A DNA stretch of 64,000 bases. It comes from Thiomargarita sp. (GTDB lineage Bacteria > Pseudomonadota > Gammaproteobacteria > Beggiatoales > Beggiatoaceae). The position numbers and the translations under genes were made by a program. The stretch lies in the NCBI GenBank assembly GCA_020721005.1, contig DYNP01000001.1:1-64000 (forward strand), written 5' to 3'. The notes beneath the pieces were generated by a model. That model was not told the origin of the DNA. It saw only the letters and a list, made by a program, of their open reading frames with translations, and did not search any database. This document shows, one piece after another, positions 1 to 64,000 of the stretch; positions within the stretch are counted from its first letter, which is position 1, and each line of letters opens with the position of its first letter.

Positions 1-1003
1 CTTTCATGACATCCACATCAGCTTGATCTAACGTGCTCATGAAAATATTACGCGGGTTGTTATGTTTTACTTCTAAATTTCCTACCCCGCAACACATATC
101 CCAAACTAAATAATTTTTTTGCCAATTTTTACCTAAAATTTCAGTGAGTTTATCGTAGGCTTTATCAACCACATTTAACGGCGTATAATACGCACCTTTG
201 AAACTGCGTTCATCTAAGGGAATTAAACTATCCCGACGTTCTAATAATTTATTACGATGTTCTTCTGCGGGTGGTTTATGATAAATTGCCCAAAATTGCC
301 GATAACCTTCTTTATTATTTAATTTATAAACTTTCTCATACAATGAAAACGCAGGCGCATTATTGACATGAATTAATTCTGCGGGCAAATCATGGGTTGA
401 TTTTTGACCATCGTGCATAATGTCGGCAAAAAATAACAACGCATAATCTTTTTCCTCTATTCCATTAATTTCTTGACCGATCATTTTTACCCATTTATCA
501 AAGACTTGTTTTAAATTATCGGGTGTAATCTGCGTGCGAACAATCTCTCCTGTTTCTATTGCTTTCTTAACAGTATTTATAAATTCTTCTTCATGCGTTT
601 CTATCTTAAATGAAACAAAATATGTTCCAATATACGCCGACACTTCATCTAACGCGGCTTTAGGATATTGACTCGCAGATTTCCCCCATTTAACACTTTT
701 CTTTTTTAATAAAGGCAAGACATCAGCGGTTTTCATTAACGCGGCTTTTTCCATATCGATAACGGCTAAAAAAGGCGGAATAATTTCCCCTTTATTTAAC
801 GCATCTTGCACATAATGCAATAATTGCGTGAACATCGCATAACTGGAAATTTTCCCGCCTTCTTTCGCCTCAAACCAAATTTCATCCGTGCGAATATCAA
901 TTAAACCTTTGGTATAGCTTTTTAAGCCCAAGGCTTTGATATAAATATCTTTAACATCTTCTTCACTCTTAGCTTGCTTGAGATTGTTATATAAATTGCT
1001 CAT
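1..1003 (-). CDS. Eco57I-type N6-adenine DNA methylase / type IIG R-M-like protein, 5' part
   Basis: The gene starts at an ATG at 1003 on the minus strand and stays open to the window edge, so 334 codons of the N-terminal part are visible. Around residues 36-48 is DIRTDEIWFEAKEGG, which fits a PD-(D/E)XK nuclease core (D then ExK). At about residue 290 comes GAYYTPLNVVDKAYDKL, the block that precedes the methylase fold, followed by WDMCCGVGNLE, a variant of the AdoMet-binding motif I (DxxxGxG). The NPPY motif would lie beyond the edge. A nuclease-like region followed by a methylase is typical of type IIG restriction-modification enzymes. The start lies 11 bp after the stop of the upstream coiled-coil nuclease-like gene, suggesting one operon. 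The methylase call is firm; the nuclease and restriction role is inferred from a short motif. Confidence 0.8.
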   Translation of the reverse strand, partial: MSNLYNNLKQAKSEEDVKDIYIKALGLKSYTKGLIDIRTDEIWFEAKEGGKISSYAMFTQLLHYVQDALNKGEIIPPFLAVIDMEKAALMKTADVLPLLKKKSVKWGKSASQYPKAALDEVSAYIGTYFVSFKIETHEEEFINTVKKAIETGEIVRTQITPDNLKQVFDKWVKMIGQEINGIEEKDYALLFFADIMHDGQKSTHDLPAELIHVNNAPAFSLYEKVYKLNNKEGYRQFWAIYHKPPAEEHRNKLLERRDSLIPLDERSFKGAYYTPLNVVDKAYDKLTEILGKNWQKNYLVWDMCCGVGNLEVKHNNPRNIFMSTLDQADVDVMK

Positions 1004-1014
1004 ATGATTGATAA

Positions 1015-1626
1015 TTATAAAATGGTCAAATGTTCACTACTTTCAGCATGAATTAACTCACCTTGCCGTTGTAATACAAAATAACCACGCTCTAAAGCTT
1101 CTCTTTTAGCATCATCATTAATATGAAAAGAAGCAATTGCGCCATATTGTTTAAAGTTCTGATAAATCGGGAATAATTTCTTAAAATTCTGCATTTTTCG
1201 ATCTAATTTAGCCAAATCATTTTGATGCACTTTATACTTCACTTCAATAATTGCTAATGAATCACCATTAGTTAAAATTAGATCATATTCTTCTTGAATT
1301 TTGCCACGTTGCTTAGATGAATTTTTCATCACATCTTCAAAACGAATACTGCCTAAACGCATGTCTTTTACCAAACTATTGAAAAAAAACTCCTCTGCAA
1401 CATCTCCTTGATTTGCAGTGATATTACCCAAATGGATTCCAATTCGCTCTAACTTTTCATCCGTCTTTCTCATGCGCTCATCAGTTTCTCTCATCTGTTC
1501 ATCAGTTGCTTTCATGCGTTCATCAGTTTCTTTCATCTGTTCACGTGTTTCTCTCATGAGTTCACTGGTTTCACGTTGTGCAACAGCTAAACTTGCAACC
1601 AGTTCTTTTAATTCATCGTCTGTCAT
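1015..1626 (-). CDS. Coiled-coil PD-(D/E)XK nuclease-like protein, copy 1
   Basis: A 203-residue protein. Residues about 1-70 form a charged coiled coil with four consecutive seven-residue repeats of the type MKETDER, MKATDEQ, MRETDER, MRKTDEK. The C-terminal half contains EEYDLILTNGDSLAIIEVKYK, where the Asp of EEYD and the Glu and Lys of IEVK fit the PD-(D/E)XK nuclease signature. Similar coiled coil plus nuclease-fold proteins (for example DUF3782-like) occur widely in cyanobacteria and large sulfur bacteria without known function. It is almost identical at the DNA level to the next gene upstream, except for two extra heptads. It sits 11 bp before the methylase gene, so a restriction or targeting role is possible but not shown. 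AAGGAGAA upstream of the ATG is a good ribosome binding site. Confidence 0.8.
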   Translation of the reverse strand: MTDDELKELVASLAVAQRETSELMRETREQMKETDERMKATDEQMRETDERMRKTDEKLERIGIHLGNITANQGDVAEEFFFNSLVKDMRLGSIRFEDVMKNSSKQRGKIQEEYDLILTNGDSLAIIEVKYKVHQNDLAKLDRKMQNFKKLFPIYQNFKQYGAIASFHINDDAKREALERGYFVLQRQGELIHAESSEHLTIL

Positions 1627-1642
1627 GATTGTTCTCCTTTAG

Positions 1643-2212
1643 TCATAAGATAGTTAAATGTTCACTACTTTCAGCATGAATTAACTCACCTTGCCGTTGT
1701 AATACAAAATAACCACGCTCTAAAGCTTCTCTTTTAGCATCATCATTAATATGAAAAGAAGCAATTGCGCCATATTGTTTAAAGTTCTGATAAATCGGGA
1801 ATAATTTCTTAAAATTCTGCATTTTTCGATCTAATTTAGCCAAATCATTTTGATGCACTTTATACTTCACTTCAATAATTGCTAATGAATCACCATTAGT
1901 TAAAATTAGATCATATTCTTCTTGAATTTTGCCACGTTGCTTAGATGAATTTTTCATCACATCTTCAAAACGAATACTGCCTAAACGCATGTCTTTTACC
2001 AAACTATTGAAAAAAAACTCCTCTGCAACATCTCCTTGATTTGCAGTGATATTACCCAAATGGATTCCAATTCGCTCTAACTTTTCATCCGTCTTTCGCA
2101 TTCGTTCATCAGTTTCTTTCATCTGTTCACGCGTTTCTCTCATGAGTTCGCTGGTTTCACGTTGTGCAACAGCTAAACTTGCAACCAGTTCTTTTAATTC
2201 ATCGTCTGTCAT
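1643..2212 (-). CDS. Coiled-coil PD-(D/E)XK nuclease-like protein, copy 2
   Basis: A 189-residue protein identical to copy 1 over the nuclease-like region (EEYDLILTNGD then IEVKYK) but with only two heptads (MKETDER, MRKTDEK) where copy 1 has four. The 14-residue difference explains the length difference exactly. The same ribosome binding site (AAGGAGAA) and first 28 residues are present. Its stop lies 16 bp before the start of copy 1, so the two copies and the methylase probably share a transcript. The near-identity implies a recent tandem duplication, gene conversion or an assembly artefact. Biochemical role unknown; the nuclease assignment rests on the motif alone. Confidence 0.78.
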   Translation of the reverse strand: MTDDELKELVASLAVAQRETSELMRETREQMKETDERMRKTDEKLERIGIHLGNITANQGDVAEEFFFNSLVKDMRLGSIRFEDVMKNSSKQRGKIQEEYDLILTNGDSLAIIEVKYKVHQNDLAKLDRKMQNFKKLFPIYQNFKQYGAIASFHINDDAKREALERGYFVLQRQGELIHAESSEHLTIL

Positions 2213-2313
2213 GATTGTTCTCCTTTAGTCATAAGATAGTTAAATGTTCACTACTTTCAGCATGAATTAACTCACCTTGCCGTTGTAATACAAAATAACC
2301 GCGTTCTAAAGCA
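2213..2313 (-). pseudogene. Third, truncated copy of the coiled-coil nuclease-like gene (3' remnant)
   Basis: This stretch repeats the intergenic spacer, the stop codon and the last roughly 26 codons of copies 1 and 2 (ending ALERGYFVLQRQGELIHAES and then EHLTIL). Homology stops abruptly at about 2313, where a sequence beginning AAGCGTAGGATGCGTT takes over; this resembles the dispersed repeat at 3790. An open frame continues to 2414 across the junction but has no homologous 5' part, so it is a relic and not a gene. It shows that the repeat unit has amplified at least twice and been cut, possibly at a repeat insertion. Confidence 0.75.
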
Positions 2314-2427
2314 AGCGTAGGATGCGTTAGCCTATAAGTCGGCAACCCCTTGCCGACTTTTACGGAAAACCTCTCCTCTAAAAGAAACAAAACCAGAAAC
2401 TTTGCCAAATCCAAGATTTTACAATTC

Positions 2428-2515
2428 TGTCAATTCTGAGGCTTTGAATCAGAATTTTCAGAATAATAGCATTTTTAGAACGGATCCGAACTATACCTGT
2501 AAATTCTGATTCAGG
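2428..2515. repeat. Dispersed AATTCTGATTCA-type repeat
   Basis: The stretch contains several inverted and direct versions of a short word such as TGAATCAGAATTTTCAGAA and TAAATTCTGATTCAGG. A similar block occurs at about 18484-18516 (CTGAATCAGAATTTGTAGAG), there too beside a copy of the GTAGGATG palindrome. It lies downstream of the histidine kinase gene. Function unknown; it may be a mobile palindromic element. Confidence 0.4.
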
Positions 2516-3724
2516 TTAACAGGCTTCCAAAGTGAAATAAAATAAACAGCCTTCCCCCGGGTTACTTTCTACCCCCACTTCCCCTCCTAACTTTTCTACA
2601 ATGTGTTTTACAATAGACAGTCCCAAACCATAGCCTTGGACGTGTTGTTGATGAAGTCGCGTAAATGGGGTAAACAGGCAATTTCGGGCTTCTTCAGAAA
2701 GTCCAGGTCCCCTGTCTCTTATCCAGAAACGAATTCGTTGATTGGGTTGCACAGTGGCGCCCAAAGTTAAAGTGGGTGAAGATCCCCCATATTTGAGACC
2801 GTTAGTGATGAAATTTACCCAAACTTCCCTAATCCAAGGCGCATAGCCTTTGGCAATTGGCCAGTCCTTGGGGACTTCTACTGTGCCTCGATATTCTTCA
2901 AGCAAAAAAGCTTGGCTGTCTAAAACTTCAGCGACAATTACCGACATATTTAGGGTGTGGGCTTCAAATTCTATTTGTCTGGAAACTCCGGCCAGTAATA
3001 ATAAGGCTTCAATAATATTCAACATTTGTTGGTTAGACGCACTGAGCAAACGCAAATATCGGCTGAATTCTGAATATCGAGGATGGTCAATTGAGAAATC
3101 ATTGAGCAAATCGACCACTCCAACAATACCAGTCAAAGGATTTTTTAAATCATGAGCCACGGTGTGGGCAAATGCATCCAATTCCCGATTGCGTTCCTCC
3201 AGTTCAAAGGAACGTTTTTGCAATTCCATGGTCCTTTCTGCCAAAATTGAGTTGGTATTTTGCAAGGAACCTTCAATTTCTTTACGCAATCTAATTTCAT
3301 ATAACAATCTTTGATTTTGCTCTTCCAATTCTGTTTGTAATCTGTGTAAATTCAGATGGGCATTGACGCGTGCCAACACTTCTTCATATTGTACGGGCTT
3401 AGTGATATAATCCGCAGCACCCAAAGAAAACCCCTTTATTTTGCTAGTGGTGTCAGCTAAGGCAGTCATGAAAATAATGGGAATATCCCGAGTTTCTGGT
3501 TTGGATTTTAAAATTTTACACACTTCAAATCCATCTATGCCCGGCATCATAATGTCTAACAAAATCAGATCCGGTCGTATTTGTTCGATAACTCGAAAAG
3601 CCTGTTCCCCTTCTTTGGCTGCCAGCACCTTAAAACCGGCTTTGCTGAGGAATTTTAATAAGACTTTTACATTATCGGGCACATCATCTACAACCAACAG
3701 AGTTGCTTGATAAAAGGTGGTCAT
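2516..3724 (-). CDS. Response regulator-histidine kinase hybrid
   Basis: A soluble two-component protein with reversed domain order. Residues 8-125 are a receiver domain with the acidic pair D13-D14, phospho-acceptor D57 in LILLDIMMPG and K109 in YITKPV. A coiled coil follows (about 125-180), then a HisKA domain with H191 in AHTVAHDLKNPLTG, and an HATPase domain with N box (NFITNGLKY), G1 (RDRGPGL) and G2 (GYGLGLSIVKHI). No membrane segment or sensor domain is visible, so input probably comes from a separate kinase phosphorylating the receiver. The frame can be extended to a TTG at 3739, but the ATG at 3724 gives a protein beginning just before the receiver fold and is preferred. The receiver closely resembles the C-terminal one of the cyclase at 29498. 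The signal is unknown. Confidence 0.88.
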   Translation of the reverse strand: MTTFYQATLLVVDDVPDNVKVLLKFLSKAGFKVLAAKEGEQAFRVIEQIRPDLILLDIMMPGIDGFEVCKILKSKPETRDIPIIFMTALADTTSKIKGFSLGAADYITKPVQYEEVLARVNAHLNLHRLQTELEEQNQRLLYEIRLRKEIEGSLQNTNSILAERTMELQKRSFELEERNRELDAFAHTVAHDLKNPLTGIVGVVDLLNDFSIDHPRYSEFSRYLRLLSASNQQMLNIIEALLLLAGVSRQIEFEAHTLNMSVIVAEVLDSQAFLLEEYRGTVEVPKDWPIAKGYAPWIREVWVNFITNGLKYGGSSPTLTLGATVQPNQRIRFWIRDRGPGLSEEARNCLFTPFTRLHQQHVQGYGLGLSIVKHIVEKLGGEVGVESNPGEGCLFYFTLEAC

Positions 3725-3789
3725 TGTTTTGGTATCCAATTGTCATTTGTCATTAAGAATATTATAGTTAATGCACCATAAAAAGACTA

Positions 3790-3831
3790 TGTAGGATGTG
3801 CTGAGCGTTTTTTGCGAAGCGCATCCTACAC
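3790..3831. repeat. Dispersed palindromic repeat (GTAGGATG family)
   Basis: Arms GTAGGATGTGCT and AGCGCATCCTAC form an almost perfect 12-bp stem around a T-rich loop. A nearly identical copy lies at 18528-18569 in the opposite orientation, and a half copy begins at about 2313. Intergenic elements of this look are common in proteobacterial genomes. No coding content. Confidence 0.75.
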
Positions 3832-3876
3832 AGGATATACGCTTTCTTTTTATAGTTCGTTGCCATACAAAACATT

Positions 3877-3904
3877 CCCCTCTTTAAGTTTTTGTAAAGA
3901 GGGG
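3877..3904. terminator. Perfect 10-bp hairpin downstream of acnB
   Basis: CCCCTCTTTA and TAAAGAGGGG pair perfectly around an 8-nt loop, 12 bp beyond the acnB stop. The U-rich tract (TTATTTTT) lies on the plus-strand side, so it is a better terminator for plus-strand transcription. For acnB it would act as a stem without a strong U tract. Confidence 0.5.
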
Positions 3905-3915
3905 TTATTTTTCAA

Positions 3916-6486
3916 TCAAGCAGCAACAATGGGAATGGTTTTTCCTTTGACTTGATTGGCGGCTTCTTGATATTCCGCAATTTCATGGAAATTGAGATAA
4001 CGGTAAATATTATGCGCTGATGGAGAGAGAGTTTCAACTTGTTGTTGATATTCTGCAAGAGTGGGAATATAGCCCAGTTTGGCACATACCGCTGCCAATT
4101 CGGCAGAAGCCAAGTAGACCGAGGCATTTTTGCCCAAACGGTTGGGAAAGTTACGGGTAGAGGTGGAGACCACAGTGGCATTTTCTTTGACTCGAGCCTG
4201 ATTGCCCATACATAGGGAACACCCCGGCATTTCGGTGCGAGCCCCGACTCTGCCAAATATGGAGTAAATGCCTTCTTGTACCAATTGATGTTGGTCCATG
4301 CGAGTGGGAGGCGCTACCCACAACTGGGTGGAGACTGCCCCGCTGTTTTCCAACACTTTGCTCGCTGCTCGGTAGTGCCCAATGTTGGTCATACAAGAGC
4401 CGATGAAGACTTCATCTATTTTGATTTTGGCTACTGCAGATAGGGGACGAACATCATCAGGATCATTGGGGCAGGCCAACAGCGGCTCTTTGATTTCATT
4501 GAGATTGATTTCAATGACTTGAGCATAGTCTGCATCGGGATCGGGCGCCAATAATACTGGATTGGCTACCCAGGCTTCCATGGCTTCAATTCTCCGTTGC
4601 AGAGTGCGAGCATCACCATAGCCTTGGGCAATCATCCAACGTAATAAGGTGATATTGGAGTTGAGAAATTCTATGATAGGTGCTGGGTTTAAATACACGG
4701 TGCAACCGTTGGCGGAACGTTCAGCAGAAGCATCAGCCAATTCAAAGGCTTGTTCCACTTTTAAGTTTGGCAGCCCCTCAATTTCCAAAATGCGTCCAGA
4801 AAAAATATTTTTCTTGCCTTCCTTAGCCACAGTCAGCAGTCCCTGCTGAATGGCCACGTAGGGAATGGCATTGACCAGATCACGCAGAGTAATTCCCGGT
4901 TGCATTTCACCGGTGAAGCGAACCAGTACCGATTCTGGCATGTCTAACGGCATAACGCCCAACGCCGCGGCAAAGGCAACGAGACCAGAGCCAGCGGGGA
5001 AACTGATGCCAATAGGGAAGCGGGTGTGAGAATCTCCACCTGTGCCCACCGTGTCAGGCAAAATCATGCGGTTTAACCAGGAGTGAATGATGCCATCTCC
5101 AGGCCGCAGAGAAACTCCTCCCCGAGTACGAATAAAATCTGGCAATTCATGTTGCAATCGAATGTCCACCGGTTTTGGATAAGCTGCAGTGTGACAAAAA
5201 CTTTGCATAACCAAGTCGGCTGAGAATCCAAGGCAAGCCAATTCTTTAAGCTCATCTCGAGTCATAGCTCCGGTGGTGTCTTGAGAACCAACGGTGGTCA
5301 TTTTGGGCTCACAATAGGTGCCAGGTCGAATCCCTTTTACTCCACAGGCTTTGCCGACCATTTTTTGGGCCAACGTGAAACCTTTACCAGTCTCCTGAGG
5401 AGCAGTGGGACGAATGAACAAGTCTGAAGGTCCCAGTCCCAAAGTGCTGCGTGCTTTTTCAGTCAAGCCGCGGCCAATGATCAGGGAAATGCGCCCTCCA
5501 GCTCGCACTTCGTCAGCCAAAGTGCTAGGTCGCAGAGTAAAATGACTGATGTCTCGTTGTTGTTCGTCGACAATGCGACCTTGATAGGGATAAATGGTGA
5601 TCACTTGCCCTGTACTCAATTCAGAGACATCACATTCAATTGGCAGGGCGCCAGAATCTTCTGCTGTATTAAAGAAAATGGGGGCAATTTTACCGCCTAA
5701 AATCACGCCTCCTTGACGCTTATTAGGTACAAAGGGAATGTCACGTCCTATATGCCATAGGATAGAGTTGATCGCAGATTTCCGAGAGGAGCCAGTGCCC
5801 ACCACATCGCCGACATAGGCGATAGGATGATTTTTTTGCTTTAGGGTCTCAATGGTGTTTAATGCGCCTTCTAACCGATTGATCAGCATGGCTTTGGCAT
5901 GCAAAGGAATGTCTGGACGGCTCCAAGCTTCTGAGGCTGGAGATAGATCATCGGTATTGGTCTCTCCCGGGACTTTGAATACGGTGACAGTGATAGATTC
6001 TGGTAAAGGGGGTTTACTGGTAAACCATTCTCCTTGTGCCCAAGATTGCAAAACTTGTTTGGCCCAAGGATTGTGCTTGGCTTTTTCGACAACATCATGG
6101 TAGGCATCAAACAACAGCAACAGTTGAGATAAACTCTGAGCTGCCAAAGGCGCCAAAACGTCCACATCCAACAGTTCGATCAGAGGTTCAATGTTATATC
6201 CTCCCAACATAGTGCCCAGTAATTGAGTGGCTTGTTGAGGGGTGATTAGGGAACAAGTTTCATATTGTTTGGCAATCGTGATCAGAAAGGTGGCTTTGAC
6301 ATAAGCTGCTTGATCCACTCCAGGTGGGACCCGATGAGTCAGCAGTTCAACTAAAACTTTTTCTTCACCTGTAGGAGGATTTTTAAGGAGAGTAATCAGT
6401 TTTAGCGTCTGATCGGTATCCAGTGGCAACGGGGGAAGTCCCATTTGGGCTCGTTCCGCCACGTGCATTCTATAAGCTTCTAACAC
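3916..6486 (-). CDS. acnB: Aconitate hydratase B
   Basis: Cytosolic [4Fe-4S] enzyme of the TCA cycle that interconverts citrate and isocitrate via cis-aconitate; AcnB proteins also act in 2-methylisocitrate metabolism and as iron-sensing RNA binders in some bacteria. The 856-residue length matches the family (about 865). The N-terminus [15 protein letters not shown] is the AcnB signature, so the GTG at 6486 is the start, supported by AAGGAT 8-9 nt upstream. The cluster cysteines are in [11 protein letters not shown] and [13 protein letters not shown] swivel domain precedes the catalytic core, as usual for AcnB. It follows the DsrC-like gene on the same strand with a gap of about 220 bp containing a hairpin (TGTCCAGC/GCTGGACA, 6522-6556). 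Confidence 0.97.
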
Positions 6487-6710
6487 GTTATTAATCCTTC
6501 ATAAATTATTTGATGACCCAATGTCCAGCCAGATAAACCATTGCTGGTGCTGGACACAGTGATTGATAATTGACTTACCATTTGCCTAGAAGAGAAATAA
6601 TCACCATTTTCCCTTCTAGGTTGGACAAGCCACTGGGAATGATTGAGTTTGGCCAAAAATCTTCAAAATTTAACCATTCTCAATTGCAATATTCCCAATT
6701 CCCACAAGTT

Positions 6711-7052
6711 TTAATACCCTCCTTTACGTTTAGTGTCCGGCAATCCTCCAATTTTAGAAGATTGCTTATCAGGATTCTTTGGGAATAGTTCATACAAAGC
6801 TTTAGCCTCGATCTTTTCACCCCATTCATCCTGCATTGCCTTGACCAAATTACGCATGTTGGGCTGAGTACTACCGTTATTGATATACTGGTCCCGCATG
6901 TAATTAATAACGTCCCAATGACGCTGAGTCAACTCTGAAATCCCCTCAGCTTGGGCAATACACGCAGCCACTTCTTCACTCCAATCATCCAAGTTGTCTA
7001 AAAAACCATTGGCATTTGCGGCTATGGTTTTGCCATTCAGTTCATAACTCAT
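6711..7052 (-). CDS. DsrC/TusE-family protein lacking both C-terminal cysteines (RspA-type)
   Basis: A 113-residue protein with the complete DsrC fold signature: WSEEVAACIAQAEGISELTQRHWDVINYMRDQY, then MRNLVKAM and LYELFPKNP. In true DsrC, sulfur is carried by a penultimate cysteine that forms a disulfide with a second cysteine about ten residues earlier; TusE keeps only the penultimate one. Here the corresponding C-terminal arm reads KQSSKIGGLPDTKRKGGY, with neither cysteine. The only Cys is C31, in the helical body. The family contains such Cys-less paralogues, called RspA and proposed to be regulatory. It therefore cannot be a persulfide or trisulfide carrier in the known way. AAGGAGA 8 nt before the ATG is a strong ribosome binding site. 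The gene stands alone, divergent from thrC. Confidence 0.9.
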   Translation of the reverse strand: MSYELNGKTIAANANGFLDNLDDWSEEVAACIAQAEGISELTQRHWDVINYMRDQYINNGSTQPNMRNLVKAMQDEWGEKIEAKALYELFPKNPDKQSSKIGGLPDTKRKGGY

Positions 7053-7419
7053 AATTTAAGTCTCCTTCAAGTGGTGAAAAATTAATATCCCTCCCAATTT
7101 ACAGGAACATTAGGGGGAAATTTGTAGTATTGGCTTGAAAAACAGATAACGCCAATGAATTATACACGACATTTCAATGCGACAATAAAATTTTTATGAT
7201 AAAATACTCGTTTTAAAAACTCAACTTATAAACGTTATTTCTTGAATATCCTCATATTCTTAAAAAGTTATCCCAAAATCAGTATATCCTAAGTGAGGAT
7301 AACCACTGCAATCCTCTTAGTATAAACCCAAACCCTCCCGGTTAAAACCTTATAACTCATAGAGAAATAACACTACCCCATTCATTCCTCACTTTTAACT
7401 ACACAAGAGGTAGATTCTA
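7053..7419. promoter_or_regulatory. Divergent intergenic region between the dsrC-like gene and thrC
   Basis: The 367-bp AT-rich gap must hold the promoters of both divergent genes. The only structure I see is an imperfect hairpin at 7289-7320 (CTAAGTGAGGAT then ATCCTCTTAG, with one bulged base), about 100 bp before thrC. It is not followed by a U tract, so it could be an operator or leader hairpin and not a terminator. No open leader peptide rich in Thr or Ile codons is evident. Confidence 0.3.
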
Positions 7420-8499
7420 ATGTCGTTTGCCCACCGTTACACCGGACTGATTGACCGATACCGGGATTTTTTACCCATTCGGGATGATACTCGAATTATC
7501 AGTTTAGGAGAAGGGAATACCCCTTTAATTCGTCTACACAACATTCCCACCAGTCTGAACAAAACTGTGGACATTTACGTCAAATATGAAGGACTGAATC
7601 CCACAGGCTCTTTCAAAGACCGGGGCATGACCATGGCCATCACCAAAAGCTTGGAAACCGGCAATCAGGCAGTCATTTGTGCCTCCACAGGCAACACCTC
7701 AGCCTCAGCGGCTGCTTACGCTGCCCGAGCCAAAATGATAGCCTTCGTTCTCATTCCCGATGGTAAAATTGCCCAAGGCAAACTGGCCCAAGCCATGATG
7801 CACGGCGCCATCATCATGCAAATTCAAGGTAATTTTGACGACGGCATGCGCTTGGTCAAAGAAGTGGCCGACCATGCTCCTGTGGAAATTGTCAATTCCA
7901 TCAACCCATTCCGTCTCCAAGGCCAAAAAACTGCCGCCTTTGAAATCATCGAAGCCTTAGGTCGTGCCCCGGATTACCACTGCTTACCCCTGGGGAACGC
8001 CGGTAACATCAGCGCCTATTGGATGGGCTACAGTCAATTCTATCAAGAAGGTATCGTCAACAAACGCCCCAAAATGTGTGCCTATCAAGCCTCTGGATCA
8101 GCCCCCTTTTTACGCGGACATCCAATTGACAATCCCGAAACCATTGCCACTGCCATCCGCATTGGCAACCCCCAAAGCTGGGACAAAGCTTGGAATGCCC
8201 AACGAGAATCCCAAGGCTGGTTTGATGAATTCACCGATGCAGAAATCCTCGCCACCCAAAAACTACTTGCAGAACAAGAAGGTATCTTTTGTGAACCCGC
8301 CTCAGCCATTTCAGTGGCTGGTGCTTTACGAGATATCAAAAGTGGCAAAATTCCCGAAGGTAGCCTGATTACCTGCACGCTCACCGGTCATGGACTCAAA
8401 GATCCTGACACCGCCATTCAACAAAGCACCGGACCCGTGCTCAAAGTCAAAGCTGAACTTTCCGCCGTCAAAACTGCCATTTTAGAAAATATCAGTTAA
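7420..8499 (+). CDS. thrC: Threonine synthase
   Basis: PLP-dependent enzyme converting O-phospho-L-homoserine to threonine and phosphate in the cytosol. The 359-residue protein has the fold-type II features: the PLP lysine K66 in NPTGSFKDRG, the ASTGNTSAS loop, and the glycine-rich phosphate-binding loop PLGNAGNISAY. The length fits the short (about 350-residue) class. The ATG at 7420 is preceded by AGAGGTAG. No hom or thrB gene is adjacent, so the pathway genes are scattered. The start of a long inverted-repeat element lies about 50 bp downstream. Confidence 0.95.
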   Translation: MSFAHRYTGLIDRYRDFLPIRDDTRIISLGEGNTPLIRLHNIPTSLNKTVDIYVKYEGLNPTGSFKDRGMTMAITKSLETGNQAVICASTGNTSASAAAYAARAKMIAFVLIPDGKIAQGKLAQAMMHGAIIMQIQGNFDDGMRLVKEVADHAPVEIVNSINPFRLQGQKTAAFEIIEALGRAPDYHCLPLGNAGNISAYWMGYSQFYQEGIVNKRPKMCAYQASGSAPFLRGHPIDNPETIATAIRIGNPQSWDKAWNAQRESQGWFDEFTDAEILATQKLLAEQEGIFCEPASAISVAGALRDIKSGKIPEGSLITCTLTGHGLKDPDTAIQQSTGPVLKVKAELSAVKTAILENIS

Positions 8500-8547
8500 A
8501 TTTTCAGGTAGTCTTATTTGGACAGTGAAAAATGTTAAAATAGTCGT

Positions 8548-8830
8548 TTTTCTCGTTCCCAAGTGCCACTTGGGAATGCAGTCTTGACCGCGCTGCGGTC
8601 AGCCATTCATCAGCTTCTGTATGGTCAAGAATCAGCCCCTGTTATCGTGTGTAAACAAGGGCAGCCAGTTAATGACAGTGTAGGTTGAAAAATAGGGAGC
8701 TTGATTTTCATCGAATTGGTAACGACTGCGTTCTCTTATTCCTGTTTTTATTCGTACAGACCGCGACGCGGTCAAGACTGCATTCCCAAGTGTAACTTGG
8801 GAACGATAAAGTGTCACTTGGGAACGAGAA
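8548..8830. repeat. Long inverted-repeat element, MITE-like
   Basis: The left arm (about 8548-8600) contains CGTTCCCAAGTG, ACTTGGGAATGCAGTCTTGA and a GACCGCGCTGCGGTC palindrome. The right arm (8759-8806) is its reverse complement with a few mismatches (GACCGCGACGCGGTC, TCAAGACTGCATTCCCAAG, ACTTGGGAACGA). An extra half unit (GTGTCACTTGGGAACGAGAA) follows at 8811-8830. About 158 bp without a credible gene separate the arms. Each arm is itself palindromic, so it could fold into a cruciform. It fills most of the 500-bp gap between thrC and the next gene. Confidence 0.7.
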
Positions 8831-8999
8831 AACGAGAAACGAGGTAATTATTTTAAAGTGCACCACAAATCTATATCACTAATCAAATAGGACTACCAAT
8901 TTTCACAAAAAAGAATGGTCCCTTTCCCAAAAAAGTGGACTGTTCCCCTGTATTCAAATTCACCCCAACTTATCCAAAAATCCATCGGGGAATTTCTCT

Positions 9000-11900
9000 A
9001 TGACACTACACCTCTCACACTTAAAAAATCATCTACTATTGCTACTGAGCCTATTGCTGATCGCTTCCCACAGCCATGCTTGGGAACAAACTATTCATGA
9101 CACTAAAATTACCTGGAATCAAAAAGATATTACCATTCACCAAGGAAAAAAACTACTATTCTCTGCCCATAACTTTGCCCAACACTACTTTGAGACCCAC
9201 TATTCTGAACACCTCATCACAACCGATCAGGAATCCTGTGAATATGAACATCAATTTCAACTGCTGTCCATAGTGGGCGACCTGGTCAGCCGTCAAGAAA
9301 CCGAATATCTTGGCTGCGAACAAGCCGCTCACCCCTCCATAAATACCACCTTTACCGCCTTTCGCCTTACCCAACCTGACCATCCCATTTCCTTAACCGA
9401 CTATTTCCCAGAGCCCGATTTACTTTCCGCCTTGCTGGCCGACCCAGTTATCCAAACTGCCCTTGCCAAAACCGAACTTCCCACTCCCCCTGGCAGCCTT
9501 GCTGAACTGGCTCAAACTCTCAACACCGTCTATTTAGAAACCGTTCCCTCTGAATCAGACAATCAAGACACCTGTTTTTACCAACTCACTGAAAATTTTC
9601 TCACCCAATTTGCTTTTCATCGTTTACACAAAGACCAAGTCGCTGTTCGTGTGGCTTTGCCTCCTGCAGTTGGAGCCTGTCGTGCCACCTATGCACAATT
9701 GGAATTACTCTTACCGCTGCCTGCCTCCCTAAAAACTGCCCTCATTCAAGCCGACAGTGGAAAAACAGGCTTTTTGATGCAAAAAGTCCCTGTTAAATCT
9801 CCAATTAAAATTCAATTCTCAACCTCCAACTACAAACTCCAAGAAGCCACTGGACTGCGTGTGACCACAGTTGATCAAGTTCGTGTGCGCACCGCTCCCC
9901 ATTTGGAAGCCACCACTTTGGAACGCTTGGCCATGGGCACCCTCCTCAAAACTTTGGCTCGCACTCGACAACCCACTAAAATTGCTGAGACCAATGATTA
10001 CTGGTTCCTAGTCGAGATCCAACCCAATCAAAAAGGCTGGGTATTTGGGGGATTGACCCAATTGGTGGGACAAAATCTACACAACTTAGACGCTGCCCCC
10101 ACTCATACCATTCTCAAAGACAATGTCCATTTGCGCTCTGCTCCCCACTTACAAAGTGAAATTCTTGACAAATTGCGAAAAAATACCCAAGTCAAAGAAT
10201 TAACCCATTCTGAACAAATATTGGGAGAATATGACTGGTATCTGGTTCGATTGGAAACTGGCAAAGTGGGTTGGGTGTACGGAAAATTCATCCAGTCTCA
10301 ACAAGACCCAGTTACCAAAAATCGTTATCAAACTCAAAATGTTACCCTGGAATGGCAGGATAACGATCTAGTCGCATTTGATCTCCAACAACAACCCCTA
10401 TTTTCTGCACAAACTTGGGCCAGACAACTGTTTGAAGAAAAAGTGGCCTTGCGCCAAACTGCCTGTGAACACACTCACTTATTAACCCCCTTATCCTTTG
10501 TTGGTACCCTGCTCAGCCTCAAAAGTCAAATTCATCAACACTGCCAAGATCAAACAGCCCCAGTCCTAACTCATCAATGGATTACCTTAGATCTTACCAA
10601 ACCTCAGCAACCCCAACAATTGACTGAATTATTTGCAGAAAAGGACCTTCTGCAAGGCTTACTTGCCGATCCCATTTTAGTGCGGGCTCTTAACACATTT
10701 GCCCAGAAAAATGCCGTCACCCTACCTAAATTTAACAATTTAGACAGTTTACACCAATTTTTGCTGCACAATGACATTAAAGTGATCATTGGGGAATGTG
10801 CCTATGCCTTGTCCCTGGATCCTAAAGATCCTCAAAGTCTGCTCACTCAATTTGCCTTTCATCACCTTAAAAATCAACAAGTTGCAGTGCGCATGAATCT
10901 TATACCTGCCCACTGGTGTCAACAAAGTCAAGCCCAACTGGGGATTTATCTCAATTACCCTGCCTCCTTAAATACCTCTTTTCAACAAGCTGCCAATGGC
11001 GCTGCAGGATTTTTGATGAATTCATTGAACAAATCCCAAGGCCAAAAATCCACCCTTCGTTTTCATCTGACTGCTCAGTCTGACGACTCTGATGAAGAAA
11101 TATCGACCGCCCTTCCCATTTCTCCAAAACCAATTGATATTACTAAAAAATTGCGCATTGTTACCGCCTCTCAAGTTAATGTGAGAACGGGTACTAATTT
11201 GCAAGCAACTGTGATCGCCAAGTTGGCATTGGGCAGTTTGGTGGAAGAAGTCTCTCTTCAAGAAGGTTGGTGTCAGGTGGCTTTGGAAGATGGACAGTTG
11301 GGCTGGCTAATCAGTGGCTTGACCTTGCCCTTTGAAAATGATAAAAAAGCCGATATTTACCTAAAATTGACTCGTCAACAGTTGGATAAAAATTTAACCT
11401 TTTCTCAACTCACTGATGTGGGCGAATTTTTGGCTAGAATACGCCCGCAAATTCTTGCTGATGATCCAAAGATTGCTGCTGAATTGGCCTTTGCTTATCT
11501 TAAAATTTTGCAAAGGGGAGCAGCGATGATCGAACAGTTACCTCAAGAAAAACGTTTGACTGCCCCTTACTTATCTTGGTTGGATCAACAAAAAGACAAC
11601 TTGTATTTTGATGAAACAGTGGGGCGCTTGTTGGTGCGTTACCAATTGATTTGGGAATTGCACGACCAATATTATCCCATTCCCATTACTGATCAAATTG
11701 CTTGGCTCAGTACAGAAACTCTCAATTGGGCTTGTCAAAGTCATATTCCTTGTTATTTGGCAGAATTGGAGGCAACGTTGGGTAAATATTTGAAATTTCA
11801 TCCCAAAGGTGCCTATGCTGATCAGGCTTTGGCACAGTTGGGACAGTATATTTCTGAATTGATGCAGGTTAAAACGGAAGTGAGTGCGATGTTAACTTCA

Positions 11901-12023
11901 GAGGAAAAACAGGAAATTGCTCGATTGGTGGGTGTATTAAAGGCTACTTTAGAAAAAGTGGGAGTCCCAGAGGCAAAATTGGTCTTTGATCAATTGGATT
12001 CCCTAAGTAGCTTATTGAACTGA
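9000..12023 (+). CDS. Large secreted protein with internal duplication and three SH3b domains
   Basis: A 1007-residue protein with an N-terminal signal peptide (hydrophobic run LLLLLSLLLIASHSHA). Residues about 28-275 and 440-690 are homologous to each other: both have WxxxDIxxxxGKxLLFSAxxxAxxxFE-like starts, CEHxHxLLxxVGxLxS, a FLTQFAFHxL block and a PASLxTAxxxAxxGxxGFLM ending. Each unit is followed by SH3b-type domains (Val-Arg-Val-Arg-Thr-Ala-Pro, Val-His-Leu-Arg-Ser-Ala-Pro and Val-Asn-Val-Arg-Thr-Gly patterns near residues 290, 375 and 725). SH3b domains usually bind cell-wall peptides, which suggests a periplasmic or cell-surface role. The C-terminal 250 residues are helical with no recognisable domain. 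The repeated unit is unknown to me. GGGGA upstream of the ATG supports the start. Confidence 0.8.
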   Translation: MTLHLSHLKNHLLLLLSLLLIASHSHAWEQTIHDTKITWNQKDITIHQGKKLLFSAHNFAQHYFETHYSEHLITTDQESCEYEHQFQLLSIVGDLVSRQETEYLGCEQAAHPSINTTFTAFRLTQPDHPISLTDYFPEPDLLSALLADPVIQTALAKTELPTPPGSLAELAQTLNTVYLETVPSESDNQDTCFYQLTENFLTQFAFHRLHKDQVAVRVALPPAVGACRATYAQLELLLPLPASLKTALIQADSGKTGFLMQKVPVKSPIKIQFSTSNYKLQEATGLRVTTVDQVRVRTAPHLEATTLERLAMGTLLKTLARTRQPTKIAETNDYWFLVEIQPNQKGWVFGGLTQLVGQNLHNLDAAPTHTILKDNVHLRSAPHLQSEILDKLRKNTQVKELTHSEQILGEYDWYLVRLETGKVGWVYGKFIQSQQDPVTKNRYQTQNVTLEWQDNDLVAFDLQQQPLFSAQTWARQLFEEKVALRQTACEHTHLLTPLSFVGTLLSLKSQIHQHCQDQTAPVLTHQWITLDLTKPQQPQQLTELFAEKDLLQGLLADPILVRALNTFAQKNAVTLPKFNNLDSLHQFLLHNDIKVIIGECAYALSLDPKDPQSLLTQFAFHHLKNQQVAVRMNLIPAHWCQQSQAQLGIYLNYPASLNTSFQQAANGAAGFLMNSLNKSQGQKSTLRFHLTAQSDDSDEEISTALPISPKPIDITKKLRIVTASQVNVRTGTNLQATVIAKLALGSLVEEVSLQEGWCQVALEDGQLGWLISGLTLPFENDKKADIYLKLTRQQLDKNLTFSQLTDVGEFLARIRPQILADDPKIAAELAFAYLKILQRGAAMIEQLPQEKRLTAPYLSWLDQQKDNLYFDETVGRLLVRYQLIWELHDQYYPIPITDQIAWLSTETLNWACQSHIPCYLAELEATLGKYLKFHPKGAYADQALAQLGQYISELMQVKTEVSAMLTSEEKQEIARLVGVLKATLEKVGVPEAKLVFDQLDSLSSLLN

Positions 12024-12329
12024 TCTCCGTTTGTAAATGAGCGATTTTCCCCTATTTCTATTTGGATCATGAATGGTCTGTCCAAATTTGGAATGTTAAG
12101 AAATAGAGATCTGGCAGGATGGGATAAATCTATTTTAATCAAGTTATTACAATGGATTGATGACTTTTTGATCATCAGTTAATAATTATAATGATTATTC
12201 TGGGTTGACTCTATTTTCTTTGGATGGACATTTGTGTTTCATCAGGTATTTTGCTAAGTTATTAACATGAAATGGCAATAATTTCTAAATTGGGTATTTA
12301 ATAACTATTTTACCAAAGGACAATTCATC
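12024..12329. other. Intergenic stretch, no feature recognised
   Basis: About 306 AT-rich bases between the SH3b protein and the next lipoprotein gene. I see no hairpin with a U tract, no RNA gene and no repeat shared with the rest of the window. It presumably contains the promoter of the lipoprotein gene. Confidence 0.4.
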
Positions 12330-12917
12330 ATGAATCATCTTCAAAAATGGGTTAATCTCGTATTATCTTTATATCTTCTCCATCACTTGGCCGCTTGTAC
12401 TATTGTGGTGGGGAACGGTGAAAAATCTCCAGCTCCTCCACTAAATCCCAGGGAGAATACACTCACTAATCTTTCTGAGACGCCGACATCCAATTACTTA
12501 CAAGTTTTAGACTCTGCGTGGACCAATAAGGTCAATGCCGATAAAAATCCGGTGGAGCGTTATCATCAAAGTCCCAATGCCCGTTCTCCTTTATTTTTCT
12601 GGAACAAGTTGCAAGGGGATTCTAATGCGTTAAATCAGTTACGAACGTTTGGTAAATTGGGGATTTGGCATATGTGGTATCATAATGGTCAGTTGGTGGA
12701 GCAAATTTATTTGCCGATTGGTGATGCCAATACTTTCAATCAGTTACAAGCAGAGGTCCAAGCCACTGGTATTTTTACTTGGCGCATTTGGAGTAAGGGA
12801 CCTTGGTCTGGTTCTAAAAAGCAGCGTGGGAATTGGCAGGTGATGATCAGGGATGATCAAGCAATGTATTTGTCATGTGGTGGCCAACCGTGTCAATATC
12901 ACATTTCGGTGAAATAA
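12330..12917 (+). CDS. Lipoprotein with DUF2914-like C-terminal domain
   Basis: A 195-residue protein with a lipoprotein signal peptide (LYLLHHLAAC, Cys at about residue 23), so it is probably anchored in the outer or inner membrane on the periplasmic side. The C-terminal half (IWHMWYHNGQLVEQIYLPIG, WRIWSKGPW, NWQVMIRDD) resembles DUF2914, a small beta domain usually found in exported or membrane proteins. Two Cys near the end (SCGGQPCQY) could form a disulfide. Function unknown. The DUF2914 assignment is from pattern memory and moderately sure. The ATG follows an AAAGGACAATTCATC stretch carrying the ribosome binding site. Confidence 0.7.
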   Translation: MNHLQKWVNLVLSLYLLHHLAACTIVVGNGEKSPAPPLNPRENTLTNLSETPTSNYLQVLDSAWTNKVNADKNPVERYHQSPNARSPLFFWNKLQGDSNALNQLRTFGKLGIWHMWYHNGQLVEQIYLPIGDANTFNQLQAEVQATGIFTWRIWSKGPWSGSKKQRGNWQVMIRDDQAMYLSCGGQPCQYHISVK

Positions 12918-12925
12918 TGGCTAAG

Positions 12926-12953
12926 GAAGGGAATTAAGTTCGTTATTCCCTTC
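12926..12953 (+). terminator. Perfect hairpin after the lipoprotein gene
   Basis: GAAGGGAAT and ATTCCCTTC form a perfect 9-bp stem with a 10-nt loop, 9 bp after the stop codon. The following bases (TAAAATG) are not U-rich, so it may stabilise the mRNA end rather than terminate on its own. Confidence 0.45.
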
Positions 12954-12978
12954 TAAAATGCAATTTGATTGATTGGGC

Positions 12979-13019
12979 AAAAAAAAACCTTTCTCAAAAG
13001 GCAATGCTTTCAAGAAAGG
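12979..13019 (-). terminator. Intrinsic terminator, minus strand
   Basis: On the minus strand CCTTTCT and AGAAAGG pair and are followed directly by nine T residues (12979-12987). It lies about 300 bp beyond the end of ppc and would be the second of two terminators facing ppc transcription. Confidence 0.55.
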
Positions 13020-13185
13020 CAATTCACAACCACACATTTAAGGAGAATCGAACGAAAAATCTGTAATTTTACTTGATTTTTATTGGATTATTCATGGTTA
13101 TTATGAGGATGAGTCCAGGTCTAAATTATTGAATAATCTAAAAAATAGTCAAAGAATTCTGGGCAATAACTAAAGTCTCAGGGTT

Positions 13186-13220
13186 TAAAAAGAACCTCTC
13201 ATGACCTACCTTGAGAGGTT
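13186..13220 (-). terminator. Intrinsic terminator of ppc
   Basis: On the minus strand AACCTCTCA and TGAGAGGTT form a perfect 9-bp stem with a 10-nt loop followed by CTTTTT. It lies about 90 bp after the ppc stop codon. The gap between the lipoprotein gene and ppc (12918-13308) otherwise holds only the two hairpins listed before this. Confidence 0.65.
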
Positions 13221-13308
13221 TAATATTAAGGAGAAATGCCAATTGAGTTTAGGCAAGTTACATACCAATTGTTCAATGACTCCGTCGATTCTCTAAACTG
13301 ATCTGTAT

Positions 13309-16155
13309 TTATCCGGTATTTCGCATGCCTGCTGCAATCGCGTTAATCGAACGTAAAATGGGATTTAACCAACGTTGCACTTCAACTTCATTGGTTTCCC
13401 CATGCGCAATTAAAGTTCGATACTGCTTAAGCAGGTGAATTTGAATGGTGTTGAGGGGGTCAATGTACGGCAAACGTCGGGCAATGGACAGGGCAAGGAA
13501 GGGATTTTCATGTTCAAGATCAGCTTCTTTACTTAAATCATGCAGGTAATGTTGGGTACGTTCATATTCTTCGGTAATGGTGTTGAAGATGGCGGCGGTT
13601 TGAGGATGTCCACAAAGTTGAGTGTATTGTTGGGCAATGTGCATGTCTGTTTTGTACAGGGCCATTTTAATGTTGCTTAACAGGACTCGAAAAAATGGCC
13701 ATTCTTTGTACATGCGTTGTAAAAGGAGCAAATTATCCGTTTTCTGTAGACAAAATTGTTCCAGAGCCGTGCCCAATCCATACCAGGCGGGCAGGGTGTG
13801 TCGGGCTTGGGACCATCCAAATACCCAAGGAATGGCCCGAATAGAATATTTGGAAGGATTGTCTGCTTTACGACGAGCTGGACGAGAACCAATATTGAGC
13901 AATCCAATTTCTAAAACTGGGGTGGTTTGATAAAAGTAATCGATAAAACCTTCTGTAAAATCAGTCAGTTGCCGGTAATGCTGTTCTCCAAAACGGGCCA
14001 ATTCTGCCATGGCCTGTAAAAATTCTGGAAATTCTGGTTGGGAATCTTTGAGAAATAGGGAAATACCGGTGGCTTTAAATAAACCAGCAGCAGCCACCGT
14101 CAATTCATAAACAGCGGTCTCTGGTTGACTGTATTTATAGGCCAACACCTCACCTTGTTCAGTGAATTTGATTTGCCCTCTTACAGTCCCCACTGGTTGG
14201 GATACAATGGCTTCATAAGTGGAGCCACCTCCTCTTCCCACTGTGCCTCCACGACCATGAAACAGTCGACACTGAATGCCTTGCTGATCGCACAGTTGGG
14301 TGATTTTTTGTTGAGCCTGATACAAATACCAAGAGGAGGCTAGGATGCCCCCATCTTTACAGGAATCGGAATAGCCCAGCATCACTTCTTGTAAATGACC
14401 CGTTGCAGCCAGCAAGTCTCGATAAATTGGTTGCTCAAATAAACGCCCCAACACTTGATCGACTTGACTTAAATCTTCAATAGTCTCAAACAATGGAGAC
14501 ACTGCCAGATGACAGTACCATTGTCCGGTTTGACGACCGACCAGACCGACCAACTGGGCTAATTTAAGCACTTCCAAAACATGACTGGCCTGATGAGTCA
14601 TGGAAATAACATAGTGATCAATCACTTGCTCACTGATTTCTATTCTCATTTTGCTTATAATTTGGAACACAGCCAAAGTCTCTTGAGTCTCCTCAGTAAA
14701 ATCGCCAGGTGACCAAGGGGGAACGGCTTCTGCCAAACTGTTGGCTAATAAGTGTAAACGTTCCGTTTCATTTAAAGCAGCATAATCCAGTCCCTGAGTT
14801 TTGGCAAACCATTCCTGAATGGCAGTGGTGTGACGAGTGGATTCTTGCCGAATATCCAATTTCATCAGATGAAAGCCAAAGGTCTCTACCAAGCGAATGA
14901 GGTCTTTTAACTTGCCATGAGCCACCTTTTCATCGCCATGGGATATGAGTGAGGCTTGGATAATTTTCAGGTCGTGATAAAAATCTCGCACATGGGCATA
15001 ACTGCGAACTTGGTAAAAACCCAGTTGTTCATCTTCTGGATTTTTCAGGCAACTTTCCACAGTTTTTAGAGTAAATTCAATGCGTTGCTGCATAATCAAC
15101 AGTTTGCGTCGATACACTTCTAACTGGTGAAAAGCAAAAGATTGGCAATTCATCTCTTCACACCAACGAATATCATCATGCAACTGATCAAGAAATTCTG
15201 AGGTGGGTTGGCAAAATTGATAGGAGTGAGTTAAAATATGAGTGAGCTCATAAAGACGGCGCCGATATTCTTGGAGAATTTCTATCTTTTGCATCCGCAA
15301 TGCTTTGGCAGTCACCTGGTGAGTCACAAATGGATTGCCATCTCGATCACCGCCGATCCAAGAGCCAAATTGGATAAAACTGGGCACAGTTAAAGGGTAA
15401 TGTGGATACTCCTTAAACACCCGTTTTAAAGTGCGCTCTATGCCTCTGTAAGCGCGTGGGACCGCTTTAAATAAACTCTCTTGAAAATAAGAGAGACCAT
15501 TTTTAATTTCATCAGTCACTTGCAATCGATAACTGCGCACTTCATCCGTTTTCCAGAGAATATGAATTTGGGCCTCCAATTCATCTTCCAATTCCTGTTT
15601 TTGCAAAGTACTTAACCGGCGATTACACAGGCGTTCCATAGAAATGAATATGCGTCTTAATACGCGCATAATAGTGTGTCTGCGAGCTTCAGTAGGATGA
15701 GCAGTGAAGACAGATAAGTAATTGAGTTGATTGAAAAGAGTTTGAATTTGTAAGGGACTTAGCCCTGCATTCAAGAATTGGCGCAATACGACATCAAAAG
15801 ACCCTTCCCACAAAGGTCCTCCGGCGTATTCAAAATTCAATCGTTGCTGATATTTGAACAATTCATCGGCGATGTTAATGAGACTGAAGTAAATATTAAA
15901 AGCTCGAATCACTTCAGTCAACACTTCTGGGGGCAAAGATTGAATGAGGGCCACCAGTTTCTGATGTTTTTGGGGACTGTATTTTTTATGGAGACTGATA
16001 AAATCTTTGCGCAAGGTTTCCACAGTCATGTACACTTGGCCATGGGCACGTTCCAACAGGACTTTGCCCAGCATTTTGCCAAATAACTTGACTTGTTTAC
16101 GCAACAAACGATCATTGATGGGCATGGGTGTTAAATTTCGAGTTTGGGACTTCAT
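13309..16155 (-). CDS. ppc: Phosphoenolpyruvate carboxylase
   Basis: Cytosolic anaplerotic enzyme that carboxylates PEP with bicarbonate to oxaloacetate. All family blocks are present: VFTAHPTEARRHTI (catalytic His), GYSDSCKDGGILASSW, FHGRGGTVGRGGG, the allosteric/catalytic region AIPWVFGWSQARHTLPAWYG, and the conserved C-terminus ending MRNTG. The ATG at 16155 gives 948 residues, slightly long for the family (880-940). The frame extends to another ATG at 16185, which would overlap the divergent mazG start codon by 2 bp, so 16155 is preferred. The gap to mazG is then only 28 bp, and the two genes must overlap their promoters with each other's coding regions. Confidence 0.95.
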   Translation of the reverse strand: MKSQTRNLTPMPINDRLLRKQVKLFGKMLGKVLLERAHGQVYMTVETLRKDFISLHKKYSPQKHQKLVALIQSLPPEVLTEVIRAFNIYFSLINIADELFKYQQRLNFEYAGGPLWEGSFDVVLRQFLNAGLSPLQIQTLFNQLNYLSVFTAHPTEARRHTIMRVLRRIFISMERLCNRRLSTLQKQELEDELEAQIHILWKTDEVRSYRLQVTDEIKNGLSYFQESLFKAVPRAYRGIERTLKRVFKEYPHYPLTVPSFIQFGSWIGGDRDGNPFVTHQVTAKALRMQKIEILQEYRRRLYELTHILTHSYQFCQPTSEFLDQLHDDIRWCEEMNCQSFAFHQLEVYRRKLLIMQQRIEFTLKTVESCLKNPEDEQLGFYQVRSYAHVRDFYHDLKIIQASLISHGDEKVAHGKLKDLIRLVETFGFHLMKLDIRQESTRHTTAIQEWFAKTQGLDYAALNETERLHLLANSLAEAVPPWSPGDFTEETQETLAVFQIISKMRIEISEQVIDHYVISMTHQASHVLEVLKLAQLVGLVGRQTGQWYCHLAVSPLFETIEDLSQVDQVLGRLFEQPIYRDLLAATGHLQEVMLGYSDSCKDGGILASSWYLYQAQQKITQLCDQQGIQCRLFHGRGGTVGRGGGSTYEAIVSQPVGTVRGQIKFTEQGEVLAYKYSQPETAVYELTVAAAGLFKATGISLFLKDSQPEFPEFLQAMAELARFGEQHYRQLTDFTEGFIDYFYQTTPVLEIGLLNIGSRPARRKADNPSKYSIRAIPWVFGWSQARHTLPAWYGLGTALEQFCLQKTDNLLLLQRMYKEWPFFRVLLSNIKMALYKTDMHIAQQYTQLCGHPQTAAIFNTITEEYERTQHYLHDLSKEADLEHENPFLALSIARRLPYIDPLNTIQIHLLKQYRTLIAHGETNEVEVQRWLNPILRSINAIAAGMRNTG

Positions 16156-16183
16156 TGTTTTATTACTTTTTGGAAAGGAAAGC

Positions 16184-16993
16184 ATGACTTTTAATCCACA
16201 CGATCAGGCCGCAATCGCTTTCAAACGATTGTTGGGCATTATGGATGAGTTACGGGAAAAATGCCCTTGGGATCGCCAGCAAACTTGGGAATCACTTCGT
16301 CATTATACCATTGAGGAGGTGTATGAATTGGCTGATGCCATTTTGGCAGGCGAATTGGAGGCGGTAAAAAAAGAGCTGGGAGATTTATTGTTGCATGTTG
16401 TATTTTATGCTAAATTGGGTGCAGAACAACAAGTGTTTGATATTACAGCTGTTATTGAAGCAATTTGTGAAAAATTAATCGTCCGTCACCCTCATGTATT
16501 CGCTGATACAGTGGTTGAAAATGAGGCCCAAGTCAGACGGAATTGGGAGTTATTAAAACTGCAAGAGCAGAATTCTAAAGGTGGAGTATTGTCTGGAGTG
16601 CCTACTTCATTACCAGCTTTAGTTAAAGCGTTGCGCATTCAAGAAAAGGCACGCAGTGTTGGATTTGACTGGTCCGATCGAGAACAAGTTTGGCAGAAGG
16701 TGGAGGAAGAATTGTCGGAATTTAAAGAATTGTGGGTGAATCATGTGATTACTGATCAGGAAGCTGCTGAGTTGGAGTTTGGAGATTTATTATTCTCGTT
16801 GGTTAATTATGCCCGTTTTATCGATATCAACGCGGAAACTGCTTTGGAAAAAACCAATCGTAAGTTCATGAAAAGATTTCGTTATATTGAAGAGGCGGCG
16901 CAAAAATTGGGGTGTGGCATTCAAGATTTAACTGCCGAACAAAAGGAACAATATTGGGAGGAAGCTAAACTGTTGAGTAAAGTGAGAACGTGA
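16184..16993 (+). CDS. mazG: Nucleoside triphosphate pyrophosphohydrolase MazG
   Basis: A 269-residue all-helical house-cleaning enzyme that hydrolyses NTPs and dNTPs to NMP and pyrophosphate. It has two MazG repeats. The first holds CPWDRQQTWESLRHYTIEEVYELADAI and ELGDLLLHVVFYA, giving the metal-binding ExxE...ExxD residues; the second has VEEELSEF and ELEFGDLLFSLVNYAR. The open frame extends 59 codons upstream, but family members begin just before the residue pattern seen from this ATG, which has AAGGAAAGC immediately upstream. Length fits E. coli MazG (263). Confidence 0.94.
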   Translation: MTFNPHDQAAIAFKRLLGIMDELREKCPWDRQQTWESLRHYTIEEVYELADAILAGELEAVKKELGDLLLHVVFYAKLGAEQQVFDITAVIEAICEKLIVRHPHVFADTVVENEAQVRRNWELLKLQEQNSKGGVLSGVPTSLPALVKALRIQEKARSVGFDWSDREQVWQKVEEELSEFKELWVNHVITDQEAAELEFGDLLFSLVNYARFIDINAETALEKTNRKFMKRFRYIEEAAQKLGCGIQDLTAEQKEQYWEEAKLLSKVRT

Positions 16994-17050
16994 TAGTGAG
17001 AATAGAAGGTTACCAAGCCATTACTTTGTAAAGTCCATTAGGAATAATAG

Positions 17051-17872
17051 ATGATGATTAAGCACCGTCATACTTATAGCGCAGTTGGTTTTTTGTTATT
17101 TTTAGTTCTCATGAGAACGGCTCTTGGGGAATTGGTTGTATACGATTATGAAATTGTACATACTTATCCCCATGATCCACAAGCGTTTACTCAAGGTCTG
17201 TTGTATCATAAGGGATTTTTGTATGAAAGTACAGGGTTATGGGGACAATCCAGTTTGCGCAAAGTGGAATTGAGCACAGGTAAGGTCTTGCAGAAATATT
17301 CCTTGCAAGATCAGTATTTTGCTGAAGGAATTACACTTTGGGAAGATAAAATTATACAGTTGACTTGGCGCAATCGACAAGGTTTTACTTATTCCTTATC
17401 TTCCTTGTTGCCCTTAAGTTCTTTTCCCTATTTTAGTGAAGGGTGGGGAATTACTCATGATGGGCAACAATTGATTGCCAGTGATGGCAGTCATCACTTG
17501 TATTTCTTGGATCCGGTCACGTTTGAAGTGAAGCGTCAGTTGCCCATTTATCATCAGGGGCGACCTTTGATTAAATTGAATGAGTTGGAATATATTGAGG
17601 GCGAAATTTGGGCGAATATTTGGGAACAACCTTATATTGCTCGCATTTCTCCAACAACTGGGAAAGTTACCGGTTGGATCGATTGTTCCGCCTTGGTAAA
17701 AATTCATGGGGATTCGCGCCGCAAAGTGCTCAATGGCATTGCTTATGACGCCAAGGATAAACGTTTGTTTATAACCGGTAAGTTATGGTCCCATGTTTTT
17801 GAAGTGCGCCCAGTCCCTAGATTAACTGATATGTCCGAACACATCGTTCCGCCAAAGAAGAGTCATGAGTGA
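17051..17872 (+). CDS. Glutaminyl-peptide cyclotransferase (plant/bacterial beta-propeller type)
   Basis: A 273-residue exported enzyme expected to cyclise N-terminal Gln of proteins to pyroglutamate in the periplasm. A signal peptide (FLLFLVLMRTALG) is followed by the family start YDYEIVHTYPHDPQAFTQGLLY, then FLYESTGLWGQSSLRKVEL, FAEGITLWEDKIIQLTW, FSEGWGITHDGQQLIASDGS and LNELEYIEGEIWANIW, all signatures of the five-bladed propeller QC family. AGGA 8 nt upstream supports the start. Its 3' end overlaps the convergent ATPase gene by 56 bp. Identification is strong; the physiological substrates are unknown. Confidence 0.92.
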   Translation: MMIKHRHTYSAVGFLLFLVLMRTALGELVVYDYEIVHTYPHDPQAFTQGLLYHKGFLYESTGLWGQSSLRKVELSTGKVLQKYSLQDQYFAEGITLWEDKIIQLTWRNRQGFTYSLSSLLPLSSFPYFSEGWGITHDGQQLIASDGSHHLYFLDPVTFEVKRQLPIYHQGRPLIKLNELEYIEGEIWANIWEQPYIARISPTTGKVTGWIDCSALVKIHGDSRRKVLNGIAYDAKDKRLFITGKLWSHVFEVRPVPRLTDMSEHIVPPKKSHE

Positions 17873-18482
17873 CTAAGACTAAGGTAGTTCCCAATTCCAT
17901 TTGTAATGAGAACAATAATTCGATGATGCGTTTGCCAGTGGCGTGATCCAAGTTACCCGTGGGCTCATCAGCAAACAAAACTTGAGGTTTACAGGCAAAA
18001 GCCCGAGCAATGGCAACGCGCTGTTGTTCCCCTCCGGACAGTTGGTGCGGGGTGTGATGGAGGCGAGCGGTGAGACCGACTTGTTCGAGAACTTTAAGGG
18101 CGATATTTTTGGGTTGCGCTTGCCCAGCCAGTTCCAGGGGCAGGAGAACATTTCCCAGGGCAGTCAGTCCGGGCAACAGGTGAAAAGATTGAAATACAAA
18201 ACCCACCTTTCCCGCGCGCAGTTGAGCCCGTTGATCTTCAGTTAATGGGTTCAATTCTTGTCCCAGTAAGGTGACTGTACCCTCGCTCGGATGATCCAGT
18301 CCTGCAAGGAGACCGAGCAAAGTGGATTTACCAGAGCCCGAGGCGCCCACAATGGCCACCGCTTCTTGGGGTTGAATGGTGAGGTCAATGGTTTTGAGAA
18401 TGGTTAAGGGGCCTGCCGGCCCTTCAATGGTTTTGCTGAGTTGGTTGGCTACAATGATGGGAATCATGGTCACAGGTCTCAT
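17817..18482 (-). CDS. ABC transporter ATP-binding protein, LolD/YbbA type, without adjacent permease
   Basis: A 221-residue MacB/LolD-class ATPase with Walker A (GASGSGKST), Q loop (FVFQSFHLLPGLTALGNV), signature LSGGEQQRVAIARA, Walker B (VLFADEPTGNLD) and H loop (VTHD). Such ATPases normally pair with a FtsX-like permease to extrude lipoproteins or other hydrophobic molecules. YbbA of E. coli pairs with YbbP. No permease lies within 10 kb on either side, so the partner must be encoded elsewhere. The gene ends inside the convergent cyclotransferase gene (56-bp overlap). Two ATGs (18482 and 18467) are possible starts; neither has a clear ribosome binding site. Confidence 0.9.
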   Translation of the reverse strand: MRPVTMIPIIVANQLSKTIEGPAGPLTILKTIDLTIQPQEAVAIVGASGSGKSTLLGLLAGLDHPSEGTVTLLGQELNPLTEDQRAQLRAGKVGFVFQSFHLLPGLTALGNVLLPLELAGQAQPKNIALKVLEQVGLTARLHHTPHQLSGGEQQRVAIARAFACKPQVLFADEPTGNLDHATGKRIIELLFSLQMELGTTLVLVTHDSSLAERCVRTYQLI

Positions 18483-18527
18483 ATGTCTGAATCAGAATTT
18501 GTAGAGTTTCCAGAATGAGAAAAACGC

Positions 18528-18569
18528 GATAGATGCGCTTCACAAAAAACGCTCAGCACATCCTACACA
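18528..18569. repeat. Second copy of the GTAGGATG palindromic repeat
   Basis: Reverse-strand copy of the element at 3790-3831, with two or three differences (AGATGCGCTTC, AAAAAACGCTCAGCACATCC). It is preceded by a CTGAATCAGAATTTG word that also accompanies the other copy within about 1.3 kb. It sits between the ATPase gene and panC. Confidence 0.7.
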
Positions 18570-18607
18570 GTCGGCACAGGGTGGGTTTTGGCGCGTCTTT
18601 TTGTGCC

Positions 18608-18653
18608 ACAACCCAATAAAAATCTTGATGAATTGTTGGGTTACGCTGCGCTA
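18608..18653. repeat. Short inverted repeat AACCCAA/TTGGGTT
   Basis: ACAACCCAAT and ATTGTTGGGTTA can pair across about 20 bases. The right half continues as ACGCTGCGCTAAC, a word often seen in dispersed intergenic repeats of proteobacteria. It lies downstream of panC, on whose strand it could serve as a weak transcript end. Confidence 0.35.
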
Positions 18654-18699
18654 ACTCAATCTACTTTTTTACTTTTTACCTTTCTAGTTGTTCGAGGTT

Positions 18700-19569
18700 T
18701 TAAGTTAGGGTAAAAGCCAGATTGTCAATCAAACGGGTGTTTCCTAACCAGGCTGCAGCAAGAATAATCAGATGTTGATCAGTGGGTTGAGGTGATGCTA
18801 AGGTGTTTTGAGCCCGAAAGGTAAGGTAATCAGGTTGAAAACCTGCCAAGGTTAATTCCTCCAACAGTGTATTTTCCAAGGTTTGATAAGATGCTGGGTG
18901 ACCAGTTTGTCGGTATGTGGTTTGTGCTTGCTGTTGGGCACGATTGAGAATTTTAAACAGTGCTGGGGCGATGGCTCGTTGTTCTGGGGTCAGGTAACGG
19001 TTACGAGAACTCATGGCTAAACCGTCTGCTTCCCGGTAAATGGGGGCACTGATGATTTGTATGGGAATGAATAAGTCTTTGACCATTTGCCGAATGATCA
19101 GCAGTTGTTGGTAGTCTTTTTCTCCAAAGATGGCCCAGTTGGGTTGCACCAGGTTGAACAGTTTGTTGACCACGGTTGCAACTCCGGTGAAATGACCGGG
19201 TCGACTGGCACCGCAAAGTATATTGTCGAATTGGGGAACTTGTATTTTTGTTGAGCAATCAAGGTGTTGGAGATAGATGTCAGAAACTGTGGGGGTGAAT
19301 AGTATATCAATGGCGAGAGTGCTGAGTTTTTGGCAATCTTCTTCTAAAGTGCGTGGATAGTGATGGTAGTCTTCATGGGCGCCAAATTGTAGAGGGTTTA
19401 CAAAAATGCTGACCACGGTGATGTCAGCTCGTTGTTGGGCCAATTGCACTAGGCTAAGATGCCCGGGATGTAGATTGCCCATGGTGGGCACGAAGGCGAT
19501 GGTGCGTTGGTCTTGGCGCCATTGTTGAGTGAGTGCAGTCAGTTCGGAGGGAGAAGAAAGAATTTTCAT
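18700..19569 (-). CDS. panC: Pantothenate synthetase
   Basis: Cytosolic enzyme joining pantoate and beta-alanine with ATP in the pantothenate/CoA pathway. The 289-residue protein shows the adenylylation motifs VPTMGNLHPGHLSLV (HIGH-like), SIFVNPLQFG, CGASRPGHFTGVATVVNKLFNLVQP, FGEKDYQQL and the KMSKS-like MSSRNRYL. Its ATG overlaps the panB stop by 4 bp, so translation is coupled and the two form one operon. Confidence 0.96.
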   Translation of the reverse strand: MKILSSPSELTALTQQWRQDQRTIAFVPTMGNLHPGHLSLVQLAQQRADITVVSIFVNPLQFGAHEDYHHYPRTLEEDCQKLSTLAIDILFTPTVSDIYLQHLDCSTKIQVPQFDNILCGASRPGHFTGVATVVNKLFNLVQPNWAIFGEKDYQQLLIIRQMVKDLFIPIQIISAPIYREADGLAMSSRNRYLTPEQRAIAPALFKILNRAQQQAQTTYRQTGHPASYQTLENTLLEELTLAGFQPDYLTFRAQNTLASPQPTDQHLIILAAAWLGNTRLIDNLAFTLT

Positions 19570-20378
19570 GAGGTAAAACTGTGTTCCAAGTCTGGAAAGT
19601 GTTGATTTTTAACGTCTTCTACATAGGTGGCAATGGCATGTTGTAAACGGCTGCTGTCAGGACGCGCGGCTTTTAGAAAGTCTTTACTAAATGAGGGAGA
19701 TTTGCCGGGGGTCAGTCCCAGTAAATCGTAGAGAACGAGAATTTGGCCATCACATTGGGGACCGGCGCCAATGCCAATGACAGGAATACTGAGAGATTGG
19801 GTGATGGCAGCAGCCAATGGGGAGGGAACGCATTCTAAAACAAGCAGGGTTGCTCCAGCTTCTTGTAAACAGTGGGCTTCAGCTTGTAAACGTTGGGCTT
19901 GTGCCGGTTGTCGGCCTTGTACATAATAGCCTCCCAATTGATGTATGGATTGGGGAAGGAGACCGAGGTGAGCACAAACGGGAATGCCTCGGGCAGTGAG
20001 TAATTCAATGGTGGGAGCTAACCATTCTCCCCCTTCTAATTTAACGACTTGGGCTTGGCCTTCGCGCATTAAACGAGCGGCATTACGCAAGGCTTGTTTG
20101 GGAGTGGCATAGGTCATAAAGGGCATGTCGACCACCAGCAGGGCTTGTTGGGTGCCACGATAAACTGCTTGAGTGTGATAAATCATGTGTTCCAAGGTGA
20201 CAGGGAGGGTGGTGGGATGTCCTTGAATGACCATGCCCAAAGAGTCGCCGACCAGAAGTACCTCAACACCAGATTGTTCTAGCAGATGGGCGAAACTGGC
20301 GTCATATACAGTCAGGGCGACAATTTTTTCCTGCTGGGCTTTCAGTTTACGCAATTTAGCGAGGGTGATGCGATCCAT
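19566..20378 (-). CDS. panB: 3-methyl-2-oxobutanoate hydroxymethyltransferase
   Basis: First committed step of pantothenate synthesis: transfer of a hydroxymethyl group from methylene-tetrahydrofolate to ketoisovalerate. The 270-residue TIM-barrel protein contains LTVYDASFAHLLEQSGVEVLLVGDSLGMV, DMPFMTY, VKLEGG, VCAHLGLLPQS and IGIGAGPQCDGQILVLYDLLGL, all conserved, including the metal-binding Asp residues and the catalytic Glu region. First gene of the panBC operon. The usual third partner panD is not here. Confidence 0.96.
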   Translation of the reverse strand: MDRITLAKLRKLKAQQEKIVALTVYDASFAHLLEQSGVEVLLVGDSLGMVIQGHPTTLPVTLEHMIYHTQAVYRGTQQALLVVDMPFMTYATPKQALRNAARLMREGQAQVVKLEGGEWLAPTIELLTARGIPVCAHLGLLPQSIHQLGGYYVQGRQPAQAQRLQAEAHCLQEAGATLLVLECVPSPLAAAITQSLSIPVIGIGAGPQCDGQILVLYDLLGLTPGKSPSFSKDFLKAARPDSSRLQHAIATYVEDVKNQHFPDLEHSFTS

Positions 20379-20518
20379 AACAAGGGGTCTCTATTGGTGA
20401 GGCTGGGAGGTGAAATGAAAGAGATGATGATTGTAGGTGGCATTGTGGGGTCGGCAACTTCTGAAGGGATGAGTGTTATCAGTTTTCAAAATCAATTCAT
20501 GTTTATTAGGACTTGTGT

Positions 20519-20893
20519 TTATAAAATGGGAATTTCTTCTTTGTATTGAGAATCAGGGGTGGAAGGTTTTTTGTTGAGGTTGGTCACAACATCTCCTTCA
20601 ATTCCAGTCAATCGTTCCTGATCGTCAAATAATAGGGTAATTTTGCGTTGTTGGGGCGCTTTTCCAACGGTTTGGTGACTGTAAAAATAGTCCCAACGTT
20701 GGGCATGAAAAGCATCCCTTATTAAGGGAGTCCCCATGATAAAACTGACTTTTTTGGCTGGCATGTGCCATTCTAAGCGATCCAGCATGTCTTGGGTAAT
20801 TAAGTTGCCTTGTTGAACGTCCATTTTATACAAAGTACAGTGAGTTAGGAACAGTAAGTTACTGAATAGGAAGGCCAGGGAAAGTTTATGCAT
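20519..20893 (-). CDS. bamE: Outer membrane assembly lipoprotein BamE
   Basis: Small lipoprotein subunit of the BAM complex that inserts beta-barrel proteins into the outer membrane. The ATG at 20893 gives a 124-residue protein starting MHKLSLAFLFSNLLFLTHC, a lipoprotein signal peptide with the lipid-bearing Cys at residue 19. The body has QGNLITQDMLDRLEWHMPAKKVSFIMGTPLIRDAFHAQRWDYFY, the SmpA/OmlA fold signature. The open frame extends upstream to 20944, but those extra residues precede the signal peptide and are unlikely to be translated. It is divergent from fur, the classical gammaproteobacterial arrangement. Confidence 0.92.
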   Translation of the reverse strand: MHKLSLAFLFSNLLFLTHCTLYKMDVQQGNLITQDMLDRLEWHMPAKKVSFIMGTPLIRDAFHAQRWDYFYSHQTVGKAPQQRKITLLFDDQERLTGIEGDVVTNLNKKPSTPDSQYKEEIPIL

Positions 20894-20984
20894 GAGGATT
20901 GGTTGCAAGGGGGCTAAGGTCATTGGATTGTTGTAGGATAACATGGGGTTTATTTTTCAAATTTTATGGGTAGAGCTTAAATAG

Positions 20985-21392
20985 ATGGAAAGTCGAGAAC
21001 TTAAAAAGGTAGGGTTGAAAGCAACTTTGCCACGGTTACGCATATTGCAGTTATTGGAGACTAACCTCCAACGTCACTTAAGTGCTGAGGAAATTTACCG
21101 GGCGTTGACAGATTTGGGAGAAGATGTGGGATTGGCCACTGTTTATCGGGTATTGACGCAATTTGAGTCGGCCGGATTGGTGGTTAGACATCATTTTGAA
21201 GGGGGGCTCTCGGTGTTTGAGTTGAATGAGGGGGCACATCATGATCATTTGGTATGTACTCGATGCGGTAAGATTGTAGAGTTTGTCGATGAGGTCATCG
21301 AGACTCGCCAATTGGCCATTGCTCAGGAGAAAGGATTTGAGATTGCTGATCATTATTTGTATATTTATGGAATTTGTGGAGATTGTCGGTAA
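20985..21392 (+). CDS. fur: Ferric uptake regulator
   Basis: DNA-binding repressor that controls iron uptake and storage genes with Fe2+ as co-repressor. The 135-residue protein has the winged helix (ATLPRLRILQLLETN, SAEEIYRAL, VGLATVYRVLTQFE), the metal-sensing run HHDHLVCTRCGKIVEF and the C-terminal CGDC pair. The ATG at 20985 has weak ribosome binding sequence (AGAGC) upstream. About 90 bp separate it from bamE, so promoters are shared in this gap; I did not find a convincing Fur box by eye. Confidence 0.95.
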   Translation: MESRELKKVGLKATLPRLRILQLLETNLQRHLSAEEIYRALTDLGEDVGLATVYRVLTQFESAGLVVRHHFEGGLSVFELNEGAHHDHLVCTRCGKIVEFVDEVIETRQLAIAQEKGFEIADHYLYIYGICGDCR

Positions 21393-21445
21393 AACAGGCA
21401 TTTTAAGCAGTTTGTTCCAAAAATAATTGAAAATTCAAGGGCAAG

Positions 21446-22003
21446 TTAGGGTTGATTTTTGAGTAAAATTGGTAGTGCTGCTTTTAGGTAGATGAACATG
21501 GACCATAGGGTCAGTAAGGCGGCAATGTACAGAGCAAAGAAGCCTATTTCATAGATGGGTATTCCCAATAGAGGGTAGCGGTAAAGTAGCATGAGCAGGG
21601 CAAGCATTTGCATGGTGGTTTTGATTTTGCCAATGGTTGAGACTGCAACTTGGGTTCGTTGTCCTATTTCCGCCATCCATTCTCGCAGCGCTGAGATGGT
21701 GATTTCGCGACCGATGATGATTGCAGCGGGAATGGCCATCCAAGGACTGGGGTTGTGTTGGACCAGTAAGACCAGGGCTACGGCCACGATCAGTTTGTCG
21801 GCGACCGGGTCTAAAAAGGCGCCAAAGGCTGAGGTTTGTTGCCATTTGCGGGCTAGGTAACCATCGAACCAGTCAGTGATGGCTGCGGTCCCAAATACCA
21901 GGGTAGTGAGTAGGTTGGACCAGGTAACTGGCAGGTAAAAGACGATGATGAGAATGGGAATCAGTAAAATGCGTAGTAAGGTCAAAAAATTAGGTATGTT
22001 CAT
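21446..22003 (-). CDS. pgsA: CDP-diacylglycerol-glycerol-3-phosphate 3-phosphatidyltransferase
   Basis: Inner membrane enzyme making phosphatidylglycerophosphate for phosphatidylglycerol and cardiolipin. The 185-residue protein begins [19 protein letters not shown], typical of PgsA, and contains the CDP-alcohol phosphotransferase motif as [11 protein letters not shown]...[11 protein letters not shown]. About five membrane helices. Its ATG overlaps the uvrC stop by 4 bp; the uvrC-pgsA pair is standard in gammaproteobacteria. Confidence 0.95.
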
Positions 22004-23550
22004 AAGAGATAATGATTTTTAAACTCATAAATCTGGGTGGCCAAGTGTCGATTGATGCCAGGAACGTGCATAAGGTCTTCGATTCTGGCGGTTAGGACAC
22101 CTTGTAATCCCCCAAAGTGATTGAGCAAACGTTTGCGTCGTTGGGGACCGATTCCTGGGATGTTTTGTAATATCGAGGTGCGTTTGAGTTTGGCTAATTT
22201 TTTGCGGTGACTGTGAATGGCAAAACGGTGGGCTTCGTCTCGAATTCTTTGTAGTAAGTGGAGAATTGGGGAGTCGGCTGGTAGCTGAAAAAAGCCGTTA
22301 TTCAAAAAGAGGGTTTCTAATCCTGGTCGTCGTTGGGGTCCTTTGGCAATGCCAATGATCAGGGGAATTGAAAGGGAAAGGCGTTGAGAGATGTGATGGG
22401 CAGTGTTGAGTTGGGGAAGACCGCCATCGATGAGTAGAAGATCGGGAAGGTGTTGGGAGTGTTGATAGTGGCGAGACAGGGCGGCAGCCAAGGCGGCGTT
22501 GTCATCCCCAGGAGTGGTGTCAGAAATGTTGTAGCGGCGGTAAGCTGCGGTTTGGGGACCGGTTTGTCCAAAGGTGACACAGACTGCAACGGTGGCTTGT
22601 CCTTGAAAATGGCTGACATCAAAGCAATCAATGTGGTTGAGGTGTGGGGGAAGTTGGGCACGTTGGGATTCGGATAGAGCTAGAGTTGGGTGAGAGCATA
22701 GGAAATGATGAAGGGCAGTGAAGCGCTCTTGATACCAATTGTTGAGGGTGTCTAAGGAGGTTAAGGGGGAGGCAGGATGGAGTAAGTTGTCTAAGTTGGG
22801 CGATTGAGGAGTTGAGTGTTGGCTGCTAATTTTTTGGAGTTGACGAATTTGGTCCCGATAATGGGCAGCTTCTTCAAAGGCCAGATGATCGGCAGCGGCC
22901 TGCATTTTTTGGGCAAGGTCGTCAATGATGGTTTGATTTTTACCTTCTAGAAACCAGAGGGCTTGTTGGACCGCTTGGGCATAATGTTGCGGTGAGCAGA
23001 GTCCCACACAGGGTGCAGAGCAGCGTTGGATTTGGTGTTGTAGACAGGGACGGGAACGGTTGCGAAATTGGGAGTCTCGGCAGGATCGAATGAGAAATAG
23101 TTTTTGTAGCAGTTGCAGGGTGTCACGGGCAGCGTTGACGATCGGATAGGGACCGAAATAGCGTCCTGTGCGTTTTTGAGTTCCTCGATAGAGTTGGAAA
23201 CTGGGGAATGGGGTGTCGGAAAGATGGATAAAGGGATAGACTTTGTCGTCTCGTAAAGAGACATTGTAACGAGGACGGTGGGCTTTGATCAGTTTTTCTT
23301 CAAGCAAGAGGGCTTCGGTTTCATCTGCGGTGATCACATAGTTGATGTGGGCAATTTGGCTGATTAGGGCGTGTTGTTTGGAGGAAATGGTACTTGGCAG
23401 AGTGAGATAGCTGCGAAGACGTTGGTCGAGGTGTTTGGCTTTGCCGATGTATAGGATTTTTCCGTGTGAGTTGAGCATACAGTATACTCCAGATTGATGG
23501 GGTACAGTGTGAATAAATGCTTTAAAATCAAATGGAAATTGGGAGGACAT
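22000..23550 (-). CDS. uvrC: Excinuclease ABC subunit C, shortened middle region
   Basis: Subunit of UvrABC that makes both incisions during nucleotide excision repair. The ATG at 23550 gives 516 residues, against about 610 in E. coli. The GIY-YIG nuclease ([45 protein letters not shown]), the Cys-rich [17 protein letters not shown], the UVR helix pair ([11 protein letters not shown]), the RNase H-like nuclease ([33 protein letters not shown]) and the HhH pair ([18 protein letters not shown]) are all present. What is missing is the roughly 100-residue beta-rich segment that normally links the UVR helices to the RNase H domain; only about 25 residues replace it. All catalytic residues remain, so it is probably active. 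The frame runs on to 23637 upstream, but the extra residues do not look like UvrC. Confidence 0.93.
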
Positions 23551-23740
23551 GGTGGCAGTGCTGGGAAGGTGGTTAAAAAGATGGTATTGATTTATTAGAA
23601 AGTGGTAATATAATAGGTCAATTCTAAGTAATTTCAAGTGTTAGAAAATCATCCTACGATTTTGGGCAGTGTTCAAAGATGGAATGTTGAATGATAATTG
23701 CCTTACTTTTCAATACCTTACGTTTAGAGGTGATCATGAT

Positions 23741-24118
23741 ATGGCTGATAAAGCCCCTTCCAGTTCGCTAAATTCATCCTTCAGTAAGAAGGAGATTATG
23801 TTTGTTGTCACAGTTGTGATCTTGATTATTGGTTATTTGATTATTGCTTTGATGACCGATAATCTCATGGGAATGTTGTTGTTACCTGTGTTTGTGGCGC
23901 CGATGGTGGCCATTTTTTTTGTCAAATGTTTGAAATGCCAATTGAAGACGCTGAGGAGCAAACGTTCTTCTTTGAGTTACCCGCAGGCTAATATAGAGGG
24001 AATTCAAAAAAACGGTTTAGGTCAACTGATGACCTATATGGGTTATTTGATTTACCTATTTTTATTTGGCATTCTGACTTGGGTATTTGTCCTTTGGTTG
24101 TTTTCGAACGCTCCTTAA
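23741..24118 (+). CDS. Small inner membrane protein, three predicted helices
   Basis: A 125-residue protein starting MADKAPSSS, with hydrophobic segments MFVVTVVILIIGYLIIALM, MGMLLLPVFVAPMVAIFFV and a final LIYLFLFGILTWVFVLWLF, and a basic loop between the second and third (KCLKCQLKTLRSKRSS). The ATG at 23741 has AGAGG about 10 nt upstream; the frame extends to 23669 but without a better start. Family not recognised. Confidence 0.55.
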   Translation: MADKAPSSSLNSSFSKKEIMFVVTVVILIIGYLIIALMTDNLMGMLLLPVFVAPMVAIFFVKCLKCQLKTLRSKRSSLSYPQANIEGIQKNGLGQLMTYMGYLIYLFLFGILTWVFVLWLFSNAP

Positions 24119-24141
24119 TTCCCAATTCAGTTGTTCATAAT

Positions 24142-24711
24142 TCATTTGATTTCCCCTGAGAAAGGGATTGCGATTTCGAGTTGTTGGTTGGTCTCACAGG
24201 TAAATTGACTGTACAGGCAACCGCCAATTTTTTCGTTAGGGGTATAGGTCTCAATCTTCAATTTGGCTTGTGAACGATGGGGAATGTTGCTGCAATTCTC
24301 ATAGGGTGAAGCATAGAGTAAGGAGAGTTCAAATTGAGTGCCTTGGAATTCTCCGACTTGTAATTGGTTGGCTGGGAATTTAGATAATTCTAGAAATCCT
24401 GAATTTTTGGTGCTCACACTGATAGACAATTGCCCATTTTGAAGCCGAATATTGGGATTTGGAAAACCGCCGAATGGATTGGGTATGGTATCCGTTTTTA
24501 CTTGACCGGTATGGGTTTTCAGGGTGGATTGGCTGGGACAGGCATTGGCAAGACTGAGATCAGGTCCTCCTCCGTTATCAGAAGAGGAGGAAGGTGTCGG
24601 AGTTGCACAGGCCACCACCAGCCAAAATCCGCTGCCTACTGTGAGTTTTAAGACCGTGCTCAAGGGTGGATAATGGTTAAGTAAGTATTGTTTGCTCTTC
24701 ATCATAGTCAA
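24142..24711 (-). CDS. Putative lipoprotein
   Basis: A 189-residue protein with a long signal peptide ending in the lipobox LVVACATP (Cys at about residue 35), a Ser-rich linker (SSSSDNGGG) and a beta-rich exported domain with five more Cys residues that could form disulfides (LANACPS, YENCSN, GGCLYSQFTCET). Several ATGs lie close together at the 5' end, so the exact start is uncertain. No family recognised. It faces the membrane protein gene tail-to-tail with a 23-bp gap. Confidence 0.6.
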   Translation of the reverse strand: MTMMKSKQYLLNHYPPLSTVLKLTVGSGFWLVVACATPTPSSSSDNGGGPDLSLANACPSQSTLKTHTGQVKTDTIPNPFGGFPNPNIRLQNGQLSISVSTKNSGFLELSKFPANQLQVGEFQGTQFELSLLYASPYENCSNIPHRSQAKLKIETYTPNEKIGGCLYSQFTCETNQQLEIAIPFSGEIK

Positions 24712-24959
24712 CTGCTCATAAAAAATTGGATTTTGAGTTAAGTGGGATTCCTCGGTTTAGGAGAAGCAGCCTCCGAGTTGCCAACTGTTTTTCAACTTTT
24801 TGCCCGGAGAATAATAGTGATTGTTGGGCATCCTTGTTTGGTTGTAAATTCAACTTATTTTATCCATCAAGGTGAAGTGGAACAGAAAATATCTCCAATG
24901 TTTTGTAATATGACGATTTTGGGTTGGCAACAAGGTGGAAGTTAAGGGAAAATATGGAG

Positions 24960-25391
24960 TTACTTCCCAGAGGGAGCGCCCTTAGCATCCGTGAGATTGG
25001 CGCCCTTGAGATTGGCCCCGCTGGTGTTGGCGCCACTGAGGTTGGCACCGCGCAAATTGGCGCCTCCTAAATCAGCGCCTCCTAAGTTGGCACGGCCCAT
25101 GTTGGCCCCTCTTAAATTAGCGCGTCGGAGATCAGCTCCACTTAAATTTGCACCTCCTAGGTTAGCGCCCCGCAAATTGGCGCCTCGGAGTTTGGCATTA
25201 CTTAAATTGGCGCCGGAGAGTTTGGCCCGCATGAGTCTGGCGCCGTTCAGACGGGCTCCACTGAGGTTGCAACGGGTGCATTTGTTGGTCTCTTTGAGAG
25301 TTTTCAGGTGAGTAGGGTTGGCAGCCAAACTCACTTGTCCCAACAAGAGGACAGCCAGCGCGGTTAGAATGATTAACAAAGGCTTTTTCAT
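24960..25391 (-). CDS. Exported pentapeptide-repeat protein
   Basis: A 143-residue protein with a cleavable signal peptide (LLIILTALAVLLLGQVSLAA) and, from about residue 42 to 137, an uninterrupted run of some nineteen five-residue repeats of type A(N/K/D)L(x)G, which fold as a right-handed quadrilateral beta helix. Just before the repeats is CTRC (C38 and C41), a CxxC that occurs in periplasmic relatives of this family. Function of such exported pentapeptide proteins is mostly unknown. The DNA is itself repetitive and gives a long false open frame on the other strand. Confidence 0.85.
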   Translation of the reverse strand: MKKPLLIILTALAVLLLGQVSLAANPTHLKTLKETNKCTRCNLSGARLNGARLMRAKLSGANLSNAKLRGANLRGANLGGANLSGADLRRANLRGANMGRANLGGADLGGANLRGANLSGANTSGANLKGANLTDAKGAPSGK

Positions 25392-25585
25392 GGGAATTGT
25401 CCTTTTGTGATTTGACGTAAAATCATAAAAAAGTAGTTAATGCGGCTTCAGATAGGGTCTGGATTCGGTGCTTGGAACGGGTCCCTAGTGATGACCCAGA
25501 GTTAAATTGGTCAAGATCCTTAGTTAATATAACAGAAATTGTTGTTAATGTCGACGCAGGATGGGTGAATTAGCCCAAGTTGTAG

Positions 25586-26392
25586 TCAGGGGTGAAACAA
25601 CATGTTTATACTGACCCCCAACAGGAAAAGGGCAAAGAATTTCCTGAGCAAAAGTACTGGAAGAGTGTGGGCCAGCCAAGCACCCAAAGGGGCAAATAGC
25701 AGGGTCATGGGCACGATGAAAATGAGGGCAGGCCAGTATAAGTATCCAGTGCTCCAATTGGGTAAATTGGGCAGTTCCCACCCCATAGCCATAAAACCTA
25801 AGCTGCCTGAAAGGGCAATTGGGAATCCACAGGCTGCCGAGGTGGCAATGGCTTGGCGCAGGGGCACTTGGCAGCGAGTCAGAAATGGCACAGTGATAGT
25901 GCCGCCCCCGATTCCCACCAGGGCAGAAATGGCGCCAATGTGGAGACCAACCAGGGTTAGACCCAATTGGCCGGGCAATTGGAAGGTGGGGTGAGTGGGT
26001 AACTGGTGTTTCGTAAATAGGAGTTGTAAAGCGACTCCCAGTAAAAATAGGGCAAACAGCAGATGTAAGCTCTCATTGGGCAGATAATCTGCTAAAGCCG
26101 CACCCAGCCAAGTGCCGATCAGAATACCGGGCACCAGTTTTTGTACCAACCCCCATTGAATAGCTTGTTGGCGTTGATGTGCTAAAATAGAGGATAGAGA
26201 AGTGAACACAATGGTAGCCAAGGAAGTGCCAATAGCCAAGTGCATGAGGTGAGTACTGGGGAATTCAGGGTGTTGTTGAAATACCCAAAGGAGTATTGGA
26301 ACGATGATCACACCTCCTCCTACTCCGAGTAATCCCGCCAATAAACCGGCCAAACTTCCCATGGTTAATAAACTGATGATTTCTAGATTCAT
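25586..26392 (-). CDS. TauE/SafE-family permease (sulfite/sulfonate exporter-like)
   Basis: A 268-residue inner membrane protein with about eight helices and the two glycine-rich TauE/SafE half motifs, SLAGLLAGLLGVGGGVIIVPILL and GAISALVGIGGGTITVPFLTR, each at the start of a repeat. The family exports sulfite, sulfoacetate or related organosulfur anions, but most members have unknown substrates. In a sulfur-oxidising bacterium sulfite or thiosulfate-related export is plausible. No sulfur gene is immediately adjacent. Stands alone. Confidence 0.88.
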   Translation of the reverse strand: MNLEIISLLTMGSLAGLLAGLLGVGGGVIIVPILLWVFQQHPEFPSTHLMHLAIGTSLATIVFTSLSSILAHQRQQAIQWGLVQKLVPGILIGTWLGAALADYLPNESLHLLFALFLLGVALQLLFTKHQLPTHPTFQLPGQLGLTLVGLHIGAISALVGIGGGTITVPFLTRCQVPLRQAIATSAACGFPIALSGSLGFMAMGWELPNLPNWSTGYLYWPALIFIVPMTLLFAPLGAWLAHTLPVLLLRKFFALFLLGVSINMLFHP

Positions 26393-26547
26393 AGTGTGGT
26401 TATTTCAAGTCCGATCCCAATAAAGAGGGATAAATATGGGCAAAGCGTGAATACTGACAATCATGGAGGGTTGACACGCAGTCAATGGTTAACTACCATG
26501 TATATTTTGTGCAGTAGGTAAAACGACATGCGTATCAGACTGGACAT

Positions 26548-26869
26548 TAGACTTCTTGCAAAAGTATGCGATCATGAAAAAATGAGAGTTGCCCCTCAGT
26601 TAAGATACCTTGGAGTGGAGGCTTTAGCCGGAAAGAGGTCGGATATTGTGATTTGTGCGGGGTGATGCCTACGGCTGACCGGCTAAAGCCTCCACTCCAA
26701 TCTACCTTTCAGTTAAGATACCTTGGAGTGGAGGCTTTAGCCGGAAAGAGGTCGGATATTGTGATTTGTGTGGGGTGATGCCTACAGCTGAGCGGCTAAA
26801 GCCTCCACTCCGACTGGGATTTCCCTTTTATTTTTTCGTATCTCATCTTTTACTTTTGCAAGAGGTCTA
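26548..26869. mobile_element. MITE-like element with terminal inverted repeats
   Basis: The left end TAGACTTCTTGCAAAAGT (26548-26565) matches the reverse complement of the right end ACTTTTGCAAGAGGTCTA (26852-26869) with one mismatch, and similarity continues inward (GCGATCATGAAAAAATGAGA against GATGAGATACGAAAAAATAA). The 322-bp interior carries no transposase, only the two tandem palindromic units described next. Ends of the form AGACCTCTTGCAAAAG resemble those of IS5-type elements, so a nonautonomous derivative is likely. No clear target-site duplication is visible. Confidence 0.6.
26597..26812. repeat. Two tandem 113-bp palindromic units
   Basis: The unit beginning CAGTTAAGATACCTTGGAG occurs at 26597 and again at 26710 with only three or four differences. 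In each, GGAGTGGAGGCTTTAGCCGG pairs with CCGGCTAAAGCCTCCACTCC or its near match, giving a stem of about 20 bp with an inner segment of some 45 bases. The core GGCTTTAGCC recurs in the REP hairpin at 45239. It occupies the middle of the MITE-like element in the 766-bp gap between the TauE gene and the tRNA gene; the remaining parts of that gap show nothing I can name. Confidence 0.8.
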
Positions 26870-27158
26870 TTGACAATTCCATCTTGCCAGGATTGCAGCG
26901 TGAAATCTATTTCTGGTAAGGCATTGGCTAAAGAGATAATGGAAAACGAGTATTCATAATAGAAGTATACCATAATTTTCGATAAGATTCTTAAATAAAT
27001 CGGTGATCTTATACCTTTAAGAAGTGATATTTCGTCATTTTGAGGTAAATATAATCCCTAAATTACAGAAATTACCTTAATAAGGTACGTGCAGAAATTT
27101 AAAATTTTCAAAAAAAGACTTTCCTTTAACTCCAAAATCGATTATAATTTCTCGAAAT

Positions 27159-27242
27159 GCCGGGATGGCGGAACTGGTAGACGCGCCAGACTCAAAATCT
27201 GGTGGTGGTAACACTGTGTCGGTTCGAGTCCGACTCTCGGTA
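27159..27242 (+). tRNA. tRNA-Leu (anticodon CAA)
   Basis: An 84-nt class II tRNA. The acceptor stem GCCGGGA pairs with TCTCGGT (two G-U pairs) and the discriminator is A, as expected for Leu. The D arm is GGCGGAACTGGTAGACGC. The anticodon stem CCAGA/TCTGG encloses the loop CTCAAAA with CAA at positions 34-36, reading UUG. A variable arm (TGGTGGTAACACTG) and the T arm GTCGGTTCGAGTCCGAC follow. CCA is not encoded. It stands alone. Confidence 0.95.
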
Positions 27243-27377
27243 TATTCTTCAATTTTCATATTTTCAATCCTCCCTCCTGATTATTGCATGATGTCTATTC
27301 ACTCCCAAGTGTGATAAGTTAATTGATCTACCCCGAATAACCTAACCTTTACCTACTCTTTATACGGATTTTTATCT

Positions 27378-28048
27378 ATGTTTATAGAGTACACTTTTAG
27401 CGTGGATGAAGGAAAGGTATTACATTATAGAGTAGAATTTAACAGAGTACGTCATTCCCTTTTAGACAAAACTCGCTATCCCTTTTGGACCCTGTTAGAC
27501 TTTCAGCAATGCCCCAATTGTCCTCTTTCTGTCCAACATCATTCCCACTGTCCAGTCGCCATTGACGCCCATGAAATCCTCTTAGAGTTCACGGAAATCG
27601 TTTCTTGCAAAGAAATTGATATCTACGTTAAAACTCCAGAACAGGATTGTTTTAAACGTACTGACGCCCAAACTGGACTCCGCTCCCTAATCGGCTTTGT
27701 CATGGCCAGCAGTACCTGCCCCGTCTTGTCCACTATGCGTGGTACGTCCTATTACTACCTCCCCTTCTCATCCTTAGATGAGACAGTATTTCAAGTAACC
27801 TCCGCCTACCTATTAAACCAATATTATGTTTACAAAAAAGGTGATAAAATAAACTTGGGATTTGCTGGGCTCAAAACAACATTTTGAACAAATGCAAACC
27901 CTAAACTACCATTTTTTAGAACGAATTAGGGCAGCCTGTGAAGCAGACTCCAATTTGAACGTACTGGCCACTTTATTCACAGATTTCCTCCATGCTATCT
28001 CTTTCCTTAGAACGACATCTTAAGGAAATAGAACACCTCTTCGACTAA
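27378..28048 (+). pseudogene. Frameshifted copy of DUF6901-like gene
   Basis: The first 169 codons (MFIEYTFSVDEGKVLHYRVEF to FAGLK) are clearly homologous to the intact gene that follows, including CPNCPL and HCPVAID. Translation then hits a stop at 27885-27887. The homology continues in another frame from about 27870 (HFEQMQTLNYHFLERIRAAC) and after a second shift near 27990 in a third frame (MLSLSLERHLKEIEHLFD), ending at the stop at 28046-28048. Two frameshifts therefore separate it from the full-length form, so it is a decayed paralogue unless the shifts are sequencing errors. The 5' end may still make a truncated protein with all Cys residues. Confidence 0.8.
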
Positions 28049-28077
28049 AGCAATCATCTAAGGATAGGAATACCACT

Positions 28078-28806
28078 ATGTTTGACAAACAAGAGATGTT
28101 CATTGAATACATGTTTACCATGGATGATGGTAAAATGTTACACTATAAAATCAACTTCTATCGACCCAGGGCTGACATTTTAGACAAGGCCGATTACCCA
28201 GCTTGGACAGAATTAGGATTCAAACAATGCGGCAACTGTCCCCTCAACCTCCAAGACTATTCTCACTGTCCAGTCGGCATTGATGCCAAAGAAATCATCT
28301 TGGGTTTCAGAGAAATTCTATCTTGCAGTGCCACCAATGTGCGAGTCATCACCCCGGAACGAGAATATTTCAAACGATGTGACGCCCAAACTGGACTGAG
28401 AGCCCTCATCGGATTCGTCATGGCCACCAGCGCCTGTCCCATTCTTTCTCGAATGCGAGGCATGGCCCATTACCACCTGCCCTTTGCCTCCATTGACGAA
28501 ATTGTCTACCGAGTCACCTCTTCTTACCTGTTGGGACAATATTACATCTATCAAGAAGGCGGTAAAGCTGACCTGGCTCTCAAGGGACTCAAAAAACACT
28601 ATAAAGATATGCTCACTCTTAACTACGACTTTCTACAACGCATTCGAGCTGCCAGCGAAGCAGACTCCAACCTAGACGTCTTATCCACCCTCTTCTCCAT
28701 CTCTTCCTTACTGTCGGTCAGCCTCGAACAACACCTGCAAAAACTCAAACCCCTATTCATCGACATGCCCACCCATTTACCCGAAGACGAACTCGAACCT
28801 CACTAA
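28078..28806 (+). CDS. DUF6901-like cytosolic protein
   Basis: A 242-residue soluble protein. The N-terminal part (MFIEYMFTMDDGKMLHYKINF) is beta-rich. It is followed by a conserved Cys motif, QCGNCPLNLQDYSHCPVGID (C-x2-C then CPV), a second Cys-containing segment (MATSACPILSRMRGMAHYHLPFASIDE) and a helical C-terminus. These motifs match my memory of DUF6901, a family of unknown function common in Proteobacteria; the assignment is moderately sure. The Cys residues might bind metal but no function is known. AGGAATACCACT precedes the ATG. It lies 29 bp after the frameshifted copy, so the pair arose by tandem duplication. Confidence 0.75.
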   Translation: MFDKQEMFIEYMFTMDDGKMLHYKINFYRPRADILDKADYPAWTELGFKQCGNCPLNLQDYSHCPVGIDAKEIILGFREILSCSATNVRVITPEREYFKRCDAQTGLRALIGFVMATSACPILSRMRGMAHYHLPFASIDEIVYRVTSSYLLGQYYIYQEGGKADLALKGLKKHYKDMLTLNYDFLQRIRAASEADSNLDVLSTLFSISSLLSVSLEQHLQKLKPLFIDMPTHLPEDELEPH

Positions 28807-28815
28807 ACCACACCC

Positions 28816-28854
28816 ACAAGCGCGAGGCAATTCTCAAACTGCCATTGCGCTTGT
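28816..28854 (+). terminator. Hairpin between the DUF6901-like gene and maf
   Basis: ACAAGCGC and GCGCTTGT pair perfectly, with an inner GGCA/TGCC extension. There is no U tract after it, so terminator strength is doubtful. Confidence 0.35.
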
Positions 28855-28887
28855 CCAACCCCTCCAAAAAGAACATTCCCTATCACC

Positions 28888-29454
28888 ATGATCTACCTTG
28901 CCTCCTCATCACCACGCAGACATTCCCTATTACAACAAATCAACATTCCCCATCAACAAATTACTGTCACCGTGGACGAAACCCCCAACCCCCAAGAAAC
29001 TCCCGACCACTATGTACAACGCCTCGCTGTAGCCAAAGCCCAAGCAGCCCAGTCCCAAATTCCAGCCCCCTACCCCATTCTCGCTGCTGACACCATTGTC
29101 ACCTACCAAGGACACCTGCTTGGCAAACCCCAAACCCCTCAAGCCGCTCACCACATGCTCACCCAACTCTCCGGACGCTCTCACCAAGTCATGACCGCAG
29201 TAGCCATTCTCACCCCTCATATCCAAAAAGTACAACTCAGCACCAGCACCGTCCACTTCCGAACCCTAGAACAACAAGAAATCGCCCACTACATTACAAC
29301 CGCTGAACCTTTTGACAAAGCAGGAAGCTATGCCATTCAGGGAATTGCCAGCATCTTCATTCAACACATTGAAGGCAGCTACTCTGGTATTATGGGACTG
29401 CCCCTCTATGAAACCGCCCTACTACTCAAAGACATAGGCATACCTGTGCTCTAA
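28888..29454 (+). CDS. maf: Maf-family nucleotide pyrophosphatase
   Basis: House-cleaning enzyme that hydrolyses dTTP/UTP-type or modified nucleotides to monophosphates. The 188-residue protein shows the family motifs LASSSPRRHSLLQQ, VDETP, ILAADTIVTYQGHLLGKPQTPQAA, LSGRSHQVMTAV and AGSYAIQGIASIFIQHIEGSYSGIMGLPL. The last block is that of the YhdE-type (dTTP/UTP) subgroup. The coding strand is unusually C-rich and G-poor. Confidence 0.94.
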   Translation: MIYLASSSPRRHSLLQQINIPHQQITVTVDETPNPQETPDHYVQRLAVAKAQAAQSQIPAPYPILAADTIVTYQGHLLGKPQTPQAAHHMLTQLSGRSHQVMTAVAILTPHIQKVQLSTSTVHFRTLEQQEIAHYITTAEPFDKAGSYAIQGIASIFIQHIEGSYSGIMGLPLYETALLLKDIGIPVL

Positions 29455-29497
29455 ACCCAACCCACTGGCCACATCAATTACCCCCCTATAAAACCCT

Positions 29498-31507
29498 ATG
29501 ATCCGCCAGACTGCCTGCCTTCACAACCTACACCCCTCATGGACCTCCCATTCCCCATTCGCCCTGCTCATTGCCCTACTGATTATCGGAATCACGATCA
29601 CCCCCACCCTCATATTGACCCTTTTTCTCTGGCAACCCACCCCCCAACCCTGGCCATGGCTCACTGTAAACAGTATAATTCCCATCCTACTTGGCACCCT
29701 TATCTTCATTCTCATCAACTCACTCTGCCACCTACAAGATTCCTTCCAAACCCTACAAAACTCCCTCCAAAAAGCCCGCCAAGCCACCCAAAAAACCGAA
29801 TTCCAACTCTTACAAATCCTAGAAGCCATGCCCGTTGGCATCTTAATCATGGAAAACAGCGGCGTCCTTTTTTACTCCAATCAACACGCCAAAGAGATAT
29901 TACAACAAGAAATAAACCCCGAAATTCCCTTCACCCAATTCTCTCAAACCTATCATTTCTACCATCCCGGTCATCCGCAACCCTACCCCTATCAAAAACT
30001 GCCCATCCTAGTCGCCCTGACTGGAAAAACCAACAAAATCAACGACATTGAAATTCGCCATTCTCATTCCATCACCCCCATAGAAATGTGGGGAATTCCC
30101 ATTAAAGACGACAAAAACCAACTCATCTTTGTACTTGCCGTTCTAAGAGACCTTAGCGAACAACGACAAATAGAAGGAGAACGGCAACGATTCAACCAAA
30201 AAATGATTGAACTCAACCGCGCCTACGAACGATTCATTCCCAGCGAATTTCTAAAATTACTCAACAAAAAAAGCATTATCGAAGTTGAACTGGGCGACCA
30301 AACCGAAAGAGAAATGACCATTCTCTTCTCAGACATTCGTGGGTTCACTACCCTATCCGAACAAATGCGCCCCCAAGCCACCTTTGACTTCATCAACCTC
30401 TATTTTGGACAGATGGAACCCATCATCTTTGAATACCGAGGTGTCATCGACAAATACATCGGCGATGCCATCATGGCTCTCTTTCACACCCCAGAAGACG
30501 CCCTCGGCTGTGCCATTTCCATGTTAAACACCCTCAAAGACTACAATAAACTCCTCATCCACAACAACTACCCTCCCATCAAAATTGGCATCGGCCTCAA
30601 TACCGGTCCCTTAATGCTCGGCACCATTGGTGGCCAAAACAGAATGGACAGCACCGTTATTGCAGATGCAGTTAATGTCGCTGCCCGGGTAGAAGAGCTC
30701 ACCAAAACCTACGATTGCCCCCTGCTGATCACCGAACAAACCTTCTTAAAACTCAATAACTTACAAAAACACCACATTCGAATTCTAGACCATGTCAAAG
30801 TCAAAGGCAAATCCCAATTTCTAACAGTTTACGAAGTCTTTGAAGCCGACTTCCCAGAATCCATCACTGCCAAACTCAAAACTCGTCATGCCTTTGAACA
30901 AGGCTTCATGTGCTTTCACCACCACAGCTTTCACAAAGCCCAACAATTTTTTGAACAAGTCCTCGCTCAATATCCTCAAGACAATGCAGCCAAAATTTAC
31001 CTTGATCGCTGCCAACAACAACTCAACACCCTTCCCTCTTCTGCCACCATTTTGATTGTCGACGACACCACTGACAACATTAAACTACTTGCTGAATGCC
31101 TCGTTCCCCAATTCAAAATTCACATTGCCAAAAGCGGCCAGGCAGCTTTAGACTCCATTCACATCAAAAAACCTGACCTCATTTTATTAGACATCATGAT
31201 GCCCAATATTGGGGGATTTGAAGTCTGCCAACAACTCAAACGTGAACCTTGGACCCGCAATATTCCCATCATTTTCATCACTGCCCTAGACAACCCTCAA
31301 GAAAAAATCAAAGCCTTTCAACTCGGTGCGGTTGACTACATCACTAAACCCTTTCAAGCAGAAGAAGTACTTGCCAGAATCAACACCCATCTTAAAATCA
31401 ATTGGCTCCAAAAACAACTGCAAAGCCATAACTCCAAACTCACCGCTGACAACCTATTCTTAAAAGCCAAAATTGAAGCTCGTTCTCAAACAATCGACAC
31501 TCCGTAA
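29498..31507 (+). CDS. Class III adenylate cyclase with PAS and C-terminal receiver domain
   Basis: A 669-residue membrane protein. Two N-terminal helices (LLIALLIIGITITPTLILTLFL and a segment at about 60-75) are followed by a PAS-like domain (LEAMPVGILIMENSGVLFYSN), a short linker and a guanylate/adenylate cyclase domain at about 245-440. The metal Asp residues lie in FSDIRGFTTLSEQ and DKYIGDAIMALF. The MDSTVIADAVNVAARVEEL block is typical of CyaA/CyaB-type adenylate cyclases. A TPR-like stretch (EQGFMCFHHHSFHKAQQFF) leads to a receiver domain (about 525-640) with VDD, LILLDIMMP and YITKPF. A receiver placed after the catalytic domain is uncommon. It is nearly identical in key segments to the receiver of the kinase at 2516, so shared phosphorelay input is conceivable. 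cAMP output is inferred, not tested. Confidence 0.88.
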   Translation: MIRQTACLHNLHPSWTSHSPFALLIALLIIGITITPTLILTLFLWQPTPQPWPWLTVNSIIPILLGTLIFILINSLCHLQDSFQTLQNSLQKARQATQKTEFQLLQILEAMPVGILIMENSGVLFYSNQHAKEILQQEINPEIPFTQFSQTYHFYHPGHPQPYPYQKLPILVALTGKTNKINDIEIRHSHSITPIEMWGIPIKDDKNQLIFVLAVLRDLSEQRQIEGERQRFNQKMIELNRAYERFIPSEFLKLLNKKSIIEVELGDQTEREMTILFSDIRGFTTLSEQMRPQATFDFINLYFGQMEPIIFEYRGVIDKYIGDAIMALFHTPEDALGCAISMLNTLKDYNKLLIHNNYPPIKIGIGLNTGPLMLGTIGGQNRMDSTVIADAVNVAARVEELTKTYDCPLLITEQTFLKLNNLQKHHIRILDHVKVKGKSQFLTVYEVFEADFPESITAKLKTRHAFEQGFMCFHHHSFHKAQQFFEQVLAQYPQDNAAKIYLDRCQQQLNTLPSSATILIVDDTTDNIKLLAECLVPQFKIHIAKSGQAALDSIHIKKPDLILLDIMMPNIGGFEVCQQLKREPWTRNIPIIFITALDNPQEKIKAFQLGAVDYITKPFQAEEVLARINTHLKINWLQKQLQSHNSKLTADNLFLKAKIEARSQTIDTP

Positions 31508-31536
31508 AATTTTACTCTTCAACAGGTTCCATATTC

Positions 31537-32214
31537 ATGAAAACAAAAACACTGACCCTTTCTAACTGGAAATCAATCACCCTCATTCTTACCTTTTTAA
31601 CCATAAACTTATTCTCAGGCGAACTCATAGCCCGTCCCATAGCCACCGATATATTTGGTTACCCCATTGGCCAATCCTACCAATACATCGGGAAAGGTAA
31701 AAAAGCCTCTGTCGGCCCTTTAGCCACCTTCACCGGCTATCACAGTCGGACCCTAAAATCCACCCCGATGAGACTTAAAAAAGCCGCCTACCAAGCCTTT
31801 ACCAACCTAAGGAATCAAGCCCGACAAGAAGGAATTTACCTTTATGTATCATTTGGTTACCGAAGTTTAGCCACCCAAAGAAAACTATACCAACAATTCG
31901 GTCCCCGCCGAGCAGAAAAACCCGGGTACTCTGAACACAATATCGGGACCGCAATTGATTTAACCCGAGTCACCTTTCAATCAGAAGCCTTTCTGTGGCT
32001 ACTAAAAAAAGGCTTCCAATTGGGCTGGGTGCCCACCTATTACTATCGCAGCGAAGGAAATTTTATTCGAGAACCCTGGCACTGGCGCTATGTAGGCTCA
32101 AAAGCTGCCCAAACCTTTTATCAACACTGGAAAAAATCCATAGAGCGAGACAAACAACGCTTAACCTCACTGAAAAGACAAGGAAAGTTGGCCAAAAACC
32201 GCAAACTAAAATAA
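31537..32214 (+). CDS. VanY-type D-Ala-D-Ala carboxypeptidase
   Basis: A 225-residue exported zinc peptidase that would trim peptidoglycan stem peptides. A signal peptide (ITLILTFLTINLFSGELIA) is followed by the VanY core: VSFGYRSLATQRKLY, YSEHNIGTAIDLT (SxHxxGxAxD, zinc His and Asp) and FIREPWHWRYVG (ExxHWRY, catalytic Glu and zinc His). The C-terminal 30 residues are basic. It begins 29 bp after the cyclase gene and 22 bp before the HAD gene, so the four genes from cyclase to cupin may be one transcription unit. Confidence 0.9.
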   Translation: MKTKTLTLSNWKSITLILTFLTINLFSGELIARPIATDIFGYPIGQSYQYIGKGKKASVGPLATFTGYHSRTLKSTPMRLKKAAYQAFTNLRNQARQEGIYLYVSFGYRSLATQRKLYQQFGPRRAEKPGYSEHNIGTAIDLTRVTFQSEAFLWLLKKGFQLGWVPTYYYRSEGNFIREPWHWRYVGSKAAQTFYQHWKKSIERDKQRLTSLKRQGKLAKNRKLK

Positions 32215-32236
32215 ACAGTTTTTCACCCACACCACC

Positions 32237-32833
32237 ATGAAAAATTCCCCCTTACAACAACTCCCCAAATATATTCCTCGTCTGATCCACATTTTACACA
32301 ACACTCCCCCTCAACAACACCTTTTAAAACTGTCTCCGATCGCTCTCCAACAACAAGGCATTAAAATTCCAGTTTTAGACTTTGACGGTGTGTTGGCCGC
32401 ACATGGAGAAACCTCTCCTCATCCACAGGCACTGACTTGGTTAAACCAAGCTGTGACTGTCTTTGGTGCCACTCACATTTTTATACTGTCCAACCAAGCT
32501 TCACCCAATAGAATCGCTTTTTTTGCCAAACATTACCCAAATATCACTTTTTTGACCGGTGTTAGAAAAAAACCTCACCCCGATGGATTGGAAACTGTCA
32601 TGAAAATCACCGGACAACCCCCTCATGCCTTAATTTTAATCGATGATCGATTATTGACCGGGGGACTTGCCGCTTGCATTGCAGATACCCAATTTGCCTA
32701 CATCCTCGCTCCCTACCAATCCTTTGCAAAACGACCCTTTTCAGAAACATTATTTGCCGGGTTACGTTTCTTAGAAAGACAAGGAATTCAACTGTATGCC
32801 AAGCTATATCAAAAATTTATTCACTCTGCCTGA
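32237..32833 (+). CDS. HAD-superfamily phosphatase, YqeG/IIIA-like
   Basis: A 198-residue cytosolic protein with the HAD motifs in order: I LDFDGVLAAHGE, with the nucleophile and acid-base Asp; II FILSNQ; III KKPHPDGLETVM; IV LILIDDRLLTGGLAA. The compact layout (IIIA type) resembles the YqeG/PGP1 group acting on phosphatidylglycerophosphate or small sugar phosphates. A link to pgsA at 21446 is possible but speculative. It overlaps the cupin gene by 38 bp. Confidence 0.82.
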   Translation: MKNSPLQQLPKYIPRLIHILHNTPPQQHLLKLSPIALQQQGIKIPVLDFDGVLAAHGETSPHPQALTWLNQAVTVFGATHIFILSNQASPNRIAFFAKHYPNITFLTGVRKKPHPDGLETVMKITGQPPHALILIDDRLLTGGLAACIADTQFAYILAPYQSFAKRPFSETLFAGLRFLERQGIQLYAKLYQKFIHSA

Positions 32834-33137
32834 TCTAAATAACTCACAAGAAGAACTTCATTCCCAATTGCTCAATACACCCCACTTGACGTTGGAGCGT
32901 ATTGTCTCCACGGGACAAGCCAGTCCCCCTGGAGAATGGTATGATCAAACTCGAGACGAATGGGTAATGGTGCTCAAAGGTTCAGCAGGTTTACGATTTG
33001 CAGAAGATCAACAAATCCTCACTCTATTCCCAGGTGATTATTTGCACATTCCCGCTCACCAACGGCACCGCGTGGAATGGACCGATTCCCAAGAGCCTAC
33101 TATTTGGTTAGCCTTGCACCACGATCCAACTCATTAG
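32796..33137 (+). CDS. Cupin-domain protein
   Basis: A 113-residue single-domain cupin. Motif 1 is GEWYDQTRDEWVMVLKGSAGL, with the conserved Glu but atypical His positions, and motif 2 is PGDYLHIPAHQRHRVEW, with His residues. Small cupins of this type bind a metal and may be enzymes or sensors; no substrate is evident. Its start lies inside the 3' end of the HAD gene, indicating translational coupling. The genes may act in one process, but none is known. Confidence 0.82.
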   Translation: MPSYIKNLFTLPDLNNSQEELHSQLLNTPHLTLERIVSTGQASPPGEWYDQTRDEWVMVLKGSAGLRFAEDQQILTLFPGDYLHIPAHQRHRVEWTDSQEPTIWLALHHDPTH

Positions 33138-33223
33138 ATATTCAAACATTCAACAATTGACTATCTCACTCATTTTCCTATTAAAATAACCATGCTCTTA
33201 CTTTTACCCTCCCGAGACAACCT

Positions 33224-36200
33224 GTGACCTTACCCGAACTTTCCATTCATCGCCATGTATTCGCCTATATGCTCAGTGGGGTACTTATATTGTTCGGTAT
33301 CATCAGTTACCAGCGTATTGGCGTCGATCAATTCCCCAGCATCGAATTTCCAATTATTTCCATAATCACCACTTTACCGGGAGCCAATCCCAGTGTAGTT
33401 GATGCCTCAGTAACCAATCTCATTGAATCTGCGGTAAATACTGTGCCCGGAATAGAAAGTATCCAGTCCAGTTCTCTGCCCAGCATTTCTATTGTTGCCG
33501 TTCAATTTCAACTGGAAAAAGACATTGACGTCAGTTTTAATGAGATCCAAGCCAAAGTCAACACTATTTTACAAAACCTGCCAACCGATGCAGAAACTCC
33601 CATTGTTAACAAATTGGAAGTGGGAGGCTCTCCCATCATGTGGCTGGCATTGCAGGGCGATCGGACCTTACAAGAGCTTAATCAATATGCTCGCAACGTC
33701 TTGAAAAAACGTCTGGAAACCATTGATGGGGTTGGAGAAGTGCTGATTGGTGGTGAACGAGAACGCACCATTCGCGTTCATTTAAACGTAGAACGAATGG
33801 CCAGCATGGGCATCACACCAGGAGAAGTGTTTGCAGCGTTTCAACGGGAACATCTCAAATTACCCGGAGGCTATCTCACCAGTCGACAACAAGAGGATTT
33901 GTTGAAATTAGACTTGGAATTTCACAGCATTAGTGAACTTCAACAACTCATTGTGACCTATAGGGACCGCCTACCCGTACATTTACATGAAATTGCCCAC
34001 ATTGAAGACGGATTGGCTGAAGCCAGACAATTTGCCAGTTTCAACGGTCAATCCGCAGTCGGTTTAGGCATTGTCAAGGTCAGCAATGCCAACACTGTAG
34101 CCATCATCAAAGAAGTTGAAAATCGCCTCAAAAACCATATTTTACCCCAACTTCCCCCAGGTTTAGAATTGCGCATTGCCTCCAATGATGCTGATTACAT
34201 TCAAGAAATTATCACTTCCTTACAAGATCACCTGGTAGAAGGCACTTTATTGGCAGCCCTTGTGGTATTAATATTCCTCAAAAATTTACGCTCCACCCTG
34301 ATCATTACCACTGCCATTCCCGTCTCTTTATTGGGCGCCATCGCTGCCATTTATTTTGCGGGACACACTTTTAACATCATGACTTTATTGGGTTTACTTT
34401 TACTGATCGGAGTGGTGGTTGATGATGCTATTGTGGTTTTAGAAAACATTTTTCGCCAACGAGAAAAATATCCCAACGCCGACCCTAAACAAATCACCAT
34501 TGAGGCAGCCAATCAGGTGGCATTTGCAGTATTGGCAGCCACTTTTACCTTGGTTGCTCTATTTGCCACTGTGGTGTTTATGGAGGGAATTATCGGTCGT
34601 TTCCTGCGACCCTTTGCCATTGTCGTAACCTTAGGTGTCTTGGTCTCTCTGTTTGTCTCTATCACCCTCACCCCCATGTTATGTGCTCGTTACCTGCGCG
34701 TTGAGCACAAACACGGTTGGTTATATCGAATCATAGAAGCCCCATTTCATTGGACGGAAGCCCTATACCGACTGTTTTTAAGATTGACTTTACGATTCCG
34801 TTGGACTGTCATTTTCATAGCCATAGCCACTGTTTACAGCAGTGGTTATTTCTTTGCACAACTGGGCAAAGGATTCACTCCAGATGAGGATGAAGGACGC
34901 TTTTTAGTCTCTTTCAAAACACCTTTAGGATCAACCCTAGAATACACCCAAAATCGCCTACTGGAAATCGAAAAAGTCTTGCGAATTCAACCAGAAGTTG
35001 CCAGTTATTTCAGTACGATAGGCACTGGCAGTCGAGGTCAAGTGAATCAGGGCACTGTGTTTGTGAGAATGACTCCATATCAGGAAAGGACGGTGAAACA
35101 ATATGAACTCATTCCCAGATTGCGTCCCCTTTTAGATATGATTCCCGGAGTGCAGGCTTTTCCTGCTCCGGTCCCCATAATTGGTGGGGAACGAGGTGAA
35201 CCTTTGCAATTTTTATTACAAGGCAGTGATTTATATGAAATTGCTCGTTTGGCAAAAGAGTTACAAACCCTATTGAGTAACAAACCAGAAATTGGTTATG
35301 TTGACTTGGACTTACAGTTGGAATTGCCTGAAGTAACTGTACAATTGAATCGAGCCAAGTCCGAAGAATTGGGATTATCAACTCAAAGTGTAGTTCAGGC
35401 TCTATGGGTCATGGCAGGGGGAGTGAAAGTAGCAAAATACAATGATGAGCCAGGAGATGGGGAACGATATGATATCTACCTGAAAGCTGGGGAAGGGACT
35501 TTTGTACAACCCAGTGATTTAAAAAATATTTATTTAAAGTCACCCCAAGGACACATGGTGCGTTTAGACACCGTGGCCAGTTTTCAAGCCAGCGTTGGTG
35601 CTGCCACTATTTCCCGTTATAACTTACAATATGCAGCTGCCTTTTTTGCCACCCCCAGCATTTCCGAAGGAGAAGCTGCTGACTTAGTTAAACAAGAAGC
35701 TGCTCAACTGTTACCAGTGGGTTACACTGTGAAATTGATTGGACGGGCAGAAGAATTTGGTAAAACAGTCAATTACTTACTGTTTGCTTTTGTGACTGGA
35801 TTGATTTTGGTCTATATGGTATTGGCCAGTCAATTTAATTCTTTCATTCAACCTCTCATTGTGATGATTGCCCAACCTCTGGCAATTATCGGGGGGGTAT
35901 TTGGACTGTGGCTGATGGGTGACACCTTAAATATCTATTCCATGATCGGTCTCGTGTTATTGGTGGGACTGGTGGCCAAAAATTCCATTCTCCTGATTGA
36001 CCTGACCAATCAACTGCGAAGTCAAGGGCACACTATTCAGGAAGCCTTATTGGAAGCCTGTCCAATTCGGATGAGACCGGTATTAATGACTTCATTAACT
36101 ATCATTTTGGCTTTATTACCCGCAGCAATGGGAATTGGGGCCGGATCGGATACCAATGGTCCACTGGCAGTGGCTGTGATTGGAGGCATGGTAAGCTCTA

Positions 36201-36319
36201 CTTTGTTGACTTTGGTGGTAGTGCCCGCTGTATATTCGCTGGTGGAAAATTTCTTTGTCTATTTTGAGAGTAAAATTTCTCGTTCTCAAAATACAGATTC
36301 AAGTCATCCAAGTTCCTAG
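33224..36319 (+). CDS. RND-family efflux pump inner membrane subunit (HAE1/AcrB-like)
   Basis: A 1031-residue proton-driven transporter with the 12-helix RND architecture. The first half has the N-terminal helix (FAYMLSGVLILFGIIS), a large periplasmic porter domain, and helix 4 with the proton-relay pair in GLLLLIGVVVDDAIVVLENIFRQRE. The second half repeats this with FTPDEDEGRF, ASQFNSFIQPL and VAKNSILLIDLTNQLRSQG. The hydrophobic/amphiphilic efflux group expels drugs, detergents or lipids. It normally needs a membrane fusion protein and an outer membrane channel, but neither is adjacent. The start is a GTG at 33224 in a weak ribosome-binding context. About 86 bp separate it from the cupin gene. 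Confidence 0.93.
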   Translation: MTLPELSIHRHVFAYMLSGVLILFGIISYQRIGVDQFPSIEFPIISIITTLPGANPSVVDASVTNLIESAVNTVPGIESIQSSSLPSISIVAVQFQLEKDIDVSFNEIQAKVNTILQNLPTDAETPIVNKLEVGGSPIMWLALQGDRTLQELNQYARNVLKKRLETIDGVGEVLIGGERERTIRVHLNVERMASMGITPGEVFAAFQREHLKLPGGYLTSRQQEDLLKLDLEFHSISELQQLIVTYRDRLPVHLHEIAHIEDGLAEARQFASFNGQSAVGLGIVKVSNANTVAIIKEVENRLKNHILPQLPPGLELRIASNDADYIQEIITSLQDHLVEGTLLAALVVLIFLKNLRSTLIITTAIPVSLLGAIAAIYFAGHTFNIMTLLGLLLLIGVVVDDAIVVLENIFRQREKYPNADPKQITIEAANQVAFAVLAATFTLVALFATVVFMEGIIGRFLRPFAIVVTLGVLVSLFVSITLTPMLCARYLRVEHKHGWLYRIIEAPFHWTEALYRLFLRLTLRFRWTVIFIAIATVYSSGYFFAQLGKGFTPDEDEGRFLVSFKTPLGSTLEYTQNRLLEIEKVLRIQPEVASYFSTIGTGSRGQVNQGTVFVRMTPYQERTVKQYELIPRLRPLLDMIPGVQAFPAPVPIIGGERGEPLQFLLQGSDLYEIARLAKELQTLLSNKPEIGYVDLDLQLELPEVTVQLNRAKSEELGLSTQSVVQALWVMAGGVKVAKYNDEPGDGERYDIYLKAGEGTFVQPSDLKNIYLKSPQGHMVRLDTVASFQASVGAATISRYNLQYAAAFFATPSISEGEAADLVKQEAAQLLPVGYTVKLIGRAEEFGKTVNYLLFAFVTGLILVYMVLASQFNSFIQPLIVMIAQPLAIIGGVFGLWLMGDTLNIYSMIGLVLLVGLVAKNSILLIDLTNQLRSQGHTIQEALLEACPIRMRPVLMTSLTIILALLPAAMGIGAGSDTNGPLAVAVIGGMVSSTLLTLVVVPAVYSLVENFFVYFESKISRSQNTDSSHPSS

Positions 36320-36395
36320 AATAGAAGGGTGAATAAGGAAATATTTCACGTTCTATCAATAAGTTAAGAAACTGCACTGATTAATAGGTCCCACT

Positions 36396-38609
36396 TTGAA
36401 GATACTAAAAGTAGCTATTCCCGTTCCCATATCTCAACTGTTTGATTATTTACCTCTGCAAGAATCAGATAAATTACAACCTGGAATGCGTCTGTCTGTA
36501 CCTTTTGGTCGTCGCCAACTTTGTGTAGGTTTACTGATGGAAGTGACTGAGCACAGTGATTTGGAACCCAGTAAATTAAAGAAAATTGTCAGCAATTTAG
36601 ATCCCAAACAGCCGTTACTGCCTGCTCCCAGTTTACAACTTTTGCGCTGGGCCAGTCGTTATTATCACTACCCTATAGGAGAAGTGGTCTCCACTGCTTT
36701 ACCCAATTTGCTTAATCAGGGGGAACCGGCTCAGGTGCGTTTCATTCCCGGTTGGAAATTGAGTGAGGCGGGTCAACAGTTGGCGGTGGACAGTTTGCCA
36801 GGTAACGCTGTTCGCCAACGGGAAATTTTAAGCCTGTTACAAAACTATCCACAGGGGTTAAGTCAAGGGAATTTGAGTCACAGTATTGCCAATGTCACTG
36901 CCACTTTACGCACGCTGGAAAAAAAGGGCTGGTTATTGCCACAGTCAATTTCTCCACAGTTGGTAACTTTATCACAGTTCACAGTGGACTCGGAACTCTT
37001 TGATTTTCAGTTAAATAGTTATCAGCAGCAGGCAGTGCAACAGGTACAGTCCCATCTGACTGAATTTTATCCCTGTTTGTTGGATGGAGTGACTGGCAGT
37101 GGGAAAACAGAGGTGTATTTGCAATTGATTCAACGGGTTTTAGAACAAGGACGGCAGGCTTTGATTTTGGTGCCCGAGATTAATTTAACTCCGCAGATGC
37201 TGCAACGTTTTCAACAACGATTTCGTGTGCCCATTGCCATTTTTCATTCCAAGTTGACCGAGCAAGAGCGTTTACACACATGGTTGTTGGCCAGGGAAGG
37301 GGAAGCGCCTATTGTTATTGGCACTCGATCAGCGATATGGACTCCGCTGAAAAATCCCGGTCTCTTTATTGTTGATGAGGAGCATGATACTTCTTATAAA
37401 CAGCAAGATCATTTTCGATATTCGGCTCGAGATGTGGCTGTGGTTCGGGCTCAACAGGCTGGGGTGCCAATTTTATTGGGCAGTGCCACGCCTTCTTTGG
37501 AGAGTCTCTACAATGCTCAGCAACAACGTTATCGATATCTGAGTTTACCAGAGCGGGCGGGTCGAGCAGTCCATCCTCGATATCGAGTGGTGGATATGCG
37601 TAAATTGCCTCAATCTTCACTGGGACTGTCTCCGCAGTTGAAAAAAGCCATCCAGGCTCGTTTGGATCAGGAGCAGCAGGTTCTCTTGTTCATCAATCGA
37701 CGCGGTTATGCACCCATTTTGACTTGTTATGAATGTGGATGGGTGGCCAATTGTGGACAGTGTGATGCTCGTTTAACTTATCATGCTGCCAGCAAAACTT
37801 TGCTTTGTCATCATTGTGGGGCTGTGCAATTGTTGGCGTCGGTTTGTCCGCAATGTCAGCATCCAAAGGTGCATTTAGTTGGATTGGGAACGGAACGTAT
37901 TGAGGAACGTTTACAGTCTCATTTTTCAAAGGTTAAAATTTTGCGTATAGACAGTGACAGTACTCGTGCTAAACAGGCTATGCAGAATATTCTCGAGCAT
38001 ATTCACAGTGGGGAATCGGCAATTTTGGTAGGTACTCAAATGTTGGCGAAGGGACATCATTTTCCCAAAGTTACCTTAGTGGGAATTATCAATCTTGATG
38101 GAGGCTTATATGGGATTGATTTTCGTTCCACGGAACGGATGGCGCAGTTGTTGATTCAAGTGGCGGGACGAGCGGGACGAGCAGATGAGCCGGGAGAAGT
38201 CATTGTGCAAACTCATCATCCGGATCATCCTTTGTTGACTTTGTTGATCCAGCAAGGTTATGGGGCTTTCAGTCAGGCAGCTTTGCAGGAAAGACAACAG
38301 GCTGAGTTGCCACCCTATTCTCATTTGGCCTTGATGCGAGCGGAAGCTGCATCTTTACAAGTGGCACAGGATTTTCTATCTGCAGCTAAGGATCTAGGTA
38401 AAGATTTGGGACCTGGGGAAGTCAATTTTTGGGGACCGGTGCCAGCTCCCATGGAAAAGCGGGCCAATTGGTATCGGGCTCAATTGTTATTACAGGCGGG
38501 GCAGCGAGACAGTTTGTACCGTTTTTTAACGGCTTGGTTGCCAAAGTTATCAAGTGCAACCGCTCAACTTCGTTGGTCTTTGGATGTGGATCCACAGGAT
38601 TTATATTAG
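36396..38609 (+). CDS. priA: Primosomal replication protein PriA
   Basis: Helicase that reloads the replisome at stalled forks. The 737-residue protein starts at TTG (36396), which is unusual; the first residues (ILKVAIPVPISQLFDYLPL) match the family N-terminus, so no later start is credible, and AGG lies 9 nt upstream. It has Walker A (DGVTGSGKTEVYL), DEEH (FIVDEEHDTSYKQQD), GSATPSLES, and the zinc-binding cysteines CYECGWVANCGQCDARLTYH, CHHCG and CPQC. Helicase motifs V-VI follow (GTQMLAKGHHFPKVTLVGI, RTERMAQLLIQVAGRAGR). Ends 125 bp before the convergent membrane protein gene. Confidence 0.96.
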   Translation: MKILKVAIPVPISQLFDYLPLQESDKLQPGMRLSVPFGRRQLCVGLLMEVTEHSDLEPSKLKKIVSNLDPKQPLLPAPSLQLLRWASRYYHYPIGEVVSTALPNLLNQGEPAQVRFIPGWKLSEAGQQLAVDSLPGNAVRQREILSLLQNYPQGLSQGNLSHSIANVTATLRTLEKKGWLLPQSISPQLVTLSQFTVDSELFDFQLNSYQQQAVQQVQSHLTEFYPCLLDGVTGSGKTEVYLQLIQRVLEQGRQALILVPEINLTPQMLQRFQQRFRVPIAIFHSKLTEQERLHTWLLAREGEAPIVIGTRSAIWTPLKNPGLFIVDEEHDTSYKQQDHFRYSARDVAVVRAQQAGVPILLGSATPSLESLYNAQQQRYRYLSLPERAGRAVHPRYRVVDMRKLPQSSLGLSPQLKKAIQARLDQEQQVLLFINRRGYAPILTCYECGWVANCGQCDARLTYHAASKTLLCHHCGAVQLLASVCPQCQHPKVHLVGLGTERIEERLQSHFSKVKILRIDSDSTRAKQAMQNILEHIHSGESAILVGTQMLAKGHHFPKVTLVGIINLDGGLYGIDFRSTERMAQLLIQVAGRAGRADEPGEVIVQTHHPDHPLLTLLIQQGYGAFSQAALQERQQAELPPYSHLALMRAEAASLQVAQDFLSAAKDLGKDLGPGEVNFWGPVPAPMEKRANWYRAQLLLQAGQRDSLYRFLTAWLPKLSSATAQLRWSLDVDPQDLY

Positions 38610-38672
38610 GGACAAGCAAAGAAAGTTGGTTTTGGAAGGGTGAGAATCGGAATGGACAAAATTAGAGAATTT

Positions 38673-38704
38673 TCAGGGGGACTTTATCACAACAGTCCTC
38701 CTGA
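38673..38704. terminator. Hairpin between convergent priA and membrane-protein genes
   Basis: TCAGGGGGACT and AGTCCTCCTGA form an 11-bp stem with one mismatch and a 10-nt loop, in the middle of a convergent gap. Neither side has a strong U tract, so it is a likely but unproved bidirectional transcript end. Confidence 0.5.
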
Positions 38705-38734
38705 ATCAGGATTTGGGACCGATTGTTTTTAATG

Positions 38735-40609
38735 TTAATCTTTGACTACACAGGTCATAAAGCCATCGATCTCGGTGCAAGTTACTGGGGTTTGGGCGTT
38801 GTTTTGAAAATCCGATAGATAATCGGAATGAACGATATAAATGGTGTCGGCTCTGACCTGTCCACTTTGCACTTCATTCAACAGTTGCCGACAGTAATCT
38901 TCAGTTCGCTTCACATCAAAACGGGCCAAGTGGCCTGTGTTGAGAGTTAGACCGTGACGGCCTGCCCAATAAGCAAACGGTTGATAAGGGGCGGCAGGCT
39001 TTCCACAGGCAATGGGGGGAAGCAGGGTGATGTGTTGGTAGCGAGCAGCGGTTTGTTGCCAAAATTTTGATTGTAAGGGATTTTCCCAAACTGGTAAGTT
39101 AGGATTCCAATGCAAGGCTGGATTGTGTCGCACTTGATGATGACTGTAATAAACAGGTGATAGATCAGTCAGTTGAAAAGCAAGTCCCAGTGTCAAAAAT
39201 AATAGGCTGCCTCCTTGAGAATTGCGTTTTATCAAGAGACCGAGGATGAAAAGTAATAGTAAGTAATGGACTGGCCAAAAAAAGCGTCCAGTTGCTCTAA
39301 ACATGTTCAAAACGGATCCAAAGTTTCCTTGGAATTCCACTAAAGTAAGGGAGCCTAAGGTTATTTTATTACTAATTGCAAGTATGAAAAAAAGGAAACT
39401 GGTGATGATCAGGGGAAGAAAATATCTGAAGGTTGTCGGTTGAACAAAACGTTTTTTCAGTTCATATCCTGCCCAAAGTCCCATGATCAGTCCCCCGGCA
39501 CCTAAATAGTTCATGCCTTCATATTGACCTTCAGTTGCAAAGGGAAAGTCTCGAAATAGCAGGGAGCCTGCGCCCATGGAATTTAAGGGGGAAAGTAGGT
39601 TCATGGAATAGTATCCAATGCCAAGTAATTCCATATTTTTTTGATCCAAAATGAAATAGCCGATTTGCCACCAGATGAATAGGGTGGTTAAGCCCAGCAG
39701 GAGCATTGGTAAGAGGGTAGAAGTGAGTTTGGGTTGGCGTTCGATGAGTCCTATTCGAGTGTAAAAAGCCAAGGCCAGTCCCAATACCATGACAGTCAAG
39801 TAGGGGTGAGTGGCAGCACTGAGACTGGTCAAAAGTAACCAACTTTTTAAGTGTAGAGAGGAAAAGGGAGAGCTACTGTTCCAGTTTTTCAGATATAACC
39901 AGAGGGCAGCGAGTAACAGCCAGTGGGCACAGAGGGCCGGATGACCTATACGGTATATGAGAATGGGGGTCAGTAGGAAAAAGAGAATGCCTAAGGTTTG
40001 AAGACGCAAACTTTTGCAAAATTGTCGTAATAATAGGGCGGCAAATATTCCTTGTAAAATGAAGCAGCTGCTGAACCATAGACCGATGTATTGGAAGTCT
40101 GCAGGTAGGAAAGGGGAAAGGGGTTTGAAGAGCAGGGCGAATAGGGGGATGGAGTCTGTGTAACCAATAGAAGTACCTATAGGATACCAAAAACCAGTAA
40201 TTTTTCCCAAGGGGAATTGCCAATTTTCGTGTCTAAAAATATGCCAGCCCAAAAATTGCCATTCCCAGTCACCTCTCATCAACCATGGGATTTGGGTGGG
40301 GTCAACCATCTTGAGACCAAGGAGGTTGATAAAAACCAGCAGGCCAAGGCTTGCTCCCAATAGAATGGAGTGGAATGGTCCCGAGGGGAATGCTCGGTTT
40401 TCTGTGAGCAGCAGCGCACCTATCAGGGAGATCAATAGACAGGTGCTGAGATTTTCTAGCCAAGCGTATTGATCAAGTCCGGGAGAGATGGGAAAAAGGG
40501 TGCAAATTCCAATCGATAGGAGAAGCGAGGTTAACAGGGTGAGAATTGATCGGTAGGTATGGGGGGCTGAGTTTTTCAAATGATTGGTAATTTGGAAAAA
40601 ATTGGGCAT
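38735..40609 (-). CDS. Multi-pass membrane protein, DUF6311-like
   Basis: A 624-residue protein with about 11-13 hydrophobic helices and a roughly 130-residue C-terminal soluble domain. Near residue 120 the pattern WQFLGWHIFRHENWQFPLG, then PIGTSIGYTDSIPLFAL, resembles the DUF6311 family, a GT-C-like membrane fold of probable polyprenol-linked glycosyltransferases. The Asp in YTDSIP would fit a catalytic or metal site in GT-C enzymes. The C-terminal domain contains four Cys residues. Function is inferred from fold resemblance only. The ATG lies directly at the 5' end of a long unannotated gap. Confidence 0.65.
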   Translation of the reverse strand: MPNFFQITNHLKNSAPHTYRSILTLLTSLLLSIGICTLFPISPGLDQYAWLENLSTCLLISLIGALLLTENRAFPSGPFHSILLGASLGLLVFINLLGLKMVDPTQIPWLMRGDWEWQFLGWHIFRHENWQFPLGKITGFWYPIGTSIGYTDSIPLFALLFKPLSPFLPADFQYIGLWFSSCFILQGIFAALLLRQFCKSLRLQTLGILFFLLTPILIYRIGHPALCAHWLLLAALWLYLKNWNSSSPFSSLHLKSWLLLTSLSAATHPYLTVMVLGLALAFYTRIGLIERQPKLTSTLLPMLLLGLTTLFIWWQIGYFILDQKNMELLGIGYYSMNLLSPLNSMGAGSLLFRDFPFATEGQYEGMNYLGAGGLIMGLWAGYELKKRFVQPTTFRYFLPLIITSFLFFILAISNKITLGSLTLVEFQGNFGSVLNMFRATGRFFWPVHYLLLLFILGLLIKRNSQGGSLLFLTLGLAFQLTDLSPVYYSHHQVRHNPALHWNPNLPVWENPLQSKFWQQTAARYQHITLLPPIACGKPAAPYQPFAYWAGRHGLTLNTGHLARFDVKRTEDYCRQLLNEVQSGQVRADTIYIVHSDYLSDFQNNAQTPVTCTEIDGFMTCVVKD

Positions 40610-41089
40610 ATAAAAGTGATTTGGGTTGGGAGTTTTTTAGGGAATGGGACAGTGAATTTGCTTTCGGGTAAGAGCGAAAAAGCCACTCTTTGCGCCTCCT
40701 TTTTAAAGAGGGATTTAGGTGGTTTAACAGTTCTCGTTCTTATCAATTATGTAGCAAAATGGTGGGCAATAAGCAGCAGTTGCTCATTCTATTTTGGTTG
40801 TAATATTAGGGTGGGTCCCATGTATTTTTTTCAAGGTGACGATGTTAGAGAATGGTACCTGGAACACACAAATTCTACGCTTTTTAGTTGATAATAAAGC
40901 AAAATAGAATCCTTTTATAGGTACAGTTAGTAGATATTTAGGACTGTCTATTTCAATATCAATTTTTGACCAGGACAGTTAAATCATCGATACTTGCTAC
41001 AAACTTCACTGAGAAAAGGAGAATTGTTAAAGGTATTAAATAGTGAAATATTTGGCAATAGGACAGGTTTGCTTTGGACTGACCAGAGA
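40610..41089. other. Intergenic region, 480 bp, no gene recognised
   Basis: An AT-rich stretch between two minus-strand genes. The open frame at 40580-40891 on the plus strand has no credible protein features. A short CCTCCTTTTTAAAGAGG hairpin near 40699 is the only structure I noticed. It presumably contains the promoter of the DUF6311-like gene. Confidence 0.35.
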
Positions 41090-41563
41090 CTAGTTACGAC
41101 AAATTAACAGGTTGTGTTTTTGTTCGACTTGAGTAAAAAATCTTTTAAGTACAGGAATATACAACTGAGTTTTCCAATTGCGTTGCCAGCAACCCGTTTT
41201 GCTGGTTTGGGCAATGCCACTTTTATTGCCTTCGTAAATAGTAAAATAACAGGGAACTTGATAGGCAGCACAGAGGGCAATGGTGTTGCGCAAGGCTTGA
41301 CCTTCGTCAATGACATTGAGCACATTATTACATAAAATGAGTTGGGGGCGACAGGCTAGGGCTTGAGCATTCTCTTGGGGACTGCGATTGTATTTATCGT
41401 AGACATGATAGTTGATTTTCAATTGTTCGGCATGTTGTTTGTTGGCTTGGAATTTTCCACCCCCAATATCGAGAATTGTATATCCACTTAAATAGGGCAA
41501 AAGGTTTTTGATGAGCGGATTGATTTGATTGAGACTGGTGGTGGCGCTGGTATTTTTTTGCAT
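41090..41563 (-). CDS. Small class I methyltransferase-like protein
   Basis: The ATG at 41563 gives a 157-residue protein beginning MQKNTSATTSLNQ. It contains an AdoMet-binding-like motif I, TILDIGGGKFQ, followed 20 residues later by an acidic YHVYDKYNR (motif II-like) and LILCNNVLNVI (motif IV-like). The residue count after motif IV is short, so only part of a Rossmann methyltransferase fold may be present. A longer frame to 41647 would overlap the upstream gene, whose stop is 11 bp before this start. Substrate unknown. The gene forms a pair with the lipoprotein gene. Confidence 0.6.
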   Translation of the reverse strand: MQKNTSATTSLNQINPLIKNLLPYLSGYTILDIGGGKFQANKQHAEQLKINYHVYDKYNRSPQENAQALACRPQLILCNNVLNVIDEGQALRNTIALCAAYQVPCYFTIYEGNKSGIAQTSKTGCWQRNWKTQLYIPVLKRFFTQVEQKHNLLICRN

Positions 41564-41573
41564 AATCAGCAAA

Positions 41574-41927
41574 TTACAATATAAAACTAAAGAGAACGAG
41601 AGCAGCGATACCAAGGCTGGTGTATATGGAAGGGGCAGTGTCTTCATTAATAGGAATGCTGATTTTTCCCAGGGTGAGACTTTGTTTTTCGATTTTACTG
41701 ATGTGGCTGAAGGGAATGGTATGTTGGGGACCTATCAAAACATCCGGAGTAATTTTGAGGAGTTCAAGTGAGGTAATGTTACCATCAAAGGTGTGAACGA
41801 CAAGAGTGTCGCCTATTTGAAAATGTTGTTCGACTTGTTGGGGCAGGGGTTCAATACGCGTTGTAGTGGCGCAGGCGACGGTGTAGAATAGCAGGGTCAA
41901 GATGAGCAGTGGGTATCGGGGGGTCAT
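41574..41927 (-). CDS. Small lipoprotein with C-terminal membrane segment
   Basis: A 117-residue protein with a lipoprotein signal (LLFYTVACATT), a short beta-rich domain (FQIGDTLVVHTFDGNITSLELLKITPDVLIG) and a hydrophobic C-terminus (YTSLGIAALVLFSFIL). An exported protein anchored at both ends is unusual; the hydrophobic end may pack against the membrane. No family recognised. It is 11 bp upstream of the methyltransferase-like gene on the minus strand. Confidence 0.6.
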   Translation of the reverse strand: MTPRYPLLILTLLFYTVACATTTRIEPLPQQVEQHFQIGDTLVVHTFDGNITSLELLKITPDVLIGPQHTIPFSHISKIEKQSLTLGKISIPINEDTAPSIYTSLGIAALVLFSFIL

Positions 41928-42064
41928 GGTGAGTGTGTATTAGAGGTGGATGAGGAGCATGAGAATGGAAAGGAGAGGGTTTTCCCTCTTCGAGATGAAA
42001 TCTCCCCAGCTTAGAGGGAGATTTTTGTTCGCGAAGAGGAAAAGGTTACAGTTGCTAACTGGGG

Positions 42065-43726
42065 TTAGTGTTTGGCAGCACCTTCTGCACCAATGCCAGT
42101 TTGACAGCGCACGTCTTGAGCTTCAAAGGCTGCACGGTCTTGTTGGGCACGGGGGCTGTTGTCGGTAATGGAGAATAACCAGATACCGATGAAGGCCACG
42201 CTGACTGAGATAAGGGCGGGGTGTTTGGAGCCAAAGAGGGCTTGGGGGTTGCCAAGAATGTCTACCCAAACAGTGGGACCAATGATGACGAGAATGATTG
42301 CAGTGCTAAGTCCCAATAGCCCACCTATCAAAGCGCCCCGGGTGGAGAGTTTTGACCAAAACATGGAGAGGAATAAGACTGGAAAGTTGGCACTGGCAGC
42401 AATGGCAAAGGCCAATCCCACCATAAAGGCAATGTTTTGTTTTTCAAAGGCGATACCAAGGCCTATGGCAATGAAACCTAAAAACACGGTGGCAATTTTG
42501 GAAATTTTCATTTCTTGAATTTCGTTGATTTGACCGCGTTTGATAACACTGGCATAAAGGTCATGAGAGACCGCTGAAGCACCGGCTAAGGTGAGTCCCG
42601 AAACGACTGCGAGAATGGTGGCAAAGGCGACCGCAGAGATAAAGCCCAGGAAGATGTTGCCACCTATAGCATGGGAAAGGTGAATGGCGGCCATGTTGTT
42701 GCCACCGAGCAGTCCACCGTCTGCATTGAGGTAGGCAGGATTTTTGGAGATGAGAATGATAGCTCCAAAGCCGATGATAAAGGTGAGAATGTAGAAATAG
42801 CCAATGAATCCAGTGGCATAAAAGACAGATTTACGGGCTGCTTTGGCATCGGCAACGGTGAAAAAGCGCATGAGAATGTGAGGAAGTCCAGCTGTTCCCA
42901 ACATGAGAGCGAGACCTAAAGAGATGGCGTCAAACCAGTTGGTGACGAGTCCTCCAGGAGCCATGATGTTTTCACCTGAGATGTCAACGGCGGTTTGGAA
43001 CATGGTTTCAAAACTGAAGTCAAAGTGGTAGAGGGCGCCAAGGGCAATAAAGGTTGCTCCGGAGAGCAGCAGTACTGCTTTGATGATTTGGACCCAGGTG
43101 GTGGCCAACATACCTCCAAAAGTGACATAAAGGATCATGAGCACGCCTACAATGGCCACTGCTAATTCGTAGGGAAGACCAAAGAGGAGTTGAATGAGTT
43201 GTCCAGCACCCACCATTTGGGCAATCAGGTACAAAATCACGGTAGCTAAGGCGCCTAAAGCAGATAGGGTTCGAATTGGGGTTTGGGAGAGTCGATAAGA
43301 AGCGACGTCAGCAAAGGTATATTTACCAAGATTACGGAGTCTTTCTGCGACTAAGAAGAGGATGACAGGCCAACCAACTAGGAAGCCAATGGAGTAGATA
43401 AGACCGTCGTAGCCACTTTTATACACGAGGGCAGATATTCCTAAGAATGAGGCTGCGGACATGTAGTCACCCGCAATGGCAAGACCATTTTGGAGTCCAG
43501 TGATTCCTCCGCCTGCAGTGTAGAAATCTTTGGCAGTTTTGGTGCGTTGAGCTGCCCAGTAGGTGATCCCTAAAGTAGCGGCTACGAAAAGTAAAAACAT
43601 GACAATGGCAGCCATGTTAAGAGGTTGCTTAGTTACTTCCCCTTCTAAAGCTCCCCCAGCAGCAAAGAGGCCACTGGCAGCAAAGAGGGTGGTGAAAGCT
43701 GCCCACCATAAAAAGTGTTTATTCAT
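42065..43726 (-). CDS. actP: Cation/acetate symporter
   Basis: Sodium-solute symporter (SSS family) importing acetate and glycolate with Na+. The 553-residue protein has a signal-like N-terminus, 13 helices and the family blocks [60 protein letters not shown] and [16 protein letters not shown]. Its ATG overlaps the upstream yjcH stop by 4 bp. No acs gene is adjacent, unlike the E. coli acs-yjcH-actP operon. Confidence 0.95.
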
Positions 43727-44034
43727 GATTTCAATTCCTCCTTGATTTGGTTGGTCAGTGTGTCAAATTCACCGTTGGCCCGCCATACGTAAATGCCTGT
43801 CAATAGGAAGGCGCTCAGGATGATCAAGACCCCAATAGGAATCCCAATGGTGATGATTGAATCTGGGCTGATTTTGGTGGCGAGCAGTTGGGGGTTGAAG
43901 GCAATGACTAAGATAAAGGCGTAGTAGATGATGAGCATGATAATGGACAGGATCCAGGAGAAGCTTGTTCTTTTGGAGACCAGTTCATGATATTTGGGGT
44001 TATTCTTAATTTTTTCAACAACATCTGCTTGCAT
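43723..44034 (-). CDS. yjcH: DUF485 membrane protein YjcH
   Basis: A 103-residue protein with two membrane helices ([25 protein letters not shown] and [24 protein letters not shown]) and the DUF485 start [19 protein letters not shown]. It is the usual companion of ActP and is translationally coupled to it. Its exact role in acetate uptake is not known. Confidence 0.93.
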
Positions 44035-44079
44035 CTTAAAGACTCCTAGATGGGTTTGAGTAAGTTGAGTAGCAATGAA

Positions 44080-44463
44080 CTAATCAAGAGAAATTATAGT
44101 CCGCTGATTAGAGTAAAGCAGAAGAGCAACCGCATCTGTCCTTTGGTTTTCAGGAATATAGATGGGTTGTCTTTGCGGCAAAACTAAAAAATAACAACTG
44201 CCTTCTCGCACTGTCCTTGTGCTTTTTAAATCAGATTTCACTTTTTTAGAGAGGTGAAATTCCAATTTAAAATCCTGACGGCTGAGTACAAAATTTTGGT
44301 TTAATGGGTGTGCATCAGAACCAAAACTTTGAATCGGATCACGCTTTTTCCGAAACTGAATTCGCTGAAATTCACCGGTTTTTTTGTATTTCAACCTGGT
44401 GTTTTTCACTGCTCCATAGGCTTCGGATATCGCATGTTCACGAATGCTTTGTGGATATTCCAT
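44080..44463 (-). pseudogene. Fragment of an IS200/IS605-type TnpB
   Basis: The 127-residue frame contains IREHAISEAYGAVKNTRLKY followed by IQFRKKRDPIQSF, a pattern typical of the middle N-terminal part of TnpB. It ends with TIISLD followed directly by a stop, where intact TnpB continues ISLDPGVRTF with the first RuvC Asp. Both the N-terminal DNA-binding part and the whole RuvC nuclease are missing, so it is a dead relic. No TnpA or element ends are visible nearby. Confidence 0.72.
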
Positions 44464-44621
44464 TGCTCATTCTAGGATGATTGGATAATTTTTTCAAAAT
44501 TTTCGTATCGGTCGTCAAAAAATAGTCAACATGAACTATGATTGCTGAAGCGACATGCAACTGTCAAGATAAATTCTCATATTCGCTCAATTTTCTCTTT
44601 CCACTATCGCAATTTCTTTAT

Positions 44622-45161
44622 CTAAAAATCATCTTCATCTAAGATTAGATTTTTATAGTCATTATAACCTTTAAATTGTTTCTGCAATAACTCTCGTCCT
44701 TGTTTTTCTAGCATTGAATGGAAACTAGAAAAGGGGTAGTCACGTAGATTTTGAACGTAACCGTGTTTTATAGGATTATTGAACAAATAATTTAAACGAA
44801 TCAAGTAGTCTTTTTCGTTGCGTGGACAATAATCCCAATAGTTCCACCAAATTCGTTGTTTAGTTTGGGTAGCTTGTTTGATATAGTAACCGCTGATACT
44901 ATGAATCTGTCTCATGATTTCCGATAAATGCTTCCCTTCACGACTTCTTCCTAAAAGATGGTAATGATTGTCCAAAATAACCCAGTGGTGTAACTCCCAT
45001 TGATATCTTTTAAAGGCTAGGTTGATGTAATTTAGCAATAATTCTTTTAGCTGGGAACTTCGTAGTAAAGGACTTTTTTGATAGATGGTCGCAGTAATAA
45101 AATAGGACGTGTCATCCATAAAAATATGAATTGGATTGTGTAATTTATTTGTTTTTTGCAT
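44622..45161 (-). CDS. REP-associated tyrosine transposase (RAYT, Y1 family)
   Basis: A 179-residue single-domain Y1 transposase. The HuH motif is HYH in LDNHYHLLGR and the nucleophilic Tyr is in NYLFNNPIKHGYV, with the usual downstream WxxYPFSSF-like DYPFSSF block. RAYTs nick and rejoin single strands at REP palindromes and are believed to spread them. Two REP-like hairpins lie directly upstream of the gene start (45173-45258), the normal RAYT arrangement. This is an intact, likely functional copy. The palindromes inside the neighbouring methylase gene could be its products only if they share sequence with its hairpins, which is not evident. Confidence 0.9.
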   Translation of the reverse strand: MQKTNKLHNPIHIFMDDTSYFITATIYQKSPLLRSSQLKELLLNYINLAFKRYQWELHHWVILDNHYHLLGRSREGKHLSEIMRQIHSISGYYIKQATQTKQRIWWNYWDYCPRNEKDYLIRLNYLFNNPIKHGYVQNLRDYPFSSFHSMLEKQGRELLQKQFKGYNDYKNLILDEDDF

Positions 45162-45172
45162 ATTTGTACCAA

Positions 45173-45258
45173 AAAACGGCTGAAGCCGTTTTATTCCTCC
45201 AATTGAATGTTCTTCAACAAGAATGCTTCAGCAGGAATGTAACGGCTTTAGCCGTTAC
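45173..45258. repeat. Pair of REP-like hairpins beside the RAYT gene
   Basis: The first hairpin is AAAACGGCTGAAGCCGTTTT (45173-45192) and the second GTAACGGCTTTAGCCGTTAC (45239-45258), both with an ACGGCT..AGCCGT core; a TTCAACAAGAATGCTTCAGCAGGAAT segment separates them. Two REPs in opposing or matched orientation next to a Y1 transposase form a BIME-like unit. The second hairpin includes the TAA stop codon (45255-45257) of the convergent methylase gene. The core resembles the GGCTTTAGCC palindromes at 26.6 kb. Confidence 0.8.
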
Positions 45259-48200
45259 GCTTTACCTTCCACCACCACAATCTCTTCCCCCGTCAAATCA
45301 TAAAGCCGATAAACCAACTGATCAATCTTCCGTTCCCATGCGCTGGTGTCTTCGCCGGCTTTTTTAGCGGCAAGGATTTTGTCTACTAATTCGATGAAGG
45401 GGCGTTGCTGGTCGGTGGATATTTTAGGAATCGGAATTTGCTCAACATAAATTGAGAAATGACGAATTCCTTTTTCACCTAATTGAGCAGAAATTGACTG
45501 ATAATACCAATTAATAAGTGAAGAATTTAAAATGGATAAAAGATATTTTAATCTTTCACCAGTAAAAAAATAGGCAGTGTTTGATAAAAATGAAGAATTT
45601 TCATTAAATGAAAAACAGAGCCTTTCTGCAATATCAGGATAAACCACCTTCTCCCGCTCAAACTCTTGCCAATAAGCAATTTGGTCTTGGGTTTCAAACC
45701 ATTGATTACCTGTTTTTTTACGACAACCACTTTCACCCGTTTGATGCAACCGTTTACCAAAACTTTCCAAATAGCTCTTAATCGCGGGATAATCATCAAT
45801 ATTAATTTTCAAACTTGGAAAAGTCGCAATAATCCACAACCCCGCCCACTCATACCCATACCGCTTAATATCTCGTCCGCGCAAAATCGGCTTAATGATT
45901 TCTGAACTTTTCGGGTCTTCCTGACATAATTGCTCCTTTTTCGCCGTATTGATAATAAATGCTTCATTAAAACCTGTTAAAACACCACGATAGATTTTCA
46001 CATCCCATTCTTTCAACGGCGTACCAATCGCCTCAATTTTCGCCTTCAACGCCTGCACTTTCTCATCACCCAACACAAACGCCTTCTTATTCAAACAACT
46101 CTGCGCCAACGACTGTAACGGTTTCTCAACCGTCGGCAAATCCTCACCAACCCACAAAACTGACCGAGCGTCATTCCCGCGCAAGCGGGAATCCATGCAA
46201 GATGTGGATTCCGACTTTCGTCGGAATGACGAAGATTTGTTTTCAGGCAATGACGAAGATTCTTCTTCAGGTGAAGATCCTTTTTCAGGCAGAGTTAGAC
46301 ATAATTTGTCAGTTCCCTTTCTAAATAACAAAATATTCGCGTCTACCGTCGCATCAAAAACAGCCTTCCCCTTAAAATCAATCAACTGTAACAACGTCGT
46401 GCGCGTTAAGAAAAACTCCCGCAACTTCTCACCGTACTTAGTACGCATCCACTTATTCGAGGTAATAAATGCTAAAACGCCCTGTTCCTTCAAAAAATTA
46501 AAACCCGCTTCATAAAAATAAGTATACAAATCTGAAGTCCCCGTAAACACCTGATAACTTTTCAAATCGGGTTTCAAATGCTTAATCGCTTCTTGACGAA
46601 TATAAGGCGGATTTCCCAAAACCACATCAAACCCCCCCGTTCCCCCCCTTGCTAAGGGGGGGCTAGGAGGGGTCACGCCAAACATCCAAAACGGATCAAA
46701 CCACAAACAACTCTCATCTGAAAATGGTTTCCACGAAAACAATTGTTGAGCTTGTGAACCTTTTACCCCTTTAATATTCTGATTCCAATTTAAAAACCGC
46801 TCAAACATCTTCTTTTGGACATTTTCAAATTTCTGTTGAATAGTTTGTTTCTGTTGTGCATTTTGTACCGTAAAATATTCCTCTCGTAAGCGTTCCAAGT
46901 CTTTATCGTCAGTGCTTTCTTCAAAAAATTCTACTTGCGAAACAGTTTCATCTCTTCCTTTCTGAGGCAATCCTTTCAATGTATTCGCACACACAAACTT
47001 AAAATCCAAGTTCGGCAACGGAATAATCCCACGATTCGGTTTATCCTCTTCCACTTTTTCGTCCACAATCAACGCCAAAAAACACCGTAGCCGACTGATT
47101 TCCACCGCAATGGGCTGAATATCCACTCCATAAATACATTCTCGCAAAATACCCAACTTGCGCGTATAATTCCACAATTCCTTTTCTCCTTGCAATTTTT
47201 CCTGCATAAACTGCCGTGCCATCGCATCCGGGATATTTTCCAATAAATTTTTTAACCATTGCTCACAATTCGGATCCAGCCGTTGTAACATCAAGGTCAA
47301 TTTTTGCAACACGCCCATCGGAAACGCGCCAGAACCACATGCTGGGTCGAAAATTTTCAATTGCTGAATCGCTTGAATGATGAGTTGTGTTTCTTCTGTA
47401 TTAAAGGGATTTAGCGAATTATCATAACTCAAAAGGAGTGCAAACCTTGGTTTGCATATTCCAGAAGAATGCAAATCAAGATTTGCACTCCGATCAGGAT
47501 TTGCACTCCGATGAAAGATATTCTCAAAATATGCAATCAATGCCTCATCTACCATATAATCCACAATTTCACGGGGCGTATAATAACTTCCCGTTGCTTT
47601 TCTTGCTGTTTCACCCGTTTCTGGATTAATTTCTGCTAACAAATTCTCAAAAATCTGCCCTAACATCTCCGGATCAATCGCCACTTGCACATCCATCGGC
47701 GTATTTTCTTCAATGGTAAAATGATACCGTTCAAAAAATCTCAATAATTTCGCTAACCAATCTGCTGGCACAATTAGCGTATTAAGCGTACAATTTCCAT
47801 CATAAAAATCATGGACATGCGGTTCAAATAATCCGCCATTCAAAAACGGAACTTGTTGCCAATCACCCTTTTGAAGCACTGGTTTCCGCTGTGCCAATTC
47901 CTTGTTTAACACCTCAAAAAATAACGGTTCCAACGTTTCATGATAAAAATGTTCCTTTACCGACTTTGAAGACAAAATTTCACTCGAAATTAAAGAAATC
48001 CCCTTTTTCGAAGTCTTTTTCTGCAAAAACCAACAAAATAACAACCGTCCAATCAAACGCATTGCAAATTCTTTCAGCACCTTATCATCAGCAATACTCG
48101 GTAATTTCAATGAAGTCGGATAAGTATTTCTCTGACGTTCACCGCCAACCAATTGCGTAAATAATACGGCTAATTCTTGATAAAACTGTTTATTTAACAG

Positions 48201-48842
48201 AGAAATATCTAAAACTTCCTGCCATTTTTGATACAATTTGACAAAATTGCTCACTTGTAAATCAGACAACATTAATTGTTGCAAAATATCCAAATGCGCC
48301 CGATGCAAATGAGCAATCGCAATTTCTTTAATTAATGTGACTTTTTCCAAAACATCTCGACTCCCATCTCGTTGATGTAATCTGCGGTGAATCACTGACA
48401 ATGTCAACGTTTCTCCATGCTTAAACAATAAAATCGCCGGCATCGCAAAAATTTGATTAATTGCCCGCGTCATTTGAGCTAAATCCGTCCGCGAATACCG
48501 CGTTTGTTTCAATTCCAATGCAACGAATAAAAACGATTCAATAATTGAATTATCAATGGGTTGTGTCACTGCTTGAAACGCTGGCTTTATCGGTTTAATC
48601 TCATCATCCGTTAATTGAAATAACAGATAAACTTCCTGCCATTCTGCAAATAAACCACGTTCTTTATTAAAACGTTGTTGAGCATCATAATTTTCCAAAA
48701 AAGTCTCTGGCGAACCGCTTTCTTCAATCCGTCGTTCACTAATATAGCCCAACGCATTGAAAAATTTTAGAGACTGCGTCAGTAAATCGTTTTGCGCAAA
48801 GTTTTGGATGATTTGAGTGAGGAATTCTTTAGGGTTTGTCAT
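45255..48842 (-). CDS. Type IIG-like DNA methylase of an R-M/defence cassette, with in-frame repeats
   Basis: A 1195-residue protein. N-terminal part: alpha/beta region with FVALELKQTRYSRTDLAQM, possibly the remains of a PD-(D/E)XK core (ELK). Middle: MLGQIFENLLAEINPETGETARKATGSYYTPREIVDYMVDEAL, the pre-methylase block, then motif I IFDPACGSGAFPMGVL and motif IV FDVVLGNPPYIRQ (NPPY for N6-adenine). C-terminal: TaqI/Eco57I-type target recognition domains (LKEWDVKIYRGVLTGFNEAF, ILRGRDIKRYGYEW). Three stretches are encoded by palindromic repeats: 47435-47509, 46632-46673 and 46169-46231; all keep the frame. The TAA stop lies in a REP hairpin. It is the last gene of the cassette, 15 bp after the small nuclease-like gene. 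Activity is probable for the methylase, uncertain given the insertions. Confidence 0.85.
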   Translation of the reverse strand: MTNPKEFLTQIIQNFAQNDLLTQSLKFFNALGYISERRIEESGSPETFLENYDAQQRFNKERGLFAEWQEVYLLFQLTDDEIKPIKPAFQAVTQPIDNSIIESFLFVALELKQTRYSRTDLAQMTRAINQIFAMPAILLFKHGETLTLSVIHRRLHQRDGSRDVLEKVTLIKEIAIAHLHRAHLDILQQLMLSDLQVSNFVKLYQKWQEVLDISLLNKQFYQELAVLFTQLVGGERQRNTYPTSLKLPSIADDKVLKEFAMRLIGRLLFCWFLQKKTSKKGISLISSEILSSKSVKEHFYHETLEPLFFEVLNKELAQRKPVLQKGDWQQVPFLNGGLFEPHVHDFYDGNCTLNTLIVPADWLAKLLRFFERYHFTIEENTPMDVQVAIDPEMLGQIFENLLAEINPETGETARKATGSYYTPREIVDYMVDEALIAYFENIFHRSANPDRSANLDLHSSGICKPRFALLLSYDNSLNPFNTEETQLIIQAIQQLKIFDPACGSGAFPMGVLQKLTLMLQRLDPNCEQWLKNLLENIPDAMARQFMQEKLQGEKELWNYTRKLGILRECIYGVDIQPIAVEISRLRCFLALIVDEKVEEDKPNRGIIPLPNLDFKFVCANTLKGLPQKGRDETVSQVEFFEESTDDKDLERLREEYFTVQNAQQKQTIQQKFENVQKKMFERFLNWNQNIKGVKGSQAQQLFSWKPFSDESCLWFDPFWMFGVTPPSPPLARGGTGGFDVVLGNPPYIRQEAIKHLKPDLKSYQVFTGTSDLYTYFYEAGFNFLKEQGVLAFITSNKWMRTKYGEKLREFFLTRTTLLQLIDFKGKAVFDATVDANILLFRKGTDKLCLTLPEKGSSPEEESSSLPENKSSSFRRKSESTSCMDSRLRGNDARSVLWVGEDLPTVEKPLQSLAQSCLNKKAFVLGDEKVQALKAKIEAIGTPLKEWDVKIYRGVLTGFNEAFIINTAKKEQLCQEDPKSSEIIKPILRGRDIKRYGYEWAGLWIIATFPSLKINIDDYPAIKSYLESFGKRLHQTGESGCRKKTGNQWFETQDQIAYWQEFEREKVVYPDIAERLCFSFNENSSFLSNTAYFFTGERLKYLLSILNSSLINWYYQSISAQLGEKGIRHFSIYVEQIPIPKISTDQQRPFIELVDKILAAKKAGEDTSAWERKIDQLVYRLYDLTGEEIVVVEGKA
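46169..46231. repeat. CATTCCCGC/CGGAATGACG-type repeat inside the methylase gene
   Basis: CGTCATTCCCGCGCAAGCGG and TCCGACTTTCGTCGGAATGA are versions of a very common proteobacterial dispersed repeat. On the coding strand it reads FRRKSESTSCMDSRLRGNDA, a typical translation artefact of the repeat. Neighbouring codons (46232-46300) are low complexity, Glu/Ser-rich and probably derived from the same insertion. The 63-bp length is a multiple of three. Confidence 0.8.
46632..46673. repeat. C/G-run palindrome inside the methylase gene
   Basis: CCCCCCCTTGCTAAGGGGGG is the core of a palindromic element that translates as TPPSPPLARGGTGG (14 codons, 42 bp), again a typical repeat-derived peptide. It stands a few residues before the catalytic FDVVLGNPPY motif, in what should be a surface loop. 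Confidence 0.75.
47435..47509. repeat. TGCAAATC/GATTTGCA-type repeat inside the methylase gene
   Basis: Contains two perfect palindromes, TGCAAACCTTGGTTTGCA and TGCAAATCAAGATTTGCA, flanked by GGAGTGC and GCACTCC. The whole block is about 75 bp (25 codons) and is translated as part of the sequence between SYYTPREIVDYMVDEALIAYFENIF and the motif I region. Confidence 0.75.
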
Positions 48843-48857
48843 ATCAGGATACTCAAG

Positions 48858-49475
48858 TTATTTGATTTCCACGTTTTTTTTCAGCGAAGCCAGTTTCATG
48901 ATAGCGCAAGCTGCTCCAAAAACCTCATCTATATTATCAATCGTCGCTCTCGTATAATTTTTAGTAAAAATTGCACCTTCCAACTTACCCAATTGCCAAA
49001 CTTCTGCATCGGTGACTATTCCATAAACAGCTTTACTACTGTCTTTATTGAGTTTTTGTGCGGCGAGCAGTTCCACTAAACATTGTCCCCAACCGCGCTT
49101 AAAATCATTTTGTTTAGCTTCGACCACTAAAACTAACGGTAAACCAAGTACGTTTTTACCCAATTCAGAACGTTCGGTAATCATATAGTCTGGGGTGCCG
49201 GTCAAAACCTCATCAACTGAGATAAGTTTATGACTCCATAATGAATATTTTTCAACATAGTTTTTACAAACTTCACGTAACAAGGGATAAATAACGTTTT
49301 CACACCGTGAAGCCTCAGAACTGAATATATCAAAATGCTCATTGGCAAATTGATATTCTAAAACAAATGATTCTGGTGTTTTTAAAGGAGATAACGTCAA
49401 AAAATCCTTTTCCACCAGTTTTATCTGATAGGCTTCTTGAACTTCATCCGCCGATTTAAAATCAGTAAATGCCAT
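48858..49475 (-). CDS. PD-(D/E)XK nuclease-like protein of the defence cassette
   Basis: A 205-residue soluble protein. It has GTPDYMI followed, 23 residues on, by LVVEAKQNDF, i.e. PD...ExK, with a downstream QCLVELLAA helix, as in many restriction-like nucleases. The ATG at 49475 lies 2 bp after the helicase stop, so translation is coupled; a longer frame to 49511 only overlaps the helicase end. It ends 15 bp before the methylase gene. It might be the nuclease component of the cassette or a specificity factor. No close family recognised. Confidence 0.78.
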   Translation of the reverse strand: MAFTDFKSADEVQEAYQIKLVEKDFLTLSPLKTPESFVLEYQFANEHFDIFSSEASRCENVIYPLLREVCKNYVEKYSLWSHKLISVDEVLTGTPDYMITERSELGKNVLGLPLVLVVEAKQNDFKRGWGQCLVELLAAQKLNKDSSKAVYGIVTDAEVWQLGKLEGAIFTKNYTRATIDNIDEVFGAACAIMKLASLKKNVEIK

Positions 49476-49477
49476 CG

Positions 49478-52400
49478 CTAATCCTCGTGCTTTACTTGAA
49501 TGACTAACCAAGAAATTAACACAAAATCCTCATTTTGTCTAAGCTGTTGTGAACTCTCGAATAGTTTTCCACTCCGCCCAGTAGATAAATGACCTAAATT
49601 ACGTTTTTCCCATAAACGTGCAATCGAAGCAATTGCTTTTTCTAGCAAATTATTATAAAAACTTAAATTTTTTCCATTTTGTGTTGCTTCATCAAATAAA
49701 TGATGCAAACTATGATATGCTTCTTTTTTACCAATGCATAATTTTTGGAAGATTTGTAAAATTTCTTTCGGACGAGAAAAACTGTATTTTATCTGACCAT
49801 CTGCTAAGACATAAACGAGGAAAAATGGATGTAATGGGTTAATCACTTGTTGTTCATCTGATTTGATGTCTTTTTTGGATGCTAAACAGAAAATAACGCC
49901 CGGCGTAATCTGCCATTTATCGTCCTGATAAGGTGGGACAATTGCTAATAAACCTAAAGGAGCATCTTTCAATGTCCGTTCTTGCGTTGCTAAATAATAA
50001 GTTAATTCCTGTCGAAAATCGTCTAAATTAAACTCGTTTAAAGTGATGGTTTCGTCAAAATCTTCTAAATCTAAAACTTCTTCTTTTAAGCGTTTCAATT
50101 GATGATCTCGAAAAGTAAGTTCGCTTTGCACTTTTTGTTCTTGCGCTAATAAATTATCTGCCGCCGTTGCAGTGACATCTACCAATGCCATCCGTGCTTC
50201 TACACGGTTTTTGAGATTCAGATAATCGTCCAAATCTTCGGTTGGCCAAAAATTAACCAATTGGACTGTTTTATTCAAACTATTGAGGCGATCAATGCGT
50301 CCAAAACGTTGAATAATACGCACGGGATTCCAATGAATATCATAGTTGACGAGATAATCGCAATCTTGTAAATTTTGCCCTTCAGAAATGCAATCAGTGG
50401 CAATCAGCAAATCAATTTCTTCTGCGGTTTCGGTTTCATTCGATTGTCGTTCTTTGGAACGCGGCGAAAAATGGGTGAGAATTTCTTCAAAATCCTTTTT
50501 TCCCAACGTCGTTTTATTTTCACTGCCAGAAACTAAAGCAATGCGAATTTTTAGGTCATTCACTGCCCATTTTTCCAAATGTTCATAAAGATATTTCGCA
50601 GTGTCAGCAAAGGCAGTGAATACCAGCACTTTACGGTTCGGTTTATCTTTTTTATTGTGAGTAGGATGACGTACTTTGTTCTCAATTAATGTTTGCAATT
50701 CTGCTAACTTCGCATCGCGGACTACCGTAATTGTTTGAGCAGCTTCATAAACCTGTTGCAATTGGGTCCTATCTTCTTGTAAATCCGCTAACCATGCTTC
50801 TATATCCAAATGCGCTGGATCAATTTTCTCGCCAATTTGTAACGCATCTTCCAATTCTTCATCTTCTTCCTCAAAATTTAAGTTATTACTAAGATCAAAG
50901 TCGTGTTTACTGCGCAGTTTATCTTCTAAATCTTTAATTTTATTGATAGTGCGTTCTAGCGTCAGCGTAAAAGAATATACGGAACTTTCCAAGCGTTTCA
51001 TAAAATTGACTTTCATCATGCCAATTAAATAATATTCTCGTTGCCGCACTTGTTTGATTTTGTACTTTGCAAAAAATTCCTCTTTGACGTAAGAAGAGGG
51101 GTTGAAAAGCGCCAGTTTGTATTGAGAAATCTTGTCATTAATTGCTTTGTAAGACATAAACTGTTTTTGTTGGTCTATTTCAGCAAAAATTGCTTTGGGT
51201 GGTAAGCGTTCTGGAAACTGTCCTAAGGTTTCCATCGTTTCTTGATAATGCTGTTCAATGTGTCGCCGCGACCGCGCAATCGTCAATTCATCCAACAATT
51301 TGAAGAAATCAGCATCCAATTGTCCGAGTAGAACATTTTTATCGCGTTTGCCCGCGATTTCAGACCATTCTTTGAAATGTTGTTGAGCAGATTTTAAAGT
51401 GTCTCGTACACTACGAATTCCCATTTTTTCTCGAAAAGCGTCATCTCGTCCTTCTGAGAAAAAAGCTATTTGATTGCACAAATCGCTTAAATCGGTATTC
51501 ACCGGTGTTGCAGATAAAAGGAGCACTTTGGTTTTAGCAATTCCTTGCTTTTTAATGACTTCTTCTAGTAGGCGCTGGTAACGACTTTTGCGAATGAGTT
51601 GTCCTTCCGCATCTTTTTTGCCAACGCTGTTATTTCTAAAGTTATGGGATTCGTCAATGACCACTAAATCGAAATTTCCCCAAGCAAAATTTGCTAGATC
51701 AATGTCTCCTACTTTTCCTTGCGTGCGACTAAGGTCGGTGTGTGATAATACGGTATAATGAAAACGGTCTTGGTTGAATGGGTTGCGTTTATCTGCTAAA
51801 TAAATATACCTCGTCCAGTTTTGTTTTAATTTTTTGGGACAAAGCACTAAAACACGATAATTGAGCATTTCAAAATGTTTGATGATTGCAAGGGCTTCAA
51901 AGGTTTTTCCAAGTCCCACACTGTCAGCAATAATACAGCCATTATGCCGGTTTAATTTAGCAATGGCACTGGTTACGCCGTCTTTTTGGAAATCGTAGAG
52001 TTTTTGCCAAATTTGCGTGTCAAAGAAATGGGTTTTGATACCGAGATAATCGGTATTTTTCTGCTCTTCAATGAATTGTTTAAAGAGATGGTAAAGTGTT
52101 TTAAAATAAAGAAATTCTGGCGTACTAGGTTTGTAAACTTCGCCTAAATAGCGCAATACTTCTTTAGTCACGTCTTCCACTTGTTTATCGTCGTTCCAAA
52201 GCGCGTCAAACCAGTCTTTTAGGTCGTGACGGTCGCGGTCGCTGTCTACGATCAGGTTCAGTTCAAGATTGGGCGTATTGGTTAAACCCAGCCCGCACAA
52301 CGTGAAATTGGAACTGCCTAAAATGGCTTTTTCAGTGCCATTATGGGCGGTGATATGATAGAGTTTGCCATGTAAAAAGTTAGGTTGGCGAACAGATTTA

Positions 52401-52732
52401 ATACAGACTTTTTGGCGAATCCAATCGGCGCAGGCTTTGGCAATTTGGCTTTGTCGCAGTTGATCAATTAGTTTTAGACCGTCTTTTTCGAGAATGAAGG
52501 TTTTTTCTGCTGTTTTCTCGGGATCAATCTGGCGAATGAAATGCGGTTCACCAAATAGGAAACGTAATTCCTGAATATTTTCCAGTTTTGCTTGCAATTC
52601 GGCAAAAGCATAGATCGTAAAGTAAGCAGAAACAATGGCAAGATTTGAATTTTCTTGAATATTTTCTTGGAGAAAAGTACCCACAGTACCTCTGGTGTTG
52701 TTGTCTCTGATGCCGGATTTTTCGTGCAGCAT
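49478..52732 (-). CDS. PLD-SNF2 helicase fusion of the defence cassette
   Basis: A 1084-residue protein. Residues about 20-200 hold a phospholipase D-like nuclease domain (LHGKLYHITAHNG, then AILGSSNFTLCGLGL, the HxK...N/S of an HKD site). It is followed by a superfamily 2 helicase of SNF2/HepA type: motif I ADSVGLGKTFEAL, motif II VVIDESHNF, motif III LLSATPVNTDL, and in the second lobe LVFTAFADTAKYL, LLIATDCISEGQNLQDC and IQRFGRIDRLNS. The C-terminus (about 300 residues) is of unknown fold. The first gene of a three-gene unit, with AAGGAAG 8 nt before its ATG. Such nuclease-helicase fusions occur in phage-defence loci; ATP-driven movement along DNA is inferred. Confidence 0.88.
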   Translation of the reverse strand: MLHEKSGIRDNNTRGTVGTFLQENIQENSNLAIVSAYFTIYAFAELQAKLENIQELRFLFGEPHFIRQIDPEKTAEKTFILEKDGLKLIDQLRQSQIAKACADWIRQKVCIKSVRQPNFLHGKLYHITAHNGTEKAILGSSNFTLCGLGLTNTPNLELNLIVDSDRDRHDLKDWFDALWNDDKQVEDVTKEVLRYLGEVYKPSTPEFLYFKTLYHLFKQFIEEQKNTDYLGIKTHFFDTQIWQKLYDFQKDGVTSAIAKLNRHNGCIIADSVGLGKTFEALAIIKHFEMLNYRVLVLCPKKLKQNWTRYIYLADKRNPFNQDRFHYTVLSHTDLSRTQGKVGDIDLANFAWGNFDLVVIDESHNFRNNSVGKKDAEGQLIRKSRYQRLLEEVIKKQGIAKTKVLLLSATPVNTDLSDLCNQIAFFSEGRDDAFREKMGIRSVRDTLKSAQQHFKEWSEIAGKRDKNVLLGQLDADFFKLLDELTIARSRRHIEQHYQETMETLGQFPERLPPKAIFAEIDQQKQFMSYKAINDKISQYKLALFNPSSYVKEEFFAKYKIKQVRQREYYLIGMMKVNFMKRLESSVYSFTLTLERTINKIKDLEDKLRSKHDFDLSNNLNFEEEDEELEDALQIGEKIDPAHLDIEAWLADLQEDRTQLQQVYEAAQTITVVRDAKLAELQTLIENKVRHPTHNKKDKPNRKVLVFTAFADTAKYLYEHLEKWAVNDLKIRIALVSGSENKTTLGKKDFEEILTHFSPRSKERQSNETETAEEIDLLIATDCISEGQNLQDCDYLVNYDIHWNPVRIIQRFGRIDRLNSLNKTVQLVNFWPTEDLDDYLNLKNRVEARMALVDVTATAADNLLAQEQKVQSELTFRDHQLKRLKEEVLDLEDFDETITLNEFNLDDFRQELTYYLATQERTLKDAPLGLLAIVPPYQDDKWQITPGVIFCLASKKDIKSDEQQVINPLHPFFLVYVLADGQIKYSFSRPKEILQIFQKLCIGKKEAYHSLHHLFDEATQNGKNLSFYNNLLEKAIASIARLWEKRNLGHLSTGRSGKLFESSQQLRQNEDFVLISWLVIQVKHED

Positions 52733-53018
52733 GAATACTTCCTTTTAAGAGAGACTAAAAGTGGGGGGTGGCTGTGATTGTAGTGTACTTTTCGTATGGA
52801 TTCATGATCAGTGATGAAATATTAACATCAAATAGATTGCTGTAAAGTACTTTTATGAGTTTTAATTGGGGTTGAAAAAGGAGTAGCCAGGGTGAATTTC
52901 TGAATTGACGTTGTTTAAATTAAGTATACTGAAGTTTAATTGATCATCAGGAACTTTCCAAAGTATTATGAGTTTGTATTATAATTAGGCTTTTTTAGCA
53001 TTGGCATAAGGAGTAATT
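52733..53018. promoter_or_regulatory. Divergent intergenic region, cassette and glyA
   Basis: 286 bp between the divergent defence cassette and glyA, so it should hold both promoters. AT-rich. A TATACT at about 52925 could be a -10 element for glyA, but its -35 spacing is poor. I did not find a convincing operator, attachment site or repeat. Confidence 0.3.
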
Positions 53019-54269
53019 ATGTTTGTATCTGACACGGTTGCGGAATTTGATCGGGAATTGCGGTTGGCTTTAGACGGGGAACAACGACGTCAAGAGGAGC
53101 ATTTAGAACTCATTGCTTCGGAAAATTATGTAAGTCCGCGAGTGTTGGCGGTACAAGGGTCGGTATTGACTAACAAGTATGCAGAAGGTTACCCGTATAA
53201 ACGTTATTATGGGGGATGTGAATTTGTCGATATTGCTGAGGATTTGGCTATTAAACGGGCAAAACAGTTATTTGGGGCAGATTATGCCAATGTCCAACCG
53301 CATTCTGGTTCTCAAGCCAATGCAGCAGTTTATATGGCGTTGTTAAATCCCAACGATACCATTTTGGGCATGAGTTTGGCTCACGGCGGTCATTTAACTC
53401 ATGGGGCTGCGGTGAATTTTTCAGGAAAATTATATCATGCTGTGCAGTATGGAGTCAATGTTGAAACCGGTTTGATTGATTATGAAGAGGTTGAAAGATT
53501 AGCGGTCACTCATCAGCCCAAGCTGATTGTCGGAGGCTTTAGTGCTTATTCCCGAGTGGTGGATTGGGCACGGTTTCGGAGCATTGCGGACAAGGTGGGG
53601 GCTTATTTGATGATCGATATGGCCCATGTGGCTGGTTTGGTGGCGACCGGGCTTTATCCCAATCCAGTGCAAATTGCCGATGTGACAACTTCGACCACTC
53701 ATAAGACGTTGCGAGGTCCTCGAGGAGGTTTGATCTTGGCTAAGAGCAATCCTGAAATAGAGAAGAAGTTGAATTCGATTGTGTTCCCTGGGATACAAGG
53801 GGGACCGTTGATGCATGTGATTGCGGCTAAAGCCATTGCCTTCCAAGAGGCTTTGCAGCCGGAATTTAAGGGTTATCAGCAACAGGTGCTGATCAATGCT
53901 CAAGTGATGGCTAAAGTATTGATAGAAAGAGGATATAAGGTGGTGTCCGGGGGCACTGACAATCATTTGTTCCTGGTGGATTTGATTGGCAAAACTATGA
54001 CTGGGAAAGAGGCTGAGGCGGGATTGGGCAAAGCCAATATCACAGTGAATAAAAATGCCGTGCCCAATGATCCACGATCTCCGTTTATCACCAGTGGTTT
54101 ACGCATAGGGACTCCAGCTATGACTACCCGCGGTTTGGGTAGTGAAGAGTCCCAGTCGATAGCCAATTGGATTGCCGACGTTTTGGATCAGATTGATAAT
54201 TCTGCTGTACAGGCTGCTGTACAGGCCAAAGTGTTGGAATTGTGTAGACGTTACCCGGTCTATTGCTAA
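53019..54269 (+). CDS. glyA: Serine hydroxymethyltransferase
   Basis: PLP enzyme interconverting serine and glycine with tetrahydrofolate, the main source of one-carbon units. The 416-residue protein has the family blocks [53 protein letters not shown], the PLP lysine region [18 protein letters not shown] and [24 protein letters not shown] before the ATG is a strong ribosome binding site. It is followed by ribD; the nrdR gene usually between them in gammaproteobacteria is absent. Confidence 0.97.
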
Positions 54270-54382
54270 CCGTTTGGATAACTGGAAACCTGTTGGATAA
54301 TTCAAAGCCAACAGGTTGTGGTTGTATTTGGGAATGATTCAATTTCCATGTCACTTGAAAATAAATAGTGGAGAACTTATTT

Positions 54383-55510
54383 GTGCCAATAGCCTTAAGT
54401 GATCAACTCTATATGGTTCGTGCTCTGCGATTGGCTGAACATGGCTTGTGGAGTACTCATCCCAACCCGCGTGTGGGTTGTGTCATTGTGCGAGAAGGCC
54501 AAATTGTTGGGGAAGGTTGGCATGAGGTGGCCGGGGGACCCCATGCCGAAATTGTAGCTTTGAAAATGGCGAAGGAAAAAGCCAGTGGTGCTACCTGTTA
54601 TGTCACTTTGGAACCCTGCTGTCATCAGGGGCGCACTCCCCCCTGTACCGACGCTCTTATCAAGGCGGGAATTACTCGCGTTGTTGTTGCCATCACCGAT
54701 CCCAATCCCATGGTCTGTAGCAAGGGTATTGAACAGTTGCGCGCTGCTGGAATCACAGTGGATACCGGTTTGTTAAGCAATGAAGCCGAACAACTCAACT
54801 GTGGTTTTTTCATGCGCATGCGTCATGAACGTCCATTTATTCGCTGTAAAATGGCCATGAGTTTGGATGGGCGCACTGCCATGGCTTCTGGAGAAAGTCA
54901 ATGGATCACTTCTCCCGAATCTCGCAGTGATGTGCAAGCTTGGCGCGCCAGAAGTTCGGCAATTATGACCGGAGCAGGTACTGTATTGGCTGACAATCCC
55001 AGTTTATCGGTTCGGGAAGAACAATTGCCCACTTATTATCCCAAACCCGCAGTGATCAAACCCCCGTTACGAGTTATAATTGATACCCACTTAAGTATTT
55101 CTCCCGCAGCTCGCCTGTTGAGTTTGCCCGGTAACACTGTTATCTTTACCGCCTCCCAAAATGAATCCATTTCTTCTTTGTTGGAAAAAGCGGGGGCCAA
55201 AGTGATCCATTTGCCCAATCGTGAGGGACAAATTGATCTGCCGGGAGTGTGCCGGAAATTGGCGACTGAATTTGAAGTGAATGAGGTGTTGGTAGAAACG
55301 GGTGCCACTTTATCAGGCTATTTATTGCGTGCCCAACTCATCGATGAATTGATCATCTACATGGCACCCATTCTTATGGGGAATAAGGCTAAGGCTCTGT
55401 TTAATTTGCCAGATTTGACAACTCTAGCTCAGCGCATTCCCTTGGAAATTACTGATATTCGAGCGATTGCCAGCGATTGGAGAATTACTGCTCGCTTAAA
55501 AACTGCCTAA
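54383..55510 (+). CDS. ribD: Bifunctional pyrimidine deaminase/reductase RibD
   Basis: Catalyses deamination and side-chain reduction in riboflavin synthesis. The N-terminal deaminase has HPNPRVGCVIV, GPHAEIVAL (zinc His and catalytic Glu) and LEPCCHQGRTPPCTDALI (zinc Cys pair); the C-terminal reductase has FIRCKMAMSLDGRTAMASGESQWITS and ILMGNKAKALF. The frame opens at a GTG at 54368, but the GTG at 54383 is preferred because GGAG lies 9 nt upstream and the resulting 375-residue protein begins at the family position. No FMN riboswitch is visible upstream. Confidence 0.94.
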   Translation: MPIALSDQLYMVRALRLAEHGLWSTHPNPRVGCVIVREGQIVGEGWHEVAGGPHAEIVALKMAKEKASGATCYVTLEPCCHQGRTPPCTDALIKAGITRVVVAITDPNPMVCSKGIEQLRAAGITVDTGLLSNEAEQLNCGFFMRMRHERPFIRCKMAMSLDGRTAMASGESQWITSPESRSDVQAWRARSSAIMTGAGTVLADNPSLSVREEQLPTYYPKPAVIKPPLRVIIDTHLSISPAARLLSLPGNTVIFTASQNESISSLLEKAGAKVIHLPNREGQIDLPGVCRKLATEFEVNEVLVETGATLSGYLLRAQLIDELIIYMAPILMGNKAKALFNLPDLTTLAQRIPLEITDIRAIASDWRITARLKTA

Positions 55511-55513
55511 TTT

Positions 55514-55555
55514 TCCTTCCCCCCCGAGAATTTAAAGTGGGGGGATTGGTTTTTT
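55514..55555 (+). terminator. Intrinsic terminator after ribD
   Basis: A CCCCCC/GGGGGG stem (about 55519-55544) with an AT-rich loop, followed by ATTGG and six T residues. It lies just after the ribD stop codon and before the end of the convergent secreted-protein gene. Confidence 0.8.
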
Positions 55556-55580
55556 GCTAATTGGAGAATTGAGTATTAGT

Positions 55581-56714
55581 CTAGGAACGCACGCCTTCAA
55601 CGGTACAACTTCCCTCAACAAAAACTCCTTCCCAATCCTTCGAAAGCACACAACCGGCAACGCTGTTATCAGAAACGAAATGGAACCAAAAGGCAATAGA
55701 TGTGTGGGCAGTAGATGAAGGCGGTCTCCAGGAATACTCATACCAAGTATAATAGAAATAATATCGTTGGAGGTTGCTGTCATATTCCACATAAACCGAA
55801 TGTCCCTGAGAACCGGTAAACGAATCTTTCTGGTCATCAGTACCTCGAGCTGCCACAGGATCAGTGCCGGTAAAACTGACATTGCTTTCCCCATTAACAC
55901 CATACGAACCATTTAACCCACGGAACTTCCAGTTCCCAAGCACTTTATTGAGTATATCTTGTTGCAATTTATTTTCCTCAGAAGAGGACCATTGTAAAGT
56001 TCTTTGACCGGTGGGCTCTTGGTAATAGATTTCCACTTCAGGCATTCCAGCCCCGGCGTCACCATAAGTACTGCCAAATAATACAGTTAAATTAACCGTT
56101 TGCGGAGAATCCACAAAGATGCCCCCGAAACCGTCACCACTACCTCCAGTATATGAATCAATCCACCCTCCCACATTGACTCCACTGGAAAAATTATTTC
56201 CAGACAAACTGAGACCAAAACGACCTCGAGGATCACCACTGCGACTGAACACTGTGGCAACATAAAAACCTGCGTCCAATACTGGAGTTGTTTGTGGTAC
56301 CCCAGTAGATGCAAAATTGCTGGGGCTGAGCACGAAATTTTGATTGCTGTCCCGAATAGAGACCGTCAATTCTGGGATATTACCTGTATACTCATAAGCA
56401 GAGAGAGTCACTTCTTCCGGCTCTGCGAGATAAAAACCGATAAATCCCGGGTATATTGCGTTTTCTCCGAGCACTCCTCCAGCATTAAATCCACCCATAT
56501 TAAACCCGCTGGAAGTATTTAGAGTCAATCCCCAAAATCCTTCTTTTGAGGTAACAGGCAATTTGATAATGGGCACATAAAATCCAGCTTTATCCAAACT
56601 TACTGAATAGGTACATTGTGCAGAGTCACAGGCTGCCATCGCTGACTGGGTCAATGGAGAAAAAATAGTGAATGCTGACAACAAGACATAACTCGTGATT
56701 TTCGAATTTTTCAT
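55581..56714 (-). CDS. Secreted protein with two internal repeats, unknown function
   Basis: The ATG at 56714 gives 377 residues and is supported by AGAGG 8 nt upstream; the frame extends to 56834 but those residues precede the signal peptide. The signal peptide is VLLSAFTIFSPLTQSAMA. Two similar beta-rich units follow: GLTLNTSSGFNMGGFNAGGV...GFIGFYLAEPEEVTLSAYE (about 55-105) and GLSLSGNNFSSGVNVGGW...GFGGIFVDSPQTVNLTVLF (about 160-215). These are linked to a C-terminal domain rich in Tyr and Trp with two Cys residues near the end. The repeats recall bacterial pre-peptidase or lectin-like exported domains. No enzyme motif is seen. Confidence 0.65.
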   Translation of the reverse strand: MKNSKITSYVLLSAFTIFSPLTQSAMAACDSAQCTYSVSLDKAGFYVPIIKLPVTSKEGFWGLTLNTSSGFNMGGFNAGGVLGENAIYPGFIGFYLAEPEEVTLSAYEYTGNIPELTVSIRDSNQNFVLSPSNFASTGVPQTTPVLDAGFYVATVFSRSGDPRGRFGLSLSGNNFSSGVNVGGWIDSYTGGSGDGFGGIFVDSPQTVNLTVLFGSTYGDAGAGMPEVEIYYQEPTGQRTLQWSSSEENKLQQDILNKVLGNWKFRGLNGSYGVNGESNVSFTGTDPVAARGTDDQKDSFTGSQGHSVYVEYDSNLQRYYFYYTWYEYSWRPPSSTAHTSIAFWFHFVSDNSVAGCVLSKDWEGVFVEGSCTVEGVRS

Positions 56715-57042
56715 AAACGAACCTCTCCTCACTTTATAAAGGTCATATATGGAGCGTTTTTTGCCGGGCTCGATTAGGCTGATATTTCCATGAGCCCTCA
56801 TTAGAATGATAGCCATTTGTTTAATCATTGGCAATCCTATTTTGAGAATTATTTTCTAATGGACAGGTAAAATAACCTTGATATAATTGAATTTATCAAA
56901 CAAACACTGACTTATAAGGTAAACAGCCAGGTCCATAAAAATTATTTTATATGCAGAATCTTTAAGTGGTTTATTCTAATCCATAAACCTGATGGGCAAC
57001 CTTTACAACCTAAACAATTCCAATAATTTATGGAAATTCAAC

Positions 57043-57207
57043 ATGCTATTCTTAATTTTGGGCACTTTTGCCTTTCTCATCCTAATCATCAGCGTGGCAA
57101 ACACCTATCAACAATCTCCAAGAGAAGTCTTGGTCCGATTTTTCAAAACCATCATCCTCTTGATTTTCGGGTTTGCCGCCTTTATCATCTGGAACACCTA
57201 TTCCTAA
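57043..57207 (+). CDS. Small two-helix membrane protein
   Basis: A 54-residue hydrophobic protein: MLFLILGTFAFLILIISVA and FFKTIILLIFGFAAFIIW with a polar link (NTYQQSPREVLVR). The ATG at 57043 has GGA 8 nt upstream; another ATG at 56992 adds Asn-rich residues that do not fit a membrane protein start. It lies 47 bp before aat on the same strand and could be co-transcribed. Small genes of this kind are easily overcalled, so confidence is limited. Confidence 0.4.
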   Translation: MLFLILGTFAFLILIISVANTYQQSPREVLVRFFKTIILLIFGFAAFIIWNTYS

Positions 57208-57254
57208 AGAATAACTTAACCTTAGGTATTGCAATCACCCTTGGAGGTTAGATT

Positions 57255-57968
57255 ATGCGCCGCCCCTATTGGATACCACTCAATGCCAGTCCCTATGATT
57301 TCCCCTCTCTGGATAACGCTTTAGAACATCCAGACGGGTTGCTGGCCATTGGCGGCGATCTCAGTCCCAATCGCATCCTGATTGCCTATCGCCATGGCAT
57401 ATTCCCTTGGTACAGCGAACAACCCATCCTCTGGTGGTCCCCAAGCAAACGCATGGTCCTCTTTCCCGAACAACTGAAAGTTTCTCGCAGCTTACGCAAA
57501 ACCCTCCGTAAACAACAATTTACCGTGACTTTAGACAAAGATTTTCGCAAAGTGATCGAAAACTGCGCAGAAACACGTCGTTATGACAAAGGCACGTGGA
57601 TTACTCCAGAATTGCTGGAAGCCTATTGCCAACTTCATGACTATGGATTTGCTCACTCAGTTGAAACCTGGTATCAAGGAGAATTGGTGGGAGGATTGTA
57701 TGGAATCACTCTGGGAAAGGTATTTTTTGGAGAATCCATGTTCAGCTTAAAAACCGATGCCTCCAAGGTAGCCTTTGTTCACTTGGTAAGACAGTTGCAA
57801 CAATGGGAATATGAACTTATTGACTGTCAAGTTTCCACCGATCACTTGGGCAGTTTGGGCGCTATTGAAATTCCCCGTGAAGACTACCGACGATTCCTCG
57901 ACCAACTCTGCGATCACCCTGGCTATCAAGGCATTTGGGAATTTGAAACTCAAGAGGCAACGGAATGA
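57255..57968 (+). CDS. aat: Leucyl/phenylalanyl-tRNA-protein transferase
   Basis: Attaches Leu or Phe to proteins with N-terminal Arg or Lys, marking them for ClpS-ClpAP degradation. The 237-residue protein shows DGLLAIGGDLSPNRILIAYRHGIFPWYSEQPILWWSPSKRMVLFPE, SVETWYQGELVGGLYGITLGKVFFGESMFS and SKVAFVHLV, the full family pattern. The stop overlaps the bpt start by 4 bp. Confidence 0.96.
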   Translation: MRRPYWIPLNASPYDFPSLDNALEHPDGLLAIGGDLSPNRILIAYRHGIFPWYSEQPILWWSPSKRMVLFPEQLKVSRSLRKTLRKQQFTVTLDKDFRKVIENCAETRRYDKGTWITPELLEAYCQLHDYGFAHSVETWYQGELVGGLYGITLGKVFFGESMFSLKTDASKVAFVHLVRQLQQWEYELIDCQVSTDHLGSLGAIEIPREDYRRFLDQLCDHPGYQGIWEFETQEATE

Positions 57969-58690
57969 GCAGTCGTTTATATTTCAACCTATTTGCCACT
58001 CCTCCTCATCCTTGCAGTTATTTGACTGAATATCAAGCCATCACCGTTTTCATTGACCCCTATTACCCTAAAAATATCAACCTTTATGACCAACTGTCCC
58101 AGCATGGCTTTAGACGCAGTGGAGAACATATTTATCGTCCTCATTGTCAGCAGTGTGAGTCCTGTATATCAGTAAGAATTCCAGTTGCTCACTTTACCCC
58201 CAAACGCACCCAAAAACGAATTTGGCAAAATAACCAAGCCATTCAAGTCATTCCCCAAGAAGCCAAATTTAATCCCCAACACTTTCAACTCTATTCCCGA
58301 TACCTAGCCAGCCGCCATGCTGGGGGAGGCATGGACAACCCCACCCCCAGCAGCTACATGCAATTCCTTACCTGTGACTGGACTGAAACTACCTTTTATG
58401 AATTTCACCTACATGGGGAACTGGTAGCCGTGGCCGTTGTCGACCACTTGCTCAACGGTTTATCTGCCATATACACCTTTTTTGAACCCACTCTCAACAA
58501 ACTCAGCCTAGGAGTTTATGCCATTTTATGGGAAATTGAAGCCGCCAAACAACTCAACAAAACCTGGCTTTACCTGGGTTACTGGGTGGCCAACAGTCGG
58601 AAAATGAGCTATAAAATCAATTACCAACCTCTAGAAATCTATTACCAAGGCATTTGGCAACCCTATTCTCACCATTTATTCTCCCCTTAA
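57965..58690 (+). CDS. bpt: Aspartate/glutamate leucyltransferase
   Basis: Adds Leu to N-terminal Asp or Glu, the second bacterial N-degron enzyme. The 241-residue protein has the ATE-type Cys cluster (YRPHCQQCESCISVRIPVAHFTPKRTQKR), SYMQFLTCDWT and LYLGYWVANSRKMSYKINYQPLEIY. It is translationally coupled to aat, so both branches of the N-degron pathway are made together. ClpS and ClpA are not in this window. Confidence 0.94.
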   Translation: MSSRLYFNLFATPPHPCSYLTEYQAITVFIDPYYPKNINLYDQLSQHGFRRSGEHIYRPHCQQCESCISVRIPVAHFTPKRTQKRIWQNNQAIQVIPQEAKFNPQHFQLYSRYLASRHAGGGMDNPTPSSYMQFLTCDWTETTFYEFHLHGELVAVAVVDHLLNGLSAIYTFFEPTLNKLSLGVYAILWEIEAAKQLNKTWLYLGYWVANSRKMSYKINYQPLEIYYQGIWQPYSHHLFSP

Positions 58691-58710
58691 CAAGTCGCTA
58701 GGTACCAAAC

Positions 58711-59571
58711 ATGACCGCTGCCCTCTTAGATGGAAAAACTCTCGCTGCCCAATTACGACTCCAATTGCGCCAACAAATTGAGACCCAAATGGCTCAAGGC
58801 CAAGCTCCCCCCGGTCTAGCCGTGATCATAGTGGGCGAAGACCCTGCTTCCCAAATTTATGTTCGCCATAAACGCACAGCCTGCACCGAAATTGGCATAC
58901 TCTCCACAGTCCACATTCTGCCAACTGCCACCCCGGAATCGGAATTGCTCACTTTACTTGATCAGCTCAATGAGAATCAGCAGATTCATGGCATTCTGGT
59001 ACAACTCCCTTTACCCGCCCACATCAACACCCAAACTGTTTTGGAACGCATTCATCCTCACAAAGATGTCGACGGTTTTCATCCCTATAATGTGGGCAGA
59101 TTGGTATTGCGAATGCCACTGCTGCGTTCCTGCACTCCCAAAGGCATTATGACTCTGCTCCAAAAAAATAACATTCCCTTAACTGGTCAAGATGCAGTTA
59201 TCATTGGACAATCGAATATTGTAGGCCGCCCCATGGCCTTGGAATTGCTGGCTGCCCGTTGCACCATCACTGTCTGTCACAGTCGAACCCGGGACCTATC
59301 AGCCAAAGTTCGCCAAGCCGATATACTGGTCGTTGCCATTGGTCAAGCCGAATTTGTCCATGGAGACTGGTTAAAACCCGGGGCAGTTGTCATTGATGTG
59401 GGCATGAATCGCCTACCTGATGGACGTCTAGTTGGTGATGTCCACGGAGCCAGTGCAATTGAAAAGGCCAGTTGGATCACCCCAGTTCCCGGTGGAGTGG
59501 GTCCCATGACCATTGCTTCCCTGCTGGAAAACACGGTCCAAGCTGCCTACTCAAATCATTCCCCTTCTTAA
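58711..59571 (+). CDS. folD: Methylenetetrahydrofolate dehydrogenase/cyclohydrolase
   Basis: Bifunctional enzyme of the one-carbon pathway converting 5,10-methylene-THF to 10-formyl-THF with NADP. The 286-residue protein has [23 protein letters not shown] (catalytic Lys), [49 protein letters not shown] and [18 protein letters not shown]. The gap to bpt is 20 bp, so aat-bpt-folD may be one transcript. Confidence 0.96.
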
Positions 59572-59598
59572 ATGTATTCAACTTCAGAGACAATTTAC

Positions 59599-60357
59599 AT
59601 GCCCACCATTTCCCACATATATCGCTATCCAATTAAAGGTCTCAGTCCAGAGCCTCTGCGTTTGGTTTCCTTGGAAGTCAACGAGCCCCTGCCCTTGGAT
59701 CGCTATTTTGCTCTGGCGCAAGGGACCACTGTTTTTGATCCTCAACAGCCCAAACACCATCCCAAAACGGACTTTTTGATGTTGATGAAATATGAACAAT
59801 TGGCTGCTTTGCGCACTGTATGTGATGACAGCACTGGATTTTTGCATATTTATCAAGGCGATTGCGAGGTACTTCAAGCTGATTTGCAAACTTCGGAAGG
59901 TCAATCTGCGGTGGAAACTTTTTTCTTTAACTATCTAGGTCCCGAACAGTTACAAGGTCAACCACGCTTGCTGCAATCTCCAGAAGGTTATCAATTCTCA
60001 GATGTCGATGCCAAGGTGATTTCCTGTGTCAACTTGGCCAGTGTTCGGGCTCTGGGAGAAATGTTAGAATGTCAATTGGATCCTTTACGTTTTCGGGCCA
60101 ATATCTATTTCGACGGAGCACCCGCTTGGTCAGAATTAACTTGGTCCACTGTTAAGTTGGGTCGGGCTCGAGGCAAGGTTCTCAAGCCGATTCAACGCTG
60201 TGCAGCCACCAATGTGAATCCGCATACTGCTGTTCGAGATTTAAATATTCCAGGGGCTTTACAAAAATTTTATCAACATAATCATATGGGTATTTATGTA
60301 CAAGTTACCCAAGCTGGAGAAATTGCTCTCCAATCTGACATCAGTTCCCTAAATTAA
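59599..60357 (+). CDS. MOSC-domain protein
   Basis: A protein of about 252 residues. The N-terminal beta barrel has ISHIYRYPIKGLSPEPLRLVSLEVNEPLPLDRYFA; the C-terminal MOSC domain has FRANIYFDGAPAWSEL and the conserved Cys in PIQRCAATNVNPHTAVRDLNIPGAL. MOSC proteins use a Cys persulfide-type chemistry linked to molybdenum-cofactor sulfuration or detoxification. The frame opens at an ATG at 59572, immediately after folD, but the ATG at 59599 begins at the family N-terminus and has GAGA upstream. Specific substrate unknown. Confidence 0.88.
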   Translation: MPTISHIYRYPIKGLSPEPLRLVSLEVNEPLPLDRYFALAQGTTVFDPQQPKHHPKTDFLMLMKYEQLAALRTVCDDSTGFLHIYQGDCEVLQADLQTSEGQSAVETFFFNYLGPEQLQGQPRLLQSPEGYQFSDVDAKVISCVNLASVRALGEMLECQLDPLRFRANIYFDGAPAWSELTWSTVKLGRARGKVLKPIQRCAATNVNPHTAVRDLNIPGALQKFYQHNHMGIYVQVTQAGEIALQSDISSLN

Positions 60358-60404
60358 AATAGGGGCGTGTGCAACGTGCCCGTACAAATAGATGCACAGT
60401 TGTG

Positions 60405-61403
60405 TTATAACAACTTGAAATAGCTGAGTAAAGTTTTTTGCAATGGATGTTGATTGTCATCGCTGATCATGAGGAAAAAATTGCCACGATGATGAGTCAA
60501 TCCCTCAAAGTTGTCTAAATTCCAACCTTGGGTATTGTTAAATTCTGCAACTTGTTCAGAAAGGGCCAATTTGGGAGCATGTTCCACATCAGTGCTGGGA
60601 CGATCGGTTAAACAAATGCGTCGTAAACTGATGATCAGCGGTCGGAAAATGGAAATAAATGCCCGTTCCATAACGAGAATGGAGCCATCTGCCAAGGTCT
60701 CCATGGCCACGACACTGCTTTGTGGGGCAGGATGGCGAGGAACTTGCCATCGTTGATCATTCAAAGCATAGATGGTGATGTGAGTGGGTGAATTGCTTTT
60801 CAAGGGTCGTTCTGGACTGGTCAATATTCCCCAAGTTGGATGCAGGGTCACGGCTTCCAAGGCTGCATTGGGGTTTGCATAATGGAGGGGATTTTGTAGG
60901 ATTTTTGGCAATGGGTACTGTTTTAGCCATTGGCCTTGAGGGGTGAATTTGACAATTTGAGGTGCTCTCTCAAAGGAAACAATCAATTCACTGTCTCCCT
61001 TGAGACCATTATTCCCATTGACAATGGCAAGTCCCTCAGCATCGCGGGGCCAGAGTCGTTTGCCCTTTTTATTAACCAGGGAATAGGAAGCAACGGGAAT
61101 GGCATCTACCAATTGTTGTTTTTTAAATACCAAACGATAGTGAAACAGATGAGCATTGTCAGAAATAGCATACAAAAGTTTTTCATCTTGGTCCCAGGCT
61201 AATCCGGAGAAGCGGCCGGTCAATCTACCGTTAATTTCTACACTGGGCAAACGAACGGTGCCACTCAATTGAATGCCCATGAAAGTGTCTCCAGTGTCAT
61301 AACGAGTTGAAAATACGAAGAAATGGCTGGAGGTGGAGTGACTGGAGCTGGTTGCACAAGATAGAAAAATAAAGGGGATAATTAGCAAAGACAGTTTGGA
61401 CAT
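60405..61403 (-). CDS. Lipoprotein with esterase-like phytase domain
   Basis: The ATG at 61403 gives 332 residues beginning MSKLSLLIIPFIFLSCATS, a lipoprotein signal with the lipid-bearing Cys at residue 16. The body is a beta-propeller-like esterase/phytase-like domain: RFSGLAWDQDEKLLYAISDNAHL, WPRDAEGLAIVNG, ELIVSFERAPQIVKFTPQG, NAALEAVTLHPTWGILTSPE, and a C-terminal NLDNFEGLTHHRGNFFLMISDDN. This is the family of probable phosphatases or esterases exported by many proteobacteria. Substrate unknown. A longer frame to 61436 adds no signal features. Confidence 0.85.
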   Translation of the reverse strand: MSKLSLLIIPFIFLSCATSSSHSTSSHFFVFSTRYDTGDTFMGIQLSGTVRLPSVEINGRLTGRFSGLAWDQDEKLLYAISDNAHLFHYRLVFKKQQLVDAIPVASYSLVNKKGKRLWPRDAEGLAIVNGNNGLKGDSELIVSFERAPQIVKFTPQGQWLKQYPLPKILQNPLHYANPNAALEAVTLHPTWGILTSPERPLKSNSPTHITIYALNDQRWQVPRHPAPQSSVVAMETLADGSILVMERAFISIFRPLIISLRRICLTDRPSTDVEHAPKLALSEQVAEFNNTQGWNLDNFEGLTHHRGNFFLMISDDNQHPLQKTLLSYFKLL

Positions 61404-61762
61404 ATTATTGATTCTCAAGCAATTTATATTGGACAATGAGAGGGGAAGGGAATTTGTCCTCCCAATTCTTTTTAAACAAGGCAGGAAGTATTGATCAGGC
61501 TCAGTCCTTCCTTGTAAAAAAGGCAGGAAAAGTGGTAAACTTATCAGTTAAGGATAAAAGGGAGCAATTGGGGTGCCAAGCCGTAGCTTGACAGGGTATT
61601 CGATCAGACAGGACAGTACTCTATCAAATTCAAATTAGAAGTGAATTTTTCAGGGATTAAAAAAAATTGTTGGGTTGTAGAGACAGATTATAAGAGGTGA
61701 AGTCGTTTAATTGAACAGTAGTCAACGTTGACTATTTTTCTTAATAACTTTGGAGAACGACT
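61404..61762. other. Intergenic region with perfect 16-bp palindrome
   Basis: Between the divergent lipoprotein gene and the DUF2202 gene. A weak inverted repeat lies near 61470-61515 (ACAAGGCAGGAAG and CTTCCTTGT-like). TAGTCAACGTTGACTA at 61719-61734 is a perfect palindrome 28 bp before the DUF2202 start and is the best operator candidate. Nothing else in this gap is recognised. Confidence 0.4.
61719..61734. promoter_or_regulatory. Perfect palindrome, candidate operator of the DUF2202 gene
   Basis: TAGTCAACGTTGACTA is a 16-bp perfect inverted repeat, the kind of site bound by a dimeric regulator. Its position between the likely promoter region and the start codon of the next gene supports repression of that gene. 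The regulator is unknown. Confidence 0.5.
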
Positions 61763-62452
61763 ATGAATAGCCAGATAAAAGGCAAGGGCTGGATCCTTGT
61801 GATCGTGATGATGAGTTTAGGTATTCAATTGCCTATGGTTTTTGCTCAAGGAATGGGAGGACGATCAGCGCCAGCAGTGTCCGCAAATCTGCCTGCTTTA
61901 ACGGAGCACGATATTGCTTCCATGATCTATATGCGGGAAGAGGAAAAAATGGCTCGGGATATTTATTGGCAATTTGATCAGCAATGGGGCGATTCAGTAC
62001 CCATGTTTGGAAATATTATGCAGTCTGAACAACGACATATGGAAATGATGAAAGGTTTGTTAGACAGTTATTTGATTCCTGATCCTGCTTCACCAACAGT
62101 AGGCGTTTTTAACAATGCCCAAATTCAAAAGTTATACAATGAGTTAGTGGCTCAAGGAAGCTCCTCTTTAACGGCTGCCCTGGGAATTGGAGCCTTGGTG
62201 GAAGAGGTTGATATTGCTGATTTGCAGGCAGGTCTTGAACATACCACTCATCCCGCCATACGAACCGTGTATACAAATTTGTCTCGGGCTTCTGAAAACC
62301 ATTTGAGAGCTTTCACTCGCTATTTAGTTTCGCAAAATGGCTCTTATCAGGCTCAAGTACTTCCTCAAGAAACAGTGGATGCCATTTTGGGATCTTCAAG
62401 AGGAGGACAAGGAGGAGGACAAGGTGGACGTGGATGGCGTGGAGGAAGATAA
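61763..62452 (+). CDS. Exported DUF2202 ferritin-like protein
   Basis: A 229-residue protein with a signal peptide (WILVIVMMSLGIQLPMVFAQ) and a four-helix ferritin-like domain: IASMIYMREEEKMARDIYWQF, IMQSEQRHMEMMKGLLDSY, ALVEEVDIADLQAGL and RASENHLRAFTRYL, with Glu and His residues spaced as in DUF2202 di-iron candidates. The C-terminus is Gly/Arg-rich (RGGQGGGQGGRGWRGGR). GGAG 8 nt before the ATG is a strong ribosome binding site. A role in periplasmic metal or redox handling is a guess. Confidence 0.85.
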   Translation: MNSQIKGKGWILVIVMMSLGIQLPMVFAQGMGGRSAPAVSANLPALTEHDIASMIYMREEEKMARDIYWQFDQQWGDSVPMFGNIMQSEQRHMEMMKGLLDSYLIPDPASPTVGVFNNAQIQKLYNELVAQGSSSLTAALGIGALVEEVDIADLQAGLEHTTHPAIRTVYTNLSRASENHLRAFTRYLVSQNGSYQAQVLPQETVDAILGSSRGGQGGGQGGRGWRGGR

Positions 62453-62540
62453 CCGCCAATTTTTACCCTTGTAGAAAGTGAAAAAAGTGGAATTACTCCT
62501 ATAGGACAGTTTCACCGCTCACATTCATAAGTGTTACTCA

Positions 62541-62583
62541 TTTCCTCGTTCCTACGATGAAGAATAGGAACGGGGAAAGTTTT
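62541..62583 (+). terminator. Hairpin after the DUF2202 gene
   Basis: TTTCCTCGTTCCTA pairs with TAGGAACGGGGAAA (one wobble) around a 10-nt loop, followed by GTTTTGTT. A U-rich tract follows, so intrinsic termination is likely. The 225 bp before hypA hold nothing else. Confidence 0.55.
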
Positions 62584-62677
62584 GTTCTAAGTTGGAACAG
62601 CAATGCCTTTGCATGAGATTTCCATTTTAATCCTTAACTTCTTAAACTCATTAAACTTTTCAACCATTATAATTATC

Positions 62678-63022
62678 ATGCACGAACTTTCTCTTTGTCA
62701 AGCATTGTTGGATCAAGTCACTGCTTTGGCCCAACCTCATGGCGCCAAGACCGTTACCCAGATTACAGTCAGAATTGGTCCCTTAAGTGGTATTGTTCCT
62801 GAATTGCTGGAGCAAAGTTTTTTATTTGCCCGGGAAAGCACTTTGGCTGCTGAAGCTATTCTCACTTTGGAAACTTCAAGCATTCGTATTTATTGCCAAG
62901 ACTGTGCTCAGGAAAGCTCGGCCACGCCTCAAAAATTGATTTGTCCCCTTTGTGGAAGTTTAAACACGCAACTGGTCAGCGGTGATGAGCTGCTGCTTGT
63001 CAACTTTGAAATTACTCAATAA
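62678..63022 (+). CDS. hypA: Hydrogenase maturation nickel metallochaperone HypA
   Basis: Delivers nickel to NiFe hydrogenase with HypB. The ATG at 62678 is the start because HypA always begins MHE, the His2 and Glu3 binding nickel; the frame continues upstream to 62603 but without sense. The 114-residue protein also has the zinc site CQDC (about residue 73) and CPLC (about residue 92). No other hyp gene or hydrogenase is in the window to the left; it sits directly before the methyltransferase gene. Confidence 0.93.
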   Translation: MHELSLCQALLDQVTALAQPHGAKTVTQITVRIGPLSGIVPELLEQSFLFARESTLAAEAILTLETSSIRIYCQDCAQESSATPQKLICPLCGSLNTQLVSGDELLLVNFEITQ

Positions 63023-63037
63023 CTGTTAAAGGTCTTT

Positions 63038-64000
63038 ATGCCCGTTAATTCTCTGCAATCCGCTGATCTTCCTAATACTTGTCAACCACTTCCGTTTGCT
63101 ACCCCTCATCGCCTTGCCACGGTAGCCACTTTATTTGGTTTGACGCCTCCCCCTTTGGAGCAAGCTAAAATTTTAGAATTGGGCTGTTGTGAAGGTGATC
63201 ATTTGTTGGGAATTGCCCAACTGCTTCCCCAAGCCACCTGTGTTGGGGTCGATTTATCATCTTTAGCAGTAGCCAAGGCCCAAGCCACTGCCAAAGCAGT
63301 GGGTCTTCATAAAGTGTCAGTGCACTGTCTCAATCTCTTGGAAATTGAACCCGATTTTGGTACTTTTGACTATATCATTGCCCATAATCTATTCTCTTGG
63401 GTGTCTCCCCAAGTTCAAGAAAAATTATTGGAACTCTGTCATCGACATTTGGCAACCAATGGCATTGCCTATCTCAGTTATCACACTCAGCCGGGCGGTC
63501 TCATGCGCGGTGCACTTCGAGAATTACTTCAATATTATACAGCATCCAGCCCTGAATTTGAACAGAAGCAGACGCAAGGTAAAGCCATTCTCAATGCACT
63601 TTACTATGCTACTCAAAATACAGAAGATGCTTACACCCGGTTGCTGCATGAAGAAATCACAACTTTGGGTAAATTGCCGGCTCACTTTGTATTCCAAGAC
63701 TGGCTTTCCGCTCCTCATTACCAACCCATTTACTTTCACCAATTTATTGATCGAGCGCGTCAACACAGTCTCACTTACCTTGGCGATGCCTTTTTGCCCA
63801 CCATGTTACCCGGCCATTTTCCAGACAAAGTTGCCCAACAATTGACCTTGTTCCAAACTGATCTGATCTACCAAGAGCAGGCCATGGACCTGTTGCGAAA
63901 TCGAACAACTCGACACAGTTTACTGGTTCATCAACACAGTTCACTGAATCGAGAACTGTCTTCCAATTCCCTCACTGCCTTTTATTTGGCCTCCTCTTTA
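63038..64000 (+). CDS. Methyltransferase with regulatory domain, 5' part
   Basis: A class I AdoMet methyltransferase that runs off the window end, 321 codons visible. Motif I is ILELGCCEGDHLLGIA, followed by CVGVDLS and YIIAHNLFSWV (motif IV region). After residue 170 comes a segment with LHEEITTLGKLPAHFVFQDWLSAPHYQPIYFHQFIDRARQ, the opening of the MethyTransf_Reg domain found downstream of such catalytic domains. AAAGG 7 nt before the ATG supports the start, 15 bp after hypA. Substrate unknown. Confidence 0.85.
   Translation, partial: MPVNSLQSADLPNTCQPLPFATPHRLATVATLFGLTPPPLEQAKILELGCCEGDHLLGIAQLLPQATCVGVDLSSLAVAKAQATAKAVGLHKVSVHCLNLLEIEPDFGTFDYIIAHNLFSWVSPQVQEKLLELCHRHLATNGIAYLSYHTQPGGLMRGALRELLQYYTASSPEFEQKQTQGKAILNALYYATQNTEDAYTRLLHEEITTLGKLPAHFVFQDWLSAPHYQPIYFHQFIDRARQHSLTYLGDAFLPTMLPGHFPDKVAQQLTLFQTDLIYQEQAMDLLRNRTTRHSLLVHQHSSLNRELSSNSLTAFYLASSL

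What the first reader, a model, noticed from the sequence alone, without database searches (positions are those of the whole stretch)
45255..52732. Three-gene PLD-SNF2 helicase / PD-(D/E)XK / type IIG methylase cassette
Seen: one tight minus-strand unit with a 2-bp gap between the first two genes and 15 bp between the last two, encoding a nuclease-helicase fusion, a small restriction-like nuclease and a large N6-adenine methylase with specificity domains. Known: DISARM uses SNF2, PLD and methylase parts together with drmA/drmB; BREX needs PglZ. None of those hallmark genes lies within the flanking sequence here. Inference: a complete, possibly unnamed, restriction or phage-defence system combining all three activities, inserted between the actP-yjcH region and glyA.
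Basis: partly seen in the sequence, partly recalled or inferred. Interest (0 to 1): 0.85.

Follow-up and report, generated by a model that had tools for sequence, protein, structure and literature searches.

The report
Motor-nuclease and methylase restriction pair
These neighbouring genes most likely form a small DNA-cutting immune system in which one protein marks the cell's own DNA and another, a motor carrying a nuclease, destroys unmarked DNA; the third, small nuclease gene looks like a local add-on.

Summary
In detail: three minus-strand genes, gaps of 2 and 15 bases. The conserved unit, however, is a pair. Gene 1 is a PLD(HKD)-Snf2 motor. Gene 3 is an Eco57I/TaqI-type methylase with a DUF4391-like N-terminus and no recognised nuclease. 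Of 17 loci with such a methylase, 13 have PLD-Snf2 beside or near it. The small PD-(D/E)XK gene is at none of the other 16; its six outside relatives lie elsewhere. The same motor family is commoner in a four-gene arrangement (motor, separate DUF4391, type III Mod, Res). New result: the HKD site is intact in 17 of 17 motors paired with an Eco57I-type methylase and absent in 56 of 56 assigned to the type III arrangement (Mod seen beside 48; the other 8 are cut by contig ends), where Res keeps its own nuclease motif (33 of 33 tested). So HKD is the likely cutting site here. This may be a single evolutionary switch. A PLD-SNF2 protein beside a nuclease-less 'type IIG' methylase was noted in 2018 on lactococcal plasmid pLd8, so this is a new variant of a known kind. 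Defence activity is inferred, not shown.

The parts
49478..52732 (-). gene 1: PLD(HKD)-Snf2 motor-nuclease, 1084 aa (core)
   Evidence: Pfam PLDc_2, SNF2-rel_dom, Helicase_C; PADLOC C3a139 'HKD+Snf2' 1.2e-128
52307..52372 (-). HKD-type active site H121-x-K123 ... G139-S-S-N142 in gene 1
   Evidence: pattern in 13 of 13 pair-context proteins of the tree, 0 of 48 type III-context ones; further rows
51455..51988 (-). SNF2 ATPase domain of gene 1 (Walker A GKT, DESH)
   Evidence: motifs kept in 61 tree rows apart from single conservative swaps
50285..50650 (-). helicase C-terminal domain of gene 1 (QRFGRIDR)
48858..49475 (-). gene 2: small PD-(D/E)XK-type protein, 205 aa; probable accessory lodged between the core genes
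   Evidence: PADLOC PD_DExK 9.2e-43; E54, P95-D96-Y97, E119-A-K121, Q131 invariant in 6 of 6 aligned sequences
45255..48842 (-). gene 3: DUF4391-like::Eco57I/TaqI_C N6-adenine methylase, 1195 aa (core)
   Evidence: Pfam Eco57I 4e-42, TaqI_C 8.8e-16; PADLOC REase_MTase_IIG 6.5e-149
48138..48842 (-). DUF4391-like N-terminal domain of gene 3 (about residues 1-235)
   Evidence: Pfam DUF4391 below cut-off, 1.2e-4; hhalign with 17 stand-alone DUF4391 proteins prob 94.8, E 5.1e-8; nearly the same order of strands and helices in the two models
46305..47387 (-). methylase catalytic domain of gene 3 (DPACGSG, NPPY)
45429..45893 (-). TaqI-like target-recognition domain of gene 3

Best explanation
A two-subunit, ATP-dependent restriction-modification system with a lodged accessory nuclease. 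The methylase subunit recognises a DNA site through its TaqI-like domain and methylates an adenine, protecting the host (inferred from domains). Its N-terminal DUF4391-like domain is the likely dock for the PLD-Snf2 motor, since in the commoner type III arrangement the same domain is a separate protein encoded between the same motor and Mod (homology shown, docking inferred). On unmodified DNA the motor is loaded, uses ATP to translocate or switch, and its HKD domain, probably as a dimer, cuts the DNA (inferred from the intact motif and the absence of any Res). The PD-(D/E)XK gene in the middle is a lineage-specific addition, perhaps a second nuclease or backup effector, not needed for the core.
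For: Pairing recurs: of 17 loci holding a methylase with this N-terminus, 13 have PLD-Snf2 beside or near it: four families of the window's phylum, a cyanobacterial plasmid and four IMG/VR contigs. In six (L032, L090, L092, L116, L117, L118) the two genes overlap or lie within 12 bases. In a 61-row tree one branch (SH-aLRT 99) separates pair-context from type III-context motors. HKD pattern: 13 of 13 against 0 of 48. Further rows: 0 of 8 type III members; present in L120, L121, L129 and L094, each next to an Eco57I-type methylase. Res keeps P-D...E-x-K in 33 of 33 tested. N-terminus versus DUF4391; topology. Gene 2 is absent from the other 16 fusion-methylase loci, and its six outside relatives lack the core genes in the DNA held.
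Against: No activity is shown for any member. Two of the 17 fusion methylases have no PLD-Snf2 nearby (L108, L109) and two more lie at contig ends without one in view (L110, L112); a fragmentary contig (L114) and a remnant in the own genome (L093), not among the 17, also show none. So the methylase may work alone or with other partners. The HKD contrast may be one change on one branch. DUF4391 is a sub-threshold Pfam match in 4 of 7 fusion methylases scanned. The N-terminal model is only moderately confident (pLDDT 71), and Foldseek finds no known fold for it or for DUF4391, so an unrecognised nuclease there is not excluded. The window methylase carries palindromic insertions in frame that could impair it. 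Broken relatives exist: the methylase in L032 is split between two frames, the motor in L113 is in pieces.
Confidence: 0.66

Rival explanations
1. A self-sufficient type IIG enzyme (gene 3 both methylates and cuts) that merely sits beside a PLD-Snf2 defence gene.
For: PADLOC calls gene 3 REase_MTase_IIG at 6.5e-149; related methylases occur without PLD-Snf2 at L108 and L109, and at contig ends L110 and L112.
Against: No nuclease domain is recognised in gene 3; its N-terminus aligns with DUF4391; 13 of 17 such methylases sit with PLD-Snf2, six of them overlapping it or within 12 bases; L108 has a separate small ORF with a D..DVK pattern just upstream (seen by eye).
Confidence: 0.15
2. A genuine three-subunit system, in which the PD-(D/E)XK protein is the cutting subunit and the HKD-Snf2 protein is the motor.
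For: Gene 2 is tightly spaced between the other two and its PD...ExK motif is invariant in six aligned homologues.
Against: Gene 2 is missing from the other 16 loci with the fusion methylase; its six outside relatives lie among other genes; the motor keeps an intact HKD.
Confidence: 0.12
3. A degraded or silent remnant, carried as cargo and no longer functional.
For: Palindromic insertions in frame in gene 3, a remnant of a second copy of its N-terminus elsewhere in the genome, and broken homologues in L032 and L113.
Against: All three frames are open with intact catalytic motifs; the insertions fall in segments that are absent or vary in length among nine relatives.
Confidence: 0.07

Closest known systems
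pLd8 orf33/orf34 of Lactococcus lactis FM03P and the pJM1F pair (L120)
   Same: PLD+SNF2 helicase protein next to a 'type IIG' N6-methylase with a TaqI-like domain and no restriction domain; PLD proposed as the cutting site (PMC6098607, section 10). The pJM1F pair has Eco57I and a PLD-Snf2 motor with intact HKD.
   Different: The pJM1F proteins are distant: motor 29-31% identical over parts, methylase 32% from residue 203 on; Pfam recognises no DUF4391 there. pLd8 itself was not compared here.
Four-gene type III arrangement: PLD-like/Snf2 motor, DUF4391, Mod, Res (no name found; motor = PADLOC C3a139)
   Same: Homologous motor (38-44% identical by tblastn) and homologous DUF4391 domain.
   Different: The methylase is a type III Mod with a Res subunit; DUF4391 is a separate protein; the motor lacks the HKD pattern in 56 of 56.
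DISARM class 1 (DrmD, DrmC, DrmMI)
   Same: SNF2 motor, PLD and Eco57I-type methylase parts; DrmD (3e-42) and DrmMI (3.1e-28) profiles match, far below the best profile.
   Different: NCBIfam DrmD 162.7 bits against a cut-off of 610; no MZB/DUF1998 in the genome; PLD fused to the motor.
DUF499-centred BREX-related type 2 (Hma-like) systems
   Same: HKD fused in front of a Swi2/Snf2 motor, plus an N6-methylase (PMC12839542, sections 28 and 30 read).
   Different: No DUF499 match anywhere in the genome; the motor matches C3a139 far better than HmaA (1.2e-128 against 2.9e-22).
CglI (R.CglI + H.CglI)
   Same: PLD-family nuclease working with a helicase-like ATPase in ATP-dependent restriction (PMC5737866, passages seen).
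   Different: There PLD and motor are separate proteins and DNA recognition lies in a B3-like domain of the nuclease; here PLD and motor are fused and recognition probably lies in the methylase.

Membership tests
PLD-Snf2 + nuclease-less 'IIG' methylase pair (pLd8 type) | PLD and SNF2 domains in one protein | tested here: met
PLD-Snf2 + nuclease-less 'IIG' methylase pair (pLd8 type) | adjacent N6-methylase with TaqI-like domain and no restriction domain | tested here: met
   (Eco57I, TaqI_C, no nuclease family; gene 2 lies between the two genes); an unknown nuclease is not excluded
Type III restriction-modification | Mod-type methylase and Res subunit adjacent | tested here: not met
   the methylase is Eco57I/TaqI type; no Res among 12 flanking ORFs
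Type IIG | methylase and nuclease in one chain | tested here: inconclusive
   profile match to IIG models, but no nuclease domain recognised and the N-terminus is DUF4391-like
DISARM | DrmB (MZB/DUF1998 domain, link recalled) | tested here: not met
   no PF09369 match in the whole genome; 8 of 14 control genomes ring
DISARM | DrmA | tested here: inconclusive
   gene 1 matches one DrmA profile at 7.7e-23, as a helicase; none in 10 flanking ORFs; not searched genome-wide
BREX | PglZ | tested here: not met
   no PF08665 match in the whole genome; 2 of 14 controls ring
DUF499-centred BR / Hma | DUF499 ATPase | tested here: not met
   no PF04465 match in the whole genome; 1 of 14 controls rings
DUF499-centred BR type 2 | DUF3780 | not tested
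   not searched as a family
Any named restriction system | restriction of unmodified DNA and protection by methylation | not testable with these tools
   needs expression and phage plating

The most novel reading that the evidence does not exclude
The PLD-Snf2 motor and its DUF4391 dock are a portable restriction engine that has been coupled to two different kinds of methylase: Eco57I-type, with the dock fused and the HKD nuclease live, and type III Mod, with the dock separate and the HKD nuclease dead because Res does the cutting. The pair would then be its own class of ATP-dependent restriction system, and an extra helicase found beside many type III systems would be an engine whose nuclease was switched off.
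Probability: 0.42. Interest if true: 0.75.

Novelty: new variant of a known kind. Interest (0 to 1): 0.6.

Why it matters
It ties a domain of unknown function (DUF4391) and a widespread motor family without a system name in PADLOC to a clear, testable role, and explains why one arrangement keeps and the other loses a nuclease site. It may bear on extra helicases beside type III systems: Murray et al. (first author recalled) reported an additional helicase-like gene without a nuclease motif beside some type III genes, in more than 500 genomes (PMC8259958, passages seen). Whether that gene belongs to this family was not tested.

Tried and rejected
Rejected: a DISARM, BREX or DUF499/Hma filing; a conserved three-gene cassette (gene 2 stands apart).

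Led nowhere: Foldseek of the N-terminal model and of the DUF4391 model against PDB gave no match at E <= 0.001; VIA-align mostly matched the C-terminal helical part of DUF4391 (residues 189-258). A profile of gene 2 found no solved structure at E <= 1. Ten paper searches: 'DUF4391' is held by one paper, which looks unrelated in the listing (not read); 'C3a139' with related words gave none; in the listings and in the eight papers of which I opened passages or sections (PMC12839542, PMC8259958, PMC2292703, PMC10853773, PMC5737866, PMC6098607, PMC3710099, PMC7641849) I saw no description of the DUF4391 link or of the HKD contrast. Only this open library was searched; subscription papers are mostly missing, so a name given elsewhere cannot be excluded. 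The origin of the PADLOC name C3a139 was not found.

Rows dropped before counts: L085 (partial motor), L089 (short match), L062 (same contig as L118) and L113 (broken motor; its N-terminal piece has HKD) were not put in the tree; L094, L120 (first bases of the motor cut), L121 and L129 were scored outside it. L010 was left out of A4 because its frame is broken. L119 is in the tree as a pair-context row, but its methylase matches only the end of the N-terminal query, so it is not among the 17 fusion loci; L114 (fragments at a contig end) and L093 (remnant) are not among them either. In L116 only the N-terminal part of the methylase is held, and in L090 and L091 it runs off the contig. L098 and L119 have very long branches. 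The label 'type III' was given by default in the tree: Mod was detected in 40 of 48 and Res in 37 of 48; the eight without Mod (L036, L046, L067, L070, L073, L078, L087, L088) end within about 700 bases of the motor. Four of 48 type III motors have an H-x-K somewhere in residues 61-200 without the rest of the pattern. Held-out L130 has no annotated Res.
Full report
Observation. The three ORFs are present at the stated coordinates with gaps of 2 and 15 bases. Gene 1 has PLDc_2, SNF2 and Helicase_C domains; gene 3 has Eco57I and TaqI_C domains; gene 2 has no Pfam family but matches a PADLOC PD_DExK profile at 9.2e-43. G+C is lower across the genes than in parts of both flanks. Beyond gene 3 lie a REP-associated tyrosine transposase gene (NCBIfam) and a 127-aa ORF without a family.

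What the core is. Gene 1 occurs once in its genome. A search of 398 genomes of the phylum gave 22 with a match at E <= 1e-40, own genome included. Of 20 neighbourhoods fetched, one (L032, the closest, 49% identical) has a homologue of gene 3 directly after the motor. The other 19 have a DUF4391 gene after it, and type III Mod was detected in 17 of these 19, the other two (L036, L046) being cut by contig ends. The remaining genome, G353, was fetched later (L094): its motor is followed by an Eco57I methylase with a type ISP C-terminal domain. Plasmid and phage records show the order motor, DUF4391, methylase, DEAD/DEAH or Res in Vibrio, Enterococcus, Acinetobacter (an IS element annotated between the last two), Escherichia, Mycolicibacterium, Leuconostoc, Lactiplantibacillus, the archaeon Methanomethylovorans (one extra ORF) and Erysipelothrix phage phi1605. 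Persicobacter has Mod and Res further downstream, Desulforapulum only a Res fragment, and Acetobacter no annotated Res.

The N-terminus of gene 3. Residues 1-300 were used as a query. They match 3 of 369 class genomes and 6 of 40 near relatives, own genome included in both. Pfam DUF4391 matches below its cut-off in the window (22.5 bits against 29.9) and in L107, L115 and L117, but not in L092, L109 or L111 at 0.001: 4 of 7. A profile of six such N-termini aligns with 17 stand-alone DUF4391 proteins over 176 columns, probability 94.8, E 5.1e-8. Predicted models (pLDDT 71 and 90) show, compared by eye, nearly the same order of strands and helices, with one helix of the stand-alone protein reduced to three residues in gene 3. 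Neither has a PDB match at E <= 0.001. So gene 3 is a DUF4391-like::methylase fusion, and no nuclease domain is recognised in it.

Distribution of the pair. Loci with the fusion methylase: window, L032, L090, L091, L092, L098, L107, L111, L113, L115, L116, L117, L118 with PLD-Snf2 beside or near it; L108, L109, L110, L112 without. L110 and L112 lie at contig ends. L114 (fragments) and L093 (a remnant in the own genome) also show no PLD-Snf2. In L091 and L115 another ORF sits between the two genes (a short ORF without a Pfam family, and a KilA-N protein). In L113 an AAA and an HNH gene sit between the methylase and a broken motor. An SMC/AAA-like ATPase gene follows the methylase in L092, L115 and L117, and by eye in L032. 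L115-L118 come from contigs of the IMG/VR viral collection. More distant pairs of an HKD-Snf2 protein and an Eco57I-type methylase are on plasmids of Lactococcus cremoris, Parabacteroides distasonis and Paenarthrobacter and in L119 (with another ORF between).

Gene 2. E54, P95-D96-Y97, E119-A-K121 and Q131 are invariant in six aligned sequences. It matched 2 of 299 phylum genomes, own included. Its relatives at six outside loci (L003/L095, L006-L010) lie among other genes, without genes 1 or 3 in the DNA held (L007, L009 and L010 hold only 0.6-2 kb on one side; the weak gene 1 match in L003/L095 is a DEAD-box helicase by eye). Two weak relatives lie elsewhere in the own genome. None of the other 16 fusion-methylase loci has it. 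It is therefore best read as an accessory in a slot that also receives other genes.

HKD contrast. In a 61-row tree, 13 pair-context and 48 type III-context motors fall on two sides of one branch (SH-aLRT 99; quick method, two very long branches). The SNF2 motifs are kept in the 61 rows apart from single conservative swaps. The pattern H-x-K...G-[ST]-x-N is present in 13 of 13 and 0 of 48; a separate local alignment of the N-termini agrees. In further rows it is absent in 8 of 8 type III members (L122-L128, L130) and present in L120, L121, L129 and L094: in all 17 of 17 against 0 of 56, with Mod or an annotated methyltransferase seen beside 48 of the 56. The N-terminal piece of the broken motor in L113 also has it. 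Res proteins over 900 aa keep P-D...E-x-K in 33 of 33. Because the most distant pair-context motors also have HKD, loss on the type III branch is the simpler polarity. This may be a single event, so the counts measure how consistently each side has kept its state, not independent trials.

Mechanism and rivals. The most likely working is given under Best explanation: shown are the domains, the conserved pairing, the homology of the dock domain and the state of the active-site motifs; inferred are docking, translocation, cutting and defence. CglI is a biochemical precedent for a PLD nuclease working with a helicase-like ATPase (PMC5737866, passages).

Prior work. PMC6098607 (passages and section 10 read) described on plasmid pLd8 a PLD-SNF2-helicase gene beside a REBASE type IIG methylase without a restriction domain, suggested that PLD cuts, and compared it with class I DISARM. 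The BREX-related survey PMC12839542 (abstract, outline, sections 28 and 30 and passages) describes HKD-Snf2 + N6-methylase + DUF499 systems. PMC7641849 (passages) notes SWI2/SNF2-nuclease + methylase + DUF499 operons in archaea. PMC10853773 (passages) describes other HKD-helicase fusions; PMC2292703 (passages) notes N-terminal HKD domains on some type III-like helicases; PMC3710099 (passages) concerns HEPN proteins beside such systems. PMC8259958 (passages) reports an extra helicase without a nuclease motif beside some type III systems. What I did not find in these passages or in the listed searches is the DUF4391 link and the on/off state of the HKD site.

Verdict. A real, probably functional two-gene restriction system plus a local add-on; a new variant of a known, little-studied kind.

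Noticed in passing
window 47435-47491, 46631-46673, 46169-46231: Three palindromic short repeats sit in frame inside the methylase gene. The second and third are absent, bar a few residues, from 9 aligned relatives; the first lies in a segment of variable length. A strict pattern for the third occurs once in the own genome and in none of 24 other genomes searched, which hints that the gene came from elsewhere.
   Followed up: partly
window 44622-45161: A REP-associated tyrosine transposase gene lies just downstream of the methylase, close to those palindromes; no link was tested.
   Followed up: no
L093 (own genome C133:45000-62000), about 8043-8270, minus strand: Remnant of a second copy of the DUF4391-like N-terminal domain.
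   Followed up: no
L108, 8947-9453: A 168-aa ORF with a PD-(D/E)XK-like D...DVK pattern (by eye; no Pfam hit) directly upstream of a fusion methylase that lacks the PLD-Snf2 gene: perhaps a partner swap.
   Followed up: partly
L112, 85-1700: An AAA_15/AAA_21 ATPase gene and a DUF3226 gene directly upstream of another fusion methylase at a contig end.
   Followed up: partly
L092, L115, L117 (and L032 by eye): An SMC/AAA-like ATPase gene recurs directly after the fusion methylase.
   Followed up: partly
L121, 688-10817: P. distasonis plasmid: Schlafen/AlbA_2 protein, HKD-Snf2, N6-methylase, a hypothetical protein and a TIR-domain protein in a row on one strand, a larger defence-like cluster.
   Followed up: no
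L006, 7078-13948: Gene 2's relative lies among small ORFs, mostly on one strand, some resembling toxin-antitoxin or nuclease genes by eye.
   Followed up: no
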